Below the pieces are notes generated by a model. That model was not told where the DNA came from and did not search any database. It saw only the letters and a program-made list of their open reading frames with translations. The position numbers and the translations under genes are program-made. Shown piece after piece: positions 1 through 64,000 of a stretch of DNA of 64,000 nt. The stretch spans positions 1-64,000 of the forward strand of contig JAFDMF010000003.1 in the NCBI GenBank assembly GCA_019306065.1. The letters run 5' to 3'. Numbering within the stretch: position 1 is the first letter of the stretch; the number at the start of each line of letters is the position of its first letter. The DNA is from Deltaproteobacteria bacterium. Its GTDB lineage: Bacteria > Desulfobacterota > Desulfobacteria > Desulfobacterales > JAFDMD01.

Positions 1-338
1 TGGTACGTGAGCTGGGTTTAAAACGTCGTGAGACAGTTTGGTCCCTATCTTTCGTGGGCGTAGGATATTTGAGAGGATCTGTTCCTAGTACGAGAGGACC
101 GGAATGGACGAATCTATGGTGTTCCAGTTGTCGCGCCAGCGGCATAGCTGGGTAGCTAAGTTCGGAAAGGATAACCGCTGAAAGCATCTAAGCGGGAAAC
201 CAACCTCAAGATAAGATATCCCTTTTAATGGCAACATTAAAAATAAGACTCCTTGTAGACTACAAGGTTGATAGGCCGGGTGTGTAAGTATAGTAATATA
301 TTCAGCTTACCGGTACTAATAAGTCGATAGACTTGATC
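1..338 (+). rRNA. rrl: 23S ribosomal RNA, 3' end (partial)
   Basis: The 3' terminal part of the large-subunit rRNA; the gene begins before the window. The sarcin-ricin loop region is recognisable around 85-105 (CCTAGTACGAGAGGACC) and the conserved tail GGTACTAATAAGTCGATAG lies just before the end. The exact 3' end is estimated from the usual pairing of the 23S termini. It is followed after about 60 bases by 5S, the normal rrn operon order. No tRNA is seen in the spacer. Confidence 0.97.
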
Positions 339-401
339 TTATCTTTTTTATTGTTATTGTTTTTCTAAACGTTTTTATTTGTTTATATTATTAGTTTTTT
401 T

Positions 402-515
402 CGGTGACTATAGCAAAGAGGATACACCTGTTCCTATCCCGAACACAGAAGTTAAGCTCTTTAGCGCCGATGGTACTGCATGGGAAGCTGTGTGGGAGAG
501 TAGGACGTCGCCGAA
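402..515 (+). rRNA. rrf: 5S ribosomal RNA
   Basis: A complete 5S rRNA of about 114 bases, starting at CGGTGACTATAGC and ending at GTCGCCG. Conserved internal blocks CCCGAACACAGAAGTTAAG and GGGAGAGTAGGACG are present. It is the last gene of the rRNA operon and is followed directly by a strong terminator. Its 3' half (451-512) recurs in diverged form at 2321-2382. Confidence 0.96.
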
Positions 516-527
516 AATTTTTATATA

Positions 528-575
528 ACCCGATATTTGATATAATTAATTATATCAAATATCGGGTTTTTTTAT
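528..575 (+). terminator. rRNA operon terminator, perfect palindrome
   Basis: A perfect 20-bp inverted repeat without spacer (left arm 528-547, right arm 548-567) is followed by a T tract. The arms begin ACCCGATATTTGATATAA. It lies directly downstream of 5S and fits a Rho-independent terminator of the rrn operon. A degenerate copy is found at 2397-2443. Confidence 0.9.
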
Positions 576-1054
576 TTTAGATAGCCTACGTTACAAATGC
601 CGCATTGTTTTAAAAGGCGTTTGATTAACCATTGTGAAAATTAATGTAACATTTTGAATACATAGATAATAATTATAGCGAATTATAATTTGACCTGTTT
701 TTATAGCCAACTGAATTTTTTAGTGCTCTCAAAATCTAAAAATTGAGAGCGCTTTCAATGAGAATATTGACAATGCGTTTTCTATTTACTAATAATAACA
801 GTTATATTAACTTATAGCTAAGTTGATATAAAGAAAATGACTATCTTATGACTGGAATATCTTCGGGCTGGTGATGCATATTAAGCCAGAAGAGCGGCGT
901 GAAGGAGGCTGTAGAAAGATTCGAATGACGTCGGTTTCTGGGGAGATATGACGGCATATAGTTGTGCCCAAGACATTTTTTTAAGGGAATGAGAGGGTAT
1001 ATTTTGACAGAATTACAGATCACGAATGCGCATAAAAGACATTTCGAATAACCC
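576..1054. other. Gene-free stretch upstream of the cassette
   Basis: I see no convincing gene here. The longest open frame (minus strand, about 841-1023) has no recognisable family and no ribosome binding site. An 8-bp inverted repeat (725-732 with 743-750, GCTCTCAA/TTGAGAGC) can form a small hairpin. The stretch may hold worn-down older cassettes or target DNA. Confidence 0.4.
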
Positions 1055-1141
1055 TTCTAACAAACAAATGCACTCGGACGTCAAAAAGCGTTGCTCCTTC
1101 GTCGCTCTGCTGTTTGCCGCTGGTGATTTGCAGCGTTATAC
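1055..1141 (+). other. attC-like recombination site upstream of the ligase gene
   Basis: The site has the layout of an integron attC. An outer core TTCTAAC (1055-1061) opens it and GTTATAC (1135-1141, GTTRRRY-like) closes it. Between them lie imperfectly paired inner arms: CAAATGCAC at 1065-1073 against GTGATTTG at 1123-1130. The left arm carries one unpaired G at 1070, the extrahelical base typical of attC hairpins. The central part (1074-1122) is only partly self-complementary. In integron biology the cassette begins just after the G of the right core, here at 1136. No integrase gene is in the window. Confidence 0.6.
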
Positions 1142-1162
1142 ATAAAAGAAAAAGATAAACAA

Positions 1163-2161
1163 ATGAAGATAGCAAAGGATGAAAAATATATTGAAATTGT
1201 AACAACAAGGATTGATAAGCTTAATTTAATGCCTGACAGAACACTTGACTTACTGCACAAAACTTTAGGCAATTATTATTCAAAAGTTGAAATATCAATT
1301 ATCAGTAGAGAGAAAGAATTACGAGAACTTGTAATAAAGAAACCAGATATAGTAATTTCGGGAATTAAATATTTAGGGTTTAATCTGGATTCAATTCAGA
1401 GAAACTCAACAAACAAAATATGGTTTTCTGATTTTTTAGATGAGCATAACATCCTCTATACAGGTTCATCTAAAAAATCTATTGAATTTGAATTTGATAA
1501 AAGCAAAGCAAAAGATATAGTTTCTAAGTACGGGTGTAATACAGCTTCTTTTTTTGTTGCAAAGCCCAATCAATATACCCAAGATGACATCCCTCTTGAT
1601 TTTCCTCTATTCATAAAACCTCTTTATGAAGGAGATTCAAGAGGGATTGATTTTAATTCTTTAGTTTTTAATTTTAAAGAATATCATAGAAAAGTATCAG
1701 CCATCCTTGAAAATCAAGGTACAGTTTCCTTAGTTGAAAAATATTTAAATGGTAAAGAATATACTGTAGCCATTTTTCAAAATTTAAAAAACAATACATA
1801 TCAAGTTTATCCAATTGAACTCTTAGCTGAAAAAAATATTGAAGGGGAAAGAATTTTGGGTTTTACAGATAAAATCGCAGATAAGGAATCGTCACTAAAA
1901 ATAGAAGATGACAATATTAAAAATAGAATATCAAAATTAGCACTAGATTCTTTTAAGGCATTAGGAGCAAAAGGATATGGAAGAATAGATATTAAAATGG
2001 ACGAGAAGGGCATTCCTTGTTTTTTAGAAGCTAATTTAATTCCTGGTTTGGGTGCTGGATATTTATATAGGTGTTATAATCTAAATACAGGACTACCATA
2101 TGAACAAATGATTTTGGATATTGTAAGAAATGCATTTGAGGCTAATACAGCGAACCGCTAA
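1163..2161 (+). CDS. D-alanine--D-alanine ligase-like ATP-grasp protein
   Basis: A 332-residue protein of the ATP-grasp superfamily, close in size to D-Ala-D-Ala ligases (300-370 residues). The N-terminal part carries a Rossmann-like preATP-grasp region. The ATP-grasp core follows, with a glycine-rich loop near residue 160 (YEGDSRGI). The C-terminal metal-binding motif FLEANLIPGLGAGY corresponds to the E-x-N-x-x-PG motif of Ddl. The substrate may be D-Ala or another amino acid; sequence alone does not decide. The start follows a purine-rich stretch. The gene stands alone between attC-like sites, and its TAA stop lies in a TAACAA context, as in integron cassettes. It is separate from any peptidoglycan cluster and was probably acquired by transfer. 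Confidence 0.75.
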   Translation: MKIAKDEKYIEIVTTRIDKLNLMPDRTLDLLHKTLGNYYSKVEISIISREKELRELVIKKPDIVISGIKYLGFNLDSIQRNSTNKIWFSDFLDEHNILYTGSSKKSIEFEFDKSKAKDIVSKYGCNTASFFVAKPNQYTQDDIPLDFPLFIKPLYEGDSRGIDFNSLVFNFKEYHRKVSAILENQGTVSLVEKYLNGKEYTVAIFQNLKNNTYQVYPIELLAEKNIEGERILGFTDKIADKESSLKIEDDNIKNRISKLALDSFKALGAKGYGRIDIKMDEKGIPCFLEANLIPGLGAGYLYRCYNLNTGLPYEQMILDIVRNAFEANTANR

Positions 2162-2222
2162 CAATGTGTATAATGTTCATACGCCACATACACGGAACGT
2201 TGAGAGGAAGGATAAAAGAAAT

Positions 2223-2293
2223 GTATAACAAATCGTTGCACCTGACATTTTTTCGCTGTCGCTCTAAAATGCAGGTGAACTTAGTCATTAGAG
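2223..2293 (+). other. attC-like recombination site downstream of the ligase gene
   Basis: The left core GTATAAC (2223-2229) is the exact reverse complement of GTTATAC at the start of this cassette (1135-1141), the relation expected between a cassette's own attC and its first bases. The inner arms CACCTGACATTTT (2240-2252) and AAAATGCAGGTG pair perfectly except for one extrahelical A at 2245. The right core is ATTAGAG (2287-2293), a one-base departure from GTTAGAG. A weaker second candidate overlaps the stop codon (about 2155-2205), but its left core does not match the cassette start. Confidence 0.62.
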
Positions 2294-2317
2294 GTTTTTT
2301 GAAACAAAGTCATCTGA

Positions 2318-2384
2318 AAAGTTAAGCTCTTTAGCGTCGATGGTACTGCACGGGAGGTTGTGTTGGAGAGTAGGATGTTGCCAA
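2318..2384 (+). pseudogene. 5S rRNA 3'-half remnant
   Basis: Bases 2321-2382 align without gaps to 451-512 of the real 5S gene with about eight substitutions, mostly transitions. The 5' half of 5S is missing; similarity starts at GTTAAGCTC. It cannot form a functional 5S rRNA. Together with the copied terminator it makes an imperfect direct repeat of about 115 bases flanking the insert with the ligase gene. Confidence 0.88.
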
Positions 2385-2396
2385 ATTTTTTTATAA

Positions 2397-2443
2397 TCCG
2401 ATATTTGATATAATTATTTATATTGAATATCGGGTTTTTTTTT
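2397..2443 (+). terminator. Degenerate copy of the rrn terminator
   Basis: A hairpin with arms CCGATATTTGATATAA and TATTGAATATCGGG, followed by a run of nine or more T. It is clearly homologous to the perfect palindrome at 528-567, with the inner half decayed. It lies just upstream of manC and may still terminate transcription coming from the insert. Confidence 0.8.
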
Positions 2444-2459
2444 AATATATAATCCGATT

Positions 2460-3893
2460 ATGATTATTCCTGTAATATTAGCTGGCGGTTCGGGCAAAAG
2501 ATTATGGCCGCTGTCAAGAGCAAATTTTCCGAAACAGATAATTTCTTTTGATAAAAATCAAAAAACTTTTTTTCAAGATACGGTATTGCGATTAAAAAAA
2601 AGCGCTCCGATAGTCTTATGCAATAACAGTCAGAGATTTTTTATCAAAGAGCAGTTGGAATCAATAAATATATCCGCGGAATCTATAATTTTAGAGCCCT
2701 GTTCAAAAAACACTGCCCCTGCAATAGTCTCCGCCGCTCATAAGGCGCTTCAAATTTCAGAGGATCCTATACTTTTGGTTATGCCTTCGGATCATTTTTT
2801 TCAAAACAATGACGCCTTCTATGAAGCTGTTGCCATAGGAGAATTTTATGCTGATGCAGGTTATATAGTAGCATTAGGAAGCATTCCTACTTATCCTACA
2901 ACTGCTTTTGGTTATATTGAAAAAGGAAATACTCTTTTTGATCATATTCCATCTCTAAAATGTAGCGGGCAGGCGGCTTCCATATCCTCCTTTGTTGAAA
3001 AGCCAGATATTATTTCCGCAAAAAAATATATTAAAACGGGCAATTATTTTTGGAATTCAGGGATATTTATATTTAAGGCTTCGGTTATTAGACAGGAGTT
3101 TAATAAATTTGCGCCGCAAATCTATAATCTTACGCTTAAAGCTGTTCAAAAAGGTTATTATAATTTGGGCTTTTTTAGGATAGATAAAGATTTATATTCG
3201 CAATGTCCTAATATCTCAATAGATTATACGGTTATGGAAAAGACCGATAAAGGAGTGGTAGTAACCTTTAATTCCGTATGGAACGATATTGGAACATGGG
3301 ATAATATATGGCGTTTTGCTCAAAAAGATGAAAACGACAACGTGGCAGAAGGAGATGTAATACTTATGAATGTAAAAAATTCTTATGTACATTCCACCCG
3401 GCGTCTTATTGCAGCTTACGGAATAGAGGATATAATTGCCGTTGAAACTTCGGATGCGGTATTAATTGCAAAAAAAGAGGTTTCTCATAATATAAAAAAT
3501 ATTGTAGATCGTTTAGAGGCTTTAAACAGAGAAGAGGTGTTTTTTCATAAAAAAGTTTATAGACCATGGGGAATGTATGAAATAATCGATTCTGGCGAAA
3601 AATTTTTGGTAAAAAAAATAATCGTCAACTCCAACTCGGCTCTTTCACTGCAAAAGCATAATTGTCGAGCGGAGCATTGGACCGTAGTAAAAGGGCAAGC
3701 AGTAGCAAACCGCGGAGGGGAAGAATTTATTATAAAGGAAAACGAATCAATATATATACCTGCAAAAGTAATCCATAGTTTAAAAAACCTTCAAAAAACC
3801 TCTTTGGAAATAATAGAAATCCAGTCTGGCGAATACATAGGAGAAGATGATATTATAAGATTTGAAGATAAATACGGACGGATAACTCAATGA
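2460..3893 (+). CDS. manC: Mannose-1-phosphate guanylyltransferase / mannose-6-phosphate isomerase
   Basis: A 477-residue bifunctional enzyme (AlgA/ManC/RfbM type) that makes GDP-mannose for surface polysaccharides, converting fructose-6-P to mannose-6-P and mannose-1-P plus GTP to GDP-mannose. The nucleotidyltransferase signature GGSGKRLWPLSR is at residues 9-20, with FVEKP near 180. The type II cupin isomerase domain follows (about 360-470), with YRPWGMYEII and SLQKHNCRAEHWTVVKGQ. The length is normal for the family. The stop overlaps the start of rsmE by four bases, so the two genes are co-transcribed. No other polysaccharide gene lies next to it. Confidence 0.95.
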   Translation: MIIPVILAGGSGKRLWPLSRANFPKQIISFDKNQKTFFQDTVLRLKKSAPIVLCNNSQRFFIKEQLESINISAESIILEPCSKNTAPAIVSAAHKALQISEDPILLVMPSDHFFQNNDAFYEAVAIGEFYADAGYIVALGSIPTYPTTAFGYIEKGNTLFDHIPSLKCSGQAASISSFVEKPDIISAKKYIKTGNYFWNSGIFIFKASVIRQEFNKFAPQIYNLTLKAVQKGYYNLGFFRIDKDLYSQCPNISIDYTVMEKTDKGVVVTFNSVWNDIGTWDNIWRFAQKDENDNVAEGDVILMNVKNSYVHSTRRLIAAYGIEDIIAVETSDAVLIAKKEVSHNIKNIVDRLEALNREEVFFHKKVYRPWGMYEIIDSGEKFLVKKIIVNSNSALSLQKHNCRAEHWTVVKGQAVANRGGEEFIIKENESIYIPAKVIHSLKNLQKTSLEIIEIQSGEYIGEDDIIRFEDKYGRITQ

Positions 3894-4669
3894 GATATTT
3901 TATTATTCAAACCCACTTGAATGTCGGAGATTCTTCTTGTATCGCAGGAGATGAGGCAAACCATATAATAAAAGTTTTGCGAAAAAGGCAAAAAGATATA
4001 ATCGGTTTTTTTGATAAAAGAGGTTTTGAATATAAAGCGGTTATAACAAAGATATTAAAAAAAGAGGTTTATATAACTATAATTGATAAAATTTTATCTC
4101 AAACAGAATCTAATCTTAAAATAACCATAGGTATGGCGCTTTTAAAAGAAAAGAAAATCGAAAGACTTATAAAAACTCTTACGGAGCTGGGAATAGTTAG
4201 TTTTATGCCGTTTATATCAAAATGCTGCGTAGTTAAGCCTGATAAAGAAAAAATCAAATCCCGCGTTATTCGTTGGAAAAAAATTGCAGATGAAGCCCTT
4301 AAACAGTGTAAAAGATCCCGAGTCCCGAAAATATATCCGCCTGTATCTTTTGATGAAATTTTAAATGGATCCGAAACGGAATCTACAAAAAAAATTATAT
4401 GTTATGAAGAAGAAAAAGATTTTTTTAATAAAACTGGCCATAATTTGTCTGAAACAAATAATTGGTTTATAATAATAGGTCCTGAAGGCGGTTTTACGGA
4501 GGAAGAAATTTTGTTGGCAAAAAGTAAAGGATTTATAAGTTACGGTCTGGGTTCTCGAATATTGCGTTCTGAAACCGCGGCGGTTGCGGTAGTTGCAATA
4601 ATTCAATTTTTATACGGAGATATGGGGAGAACTTCGGAAAAAAATTTTCGAAGTTCTCAAGCAGTTTAG
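3890..4669 (+). CDS. rsmE: 16S rRNA (uracil1498-N3)-methyltransferase
   Basis: A 259-residue SPOUT-fold methyltransferase that uses SAM to methylate U1498 of 16S rRNA. An N-terminal PUA-like part carries ANHIIKVLR. The C-terminal knotted domain carries IIGPEGGFTEEEI and LGSRILRSETAAVA, the SAM-binding knot of RsmE. It overlaps manC by ATGA. The last codons contain a 10-bp inverted repeat (4627-4636 with 4649-4658). Confidence 0.95.
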   Translation: MRYFIIQTHLNVGDSSCIAGDEANHIIKVLRKRQKDIIGFFDKRGFEYKAVITKILKKEVYITIIDKILSQTESNLKITIGMALLKEKKIERLIKTLTELGIVSFMPFISKCCVVKPDKEKIKSRVIRWKKIADEALKQCKRSRVPKIYPPVSFDEILNGSETESTKKIICYEEEKDFFNKTGHNLSETNNWFIIIGPEGGFTEEEILLAKSKGFISYGLGSRILRSETAAVAVVAIIQFLYGDMGRTSEKNFRSSQAV

Positions 4670-4677
4670 AGTCTTAC

Positions 4678-4746
4678 TTAGGACAAAATACAGCTACCGC
4701 AAGCGCTGCAATGGGGTAAGACTCCGTGTAGAAATGCCCATCTCAT
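4678..4746 (-). CDS. Candidate 22-residue cysteine-containing micropeptide
   Basis: A minus-strand frame of 22 codons starts at ATG 4744-4746 and ends with TAA at 4678-4680. It is preceded by a near-perfect Shine-Dalgarno (AAGGAGGTGAT on the minus strand, plus-strand 4752-4762), about nine bases from the ATG. The peptide starts MRWAFLHGVLPH and ends CSACGSCILS, with three Cys in a CxxCxxC spacing. Inside it a 9-bp inverted repeat (4669-4677 with 4716-4724, GAGTCTTAC/GTAAGACTC) could fold the transcript. No radical-SAM or other maturation gene is nearby. I do not recognise a family. It could be a leader peptide, a small metal- or sulfur-handling peptide, or chance. Confidence 0.4.
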   Translation of the reverse strand: MRWAFLHGVLPHCSACGSCILS

Positions 4747-4840
4747 TGATAATCACCTCCTTGATGGCAAAATATATATAAATTATGTTCGGTTTGTCAT
4801 TTTTTTTTAAACAGATTGATTTTTACGGAAAGGAAAAATA

Positions 4841-6175
4841 ATGAGTAGAATGAAATGGGAAGATATGCTTTCTTCAAATAGATTCGGTGCAGAAAAACAG
4901 AGCAAAGCCGATCAATCCGGACGGACAGGTTTTCATCAAGATTGCGATAGGATTACCTTTTCCAGCCCTTTTAGAAGACTCGGTAGAAAAACCCAAGTTC
5001 ATCCGCTTGTTCAAAATGATCATATTCATACCAGGTTAACTCATAGCCTTGAGGTTGCAAGCGTAGGTAGAAGCCTCGGAATTATTTGCGGTGAAAAAAT
5101 TAAAAATGAGTTAAAAGAATTGCCTCATAATATATATCCGAGCAATATAGGGCAAATTTTACAAGCTGTCTCTCTTGCTCACGACATAGGAAACCCTCCT
5201 TTCGGGCATGCAGGGGAAGAGGCTATAAAAGCATGGTTTAAAGATTCGGCTAACGCTCATATACTTGAAGGTTTAACCGAAGAGCAACGGAACGATTTTA
5301 AAAATTTTGAAGGCAATGCTCAAGGTTTTAGAATTCTTACCCGTCTTGAACATAATGTTAATAAAGGAGGGATGAGATTAACATATACGGTTTTGGGGGC
5401 TATGTTAAAATACCCTTGGACATCTTCTAATATAAAAAAAGAGAAAAAATTCGGCGTATTTCAAGCGGAAAAAGATTATTTAAATAAGATAGCCGAAGAG
5501 GTCAAATTAATTAAAACAGGTGATAATCTTTACTGCCGTCATCCTCTTGCTCTCTTATTAGAAGCTGCAGACGATATATGTTATAGAATATTGGATTTAG
5601 AAGATGCTTACGAAATGAAGATATTATCCTTTGATGAAATCTGTGATGTATTAAAAGATTTATGCAATCAACAACACCCTCGTTATAAAGATGTAATTGC
5701 TTCTAATATCTCAAATAGAAGAAAACTTTCTTTTATCAGAACAATAGCAATCGGAGGCGCAATTGACGGAGTAGTTGATACATTTGTTAACAAATATGAT
5801 GAAATAATGAGAGGAGAATTTGAAGGAAGTCTTATAAAAGATAAAGATTCTAAAATTAAAAAACCGCTGAAGCAGGCATACGACTTGGATAAAGAGATGG
5901 TTTTTAACGAAAGAAGAAAAATAGAGCTTGAAATAGGCTGTTACTCGGTAATAGGCATACTTCTTAATGCTTTTTGTTCTGCCGTAAAAGAGAGGGTTAC
6001 GGGTAAAAATATCTCATTTAAAAGTTCCAGAGTTTTGGAAATGATAGAGTTAAATAATCTGAAAAAAGGGGACAATTTATACGAATCTTTTTTAAAAGCA
6101 ACAGATTATTTGTCCGGTATGACAGATAATTATGCAAGCCGCATGGCAAAACAGATTGCAGGAATGGGAGGATAA
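4841..6175 (+). CDS. dgt: Deoxyguanosinetriphosphate triphosphohydrolase-like protein
   Basis: A 444-residue HD-domain dNTPase that cleaves dGTP (or other dNTPs) to the deoxynucleoside and triphosphate. The metal-binding HD motif is visible: RLTHSLEVA (first His) and LAHDIGNPPFGHAGEEA (HD pair), followed by EGNAQGFRILTRLE. The length fits the Dgt type 1/2 family. The start has a usable upstream AAAGGAAAA. It stands alone, with 95 bases to the next gene. Roles in dNTP pool control or phage restriction are known for the family, but no specific role is shown here. Confidence 0.93.
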   Translation: MSRMKWEDMLSSNRFGAEKQSKADQSGRTGFHQDCDRITFSSPFRRLGRKTQVHPLVQNDHIHTRLTHSLEVASVGRSLGIICGEKIKNELKELPHNIYPSNIGQILQAVSLAHDIGNPPFGHAGEEAIKAWFKDSANAHILEGLTEEQRNDFKNFEGNAQGFRILTRLEHNVNKGGMRLTYTVLGAMLKYPWTSSNIKKEKKFGVFQAEKDYLNKIAEEVKLIKTGDNLYCRHPLALLLEAADDICYRILDLEDAYEMKILSFDEICDVLKDLCNQQHPRYKDVIASNISNRRKLSFIRTIAIGGAIDGVVDTFVNKYDEIMRGEFEGSLIKDKDSKIKKPLKQAYDLDKEMVFNERRKIELEIGCYSVIGILLNAFCSAVKERVTGKNISFKSSRVLEMIELNNLKKGDNLYESFLKATDYLSGMTDNYASRMAKQIAGMGG

Positions 6176-6270
6176 AAAGAATAAAAAATTATTGTAAATT
6201 TTAAAAAAAAATGATTTAAAACCAAATTCGACATAATTTTTAATAAAACAAGCTAAGGAGAAAAATTATT

Positions 6271-6519
6271 ATGAGCGAAAATATATTTGTAGATGGAGCG
6301 GTTGAAATACGAATAGCTGGAGGAGCAATAAGACTGGATTTGGCTTCTTATTCTTCGGATAAAAAAGATAAAAATCAAAACCCTATGCTTGAAAAAACAG
6401 GACATACCTTAATTATGACTCCGGAGGGTTTTGTTCAGTTATACGCGGCGTTAGAAAAAGTTGCCGCCAGACTTACAGACGTAGGAATATTGCGTAAAAA
6501 AGAAAAGGTCAACAATTAA
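6271..6519 (+). CDS. Small conserved-looking protein of unknown function
   Basis: An 82-residue soluble protein with a good ribosome binding site (AAGGAG). It has a beta-rich N-terminal part (VEIRIAGGAIRLDLASYS), a lysine-rich middle and a helical end (GFVQLYAALEKVAARLTDVG). The overall pattern weakly recalls small DUF3467-type proteins, but I cannot assign it. It sits between dgt and the threonine synthase gene. Confidence 0.7.
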   Translation: MSENIFVDGAVEIRIAGGAIRLDLASYSSDKKDKNQNPMLEKTGHTLIMTPEGFVQLYAALEKVAARLTDVGILRKKEKVNN

Positions 6520-6600
6520 AAAAAATGGTGCGAAATATCATAATAATCAATCTTTTTTAGTCATGAGGGTTTTATATTTGGTTATAAAGGATAAGTTGTT

Positions 6601-7791
6601 TTGGAATACAGATATAGATGTATAGAATGTGGAAAAACATATAGTATTACGCCGAATTTAATGCTTTGCCCTGTATGTTCGCAACGTAAAAAAAATGACG
6701 AGCCTCTTGTAGGAATTTTGGAAGTCCAATACGTTACCCAAGATAAATCCTTTTCTTATAATGATCTTTGTCCTGTTGAAAAGGAATTTTTTCCGAAAAT
6801 ACCGGTAGGAGATACGCCTTTGTGGGAGCCTGAAAATTTAAGAAAAAAAATTAATATGCCGAATCTTTTTATAAAAGATGACAGCGTAAATCCCACAGGT
6901 TCTTTTAAAGACAGAGCTTCATATTTGGTAGCGGCTTTTGCAATAAAACATAATATTTACGATATAACGCTGGCTTCCACAGGAAATGCAGGCTCTTCAA
7001 TGGCGGGAATAGGAGCCGCCGCAGGTTTGAATATAACCCTGTTTTTGCCAAAGGATGCACCCCCCGCTAAAATAGTTCAAGCGCTTCAATACGGGGCAAG
7101 AGTAATTCCTGTTGAGGGTAATTATGACGCGGCTTATAGCTTATCTTTACAATATTCAAAGTTAGACGGTTCCTTAAACAGAAATACCGCTTATAATCCT
7201 ATGACCATAGAAGGAAAAAAAACAGTATCTTTTGAAATTTTCAAGCAGCTTAAAAAAGCGCCGGATTATATATTTGTTCCTACGGGAGACGGCTGCATAT
7301 TATCCGGAGTTTATAAAGGGTTTAAAGACCTTGTTAGATATGGTTTTACGGATAAAATTCCGATAATATATTGCGTTCAGGCAGAAAAAAGTAACGCCAT
7401 ATCAAACGCTTTTAAAACAGGAAAGTTTCAAAAAATATTTTCTAAAACCATAGCGGATTCCATATCCGTAGATGTTCCGGGAAGCGGTTATCATGCTTTA
7501 AAACAATTAAAAAAATATTCCGGCAGATGTATAACCGTTGAGGATCGGGAAATTTTAAAATCTCAAAAGCAGCTTTCCGAAACTGCTGGATTATTTACCG
7601 AGCCTGCGGGGGCCGCGGCTTTTGCAGGTTTTTTAAAAGTCAAAGAAAATTTGGAAAAAAGCGCTTCAATAGTGATTTTATGCACAGGCAGTGGTCTTAA
7701 AGATACCGCGTCAGCGCAAAAAATTATACAATATCCTGGTTATGCAATAAAAAATATTGACGAATTAAAGGAATTTGAGGAGAAAAATTAA
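6601..7791 (+). CDS. thrC: Threonine synthase
   Basis: A 396-residue PLP enzyme of fold type II that converts O-phosphohomoserine to threonine. The N-terminal zinc ribbon CIECG...CPVCS (residues 8-30) is typical of one ThrC branch. The PLP lysine is Lys103 in NPTGSFKDRAS. The phosphate-binding loop STGNAGSS follows, and GSGLKDTASA closes the protein. The start is TTG at 6601, chosen because it keeps the zinc ribbon and has AAAGGA upstream. The stop shares one base with the ATG of the next PLP enzyme (TAATG), so translation is probably coupled. Confidence 0.88.
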   Translation: MEYRYRCIECGKTYSITPNLMLCPVCSQRKKNDEPLVGILEVQYVTQDKSFSYNDLCPVEKEFFPKIPVGDTPLWEPENLRKKINMPNLFIKDDSVNPTGSFKDRASYLVAAFAIKHNIYDITLASTGNAGSSMAGIGAAAGLNITLFLPKDAPPAKIVQALQYGARVIPVEGNYDAAYSLSLQYSKLDGSLNRNTAYNPMTIEGKKTVSFEIFKQLKKAPDYIFVPTGDGCILSGVYKGFKDLVRYGFTDKIPIIYCVQAEKSNAISNAFKTGKFQKIFSKTIADSISVDVPGSGYHALKQLKKYSGRCITVEDREILKSQKQLSETAGLFTEPAGAAAFAGFLKVKENLEKSASIVILCTGSGLKDTASAQKIIQYPGYAIKNIDELKEFEEKN

Positions 7792-9251
7792 TGATAAATC
7801 TTGCGGTTAATGAAAAAATAAGAGACGCAAACGCTAAATTTTGCAAAGAAAAAGGAATAACTCTGCCTACTTTTAAAATGATGAGAGACCCTGTTAATAA
7901 TGTTTCGGAAAAAATCAAAGAAAAGCTTAAAAAAGTAGGACTTTGGGATATAAATCCGCTCAATCTATATAGAGTAACATGGAAAAACGAGCAAAAAGAT
8001 ATAGGAGGCGAATTCGGCGGGGCAAACCATCTTATTTTTCCGTCCGAATTAACCGGATGCAAAGCAAAAATTATCGCTTTGTCCGGGCGCTGGTTTCCTA
8101 CAGGCGCTCATAAAGTAGGGGCTACTTTCGGATGTCTTGTTCCGAAACTTATAACAGGGCAGTTTGATCCGCTTACTACAAAGGCAGTATGGCCCTCTAC
8201 CGGCAACTTTTGTAGAGGCGGGGCTTATGTGGCTGCCCTTTTAGGATGTAGTTCAATAGCTATTTTGCCGGAAGAAATGTCTCGGGAAAGATTTGAATGG
8301 CTTAAAACCGTTGCCGGCGAGGTGATAGCTACTCCGGGCTGCGAATCCAACGTAAAAGAGATTTTCGATAAATGCTGGGAGCTTAGAAGAAGCGGAGAAA
8401 AACTTGATATATTCAATCAGTTTGACGAGATGGGAAATCCGTTGTGGCATTATAACGTAACAGGTCCTGCAATCGAAGAGGTTTTAGAGCAATATACAAA
8501 TCCTGATATTAATTTTTTCGGGGCAGTCTTTTCTTCAGGTTCTGCCGGAACACTTGGCGCAGGATACTATCTGAAAAAGTTTTTTCCAAAGGCGAAGCTT
8601 GTAGCCGCCGAAGCTTTACAATGTCCTACTCTTTTAAATAACGGCTACGGCGGGCATAGAATCGAAGGAATAGGAGACAAACATATTCCATGGGTTCACG
8701 ATGCTAAAAATGTAGATATGAATATTGCGGTTGACGACGAGCAGACAATCAGATTAGTCCGTCTTTTTAATGAAAAAGCTGGGCGTAAAATTTTAATCCA
8801 AAACGGCGTGTCCGAACAGTTTGTAAAAAAATTATATCTGCTTGGAATATCCGGCATAGGAAATTTAATAGCAGCCATAAAGTTTGCGAAATATTATGAA
8901 TTAACCGAAAAAGATTATATTGTAACCGTTTTAACCGATTCTATGCAGCTTTATGATTCCAGAGTAAAAGAGCTGCAAGAAGAAAGAGGCGAATATACCG
9001 AAAATAACGCGTATAAAGATTTGGAGCTATTACATAGTATAACTATTGATCATTTAAAAGAGCTTACATATTACGATAAAAAAACCGTTCATAATCTCAA
9101 ATATTTTACATGGATCGAGCAGCAGGGCAGAGAAGTGCAGGAGTTAAACGCCCAGTGGTATGATCATACAAACTATTGGGATAAAACATTTGCTCAAGTT
9201 GAGCAGATAGACGAATTAATTGTTGAGTTTAATAAAAGAATCGGTTTGTGA
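7791..9251 (+). CDS. Pyridoxal-phosphate-dependent enzyme, cysteine/threonine synthase fold
   Basis: A 486-residue fold-type-II PLP protein. The probable Schiff-base lysine is Lys107 in FPTGAHKVGATFG, and WPSTGNFCRGGAY is the substrate/phosphate loop. GSAGTLGAGYYL looks like the cofactor phosphate cup. It is longer than O-acetylserine sulfhydrylase (about 310) and has a C-terminal extension of some 100 residues. Its exact reaction is unknown to me; lyase or cysteine-synthase-like chemistry is possible. It is translationally coupled to thrC, which suggests a linked amino-acid pathway. Confidence 0.75.
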   Translation: MINLAVNEKIRDANAKFCKEKGITLPTFKMMRDPVNNVSEKIKEKLKKVGLWDINPLNLYRVTWKNEQKDIGGEFGGANHLIFPSELTGCKAKIIALSGRWFPTGAHKVGATFGCLVPKLITGQFDPLTTKAVWPSTGNFCRGGAYVAALLGCSSIAILPEEMSRERFEWLKTVAGEVIATPGCESNVKEIFDKCWELRRSGEKLDIFNQFDEMGNPLWHYNVTGPAIEEVLEQYTNPDINFFGAVFSSGSAGTLGAGYYLKKFFPKAKLVAAEALQCPTLLNNGYGGHRIEGIGDKHIPWVHDAKNVDMNIAVDDEQTIRLVRLFNEKAGRKILIQNGVSEQFVKKLYLLGISGIGNLIAAIKFAKYYELTEKDYIVTVLTDSMQLYDSRVKELQEERGEYTENNAYKDLELLHSITIDHLKELTYYDKKTVHNLKYFTWIEQQGREVQELNAQWYDHTNYWDKTFAQVEQIDELIVEFNKRIGL

Positions 9252-9257
9252 TTTTGG

Positions 9258-9382
9258 CGGATAACAAAGTAATTTGTCCAATTTTGGCGTTGAAAGAAAT
9301 TTTTAATCCTCGAAATACTTTAGTATTCCTGCGGTTAAAAATTTTTTTCGCCTTGAACTTGAACAAATTACTTTGTTATCCG
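9258..9382. repeat. Long palindromic intergenic repeat (family D)
   Basis: A perfect 20-bp inverted repeat (9258-9277 with 9363-9382) encloses further paired segments and a small apex palindrome, AATACTTTAGTATT. The whole could fold into a hairpin of about 125 bases just after a stop codon, so it may also end transcription. The right half shares the block GCGGTTAAAA..TTCGCCTT.AACT..AACAAA with repeats at 45156-45247 and 50904-50997. Confidence 0.8.
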
Positions 9383-9420
9383 GAGAAATTTTATTATTTT
9401 TTTTATTTAAATTAAATTCG

Positions 9421-9490
9421 ACTATATCTGAATTTATTTGCTTCGCTTCTTATTTACTGCTACTTAAAAAACTTCGGACATATTATTTCT
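9421..9490. repeat. Intergenic repeat (family B)
   Basis: Contains ATTTATTTGCTTCGCTTCTT and, 20 bases later, AAAAAACTTCGGACATATT. The same arrangement occurs at 26798-26865, 34100-34138 and 43682-43752. In the best-kept copy the two ends are complementary. No gene is seen between 9252 and 9549 apart from these repeats. Confidence 0.65.
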
Positions 9491-9549
9491 TAATTCACAT
9501 CGTTTTTTTATGATTAACTATATTTAATAACGTACATTTTCTATGCTAA

Positions 9550-10215
9550 CTAATTGGAGATAAATTTTATAATAGCGGCGGCTCTTACAGGAGAGCCGTC
9601 CGCATTTTTAATTTTTAAAGGAAAACAGCAAAAAATAAAATGCCGGTTAATAATTTTTTTAAGATTACAAAGATTTTCTATAAGAATAATATTTTTGTTT
9701 AAAAGAATATTATGTATAGGCAGCAACTTTGAATCGATAAAGTCAAACGAAACGGCGTCAATCCCTATGCCTTTTAATGAAAAATCGGCAAGAAATTTTG
9801 TGGCGTCTTCGGATAATACGGGATAAGATTTAAAATATTCGTTTGTTTTCCAAAATTTAGCTTTGTCTGTATATAAAAGCAGAAAATCGCTTTTTTTAAT
9901 ATTATTGTTAAAAGAGATTAAATTTTCGATTTCAATAACGCCGTTTTTAACGTTAGATACGTCAATACAAAAAGAGTTTCCCATAAAATAATCAAGTCGG
10001 AATTTATCCAAAGATTTACCCTCTTTTAAAATATGATAAGGCGCGTCTATATGAGTTCCGGTATGAGAGTATAATAGGAGCTTTTTTTCGTTAAAGCCGT
10101 TTTTTTCAATTGTATGGGCGGAGGATATTTCCGACGAAATACTACCCGGAAATATCGGCATATCGGATGATAATGTCCGACTTAAATCGATTATTTCAAA
10201 AGAGTTTTCGGCCAT
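9550..10215 (-). CDS. Cyclase family protein (kynurenine formamidase-like hydrolase)
   Basis: A 221-residue member of the metal-dependent cyclase/KynB family. The signature SHTGTHIDAPYH (residues 51-62) supplies metal-binding His and Asp, and the start DLSRTLSSDMPIFPG is typical. Family members hydrolyse N-formylkynurenine or cyclic amides; the substrate here is open. No tryptophan-degradation genes are adjacent. It stands alone on the minus strand, with converging genes on its 3' side. Confidence 0.82.
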   Translation of the reverse strand: MAENSFEIIDLSRTLSSDMPIFPGSISSEISSAHTIEKNGFNEKKLLLYSHTGTHIDAPYHILKEGKSLDKFRLDYFMGNSFCIDVSNVKNGVIEIENLISFNNNIKKSDFLLLYTDKAKFWKTNEYFKSYPVLSEDATKFLADFSLKGIGIDAVSFDFIDSKLLPIHNILLNKNIILIENLCNLKKIINRHFIFCCFPLKIKNADGSPVRAAAIIKFISN

Positions 10216-10290
10216 TTTATATTTTATACGATTATATTTTTATCTGTTCTCGTATATGGTTAGAATTATTATAATGCTTTACTATGCTTG

Positions 10291-10504
10291 TCATATGCGA
10301 GTAGCATCGACAAATATTACTCCCGTAATAATTCCCGTTTCAATAGCAATACCACCCCATGTTTGTTGAGGAATATACTCTCTATAAATAAGGGAATTAT
10401 CTTGTACAAGCATATTATTACCAAACAAATCTCGCGATGGACGATATGAAAAAGGGTCAAAAACGTACAGTTAAAAAAATAATAGTTAGCAATTTGAGTT
10501 TCAT
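10291..10504 (-). pseudogene. Frameshifted small secreted-protein gene
   Basis: A start MKLKLLTIIFLTV resembling a signal peptide is followed after a few codons by TGA. Removing one T from a five-T run (plus-strand A run near 10460) joins it to an open frame. That frame continues with FDPFSYRPSRDLFGNN and ends GIITGVIFVDATRI. The restored product would have about 70 residues. I recognise no family. It may be a real decayed gene or a sequencing indel in a homopolymer. Confidence 0.4.
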
Positions 10505-10558
10505 AGTTTATTCATTCTTTAGTATAACTATAAATACAACCTGTCGGGCGTTCCCGTT

Positions 10559-11023
10559 TTATAACATATTTTTCGGCATAAGAACCGCTACAACTTTGCC
10601 TTTTGCGCAAACTTTGCCTTTAGCGGATACGGTCTCTGTTACTACTACTTTACGATCCGTAATCTCTTCTGTTTTTCCTCTTATTTCAAGCGGCGTTCCG
10701 ATTGGAGTCGGTTTTAAAAAATCAATATGTAACGATGCGGTTACAAATCTCAAAGTCGGTTTTGTGTCCATTTCGCGTCCTTCTTTTTTATACATTGCCG
10801 CGGAAGCCGTCCCCGTTCCATGACAGTCTATAAGAGAGGCTATCAACCCGCCGTAAACATAGCCTTTTGTTGCAGTATGATACGGTTTCGGATTAAAGAT
10901 AGCATAAGTTTCCTCTCCATCCCAGTAGCTTTTAATCTGCAAACCATGCTTGTTATCCTTTCCGCATCCGTAGCAATGGCTTACATCTTCCGGGTAATAA
11001 TCTTGAAAAGTTTTTTGCTCCAT
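10559..11023 (-). CDS. PaaI/hotdog-fold thioesterase
   Basis: A 154-residue hotdog-fold protein, the usual size for PaaI-type acyl-CoA thioesterases. The central helix segment GGLIASLIDCHGTGTASAA corresponds to the hotdog helix with the catalytic Asp/His region. The start CYGCGKDNKHGL is common in this subgroup. It probably hydrolyses acyl-CoA; its substrate is unknown. No operon partner is visible. It is followed upstream (higher coordinates) by a repeat-rich gap. Confidence 0.85.
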   Translation of the reverse strand: MEQKTFQDYYPEDVSHCYGCGKDNKHGLQIKSYWDGEETYAIFNPKPYHTATKGYVYGGLIASLIDCHGTGTASAAMYKKEGREMDTKPTLRFVTASLHIDFLKPTPIGTPLEIRGKTEEITDRKVVVTETVSAKGKVCAKGKVVAVLMPKNML

Positions 11024-11055
11024 ACTTTTTTACCTTGTAGTTCGTTGTTCAACTT

Positions 11056-11174
11056 CGTATTTTGCCCGTTTTCTGTGTTATGCCCTAATTTTAATACTCG
11101 ACTTATTTTTAATAAGCCTTGTCGTAAGCCTTGAAAACGAACAAAATACGGGCTTTTCGGAGATGGACATCTCC
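11056..11174. repeat. Palindromic intergenic repeat
   Basis: The arms CGTATTTTGCCCGTTTTC (11056-11073) and GAAAACGAACAAAATACG (11133-11150) pair at 16 of 18 positions around a 59-base core. A second perfect palindrome, GGAGATGGACATCTCC, follows at 11159-11174. Similar half-sites occur at 36855-36880 and 37115-37150. The rest of the 11024-11418 gap has no gene. Confidence 0.7.
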
Positions 11175-11418
11175 TTTATAGTCATTTTTTTGGCATTTTA
11201 ATTTTAATATGTTACGCCGATTTTAAATATTTCCCATAGAAGAAAGCAATATTGCATAACAAATAACCGTTTTCAACCGGAAAATTAAAAAATAGAGCGT
11301 TTTTAGTATAAAAATATAGAATTTTAATTCGGTCTAGGGTAAAAAGGGTTATTGATATTAAAGATGCGTTAAGTATTTTACGGGTTAATATTTTTAAACA
11401 AAAAAATAAGGCGGATAT

Positions 11419-12699
11419 ATGAGTGTGATATTAAGCGGTTTATCCGCAAAAAATTATAAGAATTTATCAATTAAACAAGGCATCGAACTGAATAACCTTA
11501 ATATTTTTATAGGCTCCAACGGTTCCGGTAAAAGTAATTTTATCGCTATGTTGGAGTTTTTAAAAAACTGTATTATTCCAATATCAGACGAAAGCCTTTC
11601 TGCAAGTCCGTTTGAAAATGCGGTGTCTGCGCTCGGCGGTTCCAAAATTTTGGATAAATCTTTAAAATTTCCCGGAACAATAAATTTTTCTTATACATTT
11701 AAAAACGATTCCGAATTTGAAAAAGGGTTTAAGCTTTATATAGATATTTATGCCGCAGATAAAAATTCAAAAGTGTCTATAGCCGAAGAGTATCTATCGG
11801 ACGCGCTTATAATGCGCCATGCCCCGTTTTTTTATTATAAATATCATGACAGAAAAGTAGGCGAGGGGGTTATATCGGTATGGAATGATTATCATGAGAG
11901 TAGTTCCCATTTTGAAAATGTATATGATGTGCCTACTAATACGCTTGGGCTTACGGTTTTGCATGATCTTTTGGAAAACAGTAAGAATCCGCCGGAAAAG
12001 ACTCCTATTTACAAAGCCCGTAGAAGATTGATTGATTATGTAAGAAGGTGGCATTTTTATAAAGCCAATTATATGAATCTTAAAACCATAAGAACATCGG
12101 AGCCGAAAATCGGAAGCGGCGATATATTTCTTGCGCCTTCGGGACACAATCTTGCCATAGTGATAGAAAACCTTATTCAGCAGAATATAGATTTTGACGA
12201 GAGCTTAAATAATGCAATAAAATCAATTTTACCCGGAGTAAGAAAATTCAGACCAGTTAGAACAGGGCTTATGACGGTTAATCTGGAATTATATTTCGAG
12301 GGGATTTCGGAACCTTTTTATTTAAACGAACTTTCGGACGGAACCGTCCGAATGATCTGCTGGGCGGTTATACTTTTATCTCCTAATCTTCCGAGTCTGC
12401 TTGCCATAGACGAGCCGGAACTTGGAATACATCCGGCATGGCTGCCTATTCTTGCGGAATGGATAAAAAGAGCTTCCGAAAAAACGCAGCTTATTATATC
12501 TACTCACAGTCCCGATCTGTTAGATAGCTTTACAGATTCCGTTTCAAATGTTTTTGCATTTTCGGAAGATTGTGATCAGGCTCATTTTTCTATCACTCCA
12601 TTGGCCGAAGAAAAATTAATCGAACGGATTAACAAAGGCTGGGAACTCGGAGACCTTTATAGAACAGGAGATCCTCTTGTCGGAGGCTGGCCATGGTAG
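11419..12699 (+). CDS. AAA family ATPase, OLD/AbiL-like defence-type
   Basis: A 426-residue SMC/OLD-type AAA_21 ATPase. Walker A GSNGSGKSNF is near residue 32, the ABC-type signature region is LNELSDGTVRM, Walker B is LLAIDEPELGIHP and the switch region is STHSPDLLDSF. The length and domain order match ATPases of two-gene abortive-infection systems. The stop overlaps the next gene by seven bases, so the pair is one operon. Compare PARIS (AriA/AriB) and AbiL: ATPase followed by a TOPRIM-like nuclease. The system itself was not identified by search. Confidence 0.88.
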   Translation: MSVILSGLSAKNYKNLSIKQGIELNNLNIFIGSNGSGKSNFIAMLEFLKNCIIPISDESLSASPFENAVSALGGSKILDKSLKFPGTINFSYTFKNDSEFEKGFKLYIDIYAADKNSKVSIAEEYLSDALIMRHAPFFYYKYHDRKVGEGVISVWNDYHESSSHFENVYDVPTNTLGLTVLHDLLENSKNPPEKTPIYKARRRLIDYVRRWHFYKANYMNLKTIRTSEPKIGSGDIFLAPSGHNLAIVIENLIQQNIDFDESLNNAIKSILPGVRKFRPVRTGLMTVNLELYFEGISEPFYLNELSDGTVRMICWAVILLSPNLPSLLAIDEPELGIHPAWLPILAEWIKRASEKTQLIISTHSPDLLDSFTDSVSNVFAFSEDCDQAHFSITPLAEEKLIERINKGWELGDLYRTGDPLVGGWPW

Positions 12700-13409
12700 T
12701 ATGGCTTTTTGCCGGAGGAGGCTATACCGAGTTAAAAGGGTTGGTTCCTTTTTTAAAAAAACATTTTTCCGGAGGCTGTAAATTCGAGCGTAAAACGCCG
12801 GTAAAACATAAGCCGGGGCCTAAACCTAATAAGGTTAAATCCGGATACGGAAAAACGGGCAAAAGCCTTGAGGCTGAAATTAAAAAGCGTATTAGAATCG
12901 CTTTGGCAACAGGTGAGAAATGCGATAAAATATTGGTAATAGACGATTTGGACTGTAGAGATTATGTTAAACAGGAGAATAAATTTATAAGCGCCGTAAA
13001 TGCTGTAAAAGATGCGGAAAGTATAGATAAATTTGTAGGATTTGCCGCGCCTGAGATGGAGGCATGGATTATAGCGGATTGGGACAATTCTATTGCAAAG
13101 CATAGCGATTTTAGAAACAGACAAAAATCTATGCGGCATTGGATAAGCCAAAGAATAACATTTAAGGCGCCGGAAACTTTTGGGGTTTATAATAAAAAAA
13201 AGGATACCTGTAACGAGAAATTATCGGATGCTATTATCGAAGCAAGCGTGTTAGAGCAAGGAGAGCGTTACTCAAAGCGGATTCATACTCCCTTATTATT
13301 GATGAGAATAAACCCGAAAAAGGTTGCGGAAAAATGTCCTCTGTTTAGAAAGCTGTTTAATTGGTTAAATAAATTATGTAATGAAACGTCTATAACTGAA
13401 ATCAGATAA
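12693..13409 (+). CDS. DUF4276-type TOPRIM-like protein
   Basis: A 238-residue protein of the DUF4276 type. FAGGGYTELKGL resembles the nucleotide-binding start of TOPRIM-like folds. ILVIDDLDCRD supplies the acidic DxD pair, and APEMEAWIIADW is characteristic of the family. A CGGAGG ribosome site lies just upstream, inside the ATPase gene. In ATPase-TOPRIM pairs the second protein is the presumed nuclease effector. That role is inferred from context. Confidence 0.75.
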   Translation: MVVWLFAGGGYTELKGLVPFLKKHFSGGCKFERKTPVKHKPGPKPNKVKSGYGKTGKSLEAEIKKRIRIALATGEKCDKILVIDDLDCRDYVKQENKFISAVNAVKDAESIDKFVGFAAPEMEAWIIADWDNSIAKHSDFRNRQKSMRHWISQRITFKAPETFGVYNKKKDTCNEKLSDAIIEASVLEQGERYSKRIHTPLLLMRINPKKVAEKCPLFRKLFNWLNKLCNETSITEIR

Positions 13410-13437
13410 TTATAAAAGGGTAAAAGAAATAATAAAG

Positions 13438-13560
13438 GGATTTCTCGCTTTGCCCGAAATAACAGAAAGCAATTTTTTTGCTTGTAATTTTTCGTCCTAT
13501 CATTTCGACAAATCATTTTTTCAGCGTATCATTTCAACGATCGCCGCAAGATAAAATTTA
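13438..13560. repeat. Intergenic repeat (family A, CATTTCGA type)
   Basis: GGGATTTCTCGCTTTGCCCGAAAT at the left is followed by two inverted half-sites with TATCATTTCGAC and TATCATTTCAACGATCGCC. These are diverged members of the palindromic family best preserved at 29961-30097 and 47847-47923. Confidence 0.65.
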
Positions 13561-13620
13561 ATAATAAAAAACAGTATATTAATTAATATTGTAAAAATAA
13601 AAAAAAGGGAAAAAGGTTAG

Positions 13621-16600
13621 ATGGAAAAGTTGAATAAAATAGCTCAAGAGGCGGTTTCGCTTGCGAAATTATGGCAAAACCGCGCAAACGAACTTCTTAC
13701 AAAAGAGGAAAAAGCAATACAAAGCCAGATGTTAAGCCTTTTTACAAATCCTATGGATAAAGTTGTGCTTACAAAAATGATAGATCAAAGCTTCAGATCG
13801 CATGATACCGCAAGAGTTGCAGATCAGATAAACAATATTTTAAAAACTTATGGAACGCCGGATTTTTTTTCAAGGGTCGAAAAGTTGTTGGTTCAGATGT
13901 TTCGCGGCTTGGGAAGACATTTTCCGAGTTTTACCATACCTAAAATGATAGAAAAGATGCGGGATGCCAGCAGCAGAGCAATTATTCCCGGAGAAAAGGA
14001 TAAATTGTATGCGCATCTTGCAAAAAGAAAAGAGCAGAACGTAAGGATGAATATTAATCATCTCGGCGAAGCGGTGCTTGGAGAACAGGAGGCTAAAACG
14101 CGTCTTGCCATTTATGTAGCGGATGTGAAAGACCCTGCCGTAGAATATATATCTGTAAAGATTTCAACCATATATTCTCAAGTTTCATCCCTTGCATTTG
14201 ATCACAGCGTAGAAGTGTTAAAAGAAAGACTTAGCCAGCTTTATAAAGTTGCTATGAATAATTTTTTTGTCCGAAAAGATGGCGCAAAGGTTCCAAAACT
14301 CGTTAATCTGGACATGGAGGAATACCGAGACCTTGATATTACCGTAGAAGCCTTTATGCAGACGCTTGATCAGGAAGAGCTTAAAGGATATTGCGCTGGA
14401 ATTGTTTTACAGGCATATCTGCCGGATTCTTATCCTATTCAGAAAAAGCTTACCGAATGGGCAAAAAAACGGGTTGCAGACGGGGGAGCGGCTATTAAGA
14501 TTAGGATAGTAAAAGGGGCTAACATGGAGACGGAGCTAACCGAGTCTTCTTTTAACAACTGGGCGCTTGCAACTTATGATAACAAATTAGATGTTGATGC
14601 AAATTATAAAAAGATGGTTATTTATGGAATGGAGCCGGAAAATATAAAAGCGGTTAATCTCGGCATCGCTTCTCATAATCTGTTTGAACTTGCTTATGCT
14701 TATAAACTCGGAATCTATAATGGGGTTAGCGAGTATTTTTATTTTGAGATGCTTGAAGGTATGGCAGATCATGTGCGAAGAGCTCTTGCGGAAAGCGCAA
14801 AAGATATGCTTCTTTACGCGCCTGTTGCAGACGAAGCGGAATTTATCAACGCTATAGGTTATCTTATACGCAGACTTGACGAAAATACTTCCGAAGAGAA
14901 TTTTTTACGTTATTCTCCCAAATTAAAAGTTGATTCCAATGAATGGAAATTTTTGGAAAAAGGCTTTTTAAATTCCTGCGCTATTTTGGAAAAGGTATCG
15001 GAGACGCCTAACAGAATTCAGGATAGGAATATCGAAACTTACGAAATTGGCGGAACTTATTACGAAAAACTGTTTAAAAACGAAGCGGATACCGATTTTT
15101 CGTTGTCTCAAAACAGAAAATGGGCGGAGGCTATAAGAAATATTTGGAAAAAAAGCGCTGATGATACTGTTGCGGAAATACCTTTGATAATAGCGGGGGA
15201 AGATATTTATGAAAACAGGGAGATTAAAAAAATAGGCGATTTTTGCAGGTTTAAAGAAAATATTGTTGTTGCAAATTACAGATACGTCAATGAAGAGGAT
15301 ATTAAACGGGCTGTTAAAACCGCAAAAGACGACCCTGATGGATGGCGAAAAAAAGGATTGAAAGAAAGACATGAGATATTATCCGATGTCGCAAAAAATA
15401 TCAGACGTTCAAGAGCTAATCTTATAGGAGCGGCTGCGGTAAATACAGGCAAAATTTTTATAGAAGCGGATATAGAGGTATCCGAAGCGATAGATTTCGT
15501 AGAATATTATCCGTATTCTCTTTATAATTTTGATAATTGCGAAAATTTAAAGTGTTCTGGCAAAGGCGCTGGCTTGGTAATATCGCCTTGGAATTTCCCT
15601 ATAGCGATTCCCTGCGGCGGCATAGCCGCAAGTCTTGCGGCAGGCAACACAGTAATATTTAAGCCGGCTTCCGCAGCGGTATATGTAGCTTGGGAGCTTT
15701 GCAAATGCTTTTGGGATGCAGGAATAAGTAAAAATACTTTACAATTTGTTCCGTGTTCAGGCGCTTTGTTTGGCGAAAAGCTTACCGTGCATTCGGATAT
15801 AGATTTTATAATATTAACCGGAGGCACAGATACGGGGCTTTCGATACTTTCAAAAAGACCGAATGTTCAGCTTGCAGCGGAAACTGGCGGTAAAAACGCT
15901 ACCATAGTAACCGCAATGTCGGATAGAGATCAGGCTATTAAAAACGTAATATGGGCGGCATTCGGAAATACAGGGCAGAAATGTTCGGCAACCTCTTTGT
16001 TAATACTTGAAGATGAAGTATATAAGGATGAAAATTTTAAAAAGCAGCTTATTGATGCGGCAAAAAGTTTTTCTACCGGCTCGGCATGGGAATTTAGAAA
16101 TAAGATGAGCAGATTTATAGCTCCTCCTTCCGGAGATTTAAAGCGGGCTTTAACAACTCTTGAACCAGGAGAAACATGGGCGTTAAAACCTGAGATGTTA
16201 GAGGATAATCCGTATTTATGGTCGCCTGGAATTAAATGGGATGTCTGTCCTGGCTCATATACTCATACTACCGAATTTTTCGGACCTGTTCTGGGGGTTA
16301 TGCGGGCAAAAGACCTGCGTCATGCCATAGATTTGGCAAATCAGACAGGATACGGTTTAACCTCCGGGCTTGAAAGCCTTGATAAAAGAGAGCAGCAGAT
16401 ATGGAAAAAAAATATCTGCGCCGGAAATCTTTATATAAACAGAGGCGCTACAGGAGCGATTGTTTTGCGCCAGCCGTTCGGGGGAATGAAAAAATCGGCT
16501 TTGGGAGCCGGGATAAAAGCGGGCGGACCTAATTATTGCATCCAATTTATGAATATCGAAGAGATGCCGTATCCTTTAATAGTAGCAATAAAAGAGGAGA

Positions 16601-17217
16601 ATTATCTGTTAAGATTAACATCCGGCTGGGAAAAGAAGATTTTATCCGGCAAGTTTGGAATATATACTTCTGATATTAAAAAAGTAATTCGGGCGGTAAA
16701 AAGTTATGCTTATAATGCGGAACAGGAATTTTATTGCGAAAAAGATTATTTCCATCTGCGCGGGCAGGATAATATAGTCCGTTATTTGAAAATGAAAAAT
16801 ATCTTAATACGGGTTCATAAAGCCGATTCCTTATTTGAAGTTTTGGCTATGGCAGCTGCTGCAAAGATTGCAGGTTCGGCTACTATATTAAGCATGCCGA
16901 GTAATCTTAATAACAAAGTAGTTGAATTTTTAAATACCGAAGACGGCAAAGCATTTTTAAAAGGGATAACCGTTAAAAAAGAGGCGGACGAAGATATTTT
17001 AAAATATATGCCGGATCAGATAGAGCGTATCAGATATGCCTCTTTTGACAGGGTGCCGGACGCTGTGTTTAAAAAGGCTGCGGAAACCGGATTTTATGTA
17101 GCAAGATCAAAGGTTATGTGCGAAGGAAGAGTAGAGCTTATTAATTATTTTAAAGAGCAAGCCATATCAGATACATATCATAGATATGGGAATTTGGGAG
17201 AGCGTTTTTTTGTATAA
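13621..17217 (+). CDS. putA: Bifunctional proline dehydrogenase / P5C dehydrogenase
   Basis: A 1198-residue PutA that oxidises proline to P5C (FAD) and then P5C to glutamate (NAD). The PRODH barrel covers about residues 50-480, with YLPDS and KGANMETEL near 255-310. The aldehyde dehydrogenase domain covers about 540-1020. Its catalytic Cys is near 787 in NTGQKCSAT and its general-base Glu is in AAETGGKNA near 755. A divergent ALDH-like C-terminal part follows. There is no ribbon-helix-helix DNA-binding N-terminus. The gene is monocistronic with its own terminator. Confidence 0.93.
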   Translation: MEKLNKIAQEAVSLAKLWQNRANELLTKEEKAIQSQMLSLFTNPMDKVVLTKMIDQSFRSHDTARVADQINNILKTYGTPDFFSRVEKLLVQMFRGLGRHFPSFTIPKMIEKMRDASSRAIIPGEKDKLYAHLAKRKEQNVRMNINHLGEAVLGEQEAKTRLAIYVADVKDPAVEYISVKISTIYSQVSSLAFDHSVEVLKERLSQLYKVAMNNFFVRKDGAKVPKLVNLDMEEYRDLDITVEAFMQTLDQEELKGYCAGIVLQAYLPDSYPIQKKLTEWAKKRVADGGAAIKIRIVKGANMETELTESSFNNWALATYDNKLDVDANYKKMVIYGMEPENIKAVNLGIASHNLFELAYAYKLGIYNGVSEYFYFEMLEGMADHVRRALAESAKDMLLYAPVADEAEFINAIGYLIRRLDENTSEENFLRYSPKLKVDSNEWKFLEKGFLNSCAILEKVSETPNRIQDRNIETYEIGGTYYEKLFKNEADTDFSLSQNRKWAEAIRNIWKKSADDTVAEIPLIIAGEDIYENREIKKIGDFCRFKENIVVANYRYVNEEDIKRAVKTAKDDPDGWRKKGLKERHEILSDVAKNIRRSRANLIGAAAVNTGKIFIEADIEVSEAIDFVEYYPYSLYNFDNCENLKCSGKGAGLVISPWNFPIAIPCGGIAASLAAGNTVIFKPASAAVYVAWELCKCFWDAGISKNTLQFVPCSGALFGEKLTVHSDIDFIILTGGTDTGLSILSKRPNVQLAAETGGKNATIVTAMSDRDQAIKNVIWAAFGNTGQKCSATSLLILEDEVYKDENFKKQLIDAAKSFSTGSAWEFRNKMSRFIAPPSGDLKRALTTLEPGETWALKPEMLEDNPYLWSPGIKWDVCPGSYTHTTEFFGPVLGVMRAKDLRHAIDLANQTGYGLTSGLESLDKREQQIWKKNICAGNLYINRGATGAIVLRQPFGGMKKSALGAGIKAGGPNYCIQFMNIEEMPYPLIVAIKEENYLLRLTSGWEKKILSGKFGIYTSDIKKVIRAVKSYAYNAEQEFYCEKDYFHLRGQDNIVRYLKMKNILIRVHKADSLFEVLAMAAAAKIAGSATILSMPSNLNNKVVEFLNTEDGKAFLKGITVKKEADEDILKYMPDQIERIRYASFDRVPDAVFKKAAETGFYVARSKVMCEGRVELINYFKEQAISDTYHRYGNLGERFFV

Positions 17218-17218
17218 G

Positions 17219-17246
17219 AAAGGGAGGCTTACGCCTCCCTTCTTTG
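17219..17246 (+). terminator. putA terminator
   Basis: An 8-bp stem AGGGAGGC/GCCTCCCT (17221-17228 with 17233-17240) with a TTAC loop is followed by TCTTTGCTTC. It starts two bases after the putA stop codon. Confidence 0.85.
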
Positions 17247-17328
17247 CTTCAATTCAGTTTTATTTTTTTTCTTATAAATATATCCTGTTCGTTTACAAAT
17301 TCGTTTTTTCTGCCGTCTTTGATGGCAT

Positions 17329-17463
17329 TTATAAGACAAATACCTTCAATGAGCGCTTGGTTAAAACTTTCGCAAGATTTATTTCAGCCTCTTCTCCATT
17401 TGTAAAAGCAAGATATAGTTGATAGTTTTTGATATGCCGGATTCCGGCTATTCTTGGAAGCAT
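17329..17463 (-). pseudogene. DUF2442-like fragment
   Basis: A 44-codon frame beginning MLPRIAGIRHIKNYQLYLAF and continuing TNGEEAEINLAKVL resembles the N-terminal half of DUF2442 proteins. It stops early at TAA. An overlapping frame continues towards 17250 with FNQALIEGICLINAIKDGRK. DUF2442 proteins normally have 80-100 residues, so this is probably a remnant. Confidence 0.45.
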
Positions 17464-17467
17464 TATT

Positions 17468-18561
17468 TTATAATTTTGATGCAGCGCCACAAAGATTAAC
17501 TTTCCAATTCGAAGGAATCGACGATATATCACGCCGTAATCGCACATATCCGAAATCGTTATGAACGAATCGTCTGTTTTTTATGCAGCCTTCCATTAGT
17601 TTATCGATTTTATGTTCCGTTTTAACTTTTTTCTCTCTAAAACGCGCTGTAATATAAGCGTTTGGCGTTTTTTCGGATATTCTTTGAATATCGGAATTAT
17701 TAGGAAGAATTGTGCTACCGTTTTGATGTGGCGTTAATACTGCAAAAGGCTGATTATCTACCATTTTTTGCCATATTTCCGAATTGTCGGCATTTGAAGA
17801 ACCATGATGCGGAATTTTGAAAACTTTTGCTTTTTCTAACGGAGATGCATTCGAAGATAAAATTGCAGCCCAACCGGTATCTTTTTTTTTGGTATTTTCC
17901 AGATCAGAGCCTAATAAAATTATATTATTATTAACGCGTACCATAACACAACCGACGCATGATTGGGCGTTATTGAAGGAAGTCTTCTTTTGGGAGCGTT
18001 TAATTTAGGTATTAATTTGGCAATTTCCGAATGGGATAATAGTATTGCCGCATCGGATGGTGATAACGATCTGATTTCACAAGAATAATTTTTGTTTGTA
18101 TTCTTCTTTTCCCATAGAATTCTATCTTGGCAGGCAAACTTCGGTTTTTTTTTAACGGATTGCAAAAAAGATATAATATTATAAAGTTCTTGAATTCCCG
18201 ATTTTGAATTAATTGTTGTTTCAAAACCATAATATGACATTAATTTTATAAATTCGCTCTGACGAACAGCCTGTGATAAAAAAAAATCTGCGTTCGGACA
18301 GGTTTTAACGATTTCATAAAGTCCTCTTATATGATCGTCATGCCAGTGTGTCGCAATAATGAGTTTTATACAATCGAAGGAAAGTCCGATTTGTTCCAAA
18401 TATTCCAATACGGCAGGTTTTTTAGTCTGGGGATTTATACAGGAATCTACGATTATCCAGTCGCCGTAGCCTATATGTATAAGGATAGACTCGCCGTAAC
18501 CGGGGCCAAAAAACAAGATTTCAATCTGCTCTATAGTAGGAATTTTCATTCTAAAGTTCAA
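17468..18561 (-). pseudogene. MBL-fold (ComEC-like) metallohydrolase, frameshifted
   Basis: Two frames together make one metallo-beta-lactamase-fold protein of about 365 residues. The N-terminal frame (17920-18561) has the metal motif THWHDDHIRG. The C-terminal frame (17468-17944) has KIPHHGSSNADN, the second metal-binding part typical of ComEC/Rec2-like hydrolases. They join around 17940 at NHASVV/MVRV; one extra base would restore the frame. The protein start may be TTG 18561 or ATG 18549. It follows gene 18558-19130 with overlap, so it belongs to that operon. It may be a mutation or a sequence error; programmed shifting has no supporting slippery site. Confidence 0.75.
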
Positions 18562-19130
18562 AAATAGAGAAAATTATTTAATTCTTTTTCTAATGCTTCG
18601 GCTATTTTAATATCGCTTTTCGTCCATACCGGCAAACGTCTAAAACGAATGATTGAGCTTTGTTTTTTTGTGCCGTGCTCCGTTTCATATCCGATATGCC
18701 AGTTAAAAACCGACCCTGCTTTTACCAAAGGAAGATCATCTTTTGATATAGCTTCCTTCTCTATTTCAACCTCTTCGTCAGGATATTTGCTGGACAAATT
18801 AGTTATTCTTGCCAAAAAAGAATCATTATAAACTTTAATTACATAACCTTCCCATTTGATTGATGAATTAAATGTTCGATGTTGAATTTGCATTTTCGGA
18901 GCAAGAGCAATTAACGGTTGATCATCTTTTAATGGAAAAGGCAGAATATTCGAATCATTTTTTTCTTTAGCCTCTTCATGAGGCTGCGTCGATGATTCTT
19001 TTGACTCGTTTAAGAATGAACGTATTCTCTGCTCGGAAATTTCTATCGGTTTTTCATCTTCTCTTAGGAATGTTTCGTTTGTTTCAACCCTTGAAAAATT
19101 CGAATAAGTTTCCGCTAATGCGGTATTCAT
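18558..19130 (-). CDS. Unknown protein of an MBL-linked three-gene module
   Basis: About 190 residues, starting at ATG 19128-19130 (MNTALAETYSNF), chosen because GGAGTTAGTT precedes it; an upstream extension has no such site. The N-terminal 80 residues are polar and acidic, likely disordered. The rest is a beta-rich domain with IKWEGYVIKVYNDSFLARI, VFNWHIGYE and SIIRFRRLPVW. I recognise no named family. It lies two bases after the upstream gene and overlaps the MBL gene. Confidence 0.7.
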   Translation of the reverse strand: MNTALAETYSNFSRVETNETFLREDEKPIEISEQRIRSFLNESKESSTQPHEEAKEKNDSNILPFPLKDDQPLIALAPKMQIQHRTFNSSIKWEGYVIKVYNDSFLARITNLSSKYPDEEVEIEKEAISKDDLPLVKAGSVFNWHIGYETEHGTKKQSSIIRFRRLPVWTKSDIKIAEALEKELNNFLYF

Positions 19131-19132
19131 AA

Positions 19133-19807
19133 CTAACTCCTTTTTAAAAACTTGTCTATTATGGCGCTTACAATCGTTTCGGATTTTTCGTTTGATTCTT
19201 TCCACTTCTTTTGAAGCCTTGAAATAATTTTTTTACTGCCGCTTGCTTTTTCTTGCGCATCAATTGAATAATGGTCATTTATTGAAAAAAATACGCCAAA
19301 TCGAACCCTGTTTGACGGTTGAACAATGACTGTTAATTTTCCATCCAAGGGATTTTCAGGGGAGTATTTTTCGCAGATTTCAATTTTTTTTAATGCAGAT
19401 TCTTTTTTTAAAATTCCTTCCCATGGACTTTGAGGAGCTAATAAATGTCCGAAATCATGCCATTCTTTTTCTGAATCGCATTGTATATGAAATTCTCTGT
19501 TAATGCCCATAGCCTGAATCGGAGTATGTTCGAGTAGTTGAAAAGTTCCGACAGCCAAATCAAAAACAGATGAAAAATAAACTTCCTGTTCGGAAAGGAC
19601 AGAAAAATGATCCCTTGTCGTATAAAATCGAAACCATGGCAGTTCAAACATAGTAATGTCAGGATGAATTACTTTAACATCCGATCCTTCGGACTCGGTT
19701 TCGCCTATCAATTTTTTAGAGGCAAACCATGCCGGACTAAAGATTGCAGGGTTAAAACTCCCGATAAACACAATATCTGCCATTTGAATTTCTGCTTTTT
19801 GTTTCAT
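19133..19807 (-). CDS. Unknown first gene of an MBL-linked three-gene module
   Basis: A 224-residue soluble protein, mixed alpha/beta, with no membrane segment. The start contains ADIVFIGSFNPAIFSPAW, the middle FELPWFRFYTT and the C-terminal part a helical, lysine-rich tail. I do not recognise the family. An internal ATG (MADIVFIG, 19783) is an alternative start. It is followed two bases later by 18558-19130 and then by the MBL gene, so all three probably act together. This accessory island lies between putA and the Rnf operon. Confidence 0.7.
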   Translation of the reverse strand: MKQKAEIQMADIVFIGSFNPAIFSPAWFASKKLIGETESEGSDVKVIHPDITMFELPWFRFYTTRDHFSVLSEQEVYFSSVFDLAVGTFQLLEHTPIQAMGINREFHIQCDSEKEWHDFGHLLAPQSPWEGILKKESALKKIEICEKYSPENPLDGKLTVIVQPSNRVRFGVFFSINDHYSIDAQEKASGSKKIISRLQKKWKESNEKSETIVSAIIDKFLKRS

Positions 19808-19989
19808 TGTAAATATATCTATAATCTTTATTATTTCAAAAGCTTTAATAAACTATTTCTCAAAAATTGATATTACGGGATATGTTTAGCTAAATTCTTT
19901 TATCCTCTCCTCGAACTTCGGCTTTAGCGTTTGGTTCGTAAAATAGATTTTTAAAAGGTTAAAGTATGTTGTTTGTTTGAATAAAAAAA

Positions 19990-22092
19990 TTACGCCGATG
20001 TTGTCTCTTTATTATAACAAAGCCTGCAACAATCAAGGCATCTGTCCGCTTCATCCAAAGCCTCTTTTTCGCTTATTACAAGATCAACTTCATCCATAGT
20101 TTTGATGCGCTCTTCTACGGGAAGTTCCGGCATAGCGACTCTCGATTTTTTAACTATGCCTTCAAGCGATTCAAATATACTTTCTGGGATATGTTTTTTA
20201 TAAAGCGCGTTTTCGACCGGTTGAATTTTATTTATTTTATTTTCCTCTTCCTCTTCGGCTTCGGATGTAATGTAAAGATGGATTGATCTGGCGGCTCTTC
20301 TGCCTCCGCCTATTGCATCAACCACCAAAGATGGTCCTGTAGCGCAGTCTCCTGCTGTAAAGATGTAAGGAAGATTGGCTTGAAGTATAAGAGGATCGTT
20401 ATCGATGGTTTTCCATCTTGTGGTTTTTAATTCTTTTAGACCCGTATCTTTATCCATGAAGGAGATATCCGGAGATTGTCCTATTGCGGTTATAAGGATG
20501 TCTATTTCCAGCGTTGTTTCGGAGCCTTCTATTGGAACAGGTCTTCGTCTTCCGCTGGCATCGGGTTCGCCAAGCTTCATTTTTAAATATTCGAGATGGG
20601 TGACATCCCCTTTTTCATTTCCTATGACTTTTGTAGGCGCCGCAAGAAATACGAATTTTATTCCTTCATGTTCTGCCGCTACTATTTCCACTTTATTTGC
20701 GGGCATCTCTTTTCTGGTTCTTCTATATACTATATAAACCTCTTTAGCTCCTTTTCTAACAAGGGTTCGGACGCAGTCTATAGCAGAGTTTCCGCCTCCT
20801 ACTACAGCGGCTTTTTTCCCTTCTATATTAATTTGTCTTCCGTTGGCGACAGATGAAAGAAAATCTATTCCTTTCCAAGAGCCTTTTAAATTTTCTCCTT
20901 CAATGCCGAGTTTGTAATCGTTCCAAGCGCCTATTCCTAAAAACATGGCTTTAAAATCAGACGCAAATAAAGATTGAAGGTCAAAGTCTCTTCCGAGTTT
21001 TGTATCTATTCTAACTTCTATTCCCAGATTTATAATTCCTTCTATTTCCCAATCCAAAACTTTTTTAGGAAGTCTATATTCGGGTATTCCGTATCTTATT
21101 ATACCGCCGAGTTTGGGCATTGCCTCAAATATTGTAACGCTGTGCCCGAGTCTTCTTAAAAAGTATGCGCAGCTTAATCCAGCCGGTCCTCCGCCTATAA
21201 CTGCCACTTTTTTTCCAGTATCGGGAGCGCAGGGTATAGGAATGTGTTTTCCGGAATTCATTTCATAATCTGCTGCAAACCTTTTTAATTGATTAATTGA
21301 TACGGGATCGTCAACTATTCCTCTTCTGCAGTATGTTTCGCAAGGATGGGGGCAGACTCTTCCGCAGGATAATAAGAGCGGGTTCCTTTCTCGGATGGTA
21401 TTTACCGCTCCTTGATAATCTCCTTTTTTTATTTGCGAGATGTATTTTGGTATGTTTATCTCCGCAGGGCAGGTTTGTCTGCATGGAGCAAGTTTGCCGT
21501 TTGTGCTGTTGAATTCCAAAAGTCTTTCGGACATAGTTTTAACCGAAAGTATGTTTTTGGGGCAGGCTTTCACGCAAGCGCTGCAGCCTACGCATTTATT
21601 TTGGTCGATGACAGGAAAAGAGTCTTCGCCTATTTTGATGGCGTCGAAATTGCAGGCTTTAACGCAGTCGCCCATTCCAATGCAGCCTATATCGCATATA
21701 TTGTTGCCGCTGTAAAGGCTGCTTGCGGCTTTGCAGGTTGCAACTCCTATATAAGAGAATTTTTCCTCTTTTCTATCTCCGCCTTTGCAGTCATTATAAG
21801 ATATTGCAGGTTCAACGCTTCCTGTATCCAAACCCATGATTTCGGCAATTGCCGCTGATGATTCGGCATCTCCTACAACGCAAACATTGGGGCTTGCTTT
21901 GCCGTTTACTATCGCTACCGCAGCCGCGGAACATCCCGCATAACCGCATCCGCCGCAATTTGCGCCGGCAGTATAATACTCTATTTCGGCAATACGCGGA
22001 TCTTCATAAACGTAAAAGACTTTTGATGCGATACTTAAAACGGCTCCGCAAACGCCGCCTAATGCAAGCATTATTAAAACAGCTTCTGACAT
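19990..22092 (-). CDS. rnfB: RnfB fused to a glutamate-synthase-type NAD(P)/FAD oxidoreductase
   Basis: 700 residues. Residues 1-30 are a membrane helix. The Fe-S cluster motif ANCGGCGYAGCSA is near 45-57. Two ferredoxin-type clusters follow (CVKAC near 145, CVGCSACVKACP near 167-178), as in RnfB. From about 200 on comes a GltD-like module: CRQTCPAEINIPKYI, CGRVCPHPCETYCRRG, an FAD site GGGPAGLSCAYFLRR near 297, an NAD(P) site GGGNSAID near 437, FTAGDCATGPS near 590, and a C-terminal CLDCCRLCY. Ordinary RnfB has 180-330 residues. The fusion gives this subunit its own pyridine-nucleotide module. It is the last gene of the Rnf operon. Confidence 0.93.
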   Translation of the reverse strand: MSEAVLIMLALGGVCGAVLSIASKVFYVYEDPRIAEIEYYTAGANCGGCGYAGCSAAAVAIVNGKASPNVCVVGDAESSAAIAEIMGLDTGSVEPAISYNDCKGGDRKEEKFSYIGVATCKAASSLYSGNNICDIGCIGMGDCVKACNFDAIKIGEDSFPVIDQNKCVGCSACVKACPKNILSVKTMSERLLEFNSTNGKLAPCRQTCPAEINIPKYISQIKKGDYQGAVNTIRERNPLLLSCGRVCPHPCETYCRRGIVDDPVSINQLKRFAADYEMNSGKHIPIPCAPDTGKKVAVIGGGPAGLSCAYFLRRLGHSVTIFEAMPKLGGIIRYGIPEYRLPKKVLDWEIEGIINLGIEVRIDTKLGRDFDLQSLFASDFKAMFLGIGAWNDYKLGIEGENLKGSWKGIDFLSSVANGRQINIEGKKAAVVGGGNSAIDCVRTLVRKGAKEVYIVYRRTRKEMPANKVEIVAAEHEGIKFVFLAAPTKVIGNEKGDVTHLEYLKMKLGEPDASGRRRPVPIEGSETTLEIDILITAIGQSPDISFMDKDTGLKELKTTRWKTIDNDPLILQANLPYIFTAGDCATGPSLVVDAIGGGRRAARSIHLYITSEAEEEEENKINKIQPVENALYKKHIPESIFESLEGIVKKSRVAMPELPVEERIKTMDEVDLVISEKEALDEADRCLDCCRLCYNKETTSA

Positions 22093-22122
22093 TGCGTTAT
22101 TTCTCCGTTAGTTATTTTTTAA

Positions 22123-22698
22123 TTAAGCCATTCCTTTAAAGGCATAAAATGCAAGAGCTATCATTCCCGCCACTACCAATGCTATGGAGGTATCCTGCAG
22201 CGGTTTGGGAACTCTGGCAATAAGAACTCTTTCCCGCACTCCTGCAAACAGAATTAAAGCGAGTCCGAAACCTACGGCATAAGAAAAGGAGGAGACGAGA
22301 GTTTGAATAAAGGTATATTCTTCTTTAATATTTATTAAACATGCGCCCATTACCGCGCAGTTTGTAGTAATTAAAGGTAGAAATATTCCGAGTCCCGCAT
22401 AAAGAGCTGGTATGCTTTTTTTCAAAAACATTTCTACAAACTGAACAAGAGAGGCTATTACCAAAATAAAGGCTATGGTTCTTAAATATTCAAGCCCGAA
22501 TTTTTTTAATAGATATGTATCTGTTACCCAAGTTATTGCACCTGCAAGCACAAGCACGAATATAACAGCCATAGCCATACCGACTGCGGTTTCCATTTTT
22601 TTGGATGTTCCCAAAAAAGGACAATTGCCGAGATATTGAGCCAAAAGTATGTTGTTTACAAGGATGCAACTTACAGCAAGGAGTATATAATCGCCCAT
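22123..22698 (-). CDS. rnfA: Electron transport complex subunit RnfA
   Basis: A 191-residue integral membrane protein with six predicted helices, homologous to NqrE. LLAVSCILVNNILLAQYLG and TNCAVMGACL contain the paired Cys residues that bind the intramembrane Fe-S cluster in Rnf/Nqr. The length is normal (190-193). It lies between rnfE and rnfB with about 30-base gaps. Confidence 0.96.
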   Translation of the reverse strand: MGDYILLAVSCILVNNILLAQYLGNCPFLGTSKKMETAVGMAMAVIFVLVLAGAITWVTDTYLLKKFGLEYLRTIAFILVIASLVQFVEMFLKKSIPALYAGLGIFLPLITTNCAVMGACLINIKEEYTFIQTLVSSFSYAVGFGLALILFAGVRERVLIARVPKPLQDTSIALVVAGMIALAFYAFKGMA

Positions 22699-22730
22699 AA
22701 TTTTTCCTTAGATTTTTATATATGATTAGA

Positions 22731-23324
22731 TTATTTTTTGCCTGCCAAATTCATAAGAGCAAGCATAAGTCCCAAACAGACAAAAGCCCCGGGCGCTTCT
22801 ATTAGAAAGGTAAAAGGTTTGAATGAAGGTCCGAAAACGGAATATTTAAGCAGGGTGCCGTTTCCGAAAATTTCTCTTACCGCGCCAAGCGCTCCGAGCG
22901 AAAGGGTAAAGCCTATTCCTATTCCAAGTCCGTCCGCCAAAGAGTGTATGATTGGTTTTTTGTATGCAAAAGCTTCGGCTCTTCCCAAAACTATACAGTT
23001 TACAACAATAAGGGGTATGAATATGCCGAGTGTTTCATAGAGTTTATATGCGTAAGCCTGCATTAATAATTCTACTACGGTAACAAATGTAGCGATAATT
23101 ATAATAAAACAGGCAATTCGGACTTTAGAAGGGATAACCTTGCGCAACATTGACACTAATACGTTGGAACAGACAAGCACAAATGTAGTGGCAAGCCCCA
23201 TTCCTACGCCGTTTTGAAGCGATGTTGTAACCGCCAAAACAGGACATAACCCGAGCACCAGCCTAAAAGGAGGTATCTCTTTCCATAAACCTTTTCCAAA
23301 TTCATAAGCAATGGATTTAGCCAT
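22731..23324 (-). CDS. rnfE: Electron transport complex subunit RnfE
   Basis: A 197-residue membrane protein paralogous to RnfA, of NqrD type. Conserved segments include PPFRLVLGLCPVLAVTTS and VVNCIVLGRAEAFA, with the Cys pair for the membrane Fe-S centre. It lies 11 bases after rnfG. Confidence 0.95.
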   Translation of the reverse strand: MAKSIAYEFGKGLWKEIPPFRLVLGLCPVLAVTTSLQNGVGMGLATTFVLVCSNVLVSMLRKVIPSKVRIACFIIIIATFVTVVELLMQAYAYKLYETLGIFIPLIVVNCIVLGRAEAFAYKKPIIHSLADGLGIGIGFTLSLGALGAVREIFGNGTLLKYSVFGPSFKPFTFLIEAPGAFVCLGLMLALMNLAGKK

Positions 23325-23335
23325 TAATTTTCCCC

Positions 23336-23926
23336 TTATTTAAACTTATCTAATTGTTTGGCGATTTCCGGTTTTAATCTTTTATATATTTCGCCTGCTT
23401 GGGTAACAGCCATACATACGCCCCGTGAAGTTATGGTGGCGCCTGCTATGGCGTCTATATTTCCGCCGTCCTGTTTTACGCCGAAAGTGTCGGTTACTAT
23501 TTTTTTTGTAAATTGAGAAACAAAGGAAGGATCATCTTTTGCTTTTGAACCTACTCCGGGAGTTTCGTTATGAGTGGTAACTTGGGCTCCGAGCATGCTG
23601 CCGTCTTCGAGATTAACGCCTACTATAACTCCTACCTTTCCTGCAAATCCTTTCCCGTAAGTTTCAAAAGCTACCGATTTCGGCTTGCCGTTGAATATGC
23701 CTACAAAAAAGCTTCTTTCCTGTTCGCCGTCTGTTATTTTAAATCTATCTACTATAGGGTCGTTTTCGCAGCCTTTTAATATTGATTCGATTGCAGGACC
23801 TTTTACATTTTTAAGTTCTTGATAATCAATTTTTTCTTGAGTTCCGTTTTTTAAGGCGGCAAGCAGCCCGCCGGAAAAAGAGCTTAAAATCGTTAAAACA
23901 ACAATCATTTTTATCATTTCACGCAT
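23336..23926 (-). CDS. rnfG: FMN-binding subunit RnfG
   Basis: About 196 residues from ATG 23924-23926 (MREMIKMIVVL), chosen over the longer frame because AAAGG lies nine bases upstream and the rnfD stop is five bases away. An N-terminal membrane anchor is followed by a periplasmic FMN-binding domain. The flavinylation motif DAIAGATITSRGV is intact, with Thr in GATIT as the covalent FMN site. NETPGVGSKA is also conserved. Confidence 0.93.
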   Translation of the reverse strand: MREMIKMIVVLTILSSFSGGLLAALKNGTQEKIDYQELKNVKGPAIESILKGCENDPIVDRFKITDGEQERSFFVGIFNGKPKSVAFETYGKGFAGKVGVIVGVNLEDGSMLGAQVTTHNETPGVGSKAKDDPSFVSQFTKKIVTDTFGVKQDGGNIDAIAGATITSRGVCMAVTQAGEIYKRLKPEIAKQLDKFK

Positions 23927-23930
23927 GTTA

Positions 23931-24887
23931 TCAAACCTTTCCGAATGCTTTAGGTTTAATTTTATCAATAAGCGGATTAATAAGATTCATTATAAGAATC
24001 GCATAGATTATTCCGTCTGCATAAACTCCGATGTTTCTGATAAGAATCGTCAATATTCCGCAGCCTAAACCGTATATAATCATAGGCATTCTATTAACCG
24101 GCGAAGAGGAATCTTCTGGCGCCAAAAAGAATACTCCCAAAAGGGTATAACCTGTAAAAAGATGGAAAAAAGGACCTGTATAACTTGCAGGAGCAAACAT
24201 AGCAAATGTCATAGCCGTAAGAAGTATTCCGGCTATAAAAGAGAAACATATTTCCCACCTTATTATGCCTTTTGCTATAAGGTAAAGCCCGCCGATTATT
24301 ATTCCTATTCCGAAAACCGCTCCTATTGCCCCCGCCTGTTTTCCGAGCATAAGATCAAAGATGGAAAAGGAACTTATAGATGATGCTCCGAAACTTTTTA
24401 AAGCGGCAAGTGGATAAAACATATTAAAATCCATATCAAAGTTAATAAGAGCCTGATTAAAATCAAAATACTCTTTCCAAGACAGCATTATAATAGCTAT
24501 TCCCAATATGGAAGGGTTAAAAGGATTTCCTCCTATACCGCCGAATATTTCTCTGCCGATTATAACGGCTACAAAGGTTCCTACCAGTATAAGCCACCAT
24601 GGAGCGGTAGCAGGCAGCATCATGGCAAAAATTATGCCTATTACCGCAGAACTGCCGTCTCCTATTCGTTTTTCGCTTTTTGTAATAACGCTGAAAGCAA
24701 GCTCCCAAAAAATGGAAAAAGATATTGATAATCCGACTACTCCTACAGCCCGAATACCGTAATAATAGAAGCCTGCCAAAAGAGCGGGTAGAGCCGCTAA
24801 CATGATGTTATAATTTTTTATCGAAATTTTTGAGCCGTTATGTATAAACGGCGCATGGGAAACAATAAGCTTTTTTTGTTTAATCAT
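23931..24887 (-). CDS. rnfD: Membrane subunit RnfD
   Basis: About 318 residues from ATG 24885-24887, with GGAGGAAATCG just upstream inside rnfC; the frame overlaps the rnfC stop by eight bases. It has eight to ten hydrophobic segments of the NqrB/RnfD family, with GGIGGNPFNPSILGIA conserved. The usual covalent-flavin motif (S/T-G/S-A-T before PLxxLK) is not seen. The aligned stretch near residues 154-163 reads FNMFYPLAAL, without the Thr. The flavin attachment site therefore looks changed. Confidence 0.9.
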   Translation of the reverse strand: MIKQKKLIVSHAPFIHNGSKISIKNYNIMLAALPALLAGFYYYGIRAVGVVGLSISFSIFWELAFSVITKSEKRIGDGSSAVIGIIFAMMLPATAPWWLILVGTFVAVIIGREIFGGIGGNPFNPSILGIAIIMLSWKEYFDFNQALINFDMDFNMFYPLAALKSFGASSISSFSIFDLMLGKQAGAIGAVFGIGIIIGGLYLIAKGIIRWEICFSFIAGILLTAMTFAMFAPASYTGPFFHLFTGYTLLGVFFLAPEDSSSPVNRMPMIIYGLGCGILTILIRNIGVYADGIIYAILIMNLINPLIDKIKPKAFGKV

Positions 24888-26181
24888 CGATTTCCTCCGC
24901 TGCTTTTGCTTTGATTTTTGCAAGTTCATATTTCCCTAATTTTATATATTGAAAAACAGGTATTTTGGAAATACATACATAGCTGCAAAGACCGCATTCT
25001 ATACACGCCGAAAGATCATATTCGTCGTCTGCGGTTTCATAAAGACCCGCTTCAAGATAACGAACCAGCATATTAACGGATAGTCTAGCAGGACATGCCA
25101 TTACGCATGTTCCACAGTTTATGCAGGGATAATCGGATATACGCGATATCTTATTTGCAGCTTGGACAATTACTGTATCAGTGTTGTTTAAAATCGGATA
25201 ATTATCTGTATATATTGCCGAACCTGTCATTGGTCCGCCTATAATTAAGCGGTCGCTATTATCTATTGCGGTATCGCATGCGGCGCATAAATCTTTGAGC
25301 GGGGTTCCTATTTTTGCTTTTGCAAGTATTTTGGAGCCGTCTTTTTTTACGAAAGTAAGAAGTTTTTGAACAGGAACTTTGCCTGTTTTATAAGCTTGGG
25401 CAATTGAGGCAACCGCCTCTGCGCTTATGAAATCGACGCCTATATCTTTAAATGATTTATCGGGAGGCAATTCTATATTAAGCAGTTCTTTTACTATCAG
25501 CTTTGGTAAAGATTTCGGATATTCGGAGCTTATTACCTCTGTTTTTATCTCGGCGTTTAATGCGGTTTGTTCCAGATATTTATTAACAACTAATATTACG
25601 TTATCTATTCCCGTGATATTTTTTAATATCTCAATACCTTTCTTTAAGGATTCTATTTCGGAGCTAACGATATATTGGTTGGTAACGGAAAAGAGATCGT
25701 TATCCGTTCCGCATACAAAAATAGTTTTGATTTCGCCTGTATTTGAAAGGATGTTTTCCGAGATTCCGCCGGGAATACAACTTAAAAATTCGGAAGCATT
25801 GGCAAGAGTAGGCTCTTTGCTTTTTTCCGAAAACTCTTCGCAAAAAACCTCTTCCTTTTCTCTATTAACGATTATGGAAATATATTTTTTCCCATAGTCG
25901 CTTTGAAATGTATTTATCGAAGAGATTTTTCCGGTAATGCCTGATGTTAGATATTTTGAAGATTTATCTTTAAAAGGCAGAAATTTTTCGCCTGTTTTTA
26001 GTAAATCGTCCTGTTTAACAGATAATAAATCCTCCTGCTTAATTTCCAAATCCTGTAATCCGTCAAAAAAAAGAATGAGTTTTTCAGATAATGGAACTTC
26101 AACTATTGAGGATGAAAATTCTTTGACGGATTCGTATTCAAGTCTATGTTTTGTTAAGTTAAAACATGGTTTTTTGAGCAT
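24880..26181 (-). CDS. rnfC: Electron transport complex subunit RnfC
   Basis: A 433-residue peripheral subunit. The middle holds an SLBB/Rossmann-like part that in RnfC binds FMN and NADH. Two 4Fe-4S motifs lie near the C-terminus: CINCGTCVMACP near 350 and CIECGLCSYVC near 390. It is the first Rnf core gene after the cytochrome gene. The glycine-rich FMN/NADH loop seen in long RnfC proteins is weak here, which fits a short variant. Confidence 0.92.
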   Translation of the reverse strand: MLKKPCFNLTKHRLEYESVKEFSSSIVEVPLSEKLILFFDGLQDLEIKQEDLLSVKQDDLLKTGEKFLPFKDKSSKYLTSGITGKISSINTFQSDYGKKYISIIVNREKEEVFCEEFSEKSKEPTLANASEFLSCIPGGISENILSNTGEIKTIFVCGTDNDLFSVTNQYIVSSEIESLKKGIEILKNITGIDNVILVVNKYLEQTALNAEIKTEVISSEYPKSLPKLIVKELLNIELPPDKSFKDIGVDFISAEAVASIAQAYKTGKVPVQKLLTFVKKDGSKILAKAKIGTPLKDLCAACDTAIDNSDRLIIGGPMTGSAIYTDNYPILNNTDTVIVQAANKISRISDYPCINCGTCVMACPARLSVNMLVRYLEAGLYETADDEYDLSACIECGLCSYVCISKIPVFQYIKLGKYELAKIKAKAAEEIDD

Positions 26182-26216
26182 AATTTAACCCTTATCATCT
26201 TTTTAATAATTATTGA

Positions 26217-26651
26217 CTACATGACGTGGCATTGCGAACAATCGACCGGACCGCGTCCGCTCTCTTTATGGCAGGCAATACATTGATCATGAAATACATC
26301 TATACTGTTTTTCATTTCGGTTCCTTCAATATCCCCTGCATCATGGCAGTCAAGGCAGGATTCCGGCAGATTGGTATTTTTATCATCTTTTGTATGGCAC
26401 GAATTACAAGCCGTTAAACCGGAATCATCATCTTCCGGATGATGATGACAGTCCGAGCATACAACTCCGTAACCTATCTCGGAAGCATGGGTTTTATGAT
26501 CAAATAAAACGTTGCCTGCGCTTGTCTTATACATAATTCTTAGAGGATTTTCATAAGATTTTTTAGAACAAGCGGCATAGGTTATAACGCCTACAACAAA
26601 TAAAATAATCATTAACCAGTAAGCTATTCGGAGCTCTTTTTTATGATTCAT
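26217..26651 (-). CDS. Membrane-anchored multiheme c-type cytochrome (c3-like)
   Basis: 144 residues. An N-terminal membrane helix (about 10-28) anchors a periplasmic domain with five CxxCH heme sites: CSDCH, CNSCH, CLDCH, CIACH and CSQCH. Class III cytochrome c3 usually has four hemes. The gene opens the Rnf operon 35 bases before rnfC. In Desulfobacterota such cytochromes link the periplasmic cytochrome pool to Rnf. The start ATG is preceded by AGGAATATAGAGAAA. Confidence 0.9.
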   Translation of the reverse strand: MNHKKELRIAYWLMIILFVVGVITYAACSKKSYENPLRIMYKTSAGNVLFDHKTHASEIGYGVVCSDCHHHPEDDDSGLTACNSCHTKDDKNTNLPESCLDCHDAGDIEGTEMKNSIDVFHDQCIACHKESGRGPVDCSQCHVM

Positions 26652-26797
26652 TTTCTCTATATTCCTTTCTATATGCTACACAAAAAGTAAAGTATAACAT
26701 AAAATTTGAAGCTATAAAGCGTAGGTTTGCTAACATAAAGTTTATATATACGCAAGTATTTTTTAGTTTCCTCTGTTTATATTTGATTAAATAGATT

Positions 26798-26865
26798 AGG
26801 AGATGTCCAAGTTTATTTGCTTCGCTTCTTGCTTGTCGCTTCGCAAAAAACTTTAGACATCTCCT
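26798..26865. repeat. Intergenic palindromic repeat (family B, best copy)
   Basis: The arms GGAGATGTC (26799-26807) and GACATCTCC (26856-26864) are perfectly complementary and extend inward through AAGTTT/AAACTT. The core holds TTTGCTTCGCTTCTTGC. Related copies lie at 9421-9490, 34100-34138 and 43682-43752. The gap 26652-27163 otherwise holds only one small doubtful frame. Confidence 0.75.
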
Positions 26866-27008
26866 TTCGTAATAATTTTTTGTGTGTCTATAAAATAGGC
26901 ATGAAAGTTTCCTATAAAAAAGTCTTTTTTGTTTAGGTTTTAAGCGTTGAATAAATTTGGAGGCTGTTTGATTTAAATTACGCCCTCCGGGCATTTTTAT
27001 TTTTTAAC

Positions 27009-27143
27009 TCATGTTTGACATGTTTCTTTAAAGGCTTTATTAAGTCTCTCTAAAAATTTTTTAAAAGCGGATTGTTTTTCCGGGCTTTTTAAGTTTTTTT
27101 TGTTTCCGGTTTTTTGTCTTTTTTTTTGGTTTATGTTTTTCAT
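27009..27143 (-). CDS. Doubtful 44-residue lysine-rich protein
   Basis: An open frame of 44 codons starts at ATG 27141-27143. The product is strongly basic, beginning MKNINQKKRQKTGNKKN and ending with a helix-like FLERLNKAFKET. The poly-A character of the region makes Lys-rich frames likely by chance, and there is no clear ribosome site. It lies directly downstream of the restriction enzyme gene on the same strand. Confidence 0.25.
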   Translation of the reverse strand: MKNINQKKRQKTGNKKNLKSPEKQSAFKKFLERLNKAFKETCQT

Positions 27144-27163
27144 AATTTTATAAAATAGAATAT

Positions 27164-27775
27164 TTATGCTTCTATTCCTATTATAACAAGGGGAACAGCG
27201 GGAACGCCGCGTCCTTGTCTGATAACATTATATAATTCTCCTTCATAATAAGCAACGCCGGAGCTCATTTGAGATTGTAAGGATTTCATAGGCAGTATTT
27301 CTATGCCTACGTCTATTTTATCTCCTATATAAAAAGCAAGATGTTTTACGAATAGATCGTAAGCTACAAAAGAGTATTTGCCGAATTGCACCTCTATTGC
27401 GACTCTTTCTTTAACAAAATCGGTCTGATTGTAACTAAAGATTGGAGTATAACCTGCCTGTTTAATTTCATCTTTCTGTTTTTCAGTTTCCATCGTAAGC
27501 GTTTTACGAATCAATTTTTCATTTTTAGTTACCCAATAGCTTACTCTGCTTTCTATCCATTTTTTTGATTCAAGAAGTTTTTTAAAAGACTTATTCATAT
27601 CAATAGGACTATAGAGCAATCTGCCTTTCATATTTTTTTCTTTTGATATTTTTGTCTTACAAGCATCAGCGTCAACATATCCGATAACGGTTTTTATTTC
27701 TTCCCATAAATTCGGTTTGTGAACTATTAAAAATTCAAGTCCGTTTAAATGAGAATAAGTTTCTACTATTTTCAT
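27164..27775 (-). CDS. Type II restriction endonuclease, BstYI/BglII family
   Basis: A 203-residue protein recognisable as a close relative of BstYI. IVETYSHLNGLEF opens it, and YNQTDFVKERVAIEVQFGKY holds the PD-(D/E)xK-type catalytic Asp, Glu and Gln. LYNVIRQGRGVPAVPLVIIG closes it. BstYI (203 residues) cuts R^GATCY, and this length is the same. The specificity is inferred from the similarity I recall. The start overlaps the methyltransferase stop (ATGA), so the two genes are coupled. Confidence 0.9.
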   Translation of the reverse strand: MKIVETYSHLNGLEFLIVHKPNLWEEIKTVIGYVDADACKTKISKEKNMKGRLLYSPIDMNKSFKKLLESKKWIESRVSYWVTKNEKLIRKTLTMETEKQKDEIKQAGYTPIFSYNQTDFVKERVAIEVQFGKYSFVAYDLFVKHLAFYIGDKIDVGIEILPMKSLQSQMSSGVAYYEGELYNVIRQGRGVPAVPLVIIGIEA

Positions 27776-28734
27776 AACGCCTCTCCTGTATGTTTTGCAA
27801 ACAATCCTATATGGTTAAAATTTGTCGAATTTTTAATTTGCGGATAAAAAGGAGATATAGTCAATTTATTATTATCGGATTTCGGATCATATTTCGGTTT
27901 ATACATTGGTCTTGTTTTTAATGTTCCGTTAAGCGCTTTTTCTATTCTATCTTGCGCAATATTCACATATCTTTTTTCGGTTTCCGCTCCCGCTCCTTTT
28001 CTGTTGTTTCGTATTGCCGCGATAATTGATGTTCCTGTTCCGAGAAAAGGATCAAACACCCAGTCTCCTTCGTTTGTCATTGATAAAACCAGACGTTCAA
28101 TTAATTCTATAGGAAATTGACAAGGATGTTCGGTTTTTTCTACATGATTGCTTTTAACATTAGGAATATCCCAAACGTCTCCCGGATTTTTGCCGAGAGG
28201 ATTACAAGAATACTGCCCCGCTTTGGGACCTTTGAAATATTTTTTAGCCGGATATTTCTGAGGAACCCGGACGGGATCAAGGTTAAAAACATATTCTTGA
28301 TTTTTTTTTGTAAACCATATTATTGTTTCATAACGCCCTGAAAATCTTTTTGAACAGTGAAGACCATGCTCAAAATGCCAGACGATTCTATTTCTCATAA
28401 CAAGATTTAGATTCTGAAATATCGGGTATAAGATGGCGTCAAGAGGAATAATAGCTCCTTTGTTTACATAATTGCCAACCTGCCAGCATATACTTCCCGT
28501 ATCCGAAAGGACGCGGACAGATTCTTTTATTACTTCTGCCTGCTGCTTGATGTAGATATCAATGCCCAGTTTTTTTTCATATTCTTTGCCAATATTATAA
28601 GGAGGCGAGGTAACGATTAATTGAATTGATTTGTTCGGAATTTGTTTTAATAAATCAAGGCAGCTTCCGTTATAAAGTATTATATGCTTATTCAAATCGA
28701 ATTTTTCCGAAATATGTAGAGTAGCTTTTAACAT
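27772..28734 (-). CDS. Site-specific DNA methyltransferase of the BstYI-like system
   Basis: A 320-residue beta-class MTase. Motif IV is TSPPYN near residue 44; the SPPY form points to N4-cytosine, though N6-adenine is not excluded. Motif I, DPFLGTGTS near 228, follows it, giving the beta order. The target-recognition region lies between them. It protects host sites against the endonuclease encoded immediately downstream. No controller protein gene is visible. Confidence 0.9.
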   Translation of the reverse strand: MLKATLHISEKFDLNKHIILYNGSCLDLLKQIPNKSIQLIVTSPPYNIGKEYEKKLGIDIYIKQQAEVIKESVRVLSDTGSICWQVGNYVNKGAIIPLDAILYPIFQNLNLVMRNRIVWHFEHGLHCSKRFSGRYETIIWFTKKNQEYVFNLDPVRVPQKYPAKKYFKGPKAGQYSCNPLGKNPGDVWDIPNVKSNHVEKTEHPCQFPIELIERLVLSMTNEGDWVFDPFLGTGTSIIAAIRNNRKGAGAETEKRYVNIAQDRIEKALNGTLKTRPMYKPKYDPKSDNNKLTISPFYPQIKNSTNFNHIGLFAKHTGEAL

Positions 28735-28807
28735 GTTATCCGTTTTACTTTGTATTTAAATTATAAATAGATAACAGATATTACAAAAGAAGCGATTTGA
28801 TCAAGCC

Positions 28808-29935
28808 TTAATCTGTCTCCGTTATAGTCATATTATTTCTATGAATAACTTCGGCTTTTGTTTTGCACCCGAGTTTTTTAATAATATCTGCAGATTGAAG
28901 CCCCATAATTTTTAAAATATCATTTGCGGAGTAATTGGAAAGCCCCATTCCGATTTTTTTGTTATCCGCGTTTAAAATTTTTACCGGCGAATCTTGATCG
29001 AAGTTTTTTTTTACTCCGATTATTCCTCCTGCAAGAAGACTTTTGCCTTTGTGCAATATTGCGGCTGCTGCTCCGTTATCTATTATTATGCTTCCTTCCG
29101 GTTTTATTGAATAGCCTATCCATCGTTTTCTACTGGTTATTTTTACGCTTTTTGGATAGAAGAATGTTCCGTATTCTTTGCCTTCTATTATAGCAGGCAG
29201 TATTTCGGGAGTTTTTCCGTTTGCTATAATCATAGGGATTCCTGCAGATGCCAATTTTTTTGCGGCTTGTATTTTACTTATCATTCCGCCTTTTCCGAGG
29301 GCTCCGGGTATGGAGCTTGCCGAATGAGCTATTTTTTTTGTTATTTCGGAAACCTCTTTTATCATTGAAGCGTTTTGGTTTGCACGGGGGTCTTTATCGA
29401 ATAATCCGTCTATATCGGTTAAATTTATTAATATATCCGCATTTATTAATAAAGTTATCATTGAGGCAAGGTTGTCGTTGTCTCCGAATTCGATCGATTT
29501 TACGGTTATGGTATCGTTTTCATTTATTATAGGTATGGCGTTTAAGCTTAAAATGGTTTCAATTGTATTTCTGGCGTTAAGATAGCGTTTTCTATCCGAT
29601 AGATCATCGGATGTAAGAAGTATTTGCGCAACTTTTTTTTTATATGGCTTAAAAGCGTCTTCGTATTCTATCATAAGCTGTGGCTGTCCTACAGCGGCTG
29701 CGGCTTGACGTTTCGGGGTTTCGTCTGGTCTTTTTGCAAAGCCGAGTTTTTTTATTCCTGCAGCCATAGCGCCGGAAGATATAAGTATAACTTGGATGTT
29801 TTTATCGAAGATGCCCGCCATCTGTTTTGCAATATCTCTTACTATAGCTATGTTTAAACCGTCTTCTGTCGTAAGCAGGTTGCTACCGAGTTTAACGGTT
29901 ATTCGTTTTAAATTACGAAGATATTCCGTTCGCAT
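28808..29935 (-). CDS. proB: Glutamate 5-kinase
   Basis: 375 residues from ATG 29933-29935 (MRTEYLRNLKRITVKLGS); the longer upstream frame runs through a repeat and is not used. The amino-acid kinase domain has VKLGSNLLT, LISSGAMAAG and INENDTI. The C-terminal PUA domain (about 280-370) is present. It makes glutamyl-5-phosphate, the first step of proline synthesis. It is downstream of rplU-rpmA-obgE, a common bacterial order. Confidence 0.95.
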   Translation of the reverse strand: MRTEYLRNLKRITVKLGSNLLTTEDGLNIAIVRDIAKQMAGIFDKNIQVILISSGAMAAGIKKLGFAKRPDETPKRQAAAAVGQPQLMIEYEDAFKPYKKKVAQILLTSDDLSDRKRYLNARNTIETILSLNAIPIINENDTITVKSIEFGDNDNLASMITLLINADILINLTDIDGLFDKDPRANQNASMIKEVSEITKKIAHSASSIPGALGKGGMISKIQAAKKLASAGIPMIIANGKTPEILPAIIEGKEYGTFFYPKSVKITSRKRWIGYSIKPEGSIIIDNGAAAAILHKGKSLLAGGIIGVKKNFDQDSPVKILNADNKKIGMGLSNYSANDILKIMGLQSADIIKKLGCKTKAEVIHRNNMTITETD

Positions 29936-29960
29936 AGTTATTATCTTCCTCTGTTTATTA

Positions 29961-30097
29961 TGAGATTTCTCCTCGCTGCGATCGTCGAAATAACAAGCAA
30001 AAAAAGGGTTCGTTGAAATGACATGGTAAAAAAGGTTAATTGATAAAACGCCTGCCAAAATAAAAAGCCTGTCATTTCGAGCGAGGCGAGAAATCCC
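29961..30097. repeat. Intergenic palindromic repeat (family A)
   Basis: The left half GAGATTTCTCCTCGC...CGTCGAAATAAC (29962-29993) is inverted relative to the right half TGTCATTTCGAGCGAGGCG (30070-30088), which ends GAGAAATCCC. Related pairs lie at 13438-13560 and 47847-47923. It fills the obgE-proB spacer. Confidence 0.8.
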
Positions 30098-30111
30098 TTT
30101 ATTGTTTCCTT

Positions 30112-31137
<1,026 letters not shown>

Positions 31138-31189
31138 TTAGAAAAAAGCCTCATTTTGTTTAATTTTGGCGTTGTAGAGGCAGTTTTTA

Positions 31190-31447
31190 TTAAGTCGCTG
31201 CATAAACGCTTATTTTTTTACGAAAGCGTCCGAATCTTTCATACGCTACTAATCCGTCTGTTTTTGCAAAAAGGGTGTAATCTTTGCCAACTCCTACGTT
31301 TTCGCCCGGATGTATTTTTGTGCCGAGTTGTCGAACCAAAATGTTTCCCGCTCGAACTTTTTGTCCGCCGAATTTTTTAATTCCGCGCCTTTGCCCCGCG
31401 CTGTCTCTGCCGTTTCTGGAACTTCCGGCAGCTTTTTTATGCGCCAT
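31190..31447 (-). CDS. rpmA: 50S ribosomal protein L27
   Basis: 85 residues. It starts [16 protein letters not shown] and contains [16 protein letters not shown] and [16 protein letters not shown], all conserved in L27. It lacks the N-terminal cleavable extension of Firmicutes. Confidence 0.98.
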
Positions 31448-31463
31448 TTTTTATCTCCCGATT

Positions 31464-31778
31464 TTATACGTCTATGCTGTTTATTTTTACTTGGGTAAAA
31501 AGTTGTCTGTGTCCTTTTTTAAGTCTGTATTTTTTTCTGCGTTTGTATTTAAATACTATTATTTTTTTATCTTTTGCCTGTTTTACTATATGCCCGCGCA
31601 CAGATGCGGATTTTATAAAGGGTTGTCCGATTGTTACGTTTTCGTCATCTCCGGCAATCATAAGAACTTTTTCAAATACTATAGGCTCGCCTACTTCGCC
31701 TTTAAGTTTTTCAACTTTAAGGGTATCGCCTAATAAGGCTTTATATTGTTTGCCTCCTGTTTTTAGCACGGCATACAT
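31464..31778 (-). CDS. rplU: 50S ribosomal protein L21
   Basis: 104 residues. It starts MYAVLKTGGKQYKA and ends with the conserved KYRLKKGHRQLFTQVKI. AGGAGGAAAATAAAA precedes the ATG. It is the first gene of the rplU-rpmA-obgE-proB unit. Confidence 0.98.
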   Translation of the reverse strand: MYAVLKTGGKQYKALLGDTLKVEKLKGEVGEPIVFEKVLMIAGDDENVTIGQPFIKSASVRGHIVKQAKDKKIIVFKYKRRKKYRLKKGHRQLFTQVKINSIDV

Positions 31779-31830
31779 TTTTATTTTCCTCCTGAAATTG
31801 AAACTTGTGTTCTGATAGTTATAAAAAGAG

Positions 31831-31861
31831 TTATTTTTATAATTTCTGGGTTATTTGTCAA
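31831..31861 (-). promoter_or_regulatory. Probable promoter of rplU-rpmA-obgE-proB
   Basis: On the minus strand a consensus -35 TTGACA (plus 31856-31861) is followed about 15-17 bases later by an AT-rich -10 region containing TATAAAAATAA. It lies about 75 bases upstream of rplU. The -10 box is not exact. Confidence 0.5.
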
Positions 31862-31891
31862 GTATCTTTTTATAAAAGAGTAGAATATTTT

Positions 31892-32059
31892 TTAATCGGT
31901 TTTATGTTCAATTAAAATTTTTTCTGATGTTTTTTTTTCGCTTGTCACCTGACAATTAGATTCTTTTAGTCAGGTTGAAATTCCGAATTTTGGCAAGATG
32001 TATGCCTGTAATAAAAACCATAATCCGAAAATAGCTAAAATTATTAGTAGTTGTTTCAT
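31892..32059 (-). CDS. Candidate small membrane selenoprotein with in-frame TGA
   Basis: A 55-codon gene from ATG 32057-32059 to TAA 31892-31894, interrupted only by TGA at 31970-31972 (codon 30). Before the TGA there is a single membrane helix (MKQLLIILAIFGLWFLLQAY) followed by ILPKFGIST. After it the same frame runs on with LKESNCQVTSEKKTSEK and closes at HKTD. Sec at codon 30 would lie six residues before a Cys. A hairpin starting 14 bases after the TGA fits bacterial SECIS rules. AGGATAATAAT precedes the ATG, and the gene lies nine bases after tsaC. yqeC, a selenium-related gene, is 2 kb upstream. If TGA is a stop, the product is a 29-residue membrane peptide. Confidence 0.65.
31942..31955 (-). 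promoter_or_regulatory. SECIS-like hairpin after the in-frame TGA
   Basis: On the minus strand UUGUC-AGGU-GACAA forms a 5-bp stem with a tetraloop. The loop lies 20-23 bases after the UGA and has a G in its first two positions. These values fall in the range used for bacterial SECIS elements (loop about 16-37 bases downstream). An alternative 7-bp stem, ACCUGAC/GUCAGGU, would include the UGA itself. Confidence 0.5.
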
Positions 32060-32068
32060 ATTATTATC

Positions 32069-32698
32069 CTATATTTTTATTATTTGTTCTGCGGGAATCG
32101 AGCCTTCTCTTAATATTTTGATTTTGTTTTTTTTATCCGTAACATCAATTACTGTGGAGCCCTTGCCCCCTTTTAATTTTCCTGCATTTATTATTAGGTC
32201 GAAATTTTCAATGAAGTTTTTGTCCGCATTTTTTATTTCAGATATTGCAGGCGTCCCGGATATGTTTGCGCTTGTTGCGGTTATGGGAAATTTGGCAGAT
32301 TTTGCAATAGCCGCGGCTATCGGATGCGCCGGCAGTCTGATTCCGATTTTTTTGTCGGGAGCAAGTATCGGGTTTACTGTTTTTGCGGCGTTGAATATGA
32401 TTGTAAGTCTGCCTGGCCAAAATTTTTCCATAAGGGCTTCCGCAATATCCGGTATTTCTAAAACAAGTTTTTTAAGATCGTTTTTGTTTTTAATTAATAT
32501 TAAAATCGGCATTGAAAGTAAACGTTTTTTTATTTGAAAGATTTTTTTAACCGCATGAGGATTAAAAGCGTTTGCGCCTATGCCGTAGAGGGATTGGGTA
32601 GGAAATATTATGATTTTTCCTTGTTCTAATGTTGAAATCGCTTTTTTTATTAATTTGTGGTCGATGTTTTTTTTGTCTGTTTTAAATATGTTGTTCAC
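32069..32698 (-). CDS. tsaC: L-threonylcarbamoyladenylate synthase
   Basis: 209 residues of the YrdC/Sua5 family, which makes threonylcarbamoyl-AMP for tRNA t6A37. IIFPTQSLYGIGANAF, KKRLLSMPILIL, FWPGRLTIIF and TATSANISGTP are conserved. The start is GTG at 32696-32698, overlapping the end of purD by 17 bases. It is followed by the small selenoprotein candidate. Confidence 0.93.
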   Translation of the reverse strand: MNNIFKTDKKNIDHKLIKKAISTLEQGKIIIFPTQSLYGIGANAFNPHAVKKIFQIKKRLLSMPILILIKNKNDLKKLVLEIPDIAEALMEKFWPGRLTIIFNAAKTVNPILAPDKKIGIRLPAHPIAAAIAKSAKFPITATSANISGTPAISEIKNADKNFIENFDLIINAGKLKGGKGSTVIDVTDKKNKIKILREGSIPAEQIIKI

Positions 32699-33974
32699 GG
32701 CTTTTTCCTATGTCTTTTCTATAAAAAGCTCCTTTCCAAGAGATTTGTTTTATGGCATTATAAGCTTTTTTTGATGCGTTTTCAATGTTGTTTCCAAGGG
32801 CGGTTATTCCTAATACTCTTCCGCCGTTTGTTGTTAGGTTGTTATTTTTTTTTTTGGTTCCGGAATGGAATATGAAAAGGTTGTCTTTTGGCGTTATTTT
32901 TTCAAGTCCTGTTATTAGGGCGCCTTTTTCAACGGTTTTGTTCGGATATCCGGAAGAAGCCATTATAACGCATACGGATGCTTTTTTATTGATGTCGAGG
33001 GTAAATTTATTCAATTTTTCTTGGATGCACGCTTCCATAATTTCAATTATATCGTTTTTAACGCGAACAAGAAGGGCTTGAGCTTCGGGGTCTCCCATTC
33101 TGCAGTTAAATTCCAAAACTTTAACGTTATCGTTGTTGATTATAAGCCCTGCGTATAAGAAGCCTTTATATATGGCGCCGGATTTTTTCATTGTTTTTAC
33201 TGCGGGAAGTATGATTGTCTCGGCAATTTTTTTATATAGGGTTTTATTTATGAAGGGAGCCGGAGAATATACGCCCATTCCTCCGGTATTTGGTCCTTTG
33301 TTGTTGTCGAAAGCGGGTTTGTGGTCGCAGGATAAAGGAAAGGGAAGTATGTTTGTTCCGTCGCAAAATGCTATAAAGGATGCCTCTTTTCCTATGGCAT
33401 ACTCTTCTATTAATATTTTTTTGCCGGATTTGCCGAATTGGTTTTTTACCAGCATATTTCCTGCCGTATTGAGCGCTTTTTGGGTAGTATCGCAGATTAT
33501 AACTCCTTTTCCTGCCGCCAGTCCGTCTGCCTTTATTACTATGGGGGTTTTTTGTTTTTTAATGTATTGGTTTGCTTTATTTATATCTGTAAATGTTTCG
33601 CTTTTTGGGGTGGGGATGTTTGCTTTTGCCATGATTTTTTTTGCAAATGATTTGCTTGCCTCTATTTGTGCGGCTTTTTTAGAGGGCCCGAAGATTTTTA
33701 AGTCTTTTTTTTCAAAAGTATCTACTATTCCTAATGCCAAGGATTTTTCTGGTCCTACTACGGTAAGTTGTATATTTTTTTGCAGCGCAAAGTCTGCAAG
33801 CGCGTCTATATTGTTTATATTGATATTAACGGGTTCTGCTATTTCTGCTATTCCAGAATTTGACGGCGCGCAGTATATTTTATTTACTTTTGGGCTTTGA
33901 GCTATTTTAAAAGCAAGGGCGTGTTCTCTGCCGCCTTTTCCTATTATAAGTATGTTGATTTTGTTTTTTTTCAT
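32682..33974 (-). CDS. purD: Phosphoribosylamine--glycine ligase
   Basis: 430 residues from ATG 33972-33974 (MKKNKINILIIGKGGREHA); the longer frame lacks conserved residues. The N-terminal GKGGREHAL loop, KADGLAAGKGV of the ATP-grasp domain, GPNTGGMGVYSPAP and EFNCRMGDPEAQ are all GARS hallmarks. It performs the second step of purine synthesis. It overlaps tsaC. Confidence 0.96.
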   Translation of the reverse strand: MKKNKINILIIGKGGREHALAFKIAQSPKVNKIYCAPSNSGIAEIAEPVNININNIDALADFALQKNIQLTVVGPEKSLALGIVDTFEKKDLKIFGPSKKAAQIEASKSFAKKIMAKANIPTPKSETFTDINKANQYIKKQKTPIVIKADGLAAGKGVIICDTTQKALNTAGNMLVKNQFGKSGKKILIEEYAIGKEASFIAFCDGTNILPFPLSCDHKPAFDNNKGPNTGGMGVYSPAPFINKTLYKKIAETIILPAVKTMKKSGAIYKGFLYAGLIINNDNVKVLEFNCRMGDPEAQALLVRVKNDIIEIMEACIQEKLNKFTLDINKKASVCVIMASSGYPNKTVEKGALITGLEKITPKDNLFIFHSGTKKKNNNLTTNGGRVLGITALGNNIENASKKAYNAIKQISWKGAFYRKDIGKSREQHI

Positions 33975-33984
33975 AATTTTTGTC

Positions 33985-34138
33985 CTGTCGAGCGAAGCGA
34001 TAAGAGCCGCTACGTAAAAAACTTTGAACATCTTCTTTCATAATCATTTTTTTTGTCTATAATATATTTATGGGCGTTTTCTCTGTTTATATTTGGTTTG
34101 GATATATCCAAGTTTATTTGCCCTGCTTTTTGCTTAAA
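33985..34138. repeat. Intergenic repeats between purD and yqeC
   Basis: GTCGAGCGAAGCGATAAGAG (33987-34006) is a family A half-site. AAAAAACTTTGAACATCTTC and TATATCCAAGTTTATTTGCC are family B halves. GGATATATCC at 34100-34109 is palindromic. No gene is present. Confidence 0.6.
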
Positions 34139-34873
34139 CTATATAATAATTGTTGTAATATCAGGTGATCTTTTTTTTATTTTGTTTGCTATGTTTAAAG
34201 CCAGTTTTGTTTTATTTGTGTGTCGCGCTTTATTTAGCAGTAATATTTTTTGGCATAAAACCGGGGTTTTTGCAAAGAGTCCTTTTTTTGATAATATTAG
34301 TTTGGTTATTATTTTTTCGTTTATTTTTGCGCCGATTTTGGAGTTTGTTATTTGGCAAAATATTTTGGCTCTATGAACATTGTTTTCTTCTATAGTTGTT
34401 CCTATTGCGTCTATTCCTATTATTCCGAATGCTGTTGTAGTGGCTTGCGGAATAATAGGTTCGTATTCTGCGGAGGCTTTTATAGGTTTTTGTTTTGCGC
34501 CGTCTGCTTCTACAAGTATGATATCGAATTTGTTTTGCGCAAAAATTTTATTTATGTATTCGGGCTTGCTTCCTATGATTTTTTTTTTAAAATCCGGCTT
34601 TTTGCCGAGGCATGTTATTGTGCCGTTTTTGATTTTGTTTAAAAGTTCGGGATTGTCCGACGCGTCGAATATAAAGGTATCGCAGCCGTTGTCTTCACTC
34701 GGAAATAGGATTTTTGTAGTTGTGGTTATTAAAACTTTGTTGCCGAGTTTTTTAAATTTTTTTGCCAGATTAAACATTGTAGTTGTTTTGCCTCCCGCGC
34801 CTACAAACGAAATTAGAGAGGGGTTTTTTATTATATTTATGAGTTGTTTGTAATTTGATATTATCTGAGGCAT
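34139..34873 (-). CDS. yqeC: YqeC-type selenium cofactor biosynthesis protein
   Basis: 244 residues. A P-loop FVGAGGKTTTMFNLA lies near residue 24, followed by VLITTTTKILFP and ILVEADGAKQKPIKA. This pattern matches YqeC, a putative NTPase linked to selenium-dependent molybdenum hydroxylases. No hydroxylase gene lies in the window. Its closeness to the selenoprotein candidate supports selenium use in this organism. Confidence 0.82.
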   Translation of the reverse strand: MPQIISNYKQLINIIKNPSLISFVGAGGKTTTMFNLAKKFKKLGNKVLITTTTKILFPSEDNGCDTFIFDASDNPELLNKIKNGTITCLGKKPDFKKKIIGSKPEYINKIFAQNKFDIILVEADGAKQKPIKASAEYEPIIPQATTTAFGIIGIDAIGTTIEENNVHRAKIFCQITNSKIGAKINEKIITKLILSKKGLFAKTPVLCQKILLLNKARHTNKTKLALNIANKIKKRSPDITTIII

Positions 34874-34931
34874 TTTTTTAATAATGGGCGTTTTTTATCT
34901 CCCTTTTTTCCTTCGTATCTCTCTTCCTCTC

Positions 34932-36788
34932 TTATTCTGCAAATTTGCATTTAAGGATTAACATGTCATCTTCTATTGCTTTGGTTGTTTTGTAGCCTAC
35001 GGAATTAAATAGTTTTATCATTCCTCTGTTGTCCGGCGAGGTGTATGCTACGAATCCTTCTATGTTGTTCATTTTTGCCGCATAAGCAAGTTTTTTGATT
35101 AATATTTTTCCAAGTCCTTTTTTTTGGAAGTTTTTGCTTACGGAAAAGGCTATTTCTGCAAATCCGGTATCTTTTTCCAAAAAGTATTCTCCTATTGCTT
35201 CTACTTTTCCAAAGCCGAATTCTCCGATAACCGCAAGTATTGTTAGGTTGTTTTGATAATCTATTTGAGATATGTCTTTTATTTCGTCGCTTACGAAGCT
35301 GTTTTTTTTGTGAAAGAATCTGGATATTACGTCTTCCATATTAAGGCTGTAAAAATGTTCTTGTATTCTTCTTTCGTCAACCGGTTTGGATGGGCGTATT
35401 GTAAGTTCGGTATTTTCTATTTTTATTATTTCTTCTAATCTTAGCGGGTATGTTCCGTAGATAAATTTGGATGCGGAGTATTTTTCGGTAAGCAGCCCCA
35501 TTTTTTTTGCATTGTAAAGCAGCTCTTCTCGGAATTTGGGATGAGCAAGGCTTATCATAGCTATTGCTCTTTCTTTTAGGCTTTTTCCGAACAGGCTTAC
35601 GGCCCCGTATTCGGTGGCAACATAATGAACGTCCTGTTTTGGTATTATTACGCTTTTGTCTATTAAGGGAACTATTCGGCTTTTTGTTTCGTTTTTTGAG
35701 GCGGATGTAAGCATTATTATGGGTTTGCCTTGTTTGGACATTGAAGCGCCTCTTAAGAAGTCCGCCATAGCGTTTACGCCGGAAAAGTTGTTGTATGGAA
35801 AAGCGTCCGCCGCAACCTGTCCTGTTAAATCCATAGCGGTGGCTACGTTTAAAGCCGTCATTTTATGGTTTTGAGCTATGATTGCGGGGCTGCATACATA
35901 ATCTGCGGGGTAGAATTTAATTTCCGGGTTGTTATTTAAAAAATCGTATAGATGTTTGCTTCCTATTGCGCTTGTAGCTATGGTTTCGCGGGGATGAAGG
36001 TTTTTTTGTTTATTTGTGATGATTCCTTCCGCCAAAAGATACATTATTTCGTCTGTCATGTATTGGGTATGCAGACCCAGATTGTTTTTGTCTCTTAAAG
36101 CTATAAAAAGGGCTTCCGGTATTGTGCCTAATCCTATTTGTATTGTTGCGCCGTCGTCTATAAGTCTTATGACATGCTCTGCTATTATAGAGGCGGGTTT
36201 TAATTTTGGCGGATTGCCTCTGTTTAAAAGCGGCTCTTCATATTCTACCAGAGCGTTTATTTTATTTATATGTATAGCTGTTTCCCCTAATGTTTTAGGC
36301 ATTTTGGGGTTTACTTGGGCTATAACTATATCTGCGGATAATGCCGCTATTAGGGTTATATCTACGGATATCCCCAAACTCATGTGGCCTGAATCATCCG
36401 GCGGAGATACCTGTATAAAAGCGGTATTTATATGCATTTTTTTGCTTTTAAAGAGCATTGGAATCGAAGATAGGTTTAGGGGCGTAATGCAACGTTTGTT
36501 TTTTGCCAAGATTGTAGAGGCTGCCGAGCCTGTATAAAAGGATCTTATATTTAAGCCGGCATCTTGGGTTTTGTTCGCAAGCAGGGTTAAAGGAACGGTT
36601 TCTAACGATAATGTTCTTACTATTTCTATGTCCGTATAGTTATGAGCAATGTTTGCAAAGCCTCTTAAAAGATGCTGGGGTTCGCCGCAGCCTGTGCCTA
36701 TAAATATTCTTTGACCGGATTTTATTAAGCTTAAAGCTTTTTTCAAACTTACGGTTTTTTCTTTATATGTATCCCGCCAATTGTTCAT
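34932..36788 (-). CDS. Acetyl-CoA hydrolase/transferase fused to a GNAT acetyltransferase
   Basis: 618 residues. The first 430 are a class I CoA-transferase/acetyl-CoA hydrolase: GTGCGEPQHLL, the central IGLGTIPEAL, and VATEYGAVSLFGKSLKERA near the C-terminal end of this part. The last 150 form a GNAT domain with VSKNFQKKGLGKILIKKLA as the acetyl-CoA loop and NRGMIKLFNSVGY. Such fusions occur in Desulfobacterota. The fusion suggests coupling of CoA-ester exchange to protein or small-molecule acylation; the substrate is unknown. Confidence 0.85.
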   Translation of the reverse strand: MNNWRDTYKEKTVSLKKALSLIKSGQRIFIGTGCGEPQHLLRGFANIAHNYTDIEIVRTLSLETVPLTLLANKTQDAGLNIRSFYTGSAASTILAKNKRCITPLNLSSIPMLFKSKKMHINTAFIQVSPPDDSGHMSLGISVDITLIAALSADIVIAQVNPKMPKTLGETAIHINKINALVEYEEPLLNRGNPPKLKPASIIAEHVIRLIDDGATIQIGLGTIPEALFIALRDKNNLGLHTQYMTDEIMYLLAEGIITNKQKNLHPRETIATSAIGSKHLYDFLNNNPEIKFYPADYVCSPAIIAQNHKMTALNVATAMDLTGQVAADAFPYNNFSGVNAMADFLRGASMSKQGKPIIMLTSASKNETKSRIVPLIDKSVIIPKQDVHYVATEYGAVSLFGKSLKERAIAMISLAHPKFREELLYNAKKMGLLTEKYSASKFIYGTYPLRLEEIIKIENTELTIRPSKPVDERRIQEHFYSLNMEDVISRFFHKKNSFVSDEIKDISQIDYQNNLTILAVIGEFGFGKVEAIGEYFLEKDTGFAEIAFSVSKNFQKKGLGKILIKKLAYAAKMNNIEGFVAYTSPDNRGMIKLFNSVGYKTTKAIEDDMLILKCKFAE

Positions 36789-36847
36789 TGTTTTTTTGTT
36801 CTCCTTTATGATTACGCTTTTTTCTTTTTAAAGTCTGCTGTCTAACT

Positions 36848-37070
36848 TTGTATTTTGTCCGTTTTGAAGCGTTATGTGCAAATTTTCATTAAAGATACAA
36901 AGTTGCAAAGTGGAGAGGTTGCATACAATATCTCTACCGTCTTCTTACAAAAAATTTTGGACATATCCTTATATAATCATCCCTTTTTATGTTTAAATTT
37001 TAGTTTTGGCATTTTTATGTTTGTATTGGTTTGGATATTTAAAATAAGAATGAATATATAAAATTATAAT
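36848..37070. repeat. Mixed intergenic repeats
   Basis: TTTGTATTTTGTCCGTTTTG (36848-36867) matches the arms at 11056. AAGATACAAAGTTGCAAAG is a family C piece. AATTTTGGACATATCC is a family B end. The gap 36789-37344 has no convincing gene. A 56-codon frame at 37086-37256 overlaps a further repeat copy (GCATAACTTTTTATTTTGCC) and is not called. Confidence 0.5.
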
Positions 37071-37344
37071 TAATCTTATAGCATTATGAAAGAAAAATGG
37101 CAAAAGCTAATAAGCCTCTTGCATAACTTTTTATTTTGCCTGTTTTTAAGCGTTGAAAAAAAACAAGATGTTTTGTTGGGCAAGGGGTTTGTTATGATTT
37201 TTTGCGCGGTTTTATATACATGCGCTTTTTGGCTGCGATTCAGCAAGCGCTTTTAACAAGTTGACAAATAAAGTTTAATTTATTACTTTTTTGCCGGTTT
37301 TAATTTTTAAATAATAGAGTCGACTAAACAAAGGAAAAAGATTT

Positions 37345-37581
37345 ATGAAAAAAATAAGTATCGAAAATATGTCAAGCCTTTCTATACCTGAAAGAATATC
37401 ATTGGTAGAAGATATATGGGATACGATTGCGGCAGGATATCAGGATATGATGATATAAAACTTTACAAATGATGAAAAAGAGATAATTGACAGACGATTA
37501 GAAGTTTATTATAAAAATTTGGACAAAACATCCGAATGGAAAGATGTTTATGATAGGATAATTAAAACTAATGAATTATAA
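37345..37581 (+). pseudogene. Addiction-module antitoxin gene with in-frame stop
   Basis: A 78-codon frame interrupted by TAA at 37456-37458. The first part has SLSIPERISLVEDIWDTIAA and the second DEKEIIDRRLEVYYKN and SEWKDVYDRI. This is the pattern of the short TIGR02574-type 'putative addiction module component' (about 75 residues). The start ATG has AAAGGAAAAAG upstream. No RelE/ParE toxin gene follows. A decayed antitoxin orphan is the simplest reading. Confidence 0.7.
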
Positions 37582-37756
37582 ACTTTCTATTTTTTTCTTG
37601 CATTTATTTTTCTTGTTATTTATTAACCCAGTTTAACTATTAAAATACATTCGAAGAGGTATAGGTTAAAAGTTTTCGGTTATTATATTTTATTTGTTAA
37701 TATTTGCCGTAAAGCTTTTTAAGTAATTTTATAATATTTTTTTTACGGAGGTAAGC

Positions 37757-38290
37757 ATAGCCACTATAGCTAGAGAAAAATCGAAGAGGTTTAATGTTAA
37801 CGTAAATCGAAGAATAAGAGCGCCCGAGGTTCGGCTGATAGATGAAGACTCTAATCAGATGGGAGTTATTTCTATCAAGAATGCGCTTGATCTTGCAGAA
37901 TCTAAAGGTATGGATTTGGTGGAAATTTCGCCTAATGCAAAACCGCCGGTATGCAAGATTATGGATTACGGCAAATATAAATATGACGCAGCAAAGAAGC
38001 AGAGTAAAAACAAAAAACAACAGAATACTGTTCAGATTAAAGAGATTAAAGTTCGCCCCAAAACAGATGAGCATGATATTTTGGTTAAATTAAATCATAT
38101 CAGACGATTTATAGCAAAAAAAGATAAGGTTAAGGTCACTCTTTTTTTCAGAGGAAGAGAGGTTATGTTTAAAGATCTGGGAAAAGAGGTTTTTAATAAA
38201 ATCATATCTGGAGTAGTCGATGTTGCGGTAATTGAACAGAAGCCTAAATTTGAAGGCAGGTTTATGGTGATGTTGCTTGCGCCTAAGTAG
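37757..38290 (+). CDS. infC: Translation initiation factor IF-3, AUA start codon
   Basis: 177 residues. The frame has no ATG before 37859, which would cut off the conserved N-domain part NVNRRIRAPEVRLID. The best start is ATA at 37757-37759, four bases after GGAGGT. IF-3 genes commonly use rare AUU/AUA/AUC starts, because IF-3 itself rejects non-AUG initiation and so regulates its own synthesis. The linker and C-domain (KEIKVRPKTDEHD, VTLFFRGREVMF, GRFMVMLLAPK) are complete. It begins the infC-rpmI-rplT-pheST cluster. Confidence 0.92.
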   Translation: MATIAREKSKRFNVNVNRRIRAPEVRLIDEDSNQMGVISIKNALDLAESKGMDLVEISPNAKPPVCKIMDYGKYKYDAAKKQSKNKKQQNTVQIKEIKVRPKTDEHDILVKLNHIRRFIAKKDKVKVTLFFRGREVMFKDLGKEVFNKIISGVVDVAVIEQKPKFEGRFMVMLLAPK

Positions 38291-38335
38291 TTTCTATAGA
38301 AAATAAGTAATAAATAATGAGGAGTTTTTTATATT

Positions 38336-38533
38336 ATGCCTAAAATTAAAACTAACAGATCCGCTGCAAAGCGTTTTAGAAAAACAGGAAGCGGTAAGTT
38401 TGTTTTTTCCAAAGCAAACTCAAGTCATATTTTAACAAAAAAAAGCAGAAAGCGTAAACGTTCTTTAAGATTAGCACAATGCGCAAATCATGCGGATACT
38501 AAAGAGATAAAACGTTTGCTGCCTAACGGATAG
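38336..38533 (+). CDS. rpmI: 50S ribosomal protein L35
   Basis: 65 residues. [20 protein letters not shown] is the conserved L35 start, and the basic tail ends [17 protein letters not shown] lies upstream. The position between infC and rplT is standard. Confidence 0.97.
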
Positions 38534-38560
38534 ATAAAGATAATTAATGGAGATATTTAA

Positions 38561-38920
38561 ATGCGAATTAAAAGAGGTTTTAAAGCAAGAAGACGAAGAA
38601 ACAAAGTTTTAAAGCTTGCAAAAGGATTCCGCGGAGGAAGAAGCAAACTGTTTCGCACAGCTGCAGATTCGGTAGATAAAGCGCTTTTTTATTCATACAG
38701 AGACCGCAGAACCCGCAAAAGAGATTTTAGACGGCTTTGGATTATAAGAATAAATGCAGCGGCTCGTTTAAATGATTTATCTTACAGTAAATTTATACGC
38801 GGTTTAAAACTTGCAGGAGTAGATCTTGATAGAAAAATATTAGCTCATCTTGCGGTAAATGATGCCGCAGGGTTTAAAAAAATTGTAAATCTTGCTGCAG
38901 CCCGACTTAAGCCCGTTTAA
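38561..38920 (+). CDS. rplT: 50S ribosomal protein L20
   Basis: 119 residues. The basic N-terminal extension ([20 protein letters not shown]) and the globular end ([20 protein letters not shown]) are conserved. In many bacteria L20 represses this operon by binding its leader; no such leader was worked out here. Confidence 0.97.
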
Positions 38921-39008
38921 TAATTTTTTGTATAAATTTAAAAATTGGCTACAAATTAGAAATTTGGCAAAAGAGAGCTTTTTTTACGGAAATTGAAATA
39001 AGGAAGAG

Positions 39009-40031
39009 ATGAGCCAAAAGATTTTAAGTATCAAGCAGATAAAAGAGGATGCCAGTCGCGAACTTGAAGCAGCGGCAGACATCGACGCAATTCAAGCCCT
39101 TTCTGTCCGATATTTAGGGCGAAAGGGTTTTGTAACTTTATTTTTAAGAAACATTTCAACGCTTCCGGAAGATCAGCGTCCTTATGCTGGCGAAAAGGCA
39201 AATGAACTTAAAAGCTTTTTAAAGCAAAAATTTGAAAATAAAATTGAAAAGTTACAGGCAGAGGCGGCTGATGCAGAAAAATATAACAGTATAGACGTTA
39301 CTTTGCCCGGTAGAAAAGGGGATCAAGGAACCCTGCATCCTATTACTATTATCGGAAACAAAATTTGCGATATTTTTCTGCGAATCGGGTTTGATATTGC
39401 CGAAGGTCCGGAAATAGAAACAGATTATTATAATTTTGAAGCCTTAAATATTCCGAAAGATCATCCTGCAAGAGATATGCAGGATACCTTTTATACGGTA
39501 AACAATCTTGTTTTAAGAACCCATACCTCTCCTATTCAGGCAAGAGTAATGGAAAAGGTAAAACCTCCGGTTAAAATTATAGCCCCCGGCAAGGTTTACA
39601 GATGCGACTCCGATATTACTCATACTCCTATGTTTCATCAGGTAGAAGGGCTTGTTGTAGATAAAAACATCTCTTTTGCGGATCTTAAAGGGGTTTTAAC
39701 CGTATTTATACATCAGATTTTCGATAAAGATACAAAGATGAGATTTCGTCCCAGTTTTTTTCCCTTTACAGAGCCGAGCGCGGAGGTTGATATATCTTGC
39801 GTAATATGCAGAGGAAAAGGCTGCCGTATATGTTCTAATACAGGATGGATAGAGATTCTTGGTTCCGGAATGGTTCATCCCGCAGTATTTGAAAACGTTG
39901 GTTACAATCCGGAAAAATATACGGGGTTTGCTTTTGGAATGGGGATTGAAAGAATTGCTATGTTAAAATACGGAGTTGACGACATTAGAAAGTTTTTTGA
40001 AAACGATATAAGATTTATAGGGCAGTTTTAA
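39009..40031 (+). CDS. pheS: Phenylalanyl-tRNA synthetase alpha subunit
   Basis: 340 residues. The N-terminal coiled coil (about 1-90) binds tRNA-Phe. The class II core shows motif 1 around GFDIAEGPEIETDYYNFEAL, motif 2 YRCDSDITHTPMFHQVEG, and motif 3 GFAFGMGIERIAML. The length is normal. It lies two bases before pheT. Confidence 0.97.
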   Translation: MSQKILSIKQIKEDASRELEAAADIDAIQALSVRYLGRKGFVTLFLRNISTLPEDQRPYAGEKANELKSFLKQKFENKIEKLQAEAADAEKYNSIDVTLPGRKGDQGTLHPITIIGNKICDIFLRIGFDIAEGPEIETDYYNFEALNIPKDHPARDMQDTFYTVNNLVLRTHTSPIQARVMEKVKPPVKIIAPGKVYRCDSDITHTPMFHQVEGLVVDKNISFADLKGVLTVFIHQIFDKDTKMRFRPSFFPFTEPSAEVDISCVICRGKGCRICSNTGWIEILGSGMVHPAVFENVGYNPEKYTGFAFGMGIERIAMLKYGVDDIRKFFENDIRFIGQF

Positions 40032-40033
40032 TT

Positions 40034-42469
40034 ATGCTGGTTAGTTTAAACAGGCTTAAAAAATATATTGATATTATTGAAATACTGCCGGAAAAGTTGG
40101 CAGATTCGCTTACAATGTGCGGTTTGGAGGTGGAAACTTTTTATAATCCTTATGCTCATCTTGAAAAAATAATTGTTTGCGAAATAAAAAATATAGTTAA
40201 ACACCCTAATGCAGACAGACTTCAAGTTTGCGAAGTAGATACGGGAGATAAAATAGTTTCCGTAGTATGCGGAGCCCCTAATGTTTATTTAAATATGCGC
40301 GCGGCATTTGCTTTGCCGGGGGCTAAATTAAAAGAAGACTTTGTTATAAAAAAAACCGTTATAAGAGGCGTTAAATCTGTAGGAATGTTATGCAGCGAAG
40401 CGGAACTTGGTTTGGGAGACGGAAAATCCGGCATAATTGATTTGGATAAAAATTTAAAAATAGGCACGCCTCTTTGCGAGGCTTTAAATTTATCCGATTA
40501 CATTTTTGATATCAGCATTACCCCGAATCGCTTCGATTGTTTAAGCATCATAGGAATTGCAAGAGAAATCGGGGCAATTTCAGGCAAAAAGGTTAAATAT
40601 CCGGAAATAAAATTTGAAGATTTTATAGATAAGAAAAGCAAAGAAACCATAGAAGATATAACATCGGTTACAATAGAAGATAAAGAGCTTTGTCAGAGAT
40701 ATGCGGCTGCCGTTATTATAGGCGTTAAACCGGCGACTTCCCCTTTGTGGCTTGCAAACGCTTTAAAAGCCGCCGGTTTAACGCCTATAAACAACATAGT
40801 TGATATAACCAATTTCGTTATGCTCGAGACAGGGCAGCCGCTTCATGCTTTTGATTTTAATCTGCTTTTTGAAAACAGAATTGTTGTAAAAAAAGTTTTG
40901 AAAAATCAGAAGGTTATAACTTTAGACAATAAAAAAAGAATTCTTGAAGATGAAATGCTTATGATCTGCGACGCCCAAAAACCTGTGGCAATAGCAGGAA
41001 TAATGGGCGGATTAAATTCGGAAATTAAAGATAATACTAATAAAATATTATTAGAAAGTGCCTACTTTAATCCCATTCCCGTGCGAAAAGCTTCTAAAAA
41101 ACTTGGTATTAATTCCGATTCTGCTTACCGTTTTGAAAGAGGAGTTGATCCGGACGGAACAATATTTGCATTAAAAAGAGCCGCCGCGCTTATAGCCGAA
41201 ATTGCAGGCGGAAAAATTGTGAAAGGAATAATTGATAAAAATTTTATTCCGAAACAAACAAATTCTATCAAAATAACAGAGGCGCAGGTTGCAAAATTGC
41301 TCGGGGTGACTGTTGATAAAAATAGCATAAAGAAGCTTCTTGAATCTATAGAATTTAAAGTTGAAGATACAAAAGACGGACTTTTGGTAACTCCGCCTTC
41401 TTTTAGAGCGGATATAACTCGTTCGGCAGATATTATAGAGGAGATAGCAAGATTAAACGGATATGATAAAATCCCCGTCCGAATTCCTGTTTTGCCCATT
41501 CGAATAACCCCTTATCGAAGAAATATTACTTTAAGAAACAACATAAAAGCTATTATGAAAGGGCTCGGTTTTTCGGAGGTAATCAACTACAGTTTTATAG
41601 ATACAAACTCATGCGACAAATTACAGCTTCATAAAAACGATTATAGAAGAGATCAGGTTGTTTTGTTAAATCCTTTGTCTTTGCAGCAAACGGTTATGAG
41701 AAGTTGCCTTATTCCGTCTCTTCTTGAAACCGCTTCTTTAAATATAGCCTCTCAGATTAAAAGATTAAAAATTTTTGAAACAGGAAAGATATTTTTAATA
41801 AATAAAAATGTGGATACTCCTATAGAAATCGAATTTACGGTAGGTTTATGGACTGGTAAAAGATGCGCGGGCATGTGGCATAATAAAGAGGAACAAGCCG
41901 ATTTTTACGATATAAAGGGGGTTGTTGAGACCCTTTGTCAATATCTGCATATCGAAAAAGTTGATTTCATTCCGTTTTCTGCAGAAGAATCCTTTTTTAC
42001 CAAAAAAGGAGCCTGCGCAAAAATTATGGCAGGTAATACTGAAATCGGAATTGTAGGAGAAATTGCAGATAAGACGCGTTTGGCTTACGACATAAAACAG
42101 AAACTGTTTGTTTTTGAAATAAACTGTAAACTTTTAACCGAAATTATCCCGGATACAATGACTTGTGGAAACATTTCCAAATTTCCTGCTATAGTAAGGG
42201 ATATAACTGTTATTGTTTCTAAAGATATAAATGCCGCGGATATTTATCAATATATTATTTCCGGCAAAAAACAGGGCGGTTTTATTGAAAAAGCGGAGAT
42301 TTTCGACATATATGAAGGGGAGCAGATACCTTCCGATAAAAAGAGCATATCTTTTAGCATAACCTATCAAGCATCGGATAAAACCCTTACAGATGAACAG
42401 ATAGCTCCAATTCAGCAAAAGTTAGTCGAAAAAACGCTTAAAAAATTTAACGCCAGTCTGCCAGCATAA
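40034..42469 (+). CDS. pheT: Phenylalanyl-tRNA synthetase beta subunit
   Basis: 811 residues. It carries an N-terminal tRNA-binding EMAP/OB domain (about 40-150, VKHPNADRLQVCEVDTG), the B3/B4 editing domain (near 200-390), B5, the catalytic-like core (YRFERGVDPDG near 365) and a C-terminal ferredoxin-fold anticodon-binding domain. It forms the alpha2-beta2 enzyme with PheS. Confidence 0.97.
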   Translation: MLVSLNRLKKYIDIIEILPEKLADSLTMCGLEVETFYNPYAHLEKIIVCEIKNIVKHPNADRLQVCEVDTGDKIVSVVCGAPNVYLNMRAAFALPGAKLKEDFVIKKTVIRGVKSVGMLCSEAELGLGDGKSGIIDLDKNLKIGTPLCEALNLSDYIFDISITPNRFDCLSIIGIAREIGAISGKKVKYPEIKFEDFIDKKSKETIEDITSVTIEDKELCQRYAAAVIIGVKPATSPLWLANALKAAGLTPINNIVDITNFVMLETGQPLHAFDFNLLFENRIVVKKVLKNQKVITLDNKKRILEDEMLMICDAQKPVAIAGIMGGLNSEIKDNTNKILLESAYFNPIPVRKASKKLGINSDSAYRFERGVDPDGTIFALKRAAALIAEIAGGKIVKGIIDKNFIPKQTNSIKITEAQVAKLLGVTVDKNSIKKLLESIEFKVEDTKDGLLVTPPSFRADITRSADIIEEIARLNGYDKIPVRIPVLPIRITPYRRNITLRNNIKAIMKGLGFSEVINYSFIDTNSCDKLQLHKNDYRRDQVVLLNPLSLQQTVMRSCLIPSLLETASLNIASQIKRLKIFETGKIFLINKNVDTPIEIEFTVGLWTGKRCAGMWHNKEEQADFYDIKGVVETLCQYLHIEKVDFIPFSAEESFFTKKGACAKIMAGNTEIGIVGEIADKTRLAYDIKQKLFVFEINCKLLTEIIPDTMTCGNISKFPAIVRDITVIVSKDINAADIYQYIISGKKQGGFIEKAEIFDIYEGEQIPSDKKSISFSITYQASDKTLTDEQIAPIQQKLVEKTLKKFNASLPA

Positions 42470-42482
42470 GACAGGTTGGAAT

Positions 42483-42833
42483 ATGCAGGCAAATATGAAA
42501 AAAGAGGGTAAATCAGCCGCCGATAAATTATATTTTAAAATCGGCGATGTTGCAAAACTTGCTTTAGTGAATTCTTCAGTTATCAGATTTTGGGAAACCG
42601 AATTTCCCGGAATTGCTCCTATAAGAACCCGCAGCGGACAGCGTCTTTATACTAAAAAAAAAGCGGAAAAAATATTAGTTATAAAAGATCTTTTATATAA
42701 TAAAAAATTTACCATAGCAGGCGCTAAAAAATATCTTAAAAATATAAATTCAAAAAAGATTCCCGCAGGTTTTGAAACCGTTATAAAACAGGTAAAAGCG
42801 GAACTTTATAGTATAAAAGAGATGCTTCGATAA
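42483..42833 (+). CDS. MerR-family transcriptional regulator
   Basis: 116 residues. A winged helix of MerR type begins near residue 17 (YFKIGDVAKLALVNSSVIRF), then WETEFPGIAPIRTRSGQRLY. A short helical tail follows, without an obvious effector domain. The same gene often follows pheT in Desulfobacterota. It starts 13 bases after pheT, so it is in the operon. Confidence 0.9.
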   Translation: MQANMKKEGKSAADKLYFKIGDVAKLALVNSSVIRFWETEFPGIAPIRTRSGQRLYTKKKAEKILVIKDLLYNKKFTIAGAKKYLKNINSKKIPAGFETVIKQVKAELYSIKEMLR

Positions 42834-42866
42834 TAAAAAAGCAAAAAATGCTTAGAATTTTTTTTT

Positions 42867-42980
42867 GTGGAAAATAAAAAAATAGCGAAAGAACTCATAG
42901 CTTTTTCAAATCATAAAGGCGGTTATCTTTTTTTAGGCGTAGATGATAATAGAAAAATTATAGGGTTTACCAGTTTTTAA
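42867..42980 (+). pseudogene. AlbA_2-domain gene fragment
   Basis: A 37-codon piece reads IAKELIAFSNHKGGYLFLG followed by VDDNRKIIGF, the core of AlbA_2 (Schlafen-like) DNA-binding proteins. Both the start region and the rest of the gene are missing. It is a remnant next to another remnant (porin). Confidence 0.6.
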
Positions 42981-42992
42981 AGATGATTTTTT

Positions 42993-43680
42993 TTAAAAAT
43001 TAAACTGCCATTTTACTGTCAAATAGTCTATTTCGCCTTCGTCAATGCCGTTTGACGTTTGGTAATCGGTTTTTCCTATTTCCGGGGTAATTGTAAAACC
43101 GTCTGCTATTTTTATTTCGGACTCTAAATAATATGCCCGAGCTTTATTTTTTAAATTATTATAGTCATTTCTGTTATGTCCGTATCCGGCTTCTATTATT
43201 ACCGTATCATTTATTTTATATCCTGCAACAATGGTATATGCTTTGCTATCTATATTATGGAACAAGTCCGTTATCAAATAAGGCGACTGGAGTTGCGGGG
43301 GGCTCGCCTTCGGAATAATAAGTAGCCGCAGTAATTCCCATATTAGATACATTTTGCCCCCAGCCGTAAGTAACTCCTAACATAATTTTACCGCATAAGA
43401 ATCTATATTATAGTTTCGTCCCGTAGTAGCGTTTTTTTCTTCATAATTTTGATAATTTGATACAGCGTCAAAATTAATATTTTGATATTGAAAGTTGTAT
43501 GCGGCGGATATTTGAGGATCTTTGATATCAGGATTTACGGGTAACAGGTTCTATAAACTTAATCATTTCGTTTCTGCCTCCGTCCAATCCTCCGTAAGTT
43601 CCAAGTCCGTAAAAGTGTCTGAGCGTAAGAGCGTTGCCACCGCCAAGCTCGATATTTGATCCGACAGGTTTATATTCATT
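42993..43680 (-). pseudogene. Decayed porin gene
   Basis: A fourth copy of the porin family. The C-terminal 119-residue frame (42993-43352) has AGYKINDTVIIEAGYGHN and ends VKWQFNF like its intact neighbours. Upstream pieces such as LGVTYGWGQNVSNMG and RNEMIKFIEPV are recognisable in other frames, with stops and deletions between them. The 5' end and signal peptide are missing, cut off at a family B repeat near 43681. Confidence 0.8.
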
Positions 43681-43681
43681 T

Positions 43682-43752
43682 CGGAGATGTCCAAGTTTAT
43701 TTGCTCCGCTTCTTACTCATCGCTTTGGATTTTCGGCAAGTTTTGCTAATAA
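43682..43752. repeat. Intergenic repeat (family B)
   Basis: CGGAGATGTCCAAGTTTATT starts a copy closely matching 26799-26818. It lies exactly at the broken end of the porin remnant. Confidence 0.7.
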
Positions 43753-43810
43753 TGTAAAAACTCAAGCTTCGCTTTCAAACAGTTCATAATGACAAGTAAG
43801 AAAAAGCAAT

Positions 43811-43853
43811 AAAAAATAGGGGCATAATTTTTTATATTATGCCCCTATTTTAT
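43811..43853 (-). terminator. Terminator downstream of porin 1
   Basis: The arms AATAGGGGCATAA (43815-43827) and TTATGCCCCTATT (43837-43849) form a 13-bp stem. On the minus strand it is followed by a T run. It lies 43 bases after the stop of the porin at 43896. Confidence 0.88.
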
Positions 43854-43895
43854 CAATATGTCAGCGTAAAGGCGTCATTAATTTAAGTTCAATTA

Positions 43896-45128
43896 TTAGA
43901 AATCAATCTGCCATTTTGCGCCGAAATAAGAGATATCTCCTCCGTCATACATTTCTGTGTCTTCATTTGCCTTTTCAAAGGTATATTGATCGCCATATTC
44001 TATTTTTCCTATTTCCGGAGTTATCACAAAGCCATCTAAAATTTTTATTTGTGCCTGTAAATAATAGGAGTGCGCTTCCGTATTTTTAAAATGTGCCCAA
44101 TAGTCCGTTTCATTTTCTATATACCCGTAACCTGTTTGAAAACTCAGCATATCATTTATTTTTATCCCTGCTACTAGGGTATATCCTGAAGTTTCTACGT
44201 CATATATTCCGGCTGGTCCAATCGGCGCTTTAGTGCCCTCTGCATAGATAGCGACAGGGTTATAGCCATAATGCGAATAAGCTAATATTCCCATGTTGCC
44301 GATGTTATCGCCCCATCCGTAAGATCCGGAAAAGGTGAAAGGATCTAAATCAACCGTTGCTCCGATTTTGAAAAAGTTGGAGTTTACGTCAAGAGATTTG
44401 TCATAATGATTAGGACGCGGGTTCTTGGTTGCGGTGGAGTTGTTATAGTCTGTAAATTCATAATGCTGATAAGCTGCCATACCTTCCAGAGTAAGTTTAT
44501 CATAAGTAAAGGTATAAGAAGCCGCTATTTGCGGAATAGATTTGTCAAAATCCGTTGACGCGCTGTCGCGAATAGGATCATTGTGTCCAAATACCGTATT
44601 TGCCTCAAAGAAATCGAAGTTTTTTATTATCGGCTCTATAAAATATAACCCGAAATTGCCGAATGAAAGTTTAATCATCTCGCTGCGGCCTCCGTAAAAT
44701 GCCCCATGCTCGCCAAGTCCGTCGTCTTCGTCCCATATCTGGCTGCTGTAACAGGCTATTGCGCTTGAAGGATGCCATGTTTGCCCTATAAGAATTTTAC
44801 CGAGTCCGAAATCATATTCGCCGTAAAAATGTCTTAATTTTAAATCTTCGTCTCCTACTCCGAGTTCAAAAACTCCTGTAAGTTGGTCGGAAAGTTTAAT
44901 TGTAGCGCCTACTCTGCTGTGTCCCCATAACCCCCAATCTGTATCACGGTCTGATTTCAAGGCTATACGTTGTGGATAATCATTGTGGTCCTTGTTATTA
45001 AGCATTCTGTTTATGCTTATCGTGTTATACCTGATACTTCCGTAAAAGTTGAATTCAGACGCTGCGGCAGTTAAAGCAAAAGCGCTTACTAAAGCAGCGG
45101 TCGTGAATATAGCCAATATTTTTTTCAT
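43896..45128 (-). CDS. Outer-membrane porin (paralog 1)
   Basis: 410 residues with a cleavable signal peptide (MKKILAIFTTAALVSAFAL ending ASA/ASE near 24). A beta-barrel pattern of alternating residues follows, ending in aromatic-terminated ISYFGAKWQIDF, the C-terminal signal for BAM insertion. The motifs GLGKILIGQTWHP and FGLYFIEPI are shared with the next two genes. It is the longest paralog because of inserted loops. The substrate is not known. Confidence 0.88.
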   Translation of the reverse strand: MKKILAIFTTAALVSAFALTAAASEFNFYGSIRYNTISINRMLNNKDHNDYPQRIALKSDRDTDWGLWGHSRVGATIKLSDQLTGVFELGVGDEDLKLRHFYGEYDFGLGKILIGQTWHPSSAIACYSSQIWDEDDGLGEHGAFYGGRSEMIKLSFGNFGLYFIEPIIKNFDFFEANTVFGHNDPIRDSASTDFDKSIPQIAASYTFTYDKLTLEGMAAYQHYEFTDYNNSTATKNPRPNHYDKSLDVNSNFFKIGATVDLDPFTFSGSYGWGDNIGNMGILAYSHYGYNPVAIYAEGTKAPIGPAGIYDVETSGYTLVAGIKINDMLSFQTGYGYIENETDYWAHFKNTEAHSYYLQAQIKILDGFVITPEIGKIEYGDQYTFEKANEDTEMYDGGDISYFGAKWQIDF

Positions 45129-45155
45129 TATATTTTTCCTTTAATTTGTTAAGTT

Positions 45156-45247
45156 AGTTCCCGTATTAAAAAGCCTTCTTTTGCTGTGTTTTAAGCTTTT
45201 TATTCGCCATAAACCCAAGCAAAATAAAATCTGTTTTTGCGGGAACA
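45156..45247. repeat. Intergenic repeat (family D)
   Basis: AGTTCCCGTATTAAAAAG at the left and TTTTTGCGGGAAC at the right enclose about 60 bases. The same arrangement occurs at 50904-50997. GTTCCCGTA/GCGGGAAC are near-complementary ends. Confidence 0.7.
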
Positions 45248-45320
45248 GGTTGATAACTTTTTTTCCTTTAACTGACAAACTTAATTGTATTTACTACAAT
45301 ATTTAAAAAAATCAATAAAA

Positions 45321-45355
45321 AAAAGGCGGAATGTTTTATTCCGCCTTTTTTATCA
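45321..45355 (-). terminator. Terminator downstream of porin 2
   Basis: The stem AAAAGGCGGAAT/ATTCCGCCTTTT (45321-45332 with 45338-45349) has a short loop and flanking A/T runs, so it can work in both directions. It lies 25 bases after the stop of the porin at 45380. Confidence 0.88.
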
Positions 45356-45379
45356 AATAATAATTAATAATATTGAATA

Positions 45380-46459
45380 TTAAAAATTAATTTGCCATTT
45401 TGCGCCGAAGTAAGTCATATCCCCTTCGTCAATTCCTTCAACATCGCCGTAGTCGATTCTTCCTATTTCAGGGGTTACTACAAAGCCGTCTGCTACCGTA
45501 ATTGCCGCTTGCAGATAATATGCCGCCGCGTCGTTGTCAACGCCTGCAACTTCGGTTTCGTTATAACCGTAGCCCGCTTCAAATACGAGTCTGTCGGTTG
45601 CTTTAAACGCGCTTACAATGGTAAAGCCTTTGCTGTCCGCATCTAATAAGGTATCCGAGGCTTCGACATATTCTGCGCCTTGGAATCCTCCGCCTATGCA
45701 GGCTCCGCTTCCCATCTGCATTACGTTTTCTCCCCATCCGTAAGTTGCGCCCAGCATAAACGGACCGAATTCTCCTTTTGCGCCGAGTTTAAATACATAA
45801 GAATCTATATCGTGGGTTCTTCCTGAAGATTCGTTATTCTCTTCGTAAGTCTGATATGCGCCTACCGCGTCTAAAGTTATGTTTTCATATTTAACGCTGT
45901 AGCCAGCCGCAATCTGAGGAAGAGAAGTATCGGTATTCATATCGGAACCGCTTATTACTGTCGAGGATGTATGAGGTTCGATAAAAGCCAACTGGAAGCC
46001 GCCGAAAGTAAGTTTAATCATCTCGTCTCGTCCGGAATAGAATAGTCCGTAGTTTAATAATCCGCCGTCGTTAAGCCCTACCTGATGGCTGTAAGCGCCA
46101 AAAGGTATTCCTACGGGATGCCATGTTTGACCGATAAGAATTTTACCGAGTCCGAAATCATATTCGCCGTAAAAATGTCTGACGCTTAACGCATCGTTTC
46201 CTACAGCTTCTACAGCCAACTCAAAGAGTCCCGTTATATTTTCGGAAAGTTTTATTTTGGAGCCGATACGGCTTGTTCCGATGGTTCCCCATTTGGTATC
46301 CGTGTCACTTTTTCCGGTATCTTGAGTCTCTTTTGAAAAGTCTTCGCTAAAGGTTTGGAAACGAAGGCTTCCGTAAAAGTCAAAATCTGATGCCGCAGCC
46401 GTAAACGAAAAGGCGCAGATCATAGCTGTTGCCGATAATAGAATTAATAATTTTTTCAT
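45380..46459 (-). CDS. Outer-membrane porin (paralog 2)
   Basis: 359 residues with a signal peptide (MKKLLILLSATAMICAFSF, cleavage near ASA/ASD). It shares FDFYGSLRFQTFS, GLGKILIGQTWHP, the repeated barrel strands and the final MTYFGAKWQINF with its neighbours. AAAGGAG precedes the start. It has its own terminator and a similar upstream sequence to paralogs 1 and 3, so each copy is probably transcribed separately. Confidence 0.9.
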   Translation of the reverse strand: MKKLLILLSATAMICAFSFTAAASDFDFYGSLRFQTFSEDFSKETQDTGKSDTDTKWGTIGTSRIGSKIKLSENITGLFELAVEAVGNDALSVRHFYGEYDFGLGKILIGQTWHPVGIPFGAYSHQVGLNDGGLLNYGLFYSGRDEMIKLTFGGFQLAFIEPHTSSTVISGSDMNTDTSLPQIAAGYSVKYENITLDAVGAYQTYEENNESSGRTHDIDSYVFKLGAKGEFGPFMLGATYGWGENVMQMGSGACIGGGFQGAEYVEASDTLLDADSKGFTIVSAFKATDRLVFEAGYGYNETEVAGVDNDAAAYYLQAAITVADGFVVTPEIGRIDYGDVEGIDEGDMTYFGAKWQINF

Positions 46460-46619
46460 TCTTTTTACTCCTTTAAGTAATAATTTTTTTTATCCTTTTA
46501 ACCTGCACACTGCAGATTAAACTTTATTTACTATAATATTTTAAAAAATCAATAAAAAAATAGAGTTAATAAAAAAAATTACTTTTTTTATTTAAAAGAT
46601 GTTTTAATTGAATCTGTTT

Positions 46620-47663
46620 TTAAAAATCAATCTGCCATTTTGCGCCGAAATAGGTCATATCCCCTTCGTCAATTCCTTGTTTGCTTTTATAATCCACTCT
46701 TCCTATTTCGGGGGTTACCACAAATCCGGGAGCGATTGTAATGCCAGCTTGCAGATAATATGAACAGGCGTCATCTTCTGCTCCTATAGCGTTTATTTCC
46801 GATTTTATATAACCGTAGCCCGCTTCAAATCTTAAATTATCGGTTGCTTTATATGCTCCTACAAAGGTATATCCCATGCTGTCTATCGTATTTTCGGTAT
46901 CGCTTGTATATGCCGCAGGTCTGGCGATTGCGCTTGATCCGATCTGCGAGGTATTTTCTCCCCATCCGAAAGTAGCGCCCAGCATCAAAGGTCCGAATTC
47001 CCCTTTTAATCCGGTTCTTATTAAATAAGAATTTACGTCAAAGCTTGTATTATTGTTATGATTTTCCACTTCATAGCTCTGATACGCGCCGGTAATGTCA
47101 AAAGTGAAGTTTTCATATTTCAGATCGTAGCTTGCGGCAAACTGCGGCAGCTTTGTATCCGCGTCAAGCCAAGCATCATTGTCGGCATTTATATTAGGCT
47201 CAATAAAATACAGCTGAAAGCCTCCGAATGTAAGTTTGATCATCTCTACCAGTCCGCCGTAAAATACGCCGTATTTTAATAATCCGCTGTCGTCCATACC
47301 TACTCGGCTGCTAAAAGATTCTCCCATAGGATGTCCTGATTGACCTATAAGAATTTTTCCCGCTCCGAAATTATATTCGCCGAAAAAAAGCCTTACCGTA
47401 AGGTTTTCATCTCCTACTCCCAGTTCAAACATTCCGGTTATTTTATCGGAAAGTTTTATCTTGGCGCCGAGTCGGCTTGTTCCGAGAGTGCCCCATTTGG
47501 TATCTTGGTCGCTTACTCCCGCGCCAGTAGCCTCTTTTGAAACATCGTCGCTAAAGGTTTGAAAGCGAAGACTTCCGTAAAAGTTAAAATCTGATGCCGA
47601 TGCCGTGATTGCAAAAGAGCATAGCATTGCCATCGTAAATAATAACGCCAATAATTTTTTCAT
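46620..47663 (-). CDS. Outer-membrane porin (paralog 3)
   Basis: 347 residues, signal peptide MKKLLALLFTMAMLCSFAI. It is very close to paralog 2 over most of its length (FNFYGSLRFQTFSDDVSKE, FGPLMLGATFGWGENTSQ, MTYFGAKWQIDF). The plug loop GQTWHP is changed to GQSGHP. No clear terminator follows it; the 46460-46619 spacer is AT-rich. Confidence 0.9.
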   Translation of the reverse strand: MKKLLALLFTMAMLCSFAITASASDFNFYGSLRFQTFSDDVSKEATGAGVSDQDTKWGTLGTSRLGAKIKLSDKITGMFELGVGDENLTVRLFFGEYNFGAGKILIGQSGHPMGESFSSRVGMDDSGLLKYGVFYGGLVEMIKLTFGGFQLYFIEPNINADNDAWLDADTKLPQFAASYDLKYENFTFDITGAYQSYEVENHNNNTSFDVNSYLIRTGLKGEFGPLMLGATFGWGENTSQIGSSAIARPAAYTSDTENTIDSMGYTFVGAYKATDNLRFEAGYGYIKSEINAIGAEDDACSYYLQAGITIAPGFVVTPEIGRVDYKSKQGIDEGDMTYFGAKWQIDF

Positions 47664-47846
47664 TTTTTTCCTTTTTTAATAACAATTCATTAAGATTATG
47701 AAAAAATTGTCTATAATATTTTTTTTTAAATTACAACCAATGGTTTTCTCTGTTTATAATTAAGATACAGAGATGCAAAGAATTTTATCAAAATTTTAAT
47801 CATATCCTGTTACATTAATCATATAAATTACAGTTTAGACAATTAA

Positions 47847-47923
47847 GGGATTTCTCCTCGCTTGCGCTCGTCGAAATGACAAGCAAAAATTACTTACTGT
47901 CATTTCGAGCAAAGCGAGAAATC
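47847..47923. repeat. Intergenic palindromic repeat pair (family A, best copy)
   Basis: GGGATTTCTCCTCGC...GCTCGTCGAAATGAC (47848-47880) faces TGTCATTTCGAGCAAAGCGA (47899-47918), giving a long hairpin with an 18-base loop. The rest of the gap 47664-48057 shows a family C piece (AAGATACAGAGATGCAAAG at 47763-47781) and no gene. Confidence 0.82.
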
Positions 47924-48057
47924 TTTTAATTATTCCCTCTGCAACAAAACCGAATAAAATACTAAGATTTTATTTGCGTTGAATTGGCTTTTTACATAAA
48001 ACAGGATAGTTTTACTAATATAAGAGGATAAACAGATTAACCTTAATAGATAGAAAT

Positions 48058-50916
48058 ATGACGATAAATAAAGAGTTATTACAAGAAGCCGAAGAAAAGC
48101 TTAATTCTTTTAAAAATCTGTTAAAGGATGAAAAAGAGATTTTTCTTTTTGAAAAGATTAAAGAGGATTTAAAAAAAGTTTTTGTATCAAGCGATTTTAT
48201 ATATAAAAATTTTTTAAAAAATCCGCATAACTTAAAATGGGCGAAACGGTTTTGCAATTTTGATAATAAGATTGATTTTTTCAACTATGGTAAGGCGCTT
48301 TCTTGTATGTTATCGGATAGCGAATCCGAAGAAAGCTTTGCGAAAAAGATAAGAATATTTCGGATTAAAGAGACTGTAAAAATAGGGTTTGCGGATATAA
48401 TCGGTAGGTTTGATCTTTTTAAAACAATAAAAAGGTTATCTGCGCTTGCGGATGTAATTATAGAAAAAACCGTTGATTTTTTATATCTGCGATATTGTCT
48501 GATATACGGGGTTCCGCAATCCGAAAGCTCCAGAAGACAGTTTCCGGTAGTTTTGGGGATGGGAAAACTCGGAGGAAAAGAGCTTAATTTTTCTTCCGAT
48601 ATAGACCTTATTTTTGCATATCACAAAGATGGGCGGACAAATGGAGAGGAAAAATTTGTAACAAACAGAGAGTTTTTTACAAAACTTTTTACAAAGTTAA
48701 TAGAGATACTTGATAATTTTACGGATGACGGTTTTGTTTTCAGAGTGGATATGCGCCTTCGACCTTACGGGGAAAACGGACCTATAGTTATGAGTTTTGA
48801 CGCTACGGAAGATTATTATCAGACCGAAGGCAGAGAATGGGAGCGATACGCTTTTATAAAAGCAAGAGTTTGCGCGGGAGATAAAAAGGCGGGGACAAAA
48901 CTTCTTAAAAGGCTGTATCCTTTTATATATAGAAAGTATCTTGATTACGGAACAATCGAATCTTTGCGGGGGATGAAAGATAAAATAGATGCTCAAGCGG
49001 CAAAAAAAGGATTTGAAAATAATATAAAGCTTGGAAAAGGGGGAATTCGGGAGATAGAATTTTTCGGGCAGATTTTTCAGCTTATAAGAGGCGGAATAGA
49101 TGCGGATCTGCAAAAAAGAGATATTTGCGCTATACTTAGATTGTTGGAACAAAAAGAATATATTACAAAAGAAGCGGCGAATTCTCTTGTTTGCGCTTAT
49201 ATTTTTTTGCGTAATACAGAGCATAGATTACAAGAGTTTGCAGACGCCAGAGCTCATAGTATTCCGACAGAAGATATGCGGCTTACCCGTCTTGCTTATT
49301 CCCTTAATTTTTCGGATACCTCCGATTTTTTGTCCGCTTTAAATAAGCATAGAAAAAATGTTCGTTTCTATTTTTCAACCCTTCTTTTTCCGGAAAAAAA
49401 AGATACGAGCAAAAATGATAACCTTGTAGAAAAAGAGTTGAAATACCTTTGGGAAAAATTAGAAGACGGGCAAGAATCGTTTAATATTTTAAAAAAAGTC
49501 GGATATGAAAAACCGGACGAAATCTATAAACTTCTTAAAGGATTAAAAAAAGATATTTTTTCGGAAGCGGTAAGCGTAAAAGGAAAAGCAAGACTTATAA
49601 AGCTTATACCCGCGCTTTTGATAGAAGCTTCCGATCTGGCGGAGCCGGATATAACCTTAAAACGAATCTTTTTGCTTATAAAAATAATTATAAAACGAAC
49701 CTGTTACCTGTCCTTATTTTTGGAAAATCCTAACGCTTTAAAACAGCTTATAAAACTTGCGGATGCCAGCTCTTGGATTATAAGCTTATTAACAAAACAT
49801 CCGCTGCTTTTAGACGAGCTTATAGATCATAGAACCCTTTACGCGCCGCCCCGAAAAGCCGATTTTAAAAAAGAGCTTAATTTTCGTATAAGCCGTTTTG
49901 CGCCGGATGATATTGAAAGCCAGATGGATGAAGCAAGAATATTTCAACAGGCTAATATGTTAAGAGTAGCCGCCGCAGAGGTTACCAATATAATTCCCGT
50001 AAAAGAAGCAAGTTATAAGCTTTGCGAAATAGCGGATACCCTGTTAGAAAAAGTATTAGATGTTTTGTGGAAACAGCTTACCGCAAAATACGGCGCGCCA
50101 AGCTGCGTAATGGACGAAAAAATATGCGATAAAGGATTTGTCGTAATAGCTTACGGAAAACTGGGCGGAGAGGAGCTCAGTTATGGCTCCGATCTTGATA
50201 TGGTATTTTTGCATTCAGGAGAAAAAGAGCAGACATTCGGAGATAATTCGGCTTTTTTTTCCAGACTTGGTCAAAGAACCCTACATTTTTTATCTTCTCG
50301 CACAAGCGCGGGAATCTTATATGAAACAGATATGAGACTTCGTCCTTCAGGGGCTTCCGGTCTTTTGGTAAGCCATATAGATTCCTTTAAAGAGTATCAG
50401 GAAAACCAAGCATGGACATGGGAGCATCAAGCATTAGTCCGCGCAAGACCGGTTACGGGAAATCTGATTCTTTTTGAAAAATTCAATCTAATAAGAAAAG
50501 AGATTCTATCCAAAAAGCGAGATAAAGAAAAGCTTACAAAAGATATTATTGGTATGAGAGAGCGCATAAGAGAAGAAACAATATATAAAAAACAAGATGT
50601 GTTCGATTTAAAGCAGGGTTTTGGCGGAATTGTAGATATTGAATTCCTAATTCAGTATCTTGTTTTATTACATGCCTTTTTTTATCCTAACCTGTTAGAA
50701 GATACAAATAATATAAAATTTATCCAACGCTTTGAAAAAATAGGAATATTGAGCTCCGATCATGCCAAAACCCTTAAAAAAGGTTATACCGCATACAGAG
50801 CGGCTATTCATAGATTAAATTTTGCCGAAAAAAAAGGATTAGTTAATGCCGGCGATTTTAAAACAATGAGAAAAGAAATTATAAAAATATGGGAGCATTT
50901 TTTAGTTCCCGTATAA
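48058..50916 (+). CDS. glnE: Glutamine synthetase adenylyltransferase / deadenylase
   Basis: 952 residues. Two nucleotidyltransferase domains: the N-terminal deadenylase GMGKLGGKELNFSSDIDLIF (near 162-181) and the C-terminal adenylylase AYGKLGGEELSYGSDLDMVF (near 695-714). Each has the G-x-D-x-D metal motif. It switches glutamine synthetase activity by attaching or removing AMP at Tyr. glnA and glnB are not in the window. The last codons (LVPV) lie inside a family D repeat. Confidence 0.95.
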   Translation: MTINKELLQEAEEKLNSFKNLLKDEKEIFLFEKIKEDLKKVFVSSDFIYKNFLKNPHNLKWAKRFCNFDNKIDFFNYGKALSCMLSDSESEESFAKKIRIFRIKETVKIGFADIIGRFDLFKTIKRLSALADVIIEKTVDFLYLRYCLIYGVPQSESSRRQFPVVLGMGKLGGKELNFSSDIDLIFAYHKDGRTNGEEKFVTNREFFTKLFTKLIEILDNFTDDGFVFRVDMRLRPYGENGPIVMSFDATEDYYQTEGREWERYAFIKARVCAGDKKAGTKLLKRLYPFIYRKYLDYGTIESLRGMKDKIDAQAAKKGFENNIKLGKGGIREIEFFGQIFQLIRGGIDADLQKRDICAILRLLEQKEYITKEAANSLVCAYIFLRNTEHRLQEFADARAHSIPTEDMRLTRLAYSLNFSDTSDFLSALNKHRKNVRFYFSTLLFPEKKDTSKNDNLVEKELKYLWEKLEDGQESFNILKKVGYEKPDEIYKLLKGLKKDIFSEAVSVKGKARLIKLIPALLIEASDLAEPDITLKRIFLLIKIIIKRTCYLSLFLENPNALKQLIKLADASSWIISLLTKHPLLLDELIDHRTLYAPPRKADFKKELNFRISRFAPDDIESQMDEARIFQQANMLRVAAAEVTNIIPVKEASYKLCEIADTLLEKVLDVLWKQLTAKYGAPSCVMDEKICDKGFVVIAYGKLGGEELSYGSDLDMVFLHSGEKEQTFGDNSAFFSRLGQRTLHFLSSRTSAGILYETDMRLRPSGASGLLVSHIDSFKEYQENQAWTWEHQALVRARPVTGNLILFEKFNLIRKEILSKKRDKEKLTKDIIGMRERIREETIYKKQDVFDLKQGFGGIVDIEFLIQYLVLLHAFFYPNLLEDTNNIKFIQRFEKIGILSSDHAKTLKKGYTAYRAAIHRLNFAEKKGLVNAGDFKTMRKEIIKIWEHFLVPV

Positions 50917-50997
50917 AAAAGTCTTCTTTTATTCCAGCGGTTAAAATTTTGATTTGCCTTAAACTCAAACAAAATAAAACATTTTTTTACGAGAACT
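50904..50997. repeat. Family D repeat overlapping the glnE stop
   Basis: AGTTCCCGTATAAAAAAGTC at the left and TTTTTTACGAGAACT at the right. It supplies the last codons and stop of glnE. The block CAGCGGTTAAAATTTTGATT is shared with 9333-9352. The remaining gap to 51206 is AT-rich and has no gene. Confidence 0.7.
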
Positions 50998-51206
50998 ATC
51001 TATACGGGTTTGATAGCAGCTAAAAATAAAAGATTTTTCTACGGAAGGCAAATTAGAAAATTTATTTTATTTTTGATTATTCCTGTTGTAATTTTTTGAA
51101 AAAAATATATATAACATTAGATTGTAATTAGTTTACATAGAAAAAACTCGTTTTTACTTGATTTTAGCTAACAATCCAATGAATGATTTTATAAGAGAAA
51201 GTAATT

Positions 51207-52115
51207 TTGTCCAGCGGTATAAAAAAAATAATTCCGAACTCAATTAAGCAAAATGATGTTGTAGGAATAGTTGCTCCGGCAAGCCCTTTTAATACAGAGG
51301 AGCTTTATAAAGGGGTTGAAATTATAAAATCATTAGGATTTAAGGTAAATATTCCGCAAGATATTTTTTTTAAAAAAAAATATCTTGCAGGCGAAGACGC
51401 CAATAGAGCCCGCATTATAAACAAAATGTTTGCCGATAAAAACATAAAAGGAATTATGAGCGCAAAAGGAGGTTTCGGATCTATGCGGCTGCTGCCTTAT
51501 ATAGACTATCAAACCGCAAAAAAAAATCCGAAACTTTTTATAGGATTTAGCGACATATCCGCATTATTATCCGCATATTATACTTTTGCAGATATTATGA
51601 CAGTCCATGGTCCTGTAGTTACATCTTTGGCTGCGCAAGATGCCGAAACAATAAAAAGCTTTTATGATACGGTTACTTTAAAATCGGATATAAATCTTAA
51701 AATTGAAAACGGAGTTGTTATAAAACAGGGAAAAAGCGAAGGTAGTATAGTGGGAGGCAACCTTGCCACCCTTTGTCATCTTGCTGGAACCGCTTATCAG
51801 CCCGATTTTAAAGACTGCATACTTTTTTTAGAAGATACGTCCGAAAAACCGTATAAAATAGATAGAATGCTTACTCATATAAAGTTTGCAGGTTATTTTA
51901 AACAAATATCCGGAATCCTACTCGGCTCTTTTGATAATTGCGGGCAGATTCAAGATATTTATCAGATAGTTGCCGATAAGTTTAAGAAAGAGAGTTTTCC
52001 GATATTGGCGGGCTTTAAAGCCGGACACGATAAAACAAATCTGTCCTTTTTAATCGGAAGAAAGGCTTATTTAAACGCGGACGAAAAAAGATTATCTTTT
52101 GAGAATGTTTTATAA
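51207..52115 (+). CDS. LD-carboxypeptidase (peptidase family S66)
   Basis: 302 residues. It cleaves the terminal D-Ala from tetrapeptide stems in murein recycling. IVAPASPF starts the fold. The nucleophile Ser lies in FIGFSDISALLSAYY near 112, with VHGPV, and the Glu/His pair is in FLEDTSEKPYKIDRML and GFKAGHDKTN. The start is TTG at 51207; no ATG lies near a better ribosome site. The length fits LdcA. Confidence 0.9.
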   Translation: MSSGIKKIIPNSIKQNDVVGIVAPASPFNTEELYKGVEIIKSLGFKVNIPQDIFFKKKYLAGEDANRARIINKMFADKNIKGIMSAKGGFGSMRLLPYIDYQTAKKNPKLFIGFSDISALLSAYYTFADIMTVHGPVVTSLAAQDAETIKSFYDTVTLKSDINLKIENGVVIKQGKSEGSIVGGNLATLCHLAGTAYQPDFKDCILFLEDTSEKPYKIDRMLTHIKFAGYFKQISGILLGSFDNCGQIQDIYQIVADKFKKESFPILAGFKAGHDKTNLSFLIGRKAYLNADEKRLSFENVL

Positions 52116-52207
52116 AAAGAATAAAAACTTCGCAACCAAATTTAGATACAAAAAAGAATGATTATAAATGGGATATTTTATAAGAATACGATAGAGACGC
52201 TGTATGC

Positions 52208-52245
52208 AACTTTGTATTTCTGTCCCTTTGTATCTCTGTATCTTA
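52208..52245. repeat. Intergenic repeat (family C)
   Basis: TGTCCCTTTGTATCTCTGTA within this stretch is nearly the reverse complement of the piece at 59033-59056. Further pieces are at 36892, 47763 and 59165. The next gene begins five bases later. Confidence 0.6.
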
Positions 52246-52249
52246 TAAA

Positions 52250-53305
52250 ATGAGTTATAAAAATATAGACAAATTAATGTTCAAAGGATTAGACGAAGCG
52301 GTTTTTCCTGGAGCCGTTTTTTTTGCCGCGCAAAAAAAAAAGATACTTTTTTTTAATTCTTACGGATATGCGGATATATTTTCAAAAGAAAAAATGAGCA
52401 AAAAGACGATATTTGATCTGGCATCTTTAACCAAGCCTCTGGCTACGGCTTTGGCTATAGCCACGCTTATCGAAGATGGAAAAGCGGAATTTAATACCGC
52501 AATAAGCGAAATAATACCCGAATTTTACGATAAAAATAAAAAAAAAATAACAATAGAAAATCTTCTTTATCATAATTCCGGGCTTTGCGCTTATAAACCG
52601 TATTATAAAATATTGGAAAAAGAATCGTATTTAAAACGGAAAAAAGCATTGTTAAATATGATCTGCACAGAAACCCTTATTGCCGAACCCGGCAAAAAAG
52701 AGTTATACAGCGATGTAGGTTTTATGCTTTTGGCATTTGTAATAGAAGTTTTATCAGGGATGAAGTTTGAAGATTATATCTATAAAATTTATAAACCTTT
52801 TAATATAAAAATGTTTTTTACGGATGGCGGCAATAAAAAATTTGCTTCTACCGAAAAATGTTTTTGGAGAAAAAAAATATTAAAAGGGGTTGTCCATGAC
52901 CAAAACGCTTACATAATAGGCGGAGCCTACGGACATGCGGGGCTTTTCGGATGCGCCGAGGATATTTATAATCTTATTTGTATCTTAATTTCAATATATA
53001 AAGGATGCGCATCCTCTTTTTTAAAACAAAAAACGGTTATTAAGCTTTTTAAACGAAATACTAACGGAACAAGAAGTCTCGGCTTTGATATGCCGAGCGG
53101 CGAGGGTGCAAGCTGCGGCAAACATTTTTCGGCAAATTCAGTAGGACATCTCGGATATACAGGCGTCTCTTTTTGGGCAGATATTAATAAAGAAGCGGTT
53201 GTTATTCTGCTTGCCAACCGAATCCATCCTTATTCTTCTAATCAAAAAATAAGAAATTTCAGACCGTTGTTACATAATGCGGTGATGATGAATTTATCAA
53301 TTTAA
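52250..53305 (+). CDS. Serine hydrolase, class C beta-lactamase-like
   Basis: 351 residues of the beta-lactamase/PBP4* family. The catalytic SxxK is SLTK in FDLASLTKPLATALA near 60. The YxN-like motif is YSDVGF near 160, and HLGYTG near 297 stands for the KTG/HTG element. No signal peptide is obvious. Family members include D-aminopeptidases, esterases and cell-wall carboxypeptidases. Position before mreB suggests murein work, without proof. Confidence 0.85.
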   Translation: MSYKNIDKLMFKGLDEAVFPGAVFFAAQKKKILFFNSYGYADIFSKEKMSKKTIFDLASLTKPLATALAIATLIEDGKAEFNTAISEIIPEFYDKNKKKITIENLLYHNSGLCAYKPYYKILEKESYLKRKKALLNMICTETLIAEPGKKELYSDVGFMLLAFVIEVLSGMKFEDYIYKIYKPFNIKMFFTDGGNKKFASTEKCFWRKKILKGVVHDQNAYIIGGAYGHAGLFGCAEDIYNLICILISIYKGCASSFLKQKTVIKLFKRNTNGTRSLGFDMPSGEGASCGKHFSANSVGHLGYTGVSFWADINKEAVVILLANRIHPYSSNQKIRNFRPLLHNAVMMNLSI

Positions 53306-53309
53306 TTAA

Positions 53310-54365
<1,056 letters not shown>

Positions 54366-54367
54366 TT

Positions 54368-55243
54368 ATGTTTACAAAAAAAAGAATAATAGTTATCGCA
54401 ACCTTCTTTCTAATCATTCTGCCGGTTGTTATTCTTTCGTTATCATTTACATATCATTATACCTCTTTTAAGGACGGCAGGAATCTTTTTGTTTTTGTAG
54501 CGGCTCCTTTTCAAAAAGCTGTAGTAACAACTACAAAATTCGGACGAGACATTTGGTCCGATTATTTCGCTCTGCTTTCCGTAGCTCAAGAAAATAAAGA
54601 GATTAAAAGAAAGTTAAACGAACTGGCTTCGCTTAATAACAGATTTTACGAATTAAAAACTTCATACGCACGGCTTGTAAAACTTTTGAATTTTAAAAAA
54701 GAAACCCCCTATAAAAAGTTAATTGCCTCAAGAGTAATAGGAAAAGATTCCTCTCAGTGGTTTAAAACAGTCCTGATAGATAAAGGCAAAAAGGACGGCG
54801 TCAAAAGAGGAATGCCGGTTATAGCGCCGGAAGGAGCGGTAGGACAAATTACAGACATATTTACTCATAATTCCAGAGTTCTGCTTATAACCGGACAAAA
54901 CAGCGCTGTTGACGCTATAATACAGCGGACTCGGGCAAGAGGAATATTAAAAGGAAAAGGCTTTGATGAAGAGTGCGCTTTGGAATATGTTCTTAGAAAA
55001 AATGACGTTCGTATAAAAGATGTTGTTATATCTTCCGGGATGGACGGAATATTTCCAAAAGGATTAATGATAGGCATCGTATCGGATGTAACCAAAAATC
55101 ATTCCGAAGTTTTTCAACAAGTATCTGTTTCCTGTTACGTTGATTTTGAAAAGCTTGAAGAGGTGTTAATAATAGATACTTCCGTCGTTGATATAAGAAA
55201 CTTCCAAAATTATGCCGGAGAAAGAAGCCGGTTTTCAAGATGA
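54368..55243 (+). CDS. mreC: Rod-shape-determining protein MreC
   Basis: 291 residues. One N-terminal membrane helix (about 8-28), a coiled coil near 70-110, and two beta-barrel domains with VIGKDSSQWFKTVLIDKGKK and ISSGMDGIFPKGLMIG. It links MreB to the wall enzymes. The stop overlaps the mreD start by four bases. Confidence 0.96.
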   Translation: MFTKKRIIVIATFFLIILPVVILSLSFTYHYTSFKDGRNLFVFVAAPFQKAVVTTTKFGRDIWSDYFALLSVAQENKEIKRKLNELASLNNRFYELKTSYARLVKLLNFKKETPYKKLIASRVIGKDSSQWFKTVLIDKGKKDGVKRGMPVIAPEGAVGQITDIFTHNSRVLLITGQNSAVDAIIQRTRARGILKGKGFDEECALEYVLRKNDVRIKDVVISSGMDGIFPKGLMIGIVSDVTKNHSEVFQQVSVSCYVDFEKLEEVLIIDTSVVDIRNFQNYAGERSRFSR

Positions 55244-55746
55244 TTATAATATTAAGCTTTACGATAGGACTTTTCTTAACAGTATCGCGAACAGCATATC
55301 TGCCGTCTTTCGGCTTATTCCAATACCTTTTTGATTCCAACATCTCATTAATCATTGCCGCTTTTCTTTTCGGGGAAAAAAAAGACGGCTATATAATAGC
55401 GGTTATATTAGGGCTCATAACAGACAATCTATCAGGAGGACCTTTCGGCATATATTTATTGTCTTATATATGGACAATCATAATTACCCAAATAATCTCT
55501 TTATATCTGCAAAAAGAAAGTCTTCTTATAATCTGGGCGGCTACATCAGCCTGCATTATCATACAAAATATTTCCATATATTTTATGCGGGAAGGCCTAT
55601 TTTTTACCGAAATATTTACCGTGCTTTTAAAACAGATAGCTATAGGACTCTTTTTATTCCCTTTATTAATATTATTAATAAAACATATTTTTAGACATTT
55701 TACCAGTTTAAATCGGAAATCTCGGAAAATATCAGGTGAATCTTAA
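55240..55746 (+). CDS. mreD: Rod-shape-determining protein MreD
   Basis: 168 residues, with five or six predicted membrane helices. LITDNLSGGPFGIYLLSY resembles the conserved MreD segment. It overlaps mreC upstream and mrdA downstream, so the unit is translationally coupled. Confidence 0.9.
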   Translation: MIIILSFTIGLFLTVSRTAYLPSFGLFQYLFDSNISLIIAAFLFGEKKDGYIIAVILGLITDNLSGGPFGIYLLSYIWTIIITQIISLYLQKESLLIIWAATSACIIIQNISIYFMREGLFFTEIFTVLLKQIAIGLFLFPLLILLIKHIFRHFTSLNRKSRKISGES

Positions 55747-57571
55747 TATAAAAAATTCGGATATAGGATGGCATAAAAAAAGAGTCGAAAAAGCTGCCAT
55801 ATTGATATTGGCGGCGTTTTTCGTGCTGATTATAAGACTTTTTTATCTTCAGGTTATCAAAGGCGAAAAATTTGAAGAGCTTTCCAGAAACAACCGTATC
55901 AGGCTACAGCAAATCCCCCCGATCAGAGGGCTAATTTATGATAGAGATGGAAAACTTTTAGTTGATAACAGACCCTCTTTCGATATAAGCATAATCTCCA
56001 AAGATGCCGCGCCGTTAAAACAGACATTGGCAAACCTTGCCCGATACATTAATATACCGGCGGACCATTTAATGGAAAAAATAAAAAAAGAAAAAGGAAT
56101 CGCCTCTTATAAGCCCATTGTTTTAAAAACCGACATTGACAGAGATATGCTCGCGGCAATCGAAGTCAACAAATTCAATCTTCCCGGCGTAGTTTTAACC
56201 GTTAGTTTAAAAAGAAATTATATCTATGAAGACTGTGCGGCTCATCTGATAGGTTATTTGGGCGAAATAGGCGCGGCAAAACTTAAAGATAAAAAATATT
56301 CTGATTTTAAACCCGGCGATTTTATAGGCAAATTCGGAGTAGAAAAAAAATACGAAGATTTTTTAAGAGGCAAAAGAGGAGGCAGGCAAATAGAAGTGAA
56401 TGCAAAAGGGCAAATGATAAAAGTGTTAAATACTGTTAAGGCCAAGTTAGGAGATAACCTATATTTAACCATAAATCTGCCCTTACAGCTGAAAGCCGAA
56501 GAACTATTAAAAAATAAAGCCGGAGCAATAGTCGCAATAAACCCTAATACCGGCGAAATACTTGCTATTGCAAGCAGCCCGGCGTTCAACCAGAACGATT
56601 TTGTAAAAAGCATGTCCCATCATAAATGGCGCTCTTTAATCGAAAACAAATTAAAGCCCATGGTAAATAAAGCGGTACAAGGGGAATATCCGCCCGGCTC
56701 CGTATATAAAATAATAACGGCAGCGGCAGCTTTGGAAGAAGGAATAATCAACCCCGAAACAAAATTTCGATGTTCCGGCAAACTACAATACGGTAACAGA
56801 ACATACAGATGTTGGAAAAAAAAAGGACACGGCGCAATTAAAGTGGAAGATGCAATTGCCGAATCCTGCGACGTGTTCTTTTATGAAATCGGACAAAGAT
56901 TAGGAGTTGACAAACTCGCCAAATATGCCAAAGCTTTTGGACTCGGAATACCTACAGGTATAGAATTAGACAGCGAGGCTGCCGGATTAGTTCCTACTTC
57001 TACTTGGAAAAAACGTAAAATAGGCAGAAATTGGCAGAGCGGAGAAACCCTTTCCGTTTCCATAGGGCAAAGCTACAACCTTACAACTCCGCTTCAGATT
57101 GCGGTTATGACCGCGGCGATTGCAAACGGAGGAATAAGATACAAACCCATAATAGTAAAAAAAGTTTGCGAGGCAGACGGAACAGTTATAAAATATAACG
57201 CTTCCCAAGCAACAGGCAGACTGCCCATTTCCGATTATACGATAAACATCATTAAAAACGGACTTTTTAAAGTGGTAAATTCCGGACGCGGAACCGCCAG
57301 ATTGATATTTTTTCCGAAAATAGCCATTAGCGGCAAAACAGGAACTTCGCAAGTGGCAAGCAGCAAAGAAGAAGATGAAGACGTGGTTAAAGAATACCAT
57401 CTAAGACCCCATGCTTGGTTTGCGGCGTATGCGCCGTCCGATAATCCTGAAATTGCGGTTTCCGTATTTGTAGAACATGGAGAACACGGCTCCCGTGCAG
57501 CTGCACCGCTTGCAAAAGAGGTAATAAAACAATACTTGAGTGAAAAAGAGATGCCAGATTTAAGAAGATAA
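55736..57571 (+). CDS. mrdA: Penicillin-binding protein 2
   Basis: 611 residues. Membrane anchor near 20-40, dimerisation domain with RGLIYDRDGKLLVDN, and transpeptidase domain. Active site: SVYK (SxxK) near 321 in YPPGSVYKIITAAA, the S-x-D/N element in AESCDVFFYE, and SGKTGTSQ near 533. The start is GTG at 55736, inside mreD. It crosslinks lateral wall together with RodA. Confidence 0.97.
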   Translation: MNLNIKNSDIGWHKKRVEKAAILILAAFFVLIIRLFYLQVIKGEKFEELSRNNRIRLQQIPPIRGLIYDRDGKLLVDNRPSFDISIISKDAAPLKQTLANLARYINIPADHLMEKIKKEKGIASYKPIVLKTDIDRDMLAAIEVNKFNLPGVVLTVSLKRNYIYEDCAAHLIGYLGEIGAAKLKDKKYSDFKPGDFIGKFGVEKKYEDFLRGKRGGRQIEVNAKGQMIKVLNTVKAKLGDNLYLTINLPLQLKAEELLKNKAGAIVAINPNTGEILAIASSPAFNQNDFVKSMSHHKWRSLIENKLKPMVNKAVQGEYPPGSVYKIITAAAALEEGIINPETKFRCSGKLQYGNRTYRCWKKKGHGAIKVEDAIAESCDVFFYEIGQRLGVDKLAKYAKAFGLGIPTGIELDSEAAGLVPTSTWKKRKIGRNWQSGETLSVSIGQSYNLTTPLQIAVMTAAIANGGIRYKPIIVKKVCEADGTVIKYNASQATGRLPISDYTINIIKNGLFKVVNSGRGTARLIFFPKIAISGKTGTSQVASSKEEDEDVVKEYHLRPHAWFAAYAPSDNPEIAVSVFVEHGEHGSRAAAPLAKEVIKQYLSEKEMPDLRR

Positions 57572-57591
57572 TTTAAAAATTATAAACAAAA

Positions 57592-57663
57592 TCAAATCCC
57601 ATCAGATATAACTTCTGTCAAGGCTATAATTTTCGCTTCTTTTCGAGGAATTCTTTTGCTCAT
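57592..57663 (-). pseudogene. Short gene remnant between mrdA and rodA
   Basis: A 23-codon minus-strand frame reads MSKRIPRKEAKIIALTE and then VISDGI before TGA. A GGTGGT precedes the ATG. The start resembles the beginning of a family of repetitive proteins with KIPRREAEILAL-type openings, but the rest is missing. The remainder of 57572-57924 holds no gene. Confidence 0.4.
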
Positions 57664-57924
57664 TTTTACCACCTTTTAATTGTTTGTTTAATAGATTTAT
57701 TAATTGCAGCCGTCCAACATATAACTGCAGCTCTGCAATTGGCAATTGTCGCAATCTATTGAAACGCCTATAACTATGTTATAGATACAAAAAAGAATGA
57801 GACTATAGAACAACTTTATTCTTTACTTATTATTTTTTTAAGCATATCTTATGTTCGATTTTTGAGTTTTATTGTATAGACGGCTTATATATAATTATCG
57901 GTTTAAGAATAATTTTAAATAAAT

Positions 57925-59028
57925 ATGTTTGACAGAAGACTTTTATATTCTTTTGATTGGGGATTTTTAATCATAGTTTTTACATTATGTTTTGTAGGAG
58001 GGCTAACCTTATACAGCGTAGTGGAAGCGGAAGGCTTTTTATTCAACCGAAACATATATATAAAACAGTTAATATGGTATGGAAGCGGATTTGTTATAGC
58101 TATTATAATATTTTTTTTTAATTACAAACTGTTTGATAAATTAGCATACATAATATACGGATTATCAATTATACTATTAATATGCGTTCTTATCTTCGGC
58201 AAACATGTTGCCGGGGCAAGACGATGGATAGACCTCGGTTTTTTTTCTTTCCAGCCTTCCGAGTTTGCCAAAATAGGCTTAATAATACCGCTTGCAAAAC
58301 ATTACGCCAAAACTTCCGATTCCGAAGGACTTACTTTTAGCAAGCTTGTAAAGCCGTTAACATTAACTCTATTGCCTTTTTTTTTAATAGCCCGTCAGCC
58401 CGATCTTGGAACGGCTATGCTTTTAGTTCTTATTGCAGGTTCTATGACCATTTTTGTAAAGATAGAAAAAAAAACATTTTCGGTTCTTGTAGCAGCAGGC
58501 GCTGTAATCAGCCCTATTATATGGTTTTTTTTAAAAGATTATCAAAAACTAAGAGTTTTTACATTTTTATCGCCGGAGCGGGATCCGCTGGGAACAGGTT
58601 ATCATATAATTCAATCCAAAATAGCGATAGGCTCCGGCATGCTTGCCGGAAAAGGATTTATGGAAGGCAAACAAAACGCGCTTTTATTTCTTCCGGAGCA
58701 TCATACAGATTTTATATTTTCCGTTATTGCCGAAGAATGGGGATTTATAGGTTCTATAGCAATACTTTTTTTATTCCTTTTACTAATATTTTGGGGATTT
58801 AACATAGCTTATTCGTGCAGGGATAGTTTCGGGGCTATATTATGCGTCGGAGTAATAATAATGATAACATGGCAGGTTGTAGTTAATATAGGAATGACTA
58901 TGGGATTAATGCCGGTTGTAGGAATACCGCTGCCTTTTATAAGCTACGGCGGATCTTCGGTTCTAACCGTAATGATAGGCGTAGGAATCCTTCTTAATGT
59001 GAGCATGCGCGGTTTTATGTATGAATAA
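57925..59028 (+). CDS. rodA: Peptidoglycan polymerase RodA
   Basis: 367 residues and about ten membrane helices of the SEDS family. GARRWIDLGFFSFQPSE, LPEHHTDFIFSVIAEEWG and VGIPLPFISYGGSSVL are hallmark segments, the last near the catalytic region. It polymerises lipid II for cell elongation with PBP2. It is separated from mrdA by 353 bases, while in most genomes they touch. Confidence 0.96.
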   Translation: MFDRRLLYSFDWGFLIIVFTLCFVGGLTLYSVVEAEGFLFNRNIYIKQLIWYGSGFVIAIIIFFFNYKLFDKLAYIIYGLSIILLICVLIFGKHVAGARRWIDLGFFSFQPSEFAKIGLIIPLAKHYAKTSDSEGLTFSKLVKPLTLTLLPFFLIARQPDLGTAMLLVLIAGSMTIFVKIEKKTFSVLVAAGAVISPIIWFFLKDYQKLRVFTFLSPERDPLGTGYHIIQSKIAIGSGMLAGKGFMEGKQNALLFLPEHHTDFIFSVIAEEWGFIGSIAILFLFLLLIFWGFNIAYSCRDSFGAILCVGVIIMITWQVVVNIGMTMGLMPVVGIPLPFISYGGSSVLTVMIGVGILLNVSMRGFMYE

Positions 59029-59226
59029 AGATAGATACAGAGACACAAAGGGACAGAGGGATTATGTATCTTCAATTTTAAATATTGACCTATGCTTTGC
59101 AAATTTGTATCTTTTCAATCTTATTTTAATTATAAACATAATAAACGTATAAGATCGAGAAACTATGATACTTTGTATTTTTGTATTTCTGTCTCTTTAA
59201 CATTTAAAAAGGCTGGTGAAATTATA
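59029..59226. repeat. Family C repeats before the bactofilin gene
   Basis: GATACAGAGACACAAAGGGA (59033-59052) and, about 115 bases later, ACTTTGTATTTTTGTATTTC followed by TGTCTCTTTAA run in opposite orientation. Together they can fold back on themselves. An open frame from 59092 crosses them but is not a believable N-terminus. Confidence 0.55.
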
Positions 59227-59706
59227 ATGGTAAAAATTTTTAATAAAAAAGATAAAAAAGCGAATCATGACGTAATTACTACTTTTTTATGCCCCGATAC
59301 CGTTATTGAGGGCATAATCAAGTTTACCGGAACAATAAGATTGGACGGAAAAGTAAAAGGGGATATTTACAGCTCCGGAGAAGGCGCGGGGACGGTGATA
59401 GTAGGAAAAACGGCAAAAATAGAAGCGGAGCTAAAAGTTGATTCCGCCATTATAATAGGCGCAGTAAAAGGTCGTATTTCGGCAAAAAAGAGAATAGAAC
59501 TATATCCTCCAGGAAAGGTTGACGGAGACATGGACGCTCCTATAATTTCGATTGCATCCGGAGCGGTATTTAATGGAAAATGTTCTACAGTTCTAACCCC
59601 TATACTATTGGATAATGAAAAAAAAGGTGAAAAAATGCTTACAAATAAAATTACGGCTTCCGATTTAAAAAAAAATGAAACTCAAAAAGATACAAAAAAC
59701 CTTTGA
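59227..59706 (+). CDS. Bactofilin (polymer-forming cytoskeletal protein)
   Basis: 159 residues from ATG 59227 (MVKIFNKKDKKANHDV), chosen over a longer frame through repeats. The DUF583 right-handed beta-helix is clear: IIKFTGTIRLDGKVKGDI, AELKVDSAIIIGAVKGRI, VDGDMDAPIISIASGAVFNG. The ends are charged and unstructured. Bactofilins polymerise and localise wall-modifying enzymes, consistent with the neighbouring rodA. Confidence 0.9.
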   Translation: MVKIFNKKDKKANHDVITTFLCPDTVIEGIIKFTGTIRLDGKVKGDIYSSGEGAGTVIVGKTAKIEAELKVDSAIIIGAVKGRISAKKRIELYPPGKVDGDMDAPIISIASGAVFNGKCSTVLTPILLDNEKKGEKMLTNKITASDLKKNETQKDTKNL

Positions 59707-59759
59707 CACATCCTATTTTTTAATTTAAATGGCAGTCTATTATTTAAAACGGAGGAGTA

Positions 59760-60290
59760 ATGAATTTAAAAACATTAATGCAAAAGTTTATCGTTGGAAC
59801 TATTACGTTTTTATCTTTGTTGGCAATATTTCAAAAACCTGCTTTTTGTTCGGGCGGAGGCATAAGCGTTTTGCCCGACGCGTCTGTTTTAATACAGGTA
59901 ATCAATTTTATCCTTCTTATTTTACTTTTAAACATCGTCATGTTTAAGCCGATACGAAACATTATAAGCAAAAGAAAAGAGAGGATTGACGGATTTTCAA
60001 ACGATATTAAATCATTGATCAGTAGCGTAAAAGAAAAAGAGAAAGCTTTTGATCAAAAAATCAAAGAGGCAAGGGCAAAAGGTTTAAAAGAAAAGGAAGT
60101 GATGATTACAGAAGCCGAAAACCAAGAAAGAAAAATTCTTGTCGAAATAAATAAAAAAGCCGGCGCAGATATGGAAGCAATAAAAGAGAAAATTAAAAAA
60201 GATGCCGATGCCGTAAGAAAGTCACTTCAAGATGAAATCAACAACTTCGCCGCGTTCATAAGCAAAAAAATATTAGGGAGGGAAGCATAA
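59760..60290 (+). CDS. atpF': ATP synthase subunit b' (second b-type)
   Basis: 176 residues. A hydrophobic N-terminus is followed by a membrane helix near 45-65 (VINFILLILLLNIVMFKPI) and a long charged coiled coil. It forms part of the peripheral stalk as a b/b' heterodimer with the next gene. GGAGGAGTA precedes the ATG. The atpB/atpE (Fo a and c) genes are not in this operon as far as seen. Confidence 0.88.
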   Translation: MNLKTLMQKFIVGTITFLSLLAIFQKPAFCSGGGISVLPDASVLIQVINFILLILLLNIVMFKPIRNIISKRKERIDGFSNDIKSLISSVKEKEKAFDQKIKEARAKGLKEKEVMITEAENQERKILVEINKKAGADMEAIKEKIKKDADAVRKSLQDEINNFAAFISKKILGREA

Positions 60291-60884
60291 ATGAGAAATT
60301 TTCTTGATGCGGGAAAAGGTTTTAAAGTTATACTTTTTACACTCTTTCTATATTTTATTTTTATCGCCGTCTCTTTCGCCTCTTCAGACGGAGGACGCGG
60401 AGAAGCCATAGGCTGGGTGGCGACCGATACATACCGAGTAATGAATTTTGCTGTTTTGGCTATCGCTCTTTTTTATATTGTGAAAAAACCCGTATCTACC
60501 GCTTTAAGTGCAAGAATTAACGGCATAAAAGAACAATTGACTGATTTGGAAGCAAAAAAAGAGAAGGCTTTGCAACAGGTTGCAAATTATGAAAAAAAGT
60601 TTGCAAATTTAGATAAGGAAGCCGAAAACATAATTGACGGTTACGTCAAACAGGGAGAAGAGGCAAAAGCAAGAATATTAAAACAGGCTGACGAGGCTGC
60701 AAAAAAAATGGAAGAAGCGGCAAAAAAGAACATCAACTATCAATTTGCTCAAGCCAAAAAAGAACTTCAAAAAGAGATCGTATCAGAATCATTATTAAAG
60801 GCGAAAGAACTTATTAAAAACAAGATAAATCCTGACGACCATAATAGACTTATTGACGAATATTTAAATAAGGTGGTGGCATAG
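60291..60884 (+). CDS. atpF: ATP synthase subunit b
   Basis: 197 residues. An N-terminal hydrophobic signal-like segment is followed by a second hydrophobic helix near 45-65 (RVMNFAVLAIALFYIVKKPV) and a coiled coil rich in Lys, Glu and Ala. It begins directly after the atpF' stop codon. It holds the F1 head through the delta subunit. Confidence 0.9.
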   Translation: MRNFLDAGKGFKVILFTLFLYFIFIAVSFASSDGGRGEAIGWVATDTYRVMNFAVLAIALFYIVKKPVSTALSARINGIKEQLTDLEAKKEKALQQVANYEKKFANLDKEAENIIDGYVKQGEEAKARILKQADEAAKKMEEAAKKNINYQFAQAKKELQKEIVSESLLKAKELIKNKINPDDHNRLIDEYLNKVVA

Positions 60885-61450
60885 TGAAAAATTTATCGGT
60901 ATCAAGGCGTTATGCAAAAGCTCTTTTGCTTATAGGCAAAGAAGATAATAAAGCGGAAGATTATAAAAAAGAGTTGAATGATTTTGTTTGTCTGATTGAA
61001 AAAGAGGAACAGCTTTTGCAGGCTATCAATAATCCTTTATATGAAACTGCAAGCAGAAAAAAAATCTTACGAATAATTATAGAAAAGTTACAATTTTCTT
61101 CCGTAATGAAATCTTTTTTAATGCTTTTGTTTGATAAAGGAAGAATGAAATTTGTAAGCGTCATTGACGAAACATATCGGAAATTATGCGACGAGCTTAA
61201 AGGCGTCGCTCATGCAACTCTGTTTTCGGCTTCGGAACTTTCATCTGAAACTATAGAAAAAATCAGAGCGGTTCTTTCAAAAAAGACAGGTAAAGATATC
61301 AGATTGGAAGTCAAGCAGGATCAAAGCCTAATCGGAGGCATAATTACAAAAATAGGCGATTTTGTTTTGGACGGCAGTATCAAAACACAGCTGCATAACA
61401 TGAAAGAATCTTTAAAAGGGGTGAGAGTGTATAATGGAAATAAAAGCTGA
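60884..61450 (+). CDS. atpH: ATP synthase subunit delta
   Basis: 188 residues. [16 protein letters not shown] starts the helical N-domain, and the end [23 protein letters not shown] is the conserved C-terminal signature. The start is GTG sharing bases with the atpF stop (TAGTG). The stop overlaps atpA by 17 bases. Confidence 0.95.
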
Positions 61451-62951
61451 AGAAATAAGTCAAATAATTAAAGACCAGATTAAAGACTATGAAAAAAAGA
61501 TTGAGTTAAGCGAGACCGGCATAATTTTATCCGTAGGCGATGGCATCTCAAAAGTTTATGGACTTCAAAATGTTATGGCTCTCGAATTAGTGGAGTTTCC
61601 GGGCGGCGTACTCGGTCTAGTTCTAAACCTTGAAGAGGATAATGTAGGAGTCGCCATTATGGGAGACGACTCCAAGCTTAAAGAAGGCGATATAGTTAAA
61701 CGCACGGGAAGAATCGCGCAAGTTCCAGTAGGCGAGGCAGTATTAGGACGCGTAGTAACTGCGGTTGGCGAACCTATTGACGGAAAAGGTCCCATTGATA
61801 CAAAAGATTTCAGTAAAATAGAAGTGGTCGCTCCCGGCGTTATTGACCGTAAAAGCGTTCACGAACCAATGCTTACAGGAATAAAAGCAATAGATGCAAT
61901 GACTCCGGTAGGCAGAGGACAACGAGAACTTATAATCGGAGACCGCCAAATAGGAAAAACCGCTATAGCTATAGATTCCATTCTAAGCCAAAAAGGACAA
62001 GACGTATATTGCATATATGTTGCATGCGGGCAGAAAAAATCTACCGTTGCCCAGATAGTCGCTACATTGGAAAAATACGGCGCTATGGAATATACTACCG
62101 TAGTAGCTGCATGCGCAAGCGACCCTGCAACATTACAGTACATTGCTCCTTATGCCGGATGCGCTATGGGCGAATATTTTATGAAAAAAGGACAGCATGC
62201 TCTTATAATCTACGATGATCTTTCCAAACAGGCAGTCTCATATCGTCAGATTTCGCTTCTTTTAAGACGTCCGCCAGGACGCGAAGCTTATCCCGGCGAT
62301 ATATTTTATAACCATTCGAGACTTCTTGAAAGAGCCTCTAAATTAAACGATAAGCTCGGAGGCGGTTCCCTTACTGCATTGCCCATTATCGAAACCCAAG
62401 CAGGAGACGTTTCCGCTTACATACCTACAAACGTTATATCAATTACAGACGGGCAAATATATCTTGAACCCAAACTATTCTTTGCGGGAATAAGACCTGC
62501 AATCAACGTAGGACTCTCCGTATCTCGAGTAGGAGGCGCCGCACAAACAAAAGCTATGAAACAGGTAGCAGGAACATTGCGTCTCGATATGGCTCAGTAT
62601 AGAGAACTTGAAGCTTTTGCGGCTTTCGGAAGCGATCTGGACAAAGCTACTCAGGCGCAGCTTACAAGAGGAGAAAGACTTATAGAAATATTAAAACAGC
62701 ATCAGTATAAGCCTTTGTCAATGGAAAAGCAGGTAACAATACTTTTTGCGGGAACAAACGGATATCTTGACAACCTGCCAGTATCTTTTGTCGCAAAATA
62801 TGAAGAAGGAATGTATAGATTTATTCAGGATAGATATTCCAACATATTTACCGAACTTGCCGATAAAAAAGAGATAACCGACGAGCTTAAAACCCTTATG
62901 AATCAAGCTTTAACGGAATACGGTAAAGAATTCGAGGATCAGGGATTATAA
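61434..62951 (+). CDS. atpA: ATP synthase subunit alpha
   Basis: 505 residues. Walker [12 protein letters not shown] near 170, the family signature [17 protein letters not shown] near 363, and [14 protein letters not shown]. The length is normal. It is the non-catalytic nucleotide-binding subunit of F1. Confidence 0.98.
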
Positions 62952-62996
62952 TTTTGCATAACCTAAACACATACATTAAAAGGGCGTTAATATAAA

Positions 62997-63881
62997 ATGG
63001 CTACGTTAAAAGATGTCCAGATAAAAATAGGCGCGGTTAAAAAAACCAAACAAATTACCAAAGCTATGAACATGGTTGCCGCTTCCAGATTAAAAGGGGC
63101 GCAGCGAGACATGGACGGCTTTAAACCTTATGCCGATAAATTTGCAGAAGTTTTAGGTAGCCTTGCCGAAAAGTCCGAACAAAAAAGTCTTTTACTTGCG
63201 CCGAAAGAGGAAGTAAAAAAAATAAACATTATTCTATTTACTTCAGACAGAGGACTGTGCGGCGGTTTTAATATGAATCTTATAAATAAAGCAGAGAAAT
63301 TAATTGAAAAATCAGGAACAGATAAAGAGATTTTATTTACGGCTTTTGGTAAAAAAGGAAAAAGTTGGTGCAAAGGCTGCAATCAAAAAACAGATTATGA
63401 ATATATAGGCATAGTCGGTTCCAAATTCGATTTTTCGGTTGCGGCGAATGCGGGGCAAAAGCTTATAGATAATTTTATAGGCTCGAAATATGATGAAGTT
63501 TACATTGTTTATCCGGAGTTTATAAATGTTGCCAAGCAACGGCCTGTTATAAAACAGGTATTGCCCATACCGCTTTTGGAAAAAAAGGAAGAGATAAAAG
63601 ATGAAAACAAACCCTTTTTAGCGGAGCATATTTGCGAGCCGTCTGTAAATGAACTTTTGGACGTAATGCTTCCTAAAAGCATCTTTGTCCAAATACACAG
63701 CGCATTATTGGAAACTTCGGCATGCGAACATGCTGCCAGAATGACTGCAATGAATAATGCTACAATCGCGTGTAACGATATGATACAGACTTTAACATTG
63801 GCATATAATAAAGCGAGACAAGCGGCAATTACGGCAGAATTAATGGATATAGTAGGCGGTGCGGAAGCCCTTAAAGGATAA
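62997..63881 (+). CDS. atpG: ATP synthase subunit gamma
   Basis: 294 residues. The N-terminal helix KKTKQITKAMNMVAASRLK and the C-terminal helix TAMNNATIACNDMIQTLTLAYNKA split form the rotating shaft; the end ITAELMDIVGGAEAL is the gamma signature. GLCGGFN is also conserved. Confidence 0.97.
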   Translation: MATLKDVQIKIGAVKKTKQITKAMNMVAASRLKGAQRDMDGFKPYADKFAEVLGSLAEKSEQKSLLLAPKEEVKKINIILFTSDRGLCGGFNMNLINKAEKLIEKSGTDKEILFTAFGKKGKSWCKGCNQKTDYEYIGIVGSKFDFSVAANAGQKLIDNFIGSKYDEVYIVYPEFINVAKQRPVIKQVLPIPLLEKKEEIKDENKPFLAEHICEPSVNELLDVMLPKSIFVQIHSALLETSACEHAARMTAMNNATIACNDMIQTLTLAYNKARQAAITAELMDIVGGAEALKG

Positions 63882-63919
63882 ACTGCCACATAGTTTTTTA
63901 TTAAGGAGGAGAACTATAG

Positions 63920-64000
63920 ATGGAAGAAAATATAGGAAAAGTAGCTCAGGTTATGGGACCTGTAGTGGACGTAGAATTTGAACAAGGGCATCTGCCCGAA
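63920..64000 (+). CDS. atpD: ATP synthase subunit beta (5' end, partial)
   Basis: The first 27 codons are present and the gene runs off the window. IGKVAQVMGPVVDVEFEQG is the conserved N-terminal strand of F1 beta. AAGGAGGAG lies upstream. The order alpha-gamma-beta is standard. Confidence 0.96.
   Translation, partial: MEENIGKVAQVMGPVVDVEFEQGHLPE

Follow-up and report, generated by a model that had tools for sequence, protein, structure and literature searches.

An integron gene cassette with a Ddl-family ATP-grasp ligase, probably stranded as a CALIN beside an rRNA operon

Beside an rRNA operon in the 64-kb window (the whole stretch of 64,000 nucleotides that was analysed), two attC sites enclose one gene cassette with matching cores and a foreign composition, the gene of which encodes a protein related to D-Ala-D-Ala ligases (Ddl). 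The cassette is absent at the same place in two genomes of the same genus, a search of the assembly for an integron integrase found none, and two other places of the genome also carry attC-bearing cassettes. We consider it highly probable that the locus represents an integron cassette with an accessory Ddl-family ATP-grasp ligase, which has been stranded as a cluster of attC sites lacking an integrase (CALIN) with two attC; the reading as a CALIN follows from the result that no integron integrase was found in this 93%-complete genome. The locus clearly adds one more example to a known phenomenon and is not a new kind of element.

Layout of the locus

The window begins inside a 23S rRNA gene, which lies upstream of an intact 5S rRNA gene on the forward strand (400-516; Rfam RF00001, 103.7 bits), the sole 5S match across the assembly. 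The terminator of the rRNA operon follows on the same strand at 517-583 and includes a perfect inverted repeat of 42 nt (527-568). An intergenic stretch on the forward strand (698-836) is common with one of the two congeners, G002, at the same chromosomal place, i.e. 5' of manC, and the homology ends at 836. It is followed on this strand by a GC-richer (42%) stretch without an intact ORF (837-1054), which ends at the first attC site. No intact frame was found in 837-1054, and a search of plasmids with 830-1060 returned no match; this stretch is probably the remnant of a preceding cassette.

The cassette and its surroundings are all read on the forward strand: attC1, which is complete, at 1055-1141; the coding sequence of a Ddl-like ATP-grasp ligase of 332 aa at 1163-2161; attC2 at 2223-2293; and a degenerate copy of the 3' half of the 5S gene together with the terminator at 2319-2440, which is 87% identical to 449-583 and has the left edge AAGTTAAGC. 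The cassette as a unit, delimited by core complementarity, spans 1136-2287 on the forward strand, from TTATAC through the base preceding the next TT. A gene of the mannose-1-phosphate guanylyltransferase type (manC, assigned by Pfam) starts at 2460. When the sequence was read by eye, a 34-codon ORF was also noticed: it starts at an ATG at 2221, crosses attC2, ends at a TAA inside the 5S fragment and is preceded by GGAAGG.

A covariance model recovers two attC sites

The preliminary description of this DNA had placed attC-like sites on both sides of a single gene and had called for a covariance-model search. As a test independent of that description, we built a model, R1, from 33 attC sites in integron regions of order relatives and in two plasmid integrons, with the window excluded. 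The training sites were picked by eye among the listed matches of a hand-written consensus scan in three forms, which served only to supply candidates. Of these, 33 were kept; clear but long sites (e.g. L088:4571-4696 and L101:3353-3479) were omitted, as were attC followed by GATAAGTTGACC, and the model is accordingly biased towards short, well-formed attC. In the 33 training sites 79.8% of the cells at stem pairs were paired (64.4% after shuffling), and the covariation score was 0.423 (0.170 after shuffling). The GATAAGTTGACC ending was seen in genome G051, where several different attC (L101:6048; L103:696, 7462 and 9125; L078:11930 and 15118) end in this same sequence and not in GTT; these endings possibly stem from a single type of element that entered attC at the R' box.

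With the threshold at E 10, R1 matched the 64-kb window at just two places, which are the two proposed: attC1 (45.1 bits, E 3.4e-8) and attC2 (29.5 bits, E 1.6e-4). Both show the R''/L'' and L'/R' boxes, a bulge in L'' and a single-strand hairpin. With the filters off over 560-2480 they still rank first, and the third match, a weak attC-like stretch on the forward strand over the ligase stop codon (2156-2205), scores 10.5 bits, with an E of 0.13 for the 1.9 kb searched. A fourth form of the crude consensus scan, used as a detector in the window, performed no better than chance, with 11 matches in the window and 2-15 in ten shuffles. Motif reasoning alone is insufficient here; it is the covariance model together with homology that settles the identity of the sites as attC.

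The R'' and R' boxes of attC1 are TTCTAAC (1055-1061) and an intact GTTATAC (1135-1141), so that the G^TT is present and the crossover lies between 1135 and 1136. Those of attC2 are GTATAAC (2223-2229) and ATTAGAG (2287-2293). The core complementarity noted in the preliminary description is exact, GTTATAC at 1135-1141 facing GTATAAC at 2223-2229; thus the start of the cassette is complementary to its own R'', and one gene lies in the orientation of the attC, as in a gene cassette. The preliminary description had also seen a single extrahelical base in each hairpin, which is borne out at the first site, where the bulged G1070 agrees with the model alignment, but not at the second, which folds (DNA parameters) with two bulged bases, G2238 and A2245. 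Likewise, the TAACAA noted at the stop codon is present at 2159-2164, but it is not the R'' of attC2, which starts at 2223. Since the crossover G of attC2 is replaced by A at 2287, leaving no G^TT, attC2 is probably disabled and the cassette no longer excisable through it.

Both sites have relatives on plasmids. attC1 matches plasmid sites at about 75% identity over 84-86 nt, namely four Providencia plasmid records (75.3% over 85 nt), a fifth record (74.1%) and plasmid pALTS31 (74.4%), and all three plasmid arrays inspected among these matches carry an integron integrase. Among 58 genomes (own included), eight have an attC1 match at E 0.01; the best one outside the own genome, at 90% identity, is in the order relative G056, where the site and an integrase match with one internal TAA lie about 1.1 kb apart on the same contig. 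attC2 is 83.3% identical to an attC (82151-82221) of the Synechocystis plasmid pSYSM, which is also found by R1 (31.1 bits). The similarity extends back towards the ligase stop codon, whereas the pSYSM site is preceded by an unrelated AAA ATPase gene and, unlike attC2, has retained an intact R' (GTTAAGA). In pSYSM (L090:4001-4074), a well-known cyanobacterial plasmid, the attC stands behind the ATPase gene with a cassette tail that agrees in part with the one between ligase stop codon and attC2. A phage search with the tail at 2140-2300 returned no match.

Foreign composition and distribution of the ligase gene

The ligase gene has a GC content of 29.1%, while the window as a whole has 36.3%. 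Its codon distance is 0.203; the values for eight window genes are 0.094-0.175, but four of these genes also belong to the eight-gene reference set, so that their values are biased low. The ligase gene is absent, at E 1e-10, from both searched genomes of the same genus (G001 and G002); inheritance by descent without the attC sites, which would have spoken against a cassette, was therefore not seen. A contig scan located close copies in a metagenome-assembled genome (MAG) titled Hippea sp. (L010, 83% identity) and in one titled Campylobacterota bacterium (L011, 80%). In the search that included the two congeners, matches elsewhere among the 96 genomes were at most 32% identical. A viral collection gave no relative of the ligase, and its relatives in phages and plasmids were all under 60% identity.

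Aligned with the L010 and L011 copies, the locus becomes homologous near 1136, the predicted cassette start. At this junction the alignment has CAGCG in common just before the start, followed by TTATACATA against TTA-ACATA. No attC was found beside either copy, and the ligase is therefore not always carried in a cassette. In the Hippea copy an ACG occupies the position of the start codon, and the listed ORF starts later. Elsewhere in the Campylobacterota MAG two stretches have attC matches of 27.4 and 22.7 bits. Matches resembling attC in that genome (L064:4410-4470 and L065:7805-7876) lie on contigs that also hold integrase-like fragments. The Hippea MAG contains an integron-integrase-like gene (L062; C14:32253-33195) with several stops, the best piece of which scores 240.5 bits, and which is probably a pseudogene.

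The ligase departs from canonical Ddl

The ligase has the C-terminal ATP-grasp domain of Ddl (Pfam Dala_Dala_lig_C, PF07478; 76.5 bits, cut-off 24), while the N-terminal domain PF01820, which the own Ddl of the genome has, gave no match at E 0.001. All NCBIfam models shown are below their cut-offs, the best being the D-Ala-D-Ala ligase model PRK01372 (107.2 against 243). The comparison with Van-type ligases, suggested earlier, turned out negative, as the Van models fall far under their cut-offs (VanA 27.8 bits against 775, VanG 62.3 against 495). A canonical Ddl is encoded elsewhere in the genome (C17, 187.6 bits) with its N-terminal domain, and shares 25% identity with the ligase. Solved Ddl structures are matched by the ligase only beyond about residue 69; its AlphaFold model, built from three sequences, has a mean pLDDT of 35.8 and was set aside. 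PADLOC returned nothing.

In Ddl enzymes, lysines and the RxD and ExN motifs form the ATP and metal site, and the HGxxGEDG loop and the AKY region bind D-Ala in canonical ligases. In an alignment with the own Ddl, the ligase keeps the lysines, RxD and ExN, and has no counterpart of the HGxxGEDG loop and the AKY stretch. With the ATP and metal residues retained, its reaction is probably the ATP-consuming ligation of an amino acid, or of a related carboxylate, to a partner. It is unlikely to be a housekeeping D-Ala-D-Ala ligase; given that the ATP and metal motifs are kept, that HGxxGEDG and AKY are absent and that a canonical Ddl exists elsewhere, an altered substrate is, judging from the sequence, the better guess.

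No integron integrase was found in the assembly

The preliminary description saw no integrase in the window and likened the locus to a CALIN. This holds genome-wide, as no match to the integron integrase profile TIGR02249 exceeded the cut-off in the 93%-complete draft, the best reaching 88.4 bits against 265. A complete integron, with intI and attI, is accordingly not recognised here; the locus combines two attC with no integron integrase found in a 93%-complete draft, from which an integrase may possibly have been missed. Four partial matches to TIGR02249 come from two tyrosine recombinases of about 305-310 aa, in both of which the profile positions from about 190 to 235 are unmatched. That region is specific to IntI, and we therefore take the two recombinases to be XerC and XerD. 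Of the 58 genomes (own counted), 33 have a TIGR02249 match over the cut-off; the two congeners have none.

Other cassettes and the comparison with congeners

Up to E 5, R1 found five attC in the own genome, two of which are those of the window. The others are at C26:12588-12643 (31.9 bits), C26:12162-12219 (19.2 bits, weak at E 1.26 genome-wide) and C14:95517-95603 (24.2 bits, weak at E 0.083 genome-wide). The cassette had been described as a lone one, which is true of the window locus but not of the genome, where attC-bearing cassettes occur at two more places. The search for other attC with matching cores succeeded at C26, where GTTAGAT and ATCTAAC stand around an ORF of 121 aa. That stretch (L124:3163-3644) contains two attC and two small ORFs of unknown type, of 91 and 121 aa, and the stretch on C14 (L125:3518-4288) a single attC behind a UPF0489 gene.

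At both places the synteny with G002 ends close to a predicted crossover: at L124:2852 on C26, within four bases of the crossover at 2848/2849, and at L125:3520 on C14, three bases from that at 3523/3524. At C26, AACGCTGTTAT is common to both genomes but is followed by other genes in G002, which start after the same AACGCTG^TTAT; one of them resembles, by eye, a peptidoglycan transglycosylase. G001 is uninformative, as its contig ends before the site at C26 and its homology at C14 stops at 3115. The stretches of G001 and G002 that were examined showed no attC, and neither genome as a whole gave one at E 0.05.

At the window locus G002 shares 698-836 and 2410 onward, and G001 shares 2410 onward. 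The part between, 837-2409, which includes the 5S fragment, has no syntenic match in either congener, with scattered repeat matches to the terminator arm. A clean empty site was not found at this locus, the homology of G002 ending at 836 and not at a G^TT, and the 3' flank bearing a 5S fragment that neither G001 nor G002 showed.

The left end of the 5S fragment coincides with GTTAAGC. In the intact 5S gene this sequence (451-457) fits the motif GTTRRRY, which the other top-strand GTT of the gene does not. The coincidence of the fragment's edge with GTTAAGC is suggestive, but there are 25 bases between the end of attC2 (2293) and the fragment, and no attC adjoins the fragment. The idea that such 5S fragments recur in G002 was weakened, since the 5S part alone matches nothing outside the window among 14 sources, Rfam detects no 5S in either L058 or L059 with E relaxed to 0.5, and the BLAST matches that had hinted at 5S in G002 rest mostly on the terminator.

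Discussion

If the locus is a stranded cassette, the recombination would have been carried out by an integron integrase acting in trans or since lost. The folded bottom strand of the attC would have recombined with a chromosomal secondary site of the G^TT type 3' of the rRNA operon, and attC2 would afterwards have lost its crossover G.

A variant of the CALIN reading with another history is that a once complete chromosomal integron stood here, of which the integrase and the other cassettes were deleted. We regard this as possible, though clearly the less probable course. It would agree with the presence of an integrase over the cut-off in 33 of 58 genomes and of attC matches in 26 of 30, with the ORF-less stretch and its own attC1 that precede the cassette, and with Treponema phagedenis, in which attC are reported to have persisted after intI was lost (PMC3607928); yet both congeners are without an integrase over the cut-off and without an attC match at E 0.05, and three separate places with one or two attC each resemble scattered insertions, not one decayed array. 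Far less credible is that the attC-like sequences are chance hairpins and that the ligase arrived by another route. Shuffled sequence does give as many crude-scan matches as the window, and L010 and L011 have the ligase gene without attC, but this explanation is largely refuted by the covariance-model E values of 3.4e-8 and 1.6e-4, obtained at the two predicted places only, and by the identity of about 75% over 84-86 nt to attC of integrase-bearing plasmid integrons; the residual doubt on the sites concerns their activity, not their identity.

As to the cargo, it appears unlikely that the ligase is retained for drug resistance, as a Ddl of the Van type or one giving D-cycloserine resistance. 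The precedent is ddl6/ddl7, cassette genes of an integron probably from Treponema denticola, which are reported to confer D-cycloserine resistance in E. coli (PMC7691350), and an additional ligase next to a housekeeping Ddl is the same constellation as here; against this, the ligase is only 25% identical to the own Ddl, lacks the Pfam Ddl N-terminal domain and any counterpart of HGxxGEDG and AKY, and falls far below the Van cut-offs. A bolder extension, which we think doubtful, is that a genus without an integrase repeatedly captures single cassettes at fixed chromosomal doors through an outside integrase, e.g. that of a transient plasmid, and that the ligase acts on a substrate not yet described. 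The fixed doors are suggested by two unlike insertions, the attC cassettes of the own genome and the genes of G002 without detectable attC, which begin at the same AACGCTG^TTAT. The GTTAAGC of 5S, a perfect GTTRRRY, may have served as such a door at the rRNA locus, which would explain why the 5S copy is cut just there.

On the stranded-cassette reading, cassettes enter and stay in a lineage in which no integrase is detectable. They do so at three or more chromosomal places, and comparison with congeners makes the junctions readable. The known cargo of cassettes is extended by a Ddl-superfamily ligase that is non-canonical and has close copies in the Hippea and Campylobacterota MAGs. If C26 is a recurrent entry point, it offers a natural test of cassette spread without a resident integrase.

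Comparison with known systems

IntegronFinder 2 reports CALINs from two attC upward, with an average of almost six attC each (PMC9024848). The window locus is like them in having two attC about 1.1 kb apart around one gene and no integrase found in the assembly; it differs in its single complete cassette, in one attC without the crossover G and in the adjacent rRNA operon. With ddl6/ddl7 and the ddl(GC) of T. pedis, as these are presented in PMC7691350, it shares an accessory cassette gene of the Ddl superfamily, low GC and a housekeeping Ddl in the genome. Those genes are, on the other hand, reported there as functional Ddl, and the ddl6/ddl7 integron has an intI (PMC7691350), whereas the window ligase is without the canonical substrate motifs and is 25% identical to the host Ddl. 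Secondary sites of insertion have been described with the motifs GTTRRRY and GNT (PMC10127599). The window locus differs from such insertions at secondary or attG sites in being a natural case, seen in a draft genome where no integrase was found, and for which the mechanism is deduced from the junctions only; it resembles them in that cassettes are scattered over several chromosomal places with junctions at G^TT. Cassette insertion at secondary or attG sites is reportedly also the subject of Loot et al. (2024, Nat Microbiol).

Follow-up and report, generated by a model that had tools for sequence, protein, structure and literature searches.

Within the window, by which we mean the entire 64,000-nucleotide stretch of DNA that was analysed, a gene of 55 codons occupies positions 32059 to 31892 of the minus strand. 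Its frame begins with ATG at 32059, encounters a TGA at codon 30 (31972-31970) and continues for 25 further codons to a TAA at 31894-31892, and these coordinates agree with those of the interrupted frame proposed in a preliminary description of the locus. A plus-strand reading of 31892-32059 was dropped because stops occur throughout that strand. Two genes named from sequence flank the frame on the same strand: tsaC (threonylcarbamoyl-AMP synthase, 32069-32698) lies 9 nt upstream, and rplU (ribosomal protein L21, 31464-31778) lies 113 nt downstream. A putative Shine-Dalgarno sequence, AGGA (32067-32070, minus strand), overlaps the tsaC stop codon. Elsewhere on the minus strand of the window, an ORF at 34139-34873 resembles YqeC, a protein linked to selenium-dependent molybdenum hydroxylases, and a large ORF at 34932-36788 is, from its sequence, acyl-CoA transferase/hydrolase-like with a C-terminal GNAT acetyltransferase fusion.

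Based on the reading frame and its homologs, we annotate 31892-32059 as a selenoprotein gene. With TGA read as U, the predicted product is a single-pass membrane protein of 55 residues (MKQLLIILAIFGLWFLLQAYILPKFGISTULKESNCQVTSEKKTSEKILIEHKTD). The membrane helix that had been noted earlier is located at the N terminus both by hydropathy (2.5; residues 4-22, positions 31994-32050) and by AlphaFold2 (residues 2-24, pLDDT about 89). No thioredoxin domain was detected by Pfam, and the AlphaFold2 model consists of this one helix and a disordered tail, making it uninformative past the helix. Codon 30 (UGA, 31970-31972) is read as selenocysteine (Sec) on the basis of the in-frame TGA in homologs and of Cys in four distant ones. 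An invariant second cysteine, Cys36 (TGT, 31952-31954), falls within the 5' arm of a putative SECIS core hairpin, UUGUC-AGGU-GACAA (31942-31955, loop at 31947-31950), which was assigned from family covariation and codon bias. An open frame after a TGA is not, by itself, unusual in the window, where, with all frames taken together, 25 or more open codons come after 311 of the 1481 TGAs (21%). The gene is raised above this chance level because its homologs share the in-frame UGA and because the SECIS pairs covary.

A translated search in which TGA was read through detected the protein in 51 of 58 near relatives, and the matches without an in-frame TGA were only weak extra rows of one genome. Wider searches, using a profile built from 30 members, identified a family member in 308 of the 390 class genomes and 179 of the 395 phylum genomes, with an in-frame TGA in every match listed for them. 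Cysteine replaces Sec in four distant homologs, L047-L050 (LPKLGIPTCMSRSC, LPKLGIPTCMSGAC, LPKFGVPTCLSNSC, LPKLGIPTCMSRNC), all of which retain the second Cys. Residues L22, P23, G26, T29, Sec/Cys30 and Cys36 are invariant across the Sec and Cys forms, and family comparison reveals conserved sequence on both sides of the in-frame UGA. Residues 1-37 are well conserved and the tail past Cys36 poorly so; when congeners are compared, non-synonymous codon changes outnumber synonymous ones in the part after the UGA. The preliminary description had looked to relatives with Sec or Cys at position 30 and conservation beyond it, and such relatives were indeed found. Its opposite scenario, in which all homologs end at the TGA without a conserved downstream part, is not the case, given the invariant Cys downstream. 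The U-x5-C arrangement that it described holds for the window genus and a few others, but not for the family, in which U-x4-C is the norm. One locus (L045:1501-1900) carries the selenoprotein gene twice in tandem, each copy with an in-frame UGA, and a sigma factor comes next.

The consensus for bSECIS elements comprises a stem of 4-16 bp and a loop of 3-9 nt with G in the first two loop positions, located 16-37 nt from the UGA and having a free energy of -7.5 kcal/mol or lower (PMC13188914, Fig. 2). The stem-loop reported earlier is present at the same site in the window, with its AGGU loop beginning 19 nt past the UGA, and this loop, its spacing and the 5-bp stem place the window copy within the consensus geometry. 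The hairpin (TTGTC-AGGT-GACAA at 31955-31942) is nonetheless weak, since its -4.0 kcal/mol in the bSECIS scan misses the consensus of -7.5 kcal/mol; the congeners score -10.7 and -8.9. A competing 7-bp stem that includes the UGA is favoured in a wider local fold of the window copy.

A hairpin of bSECIS geometry is present in 85 of the 85 family members scanned (distinct Sec loci). At -5 kcal/mol or better, such an element occurs in 81 of these 85 members compared with 58 of 201 TGA stops of neighbouring ORFs (p about 1e-27, where p-values overstate independence because the family sequences are related). At -7.5 kcal/mol, the corresponding counts are 63 of 85 and 42 of 201. Covariation of the stem was evaluated with 71 distinct aligned sequences, which contain 43 doubly changed cells and yield a score of 0.254 versus 0.153 when shuffled. 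None of 500 shuffles reaches 0.254, and slid pairings all score lower. For example, pair 18-25 is U-A in 50 sequences and C-G in 17, and pair 15-28 is C-G in 39, U-A in 20 and G-C in 2. Codon choice hardly varies where the frame overlaps the SECIS: Gln is encoded by CAG in 77 of 77 cases, Val by GTG in 57 of 62 and Thr by ACA in 52 of 55, against background usages of 0.69, 0.29 and 0.20, respectively. Because QVT is missing from the Cys homologs, this motif is probably dictated by the RNA, being kept by RNA structure and not by protein function.

The preliminary description had pointed to selA, selB, selC and selD as the genes expected of a Sec-decoding genome. This expectation is borne out for selA (E 7e-177), for the tRNA-Sec gene selC (72 bits) and for selD (G000:C47:82510-83433, outside the window), which contains a single in-frame TGA and is a further selenoprotein gene. 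It is not borne out for selB, of which not even a fragment was detected in the 93%-complete assembly of the window species, although both congeners carry it. Of selB and selC, whose absence the preliminary description named as a refutation, only selB is missing here. The essential gene tuf (EF-Tu) is likewise broken off at contig ends in this assembly, and therefore an assembly gap is the simplest explanation for the missing selB. Contig-end pieces resembling SelB were rejected as EF-Tu. NagZ, a neighbour of selB in G001, is internal to contig C15 here with other genes beyond it, and no contig-end cut occurs there. Across the phylum, the gene is present in 168 of 352 genomes with selB versus 11 of 43 without (p 0.006, hand-counted), an association that reaches significance yet is weak, since selB is present in almost every genome of the phylum. 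Among the genomes with the Cys form, selB is present in two of four and is thus not uniformly absent.

Taken together, the sequence comparisons make it very probable that the gene encodes a real selenoprotein, with Sec inserted at the UGA of codon 30. The small membrane selenoprotein originally proposed is favoured by homologs carrying UGA or Cys, by the covarying SECIS and by selA, selC and selD in the genome. Sec would be inserted via the standard bacterial route, using SelA, SelB, SelC and SelD together with the SECIS 19 nt downstream. The resulting protein would comprise an N-terminal membrane helix, a turn with the sequence LPxxGxxT, a Sec-x4(5)-Cys pair located at the surface of the membrane, and a tail that is short and charged.

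Short membrane peptides exist, and the locus could instead encode one of 29 residues that ends at the UGA, with the downstream frame and hairpin being incidental. Such a peptide is compatible with the frequency, counted above, at which TGAs in the window precede 25 or more open codons, and with the absence of selB from the assembly. However, the strong homologs all have UGA, not UAA or UAG, at this position and four others have Cys, and both the invariant Cys 5-6 codons beyond the UGA and the SECIS covariation argue against an incidental downstream region. We therefore regard the 29-residue peptide as extremely unlikely. The family might also be one of true selenoproteins of which the window copy is decaying, the species having lost Sec decoding with selB. 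Apart from the missing selB, this reading draws on a hairpin in the weakest class, on the extra codon between Sec and Cys, on the move of the window copy to a place beside tsaC and on the excess of non-synonymous change after the UGA. Against it, selA, tRNA-Sec and the UGA-containing selD are intact in the genome, residues 1-37 are well conserved, and both congeners have selB and strong hairpins despite sharing the extra codon. The broken tuf, moreover, indicates that gaps strike essential genes in this assembly. Decay of the window copy is accordingly judged very unlikely.

The mean charge rises from 0 before the helix to +1.6 behind it, and by the positive-inside rule this positive flank suggests that the Sec side faces the cytoplasm. 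The link to tsaC in the preliminary description was confirmed within the window genus, to which this adjacency is restricted, but does not extend to the family, whose neighbours vary by lineage. Genes frequently upstream at loci of the class encode a 4Fe-4S protein, a small membrane protein like a b-type cytochrome subunit, MobB or a heavy-metal P-type ATPase; an ECF sigma factor and a zf-HC2 anti-sigma are frequent downstream. At L030:2140-3054 and 18 further loci (cluster c3), the gene is directly preceded by a conserved pair encoding a 4Fe-4S protein of TAT type and a small membrane protein to which Pfam gave no match. Thioredoxin-type neighbours are present at a minority of loci. The Cys form of L048 lies between a thioredoxin and a DsbD_TM-thioredoxin, that of L049 has a TlpA-like neighbour, and that of L050 has rhodanese and metallo-beta-lactamase-rhodanese neighbours. 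Thioredoxin adjoins the gene in L104, L107 and L122, and a thioredoxin reductase (named by sequence only) does so in L116. The distribution of the gene and its neighbours suggest that the window species belongs to a sulfate-reducer-type lineage of Desulfobacterota.

Because thiol/sulfur redox neighbours accompany distant members, we favour a membrane-anchored selenol/thiol redox relay as the most likely job of the protein, a proposal that we hold with about even confidence. In this relay, the thioredoxin system would reduce a selenenylsulfide formed between Sec and the nearby Cys, and electrons would be handed on to a partner in the membrane or periplasm, for instance a carrier of the DsbD/CcdA type. 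The leading alternative is a role in metal handling. The Sec/Cys pair might bind a metal, for example copper, and serve in metal export or sensing instead of thiol redox chemistry, as could be indicated by the P-type heavy-metal ATPase that adjoins the gene at several loci (cluster c12; L152) and by the ArsR regulator and permease next to it at others. Yet the other known occurrences of Sec are mostly at redox sites (PMC13188914), and the thioredoxin, thioredoxin reductase and DsbD_TM neighbours occur in distant lineages, making a metal-binding role unlikely.

In 23 distinct loci of relatives (L024:1622-1665 and 22 others), the frame of an ECF sigma factor begins inside the selenoprotein gene, in the +1 frame. 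The sigma start is located 34-40 nt past the U of the UGA and 9-15 nt past the SECIS loop AGGUGA, a sequence that is Shine-Dalgarno-like. Several of these loci have no alternative in-frame ATG, GTG or TTG within the next 120 nt. The window copy lacks an overlapping sigma gene. It is conceivable, although we consider it somewhat doubtful, that the SECIS of these relatives also serves to switch a transcription programme in a selenium-dependent manner. In such a switch, AGGUGA would be sequestered in the SECIS hairpin; ribosomes decoding the UGA as Sec would open the hairpin and permit synthesis of the sigma factor, and those stopping at the UGA would not. The pair formed by the sigma factor and its zinc-finger anti-sigma would in this way be responsive to selenium or to the redox state. 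The overlapping start makes a direct link from selenium to transcription testable. In the open-access papers searched, we found no report of such a sigma start. A SECIS-like hairpin in the E. coli selAB leader has been proposed to control translation initiation of the downstream gene. The arrangement described here similarly places a SECIS-type hairpin before a downstream start, but it differs in that the SECIS is part of a selenoprotein's coding region and that it is an ECF sigma factor whose frame starts downstream.

Neither the 30 Sec members nor the four Cys members searched had a significant match in NCBIfam or Pfam, and PDB and Rfam gave nothing significant for the family. Proteins of the PP0621 family are small and have one N-terminal helix followed by cysteines. 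The present family (compared with NF041023) shares this layout, but assignment to PP0621 was rejected because only one of 30 members gave a match, which was weak and non-significant (E 0.15), and because the motif differs. Neither the motif LPxxGxxTUxxxxC nor the single-helix membrane architecture appears in any of the 119 prokaryotic selenoprotein families tabulated in a May 2026 review (PMC13188914). The initial view of the protein as possibly undescribed agrees with the results from NCBIfam, Pfam, PDB and the review table. Judged against these databases and the open-access literature, these proteins apparently constitute a new family of SelB/SECIS-decoded selenoproteins.

This family is large and apparently overlooked, being present in roughly 80% of the sampled class genomes and 45% of those of the phylum, and standard annotation would end such genes at the UGA. 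Its members would be membrane proteins as well as among the smallest selenoproteins, two features that are unusual together in bacteria, judging from the review table (PMC13188914) and general knowledge, and QVT would represent an amino-acid motif apparently maintained by RNA structure.

Among recently predicted selenoproteins of sulfate reducers with no known domain are DG, DW and DF (deep-Sep, PMC12013277). DG carries the motif GUxG, DW carries GxU, and DF is without TGA homologs in other organisms (PMC12013277). The present family differs from DG and DW by motif and, unlike DF, has hundreds of TGA homologs. As in the catalogued bSECIS selenoproteins (PMC13188914), an in-frame UGA is followed 16-37 nt downstream by an AGGU-type apical loop, Cys homologs exist, and Sec lies near a second Cys.
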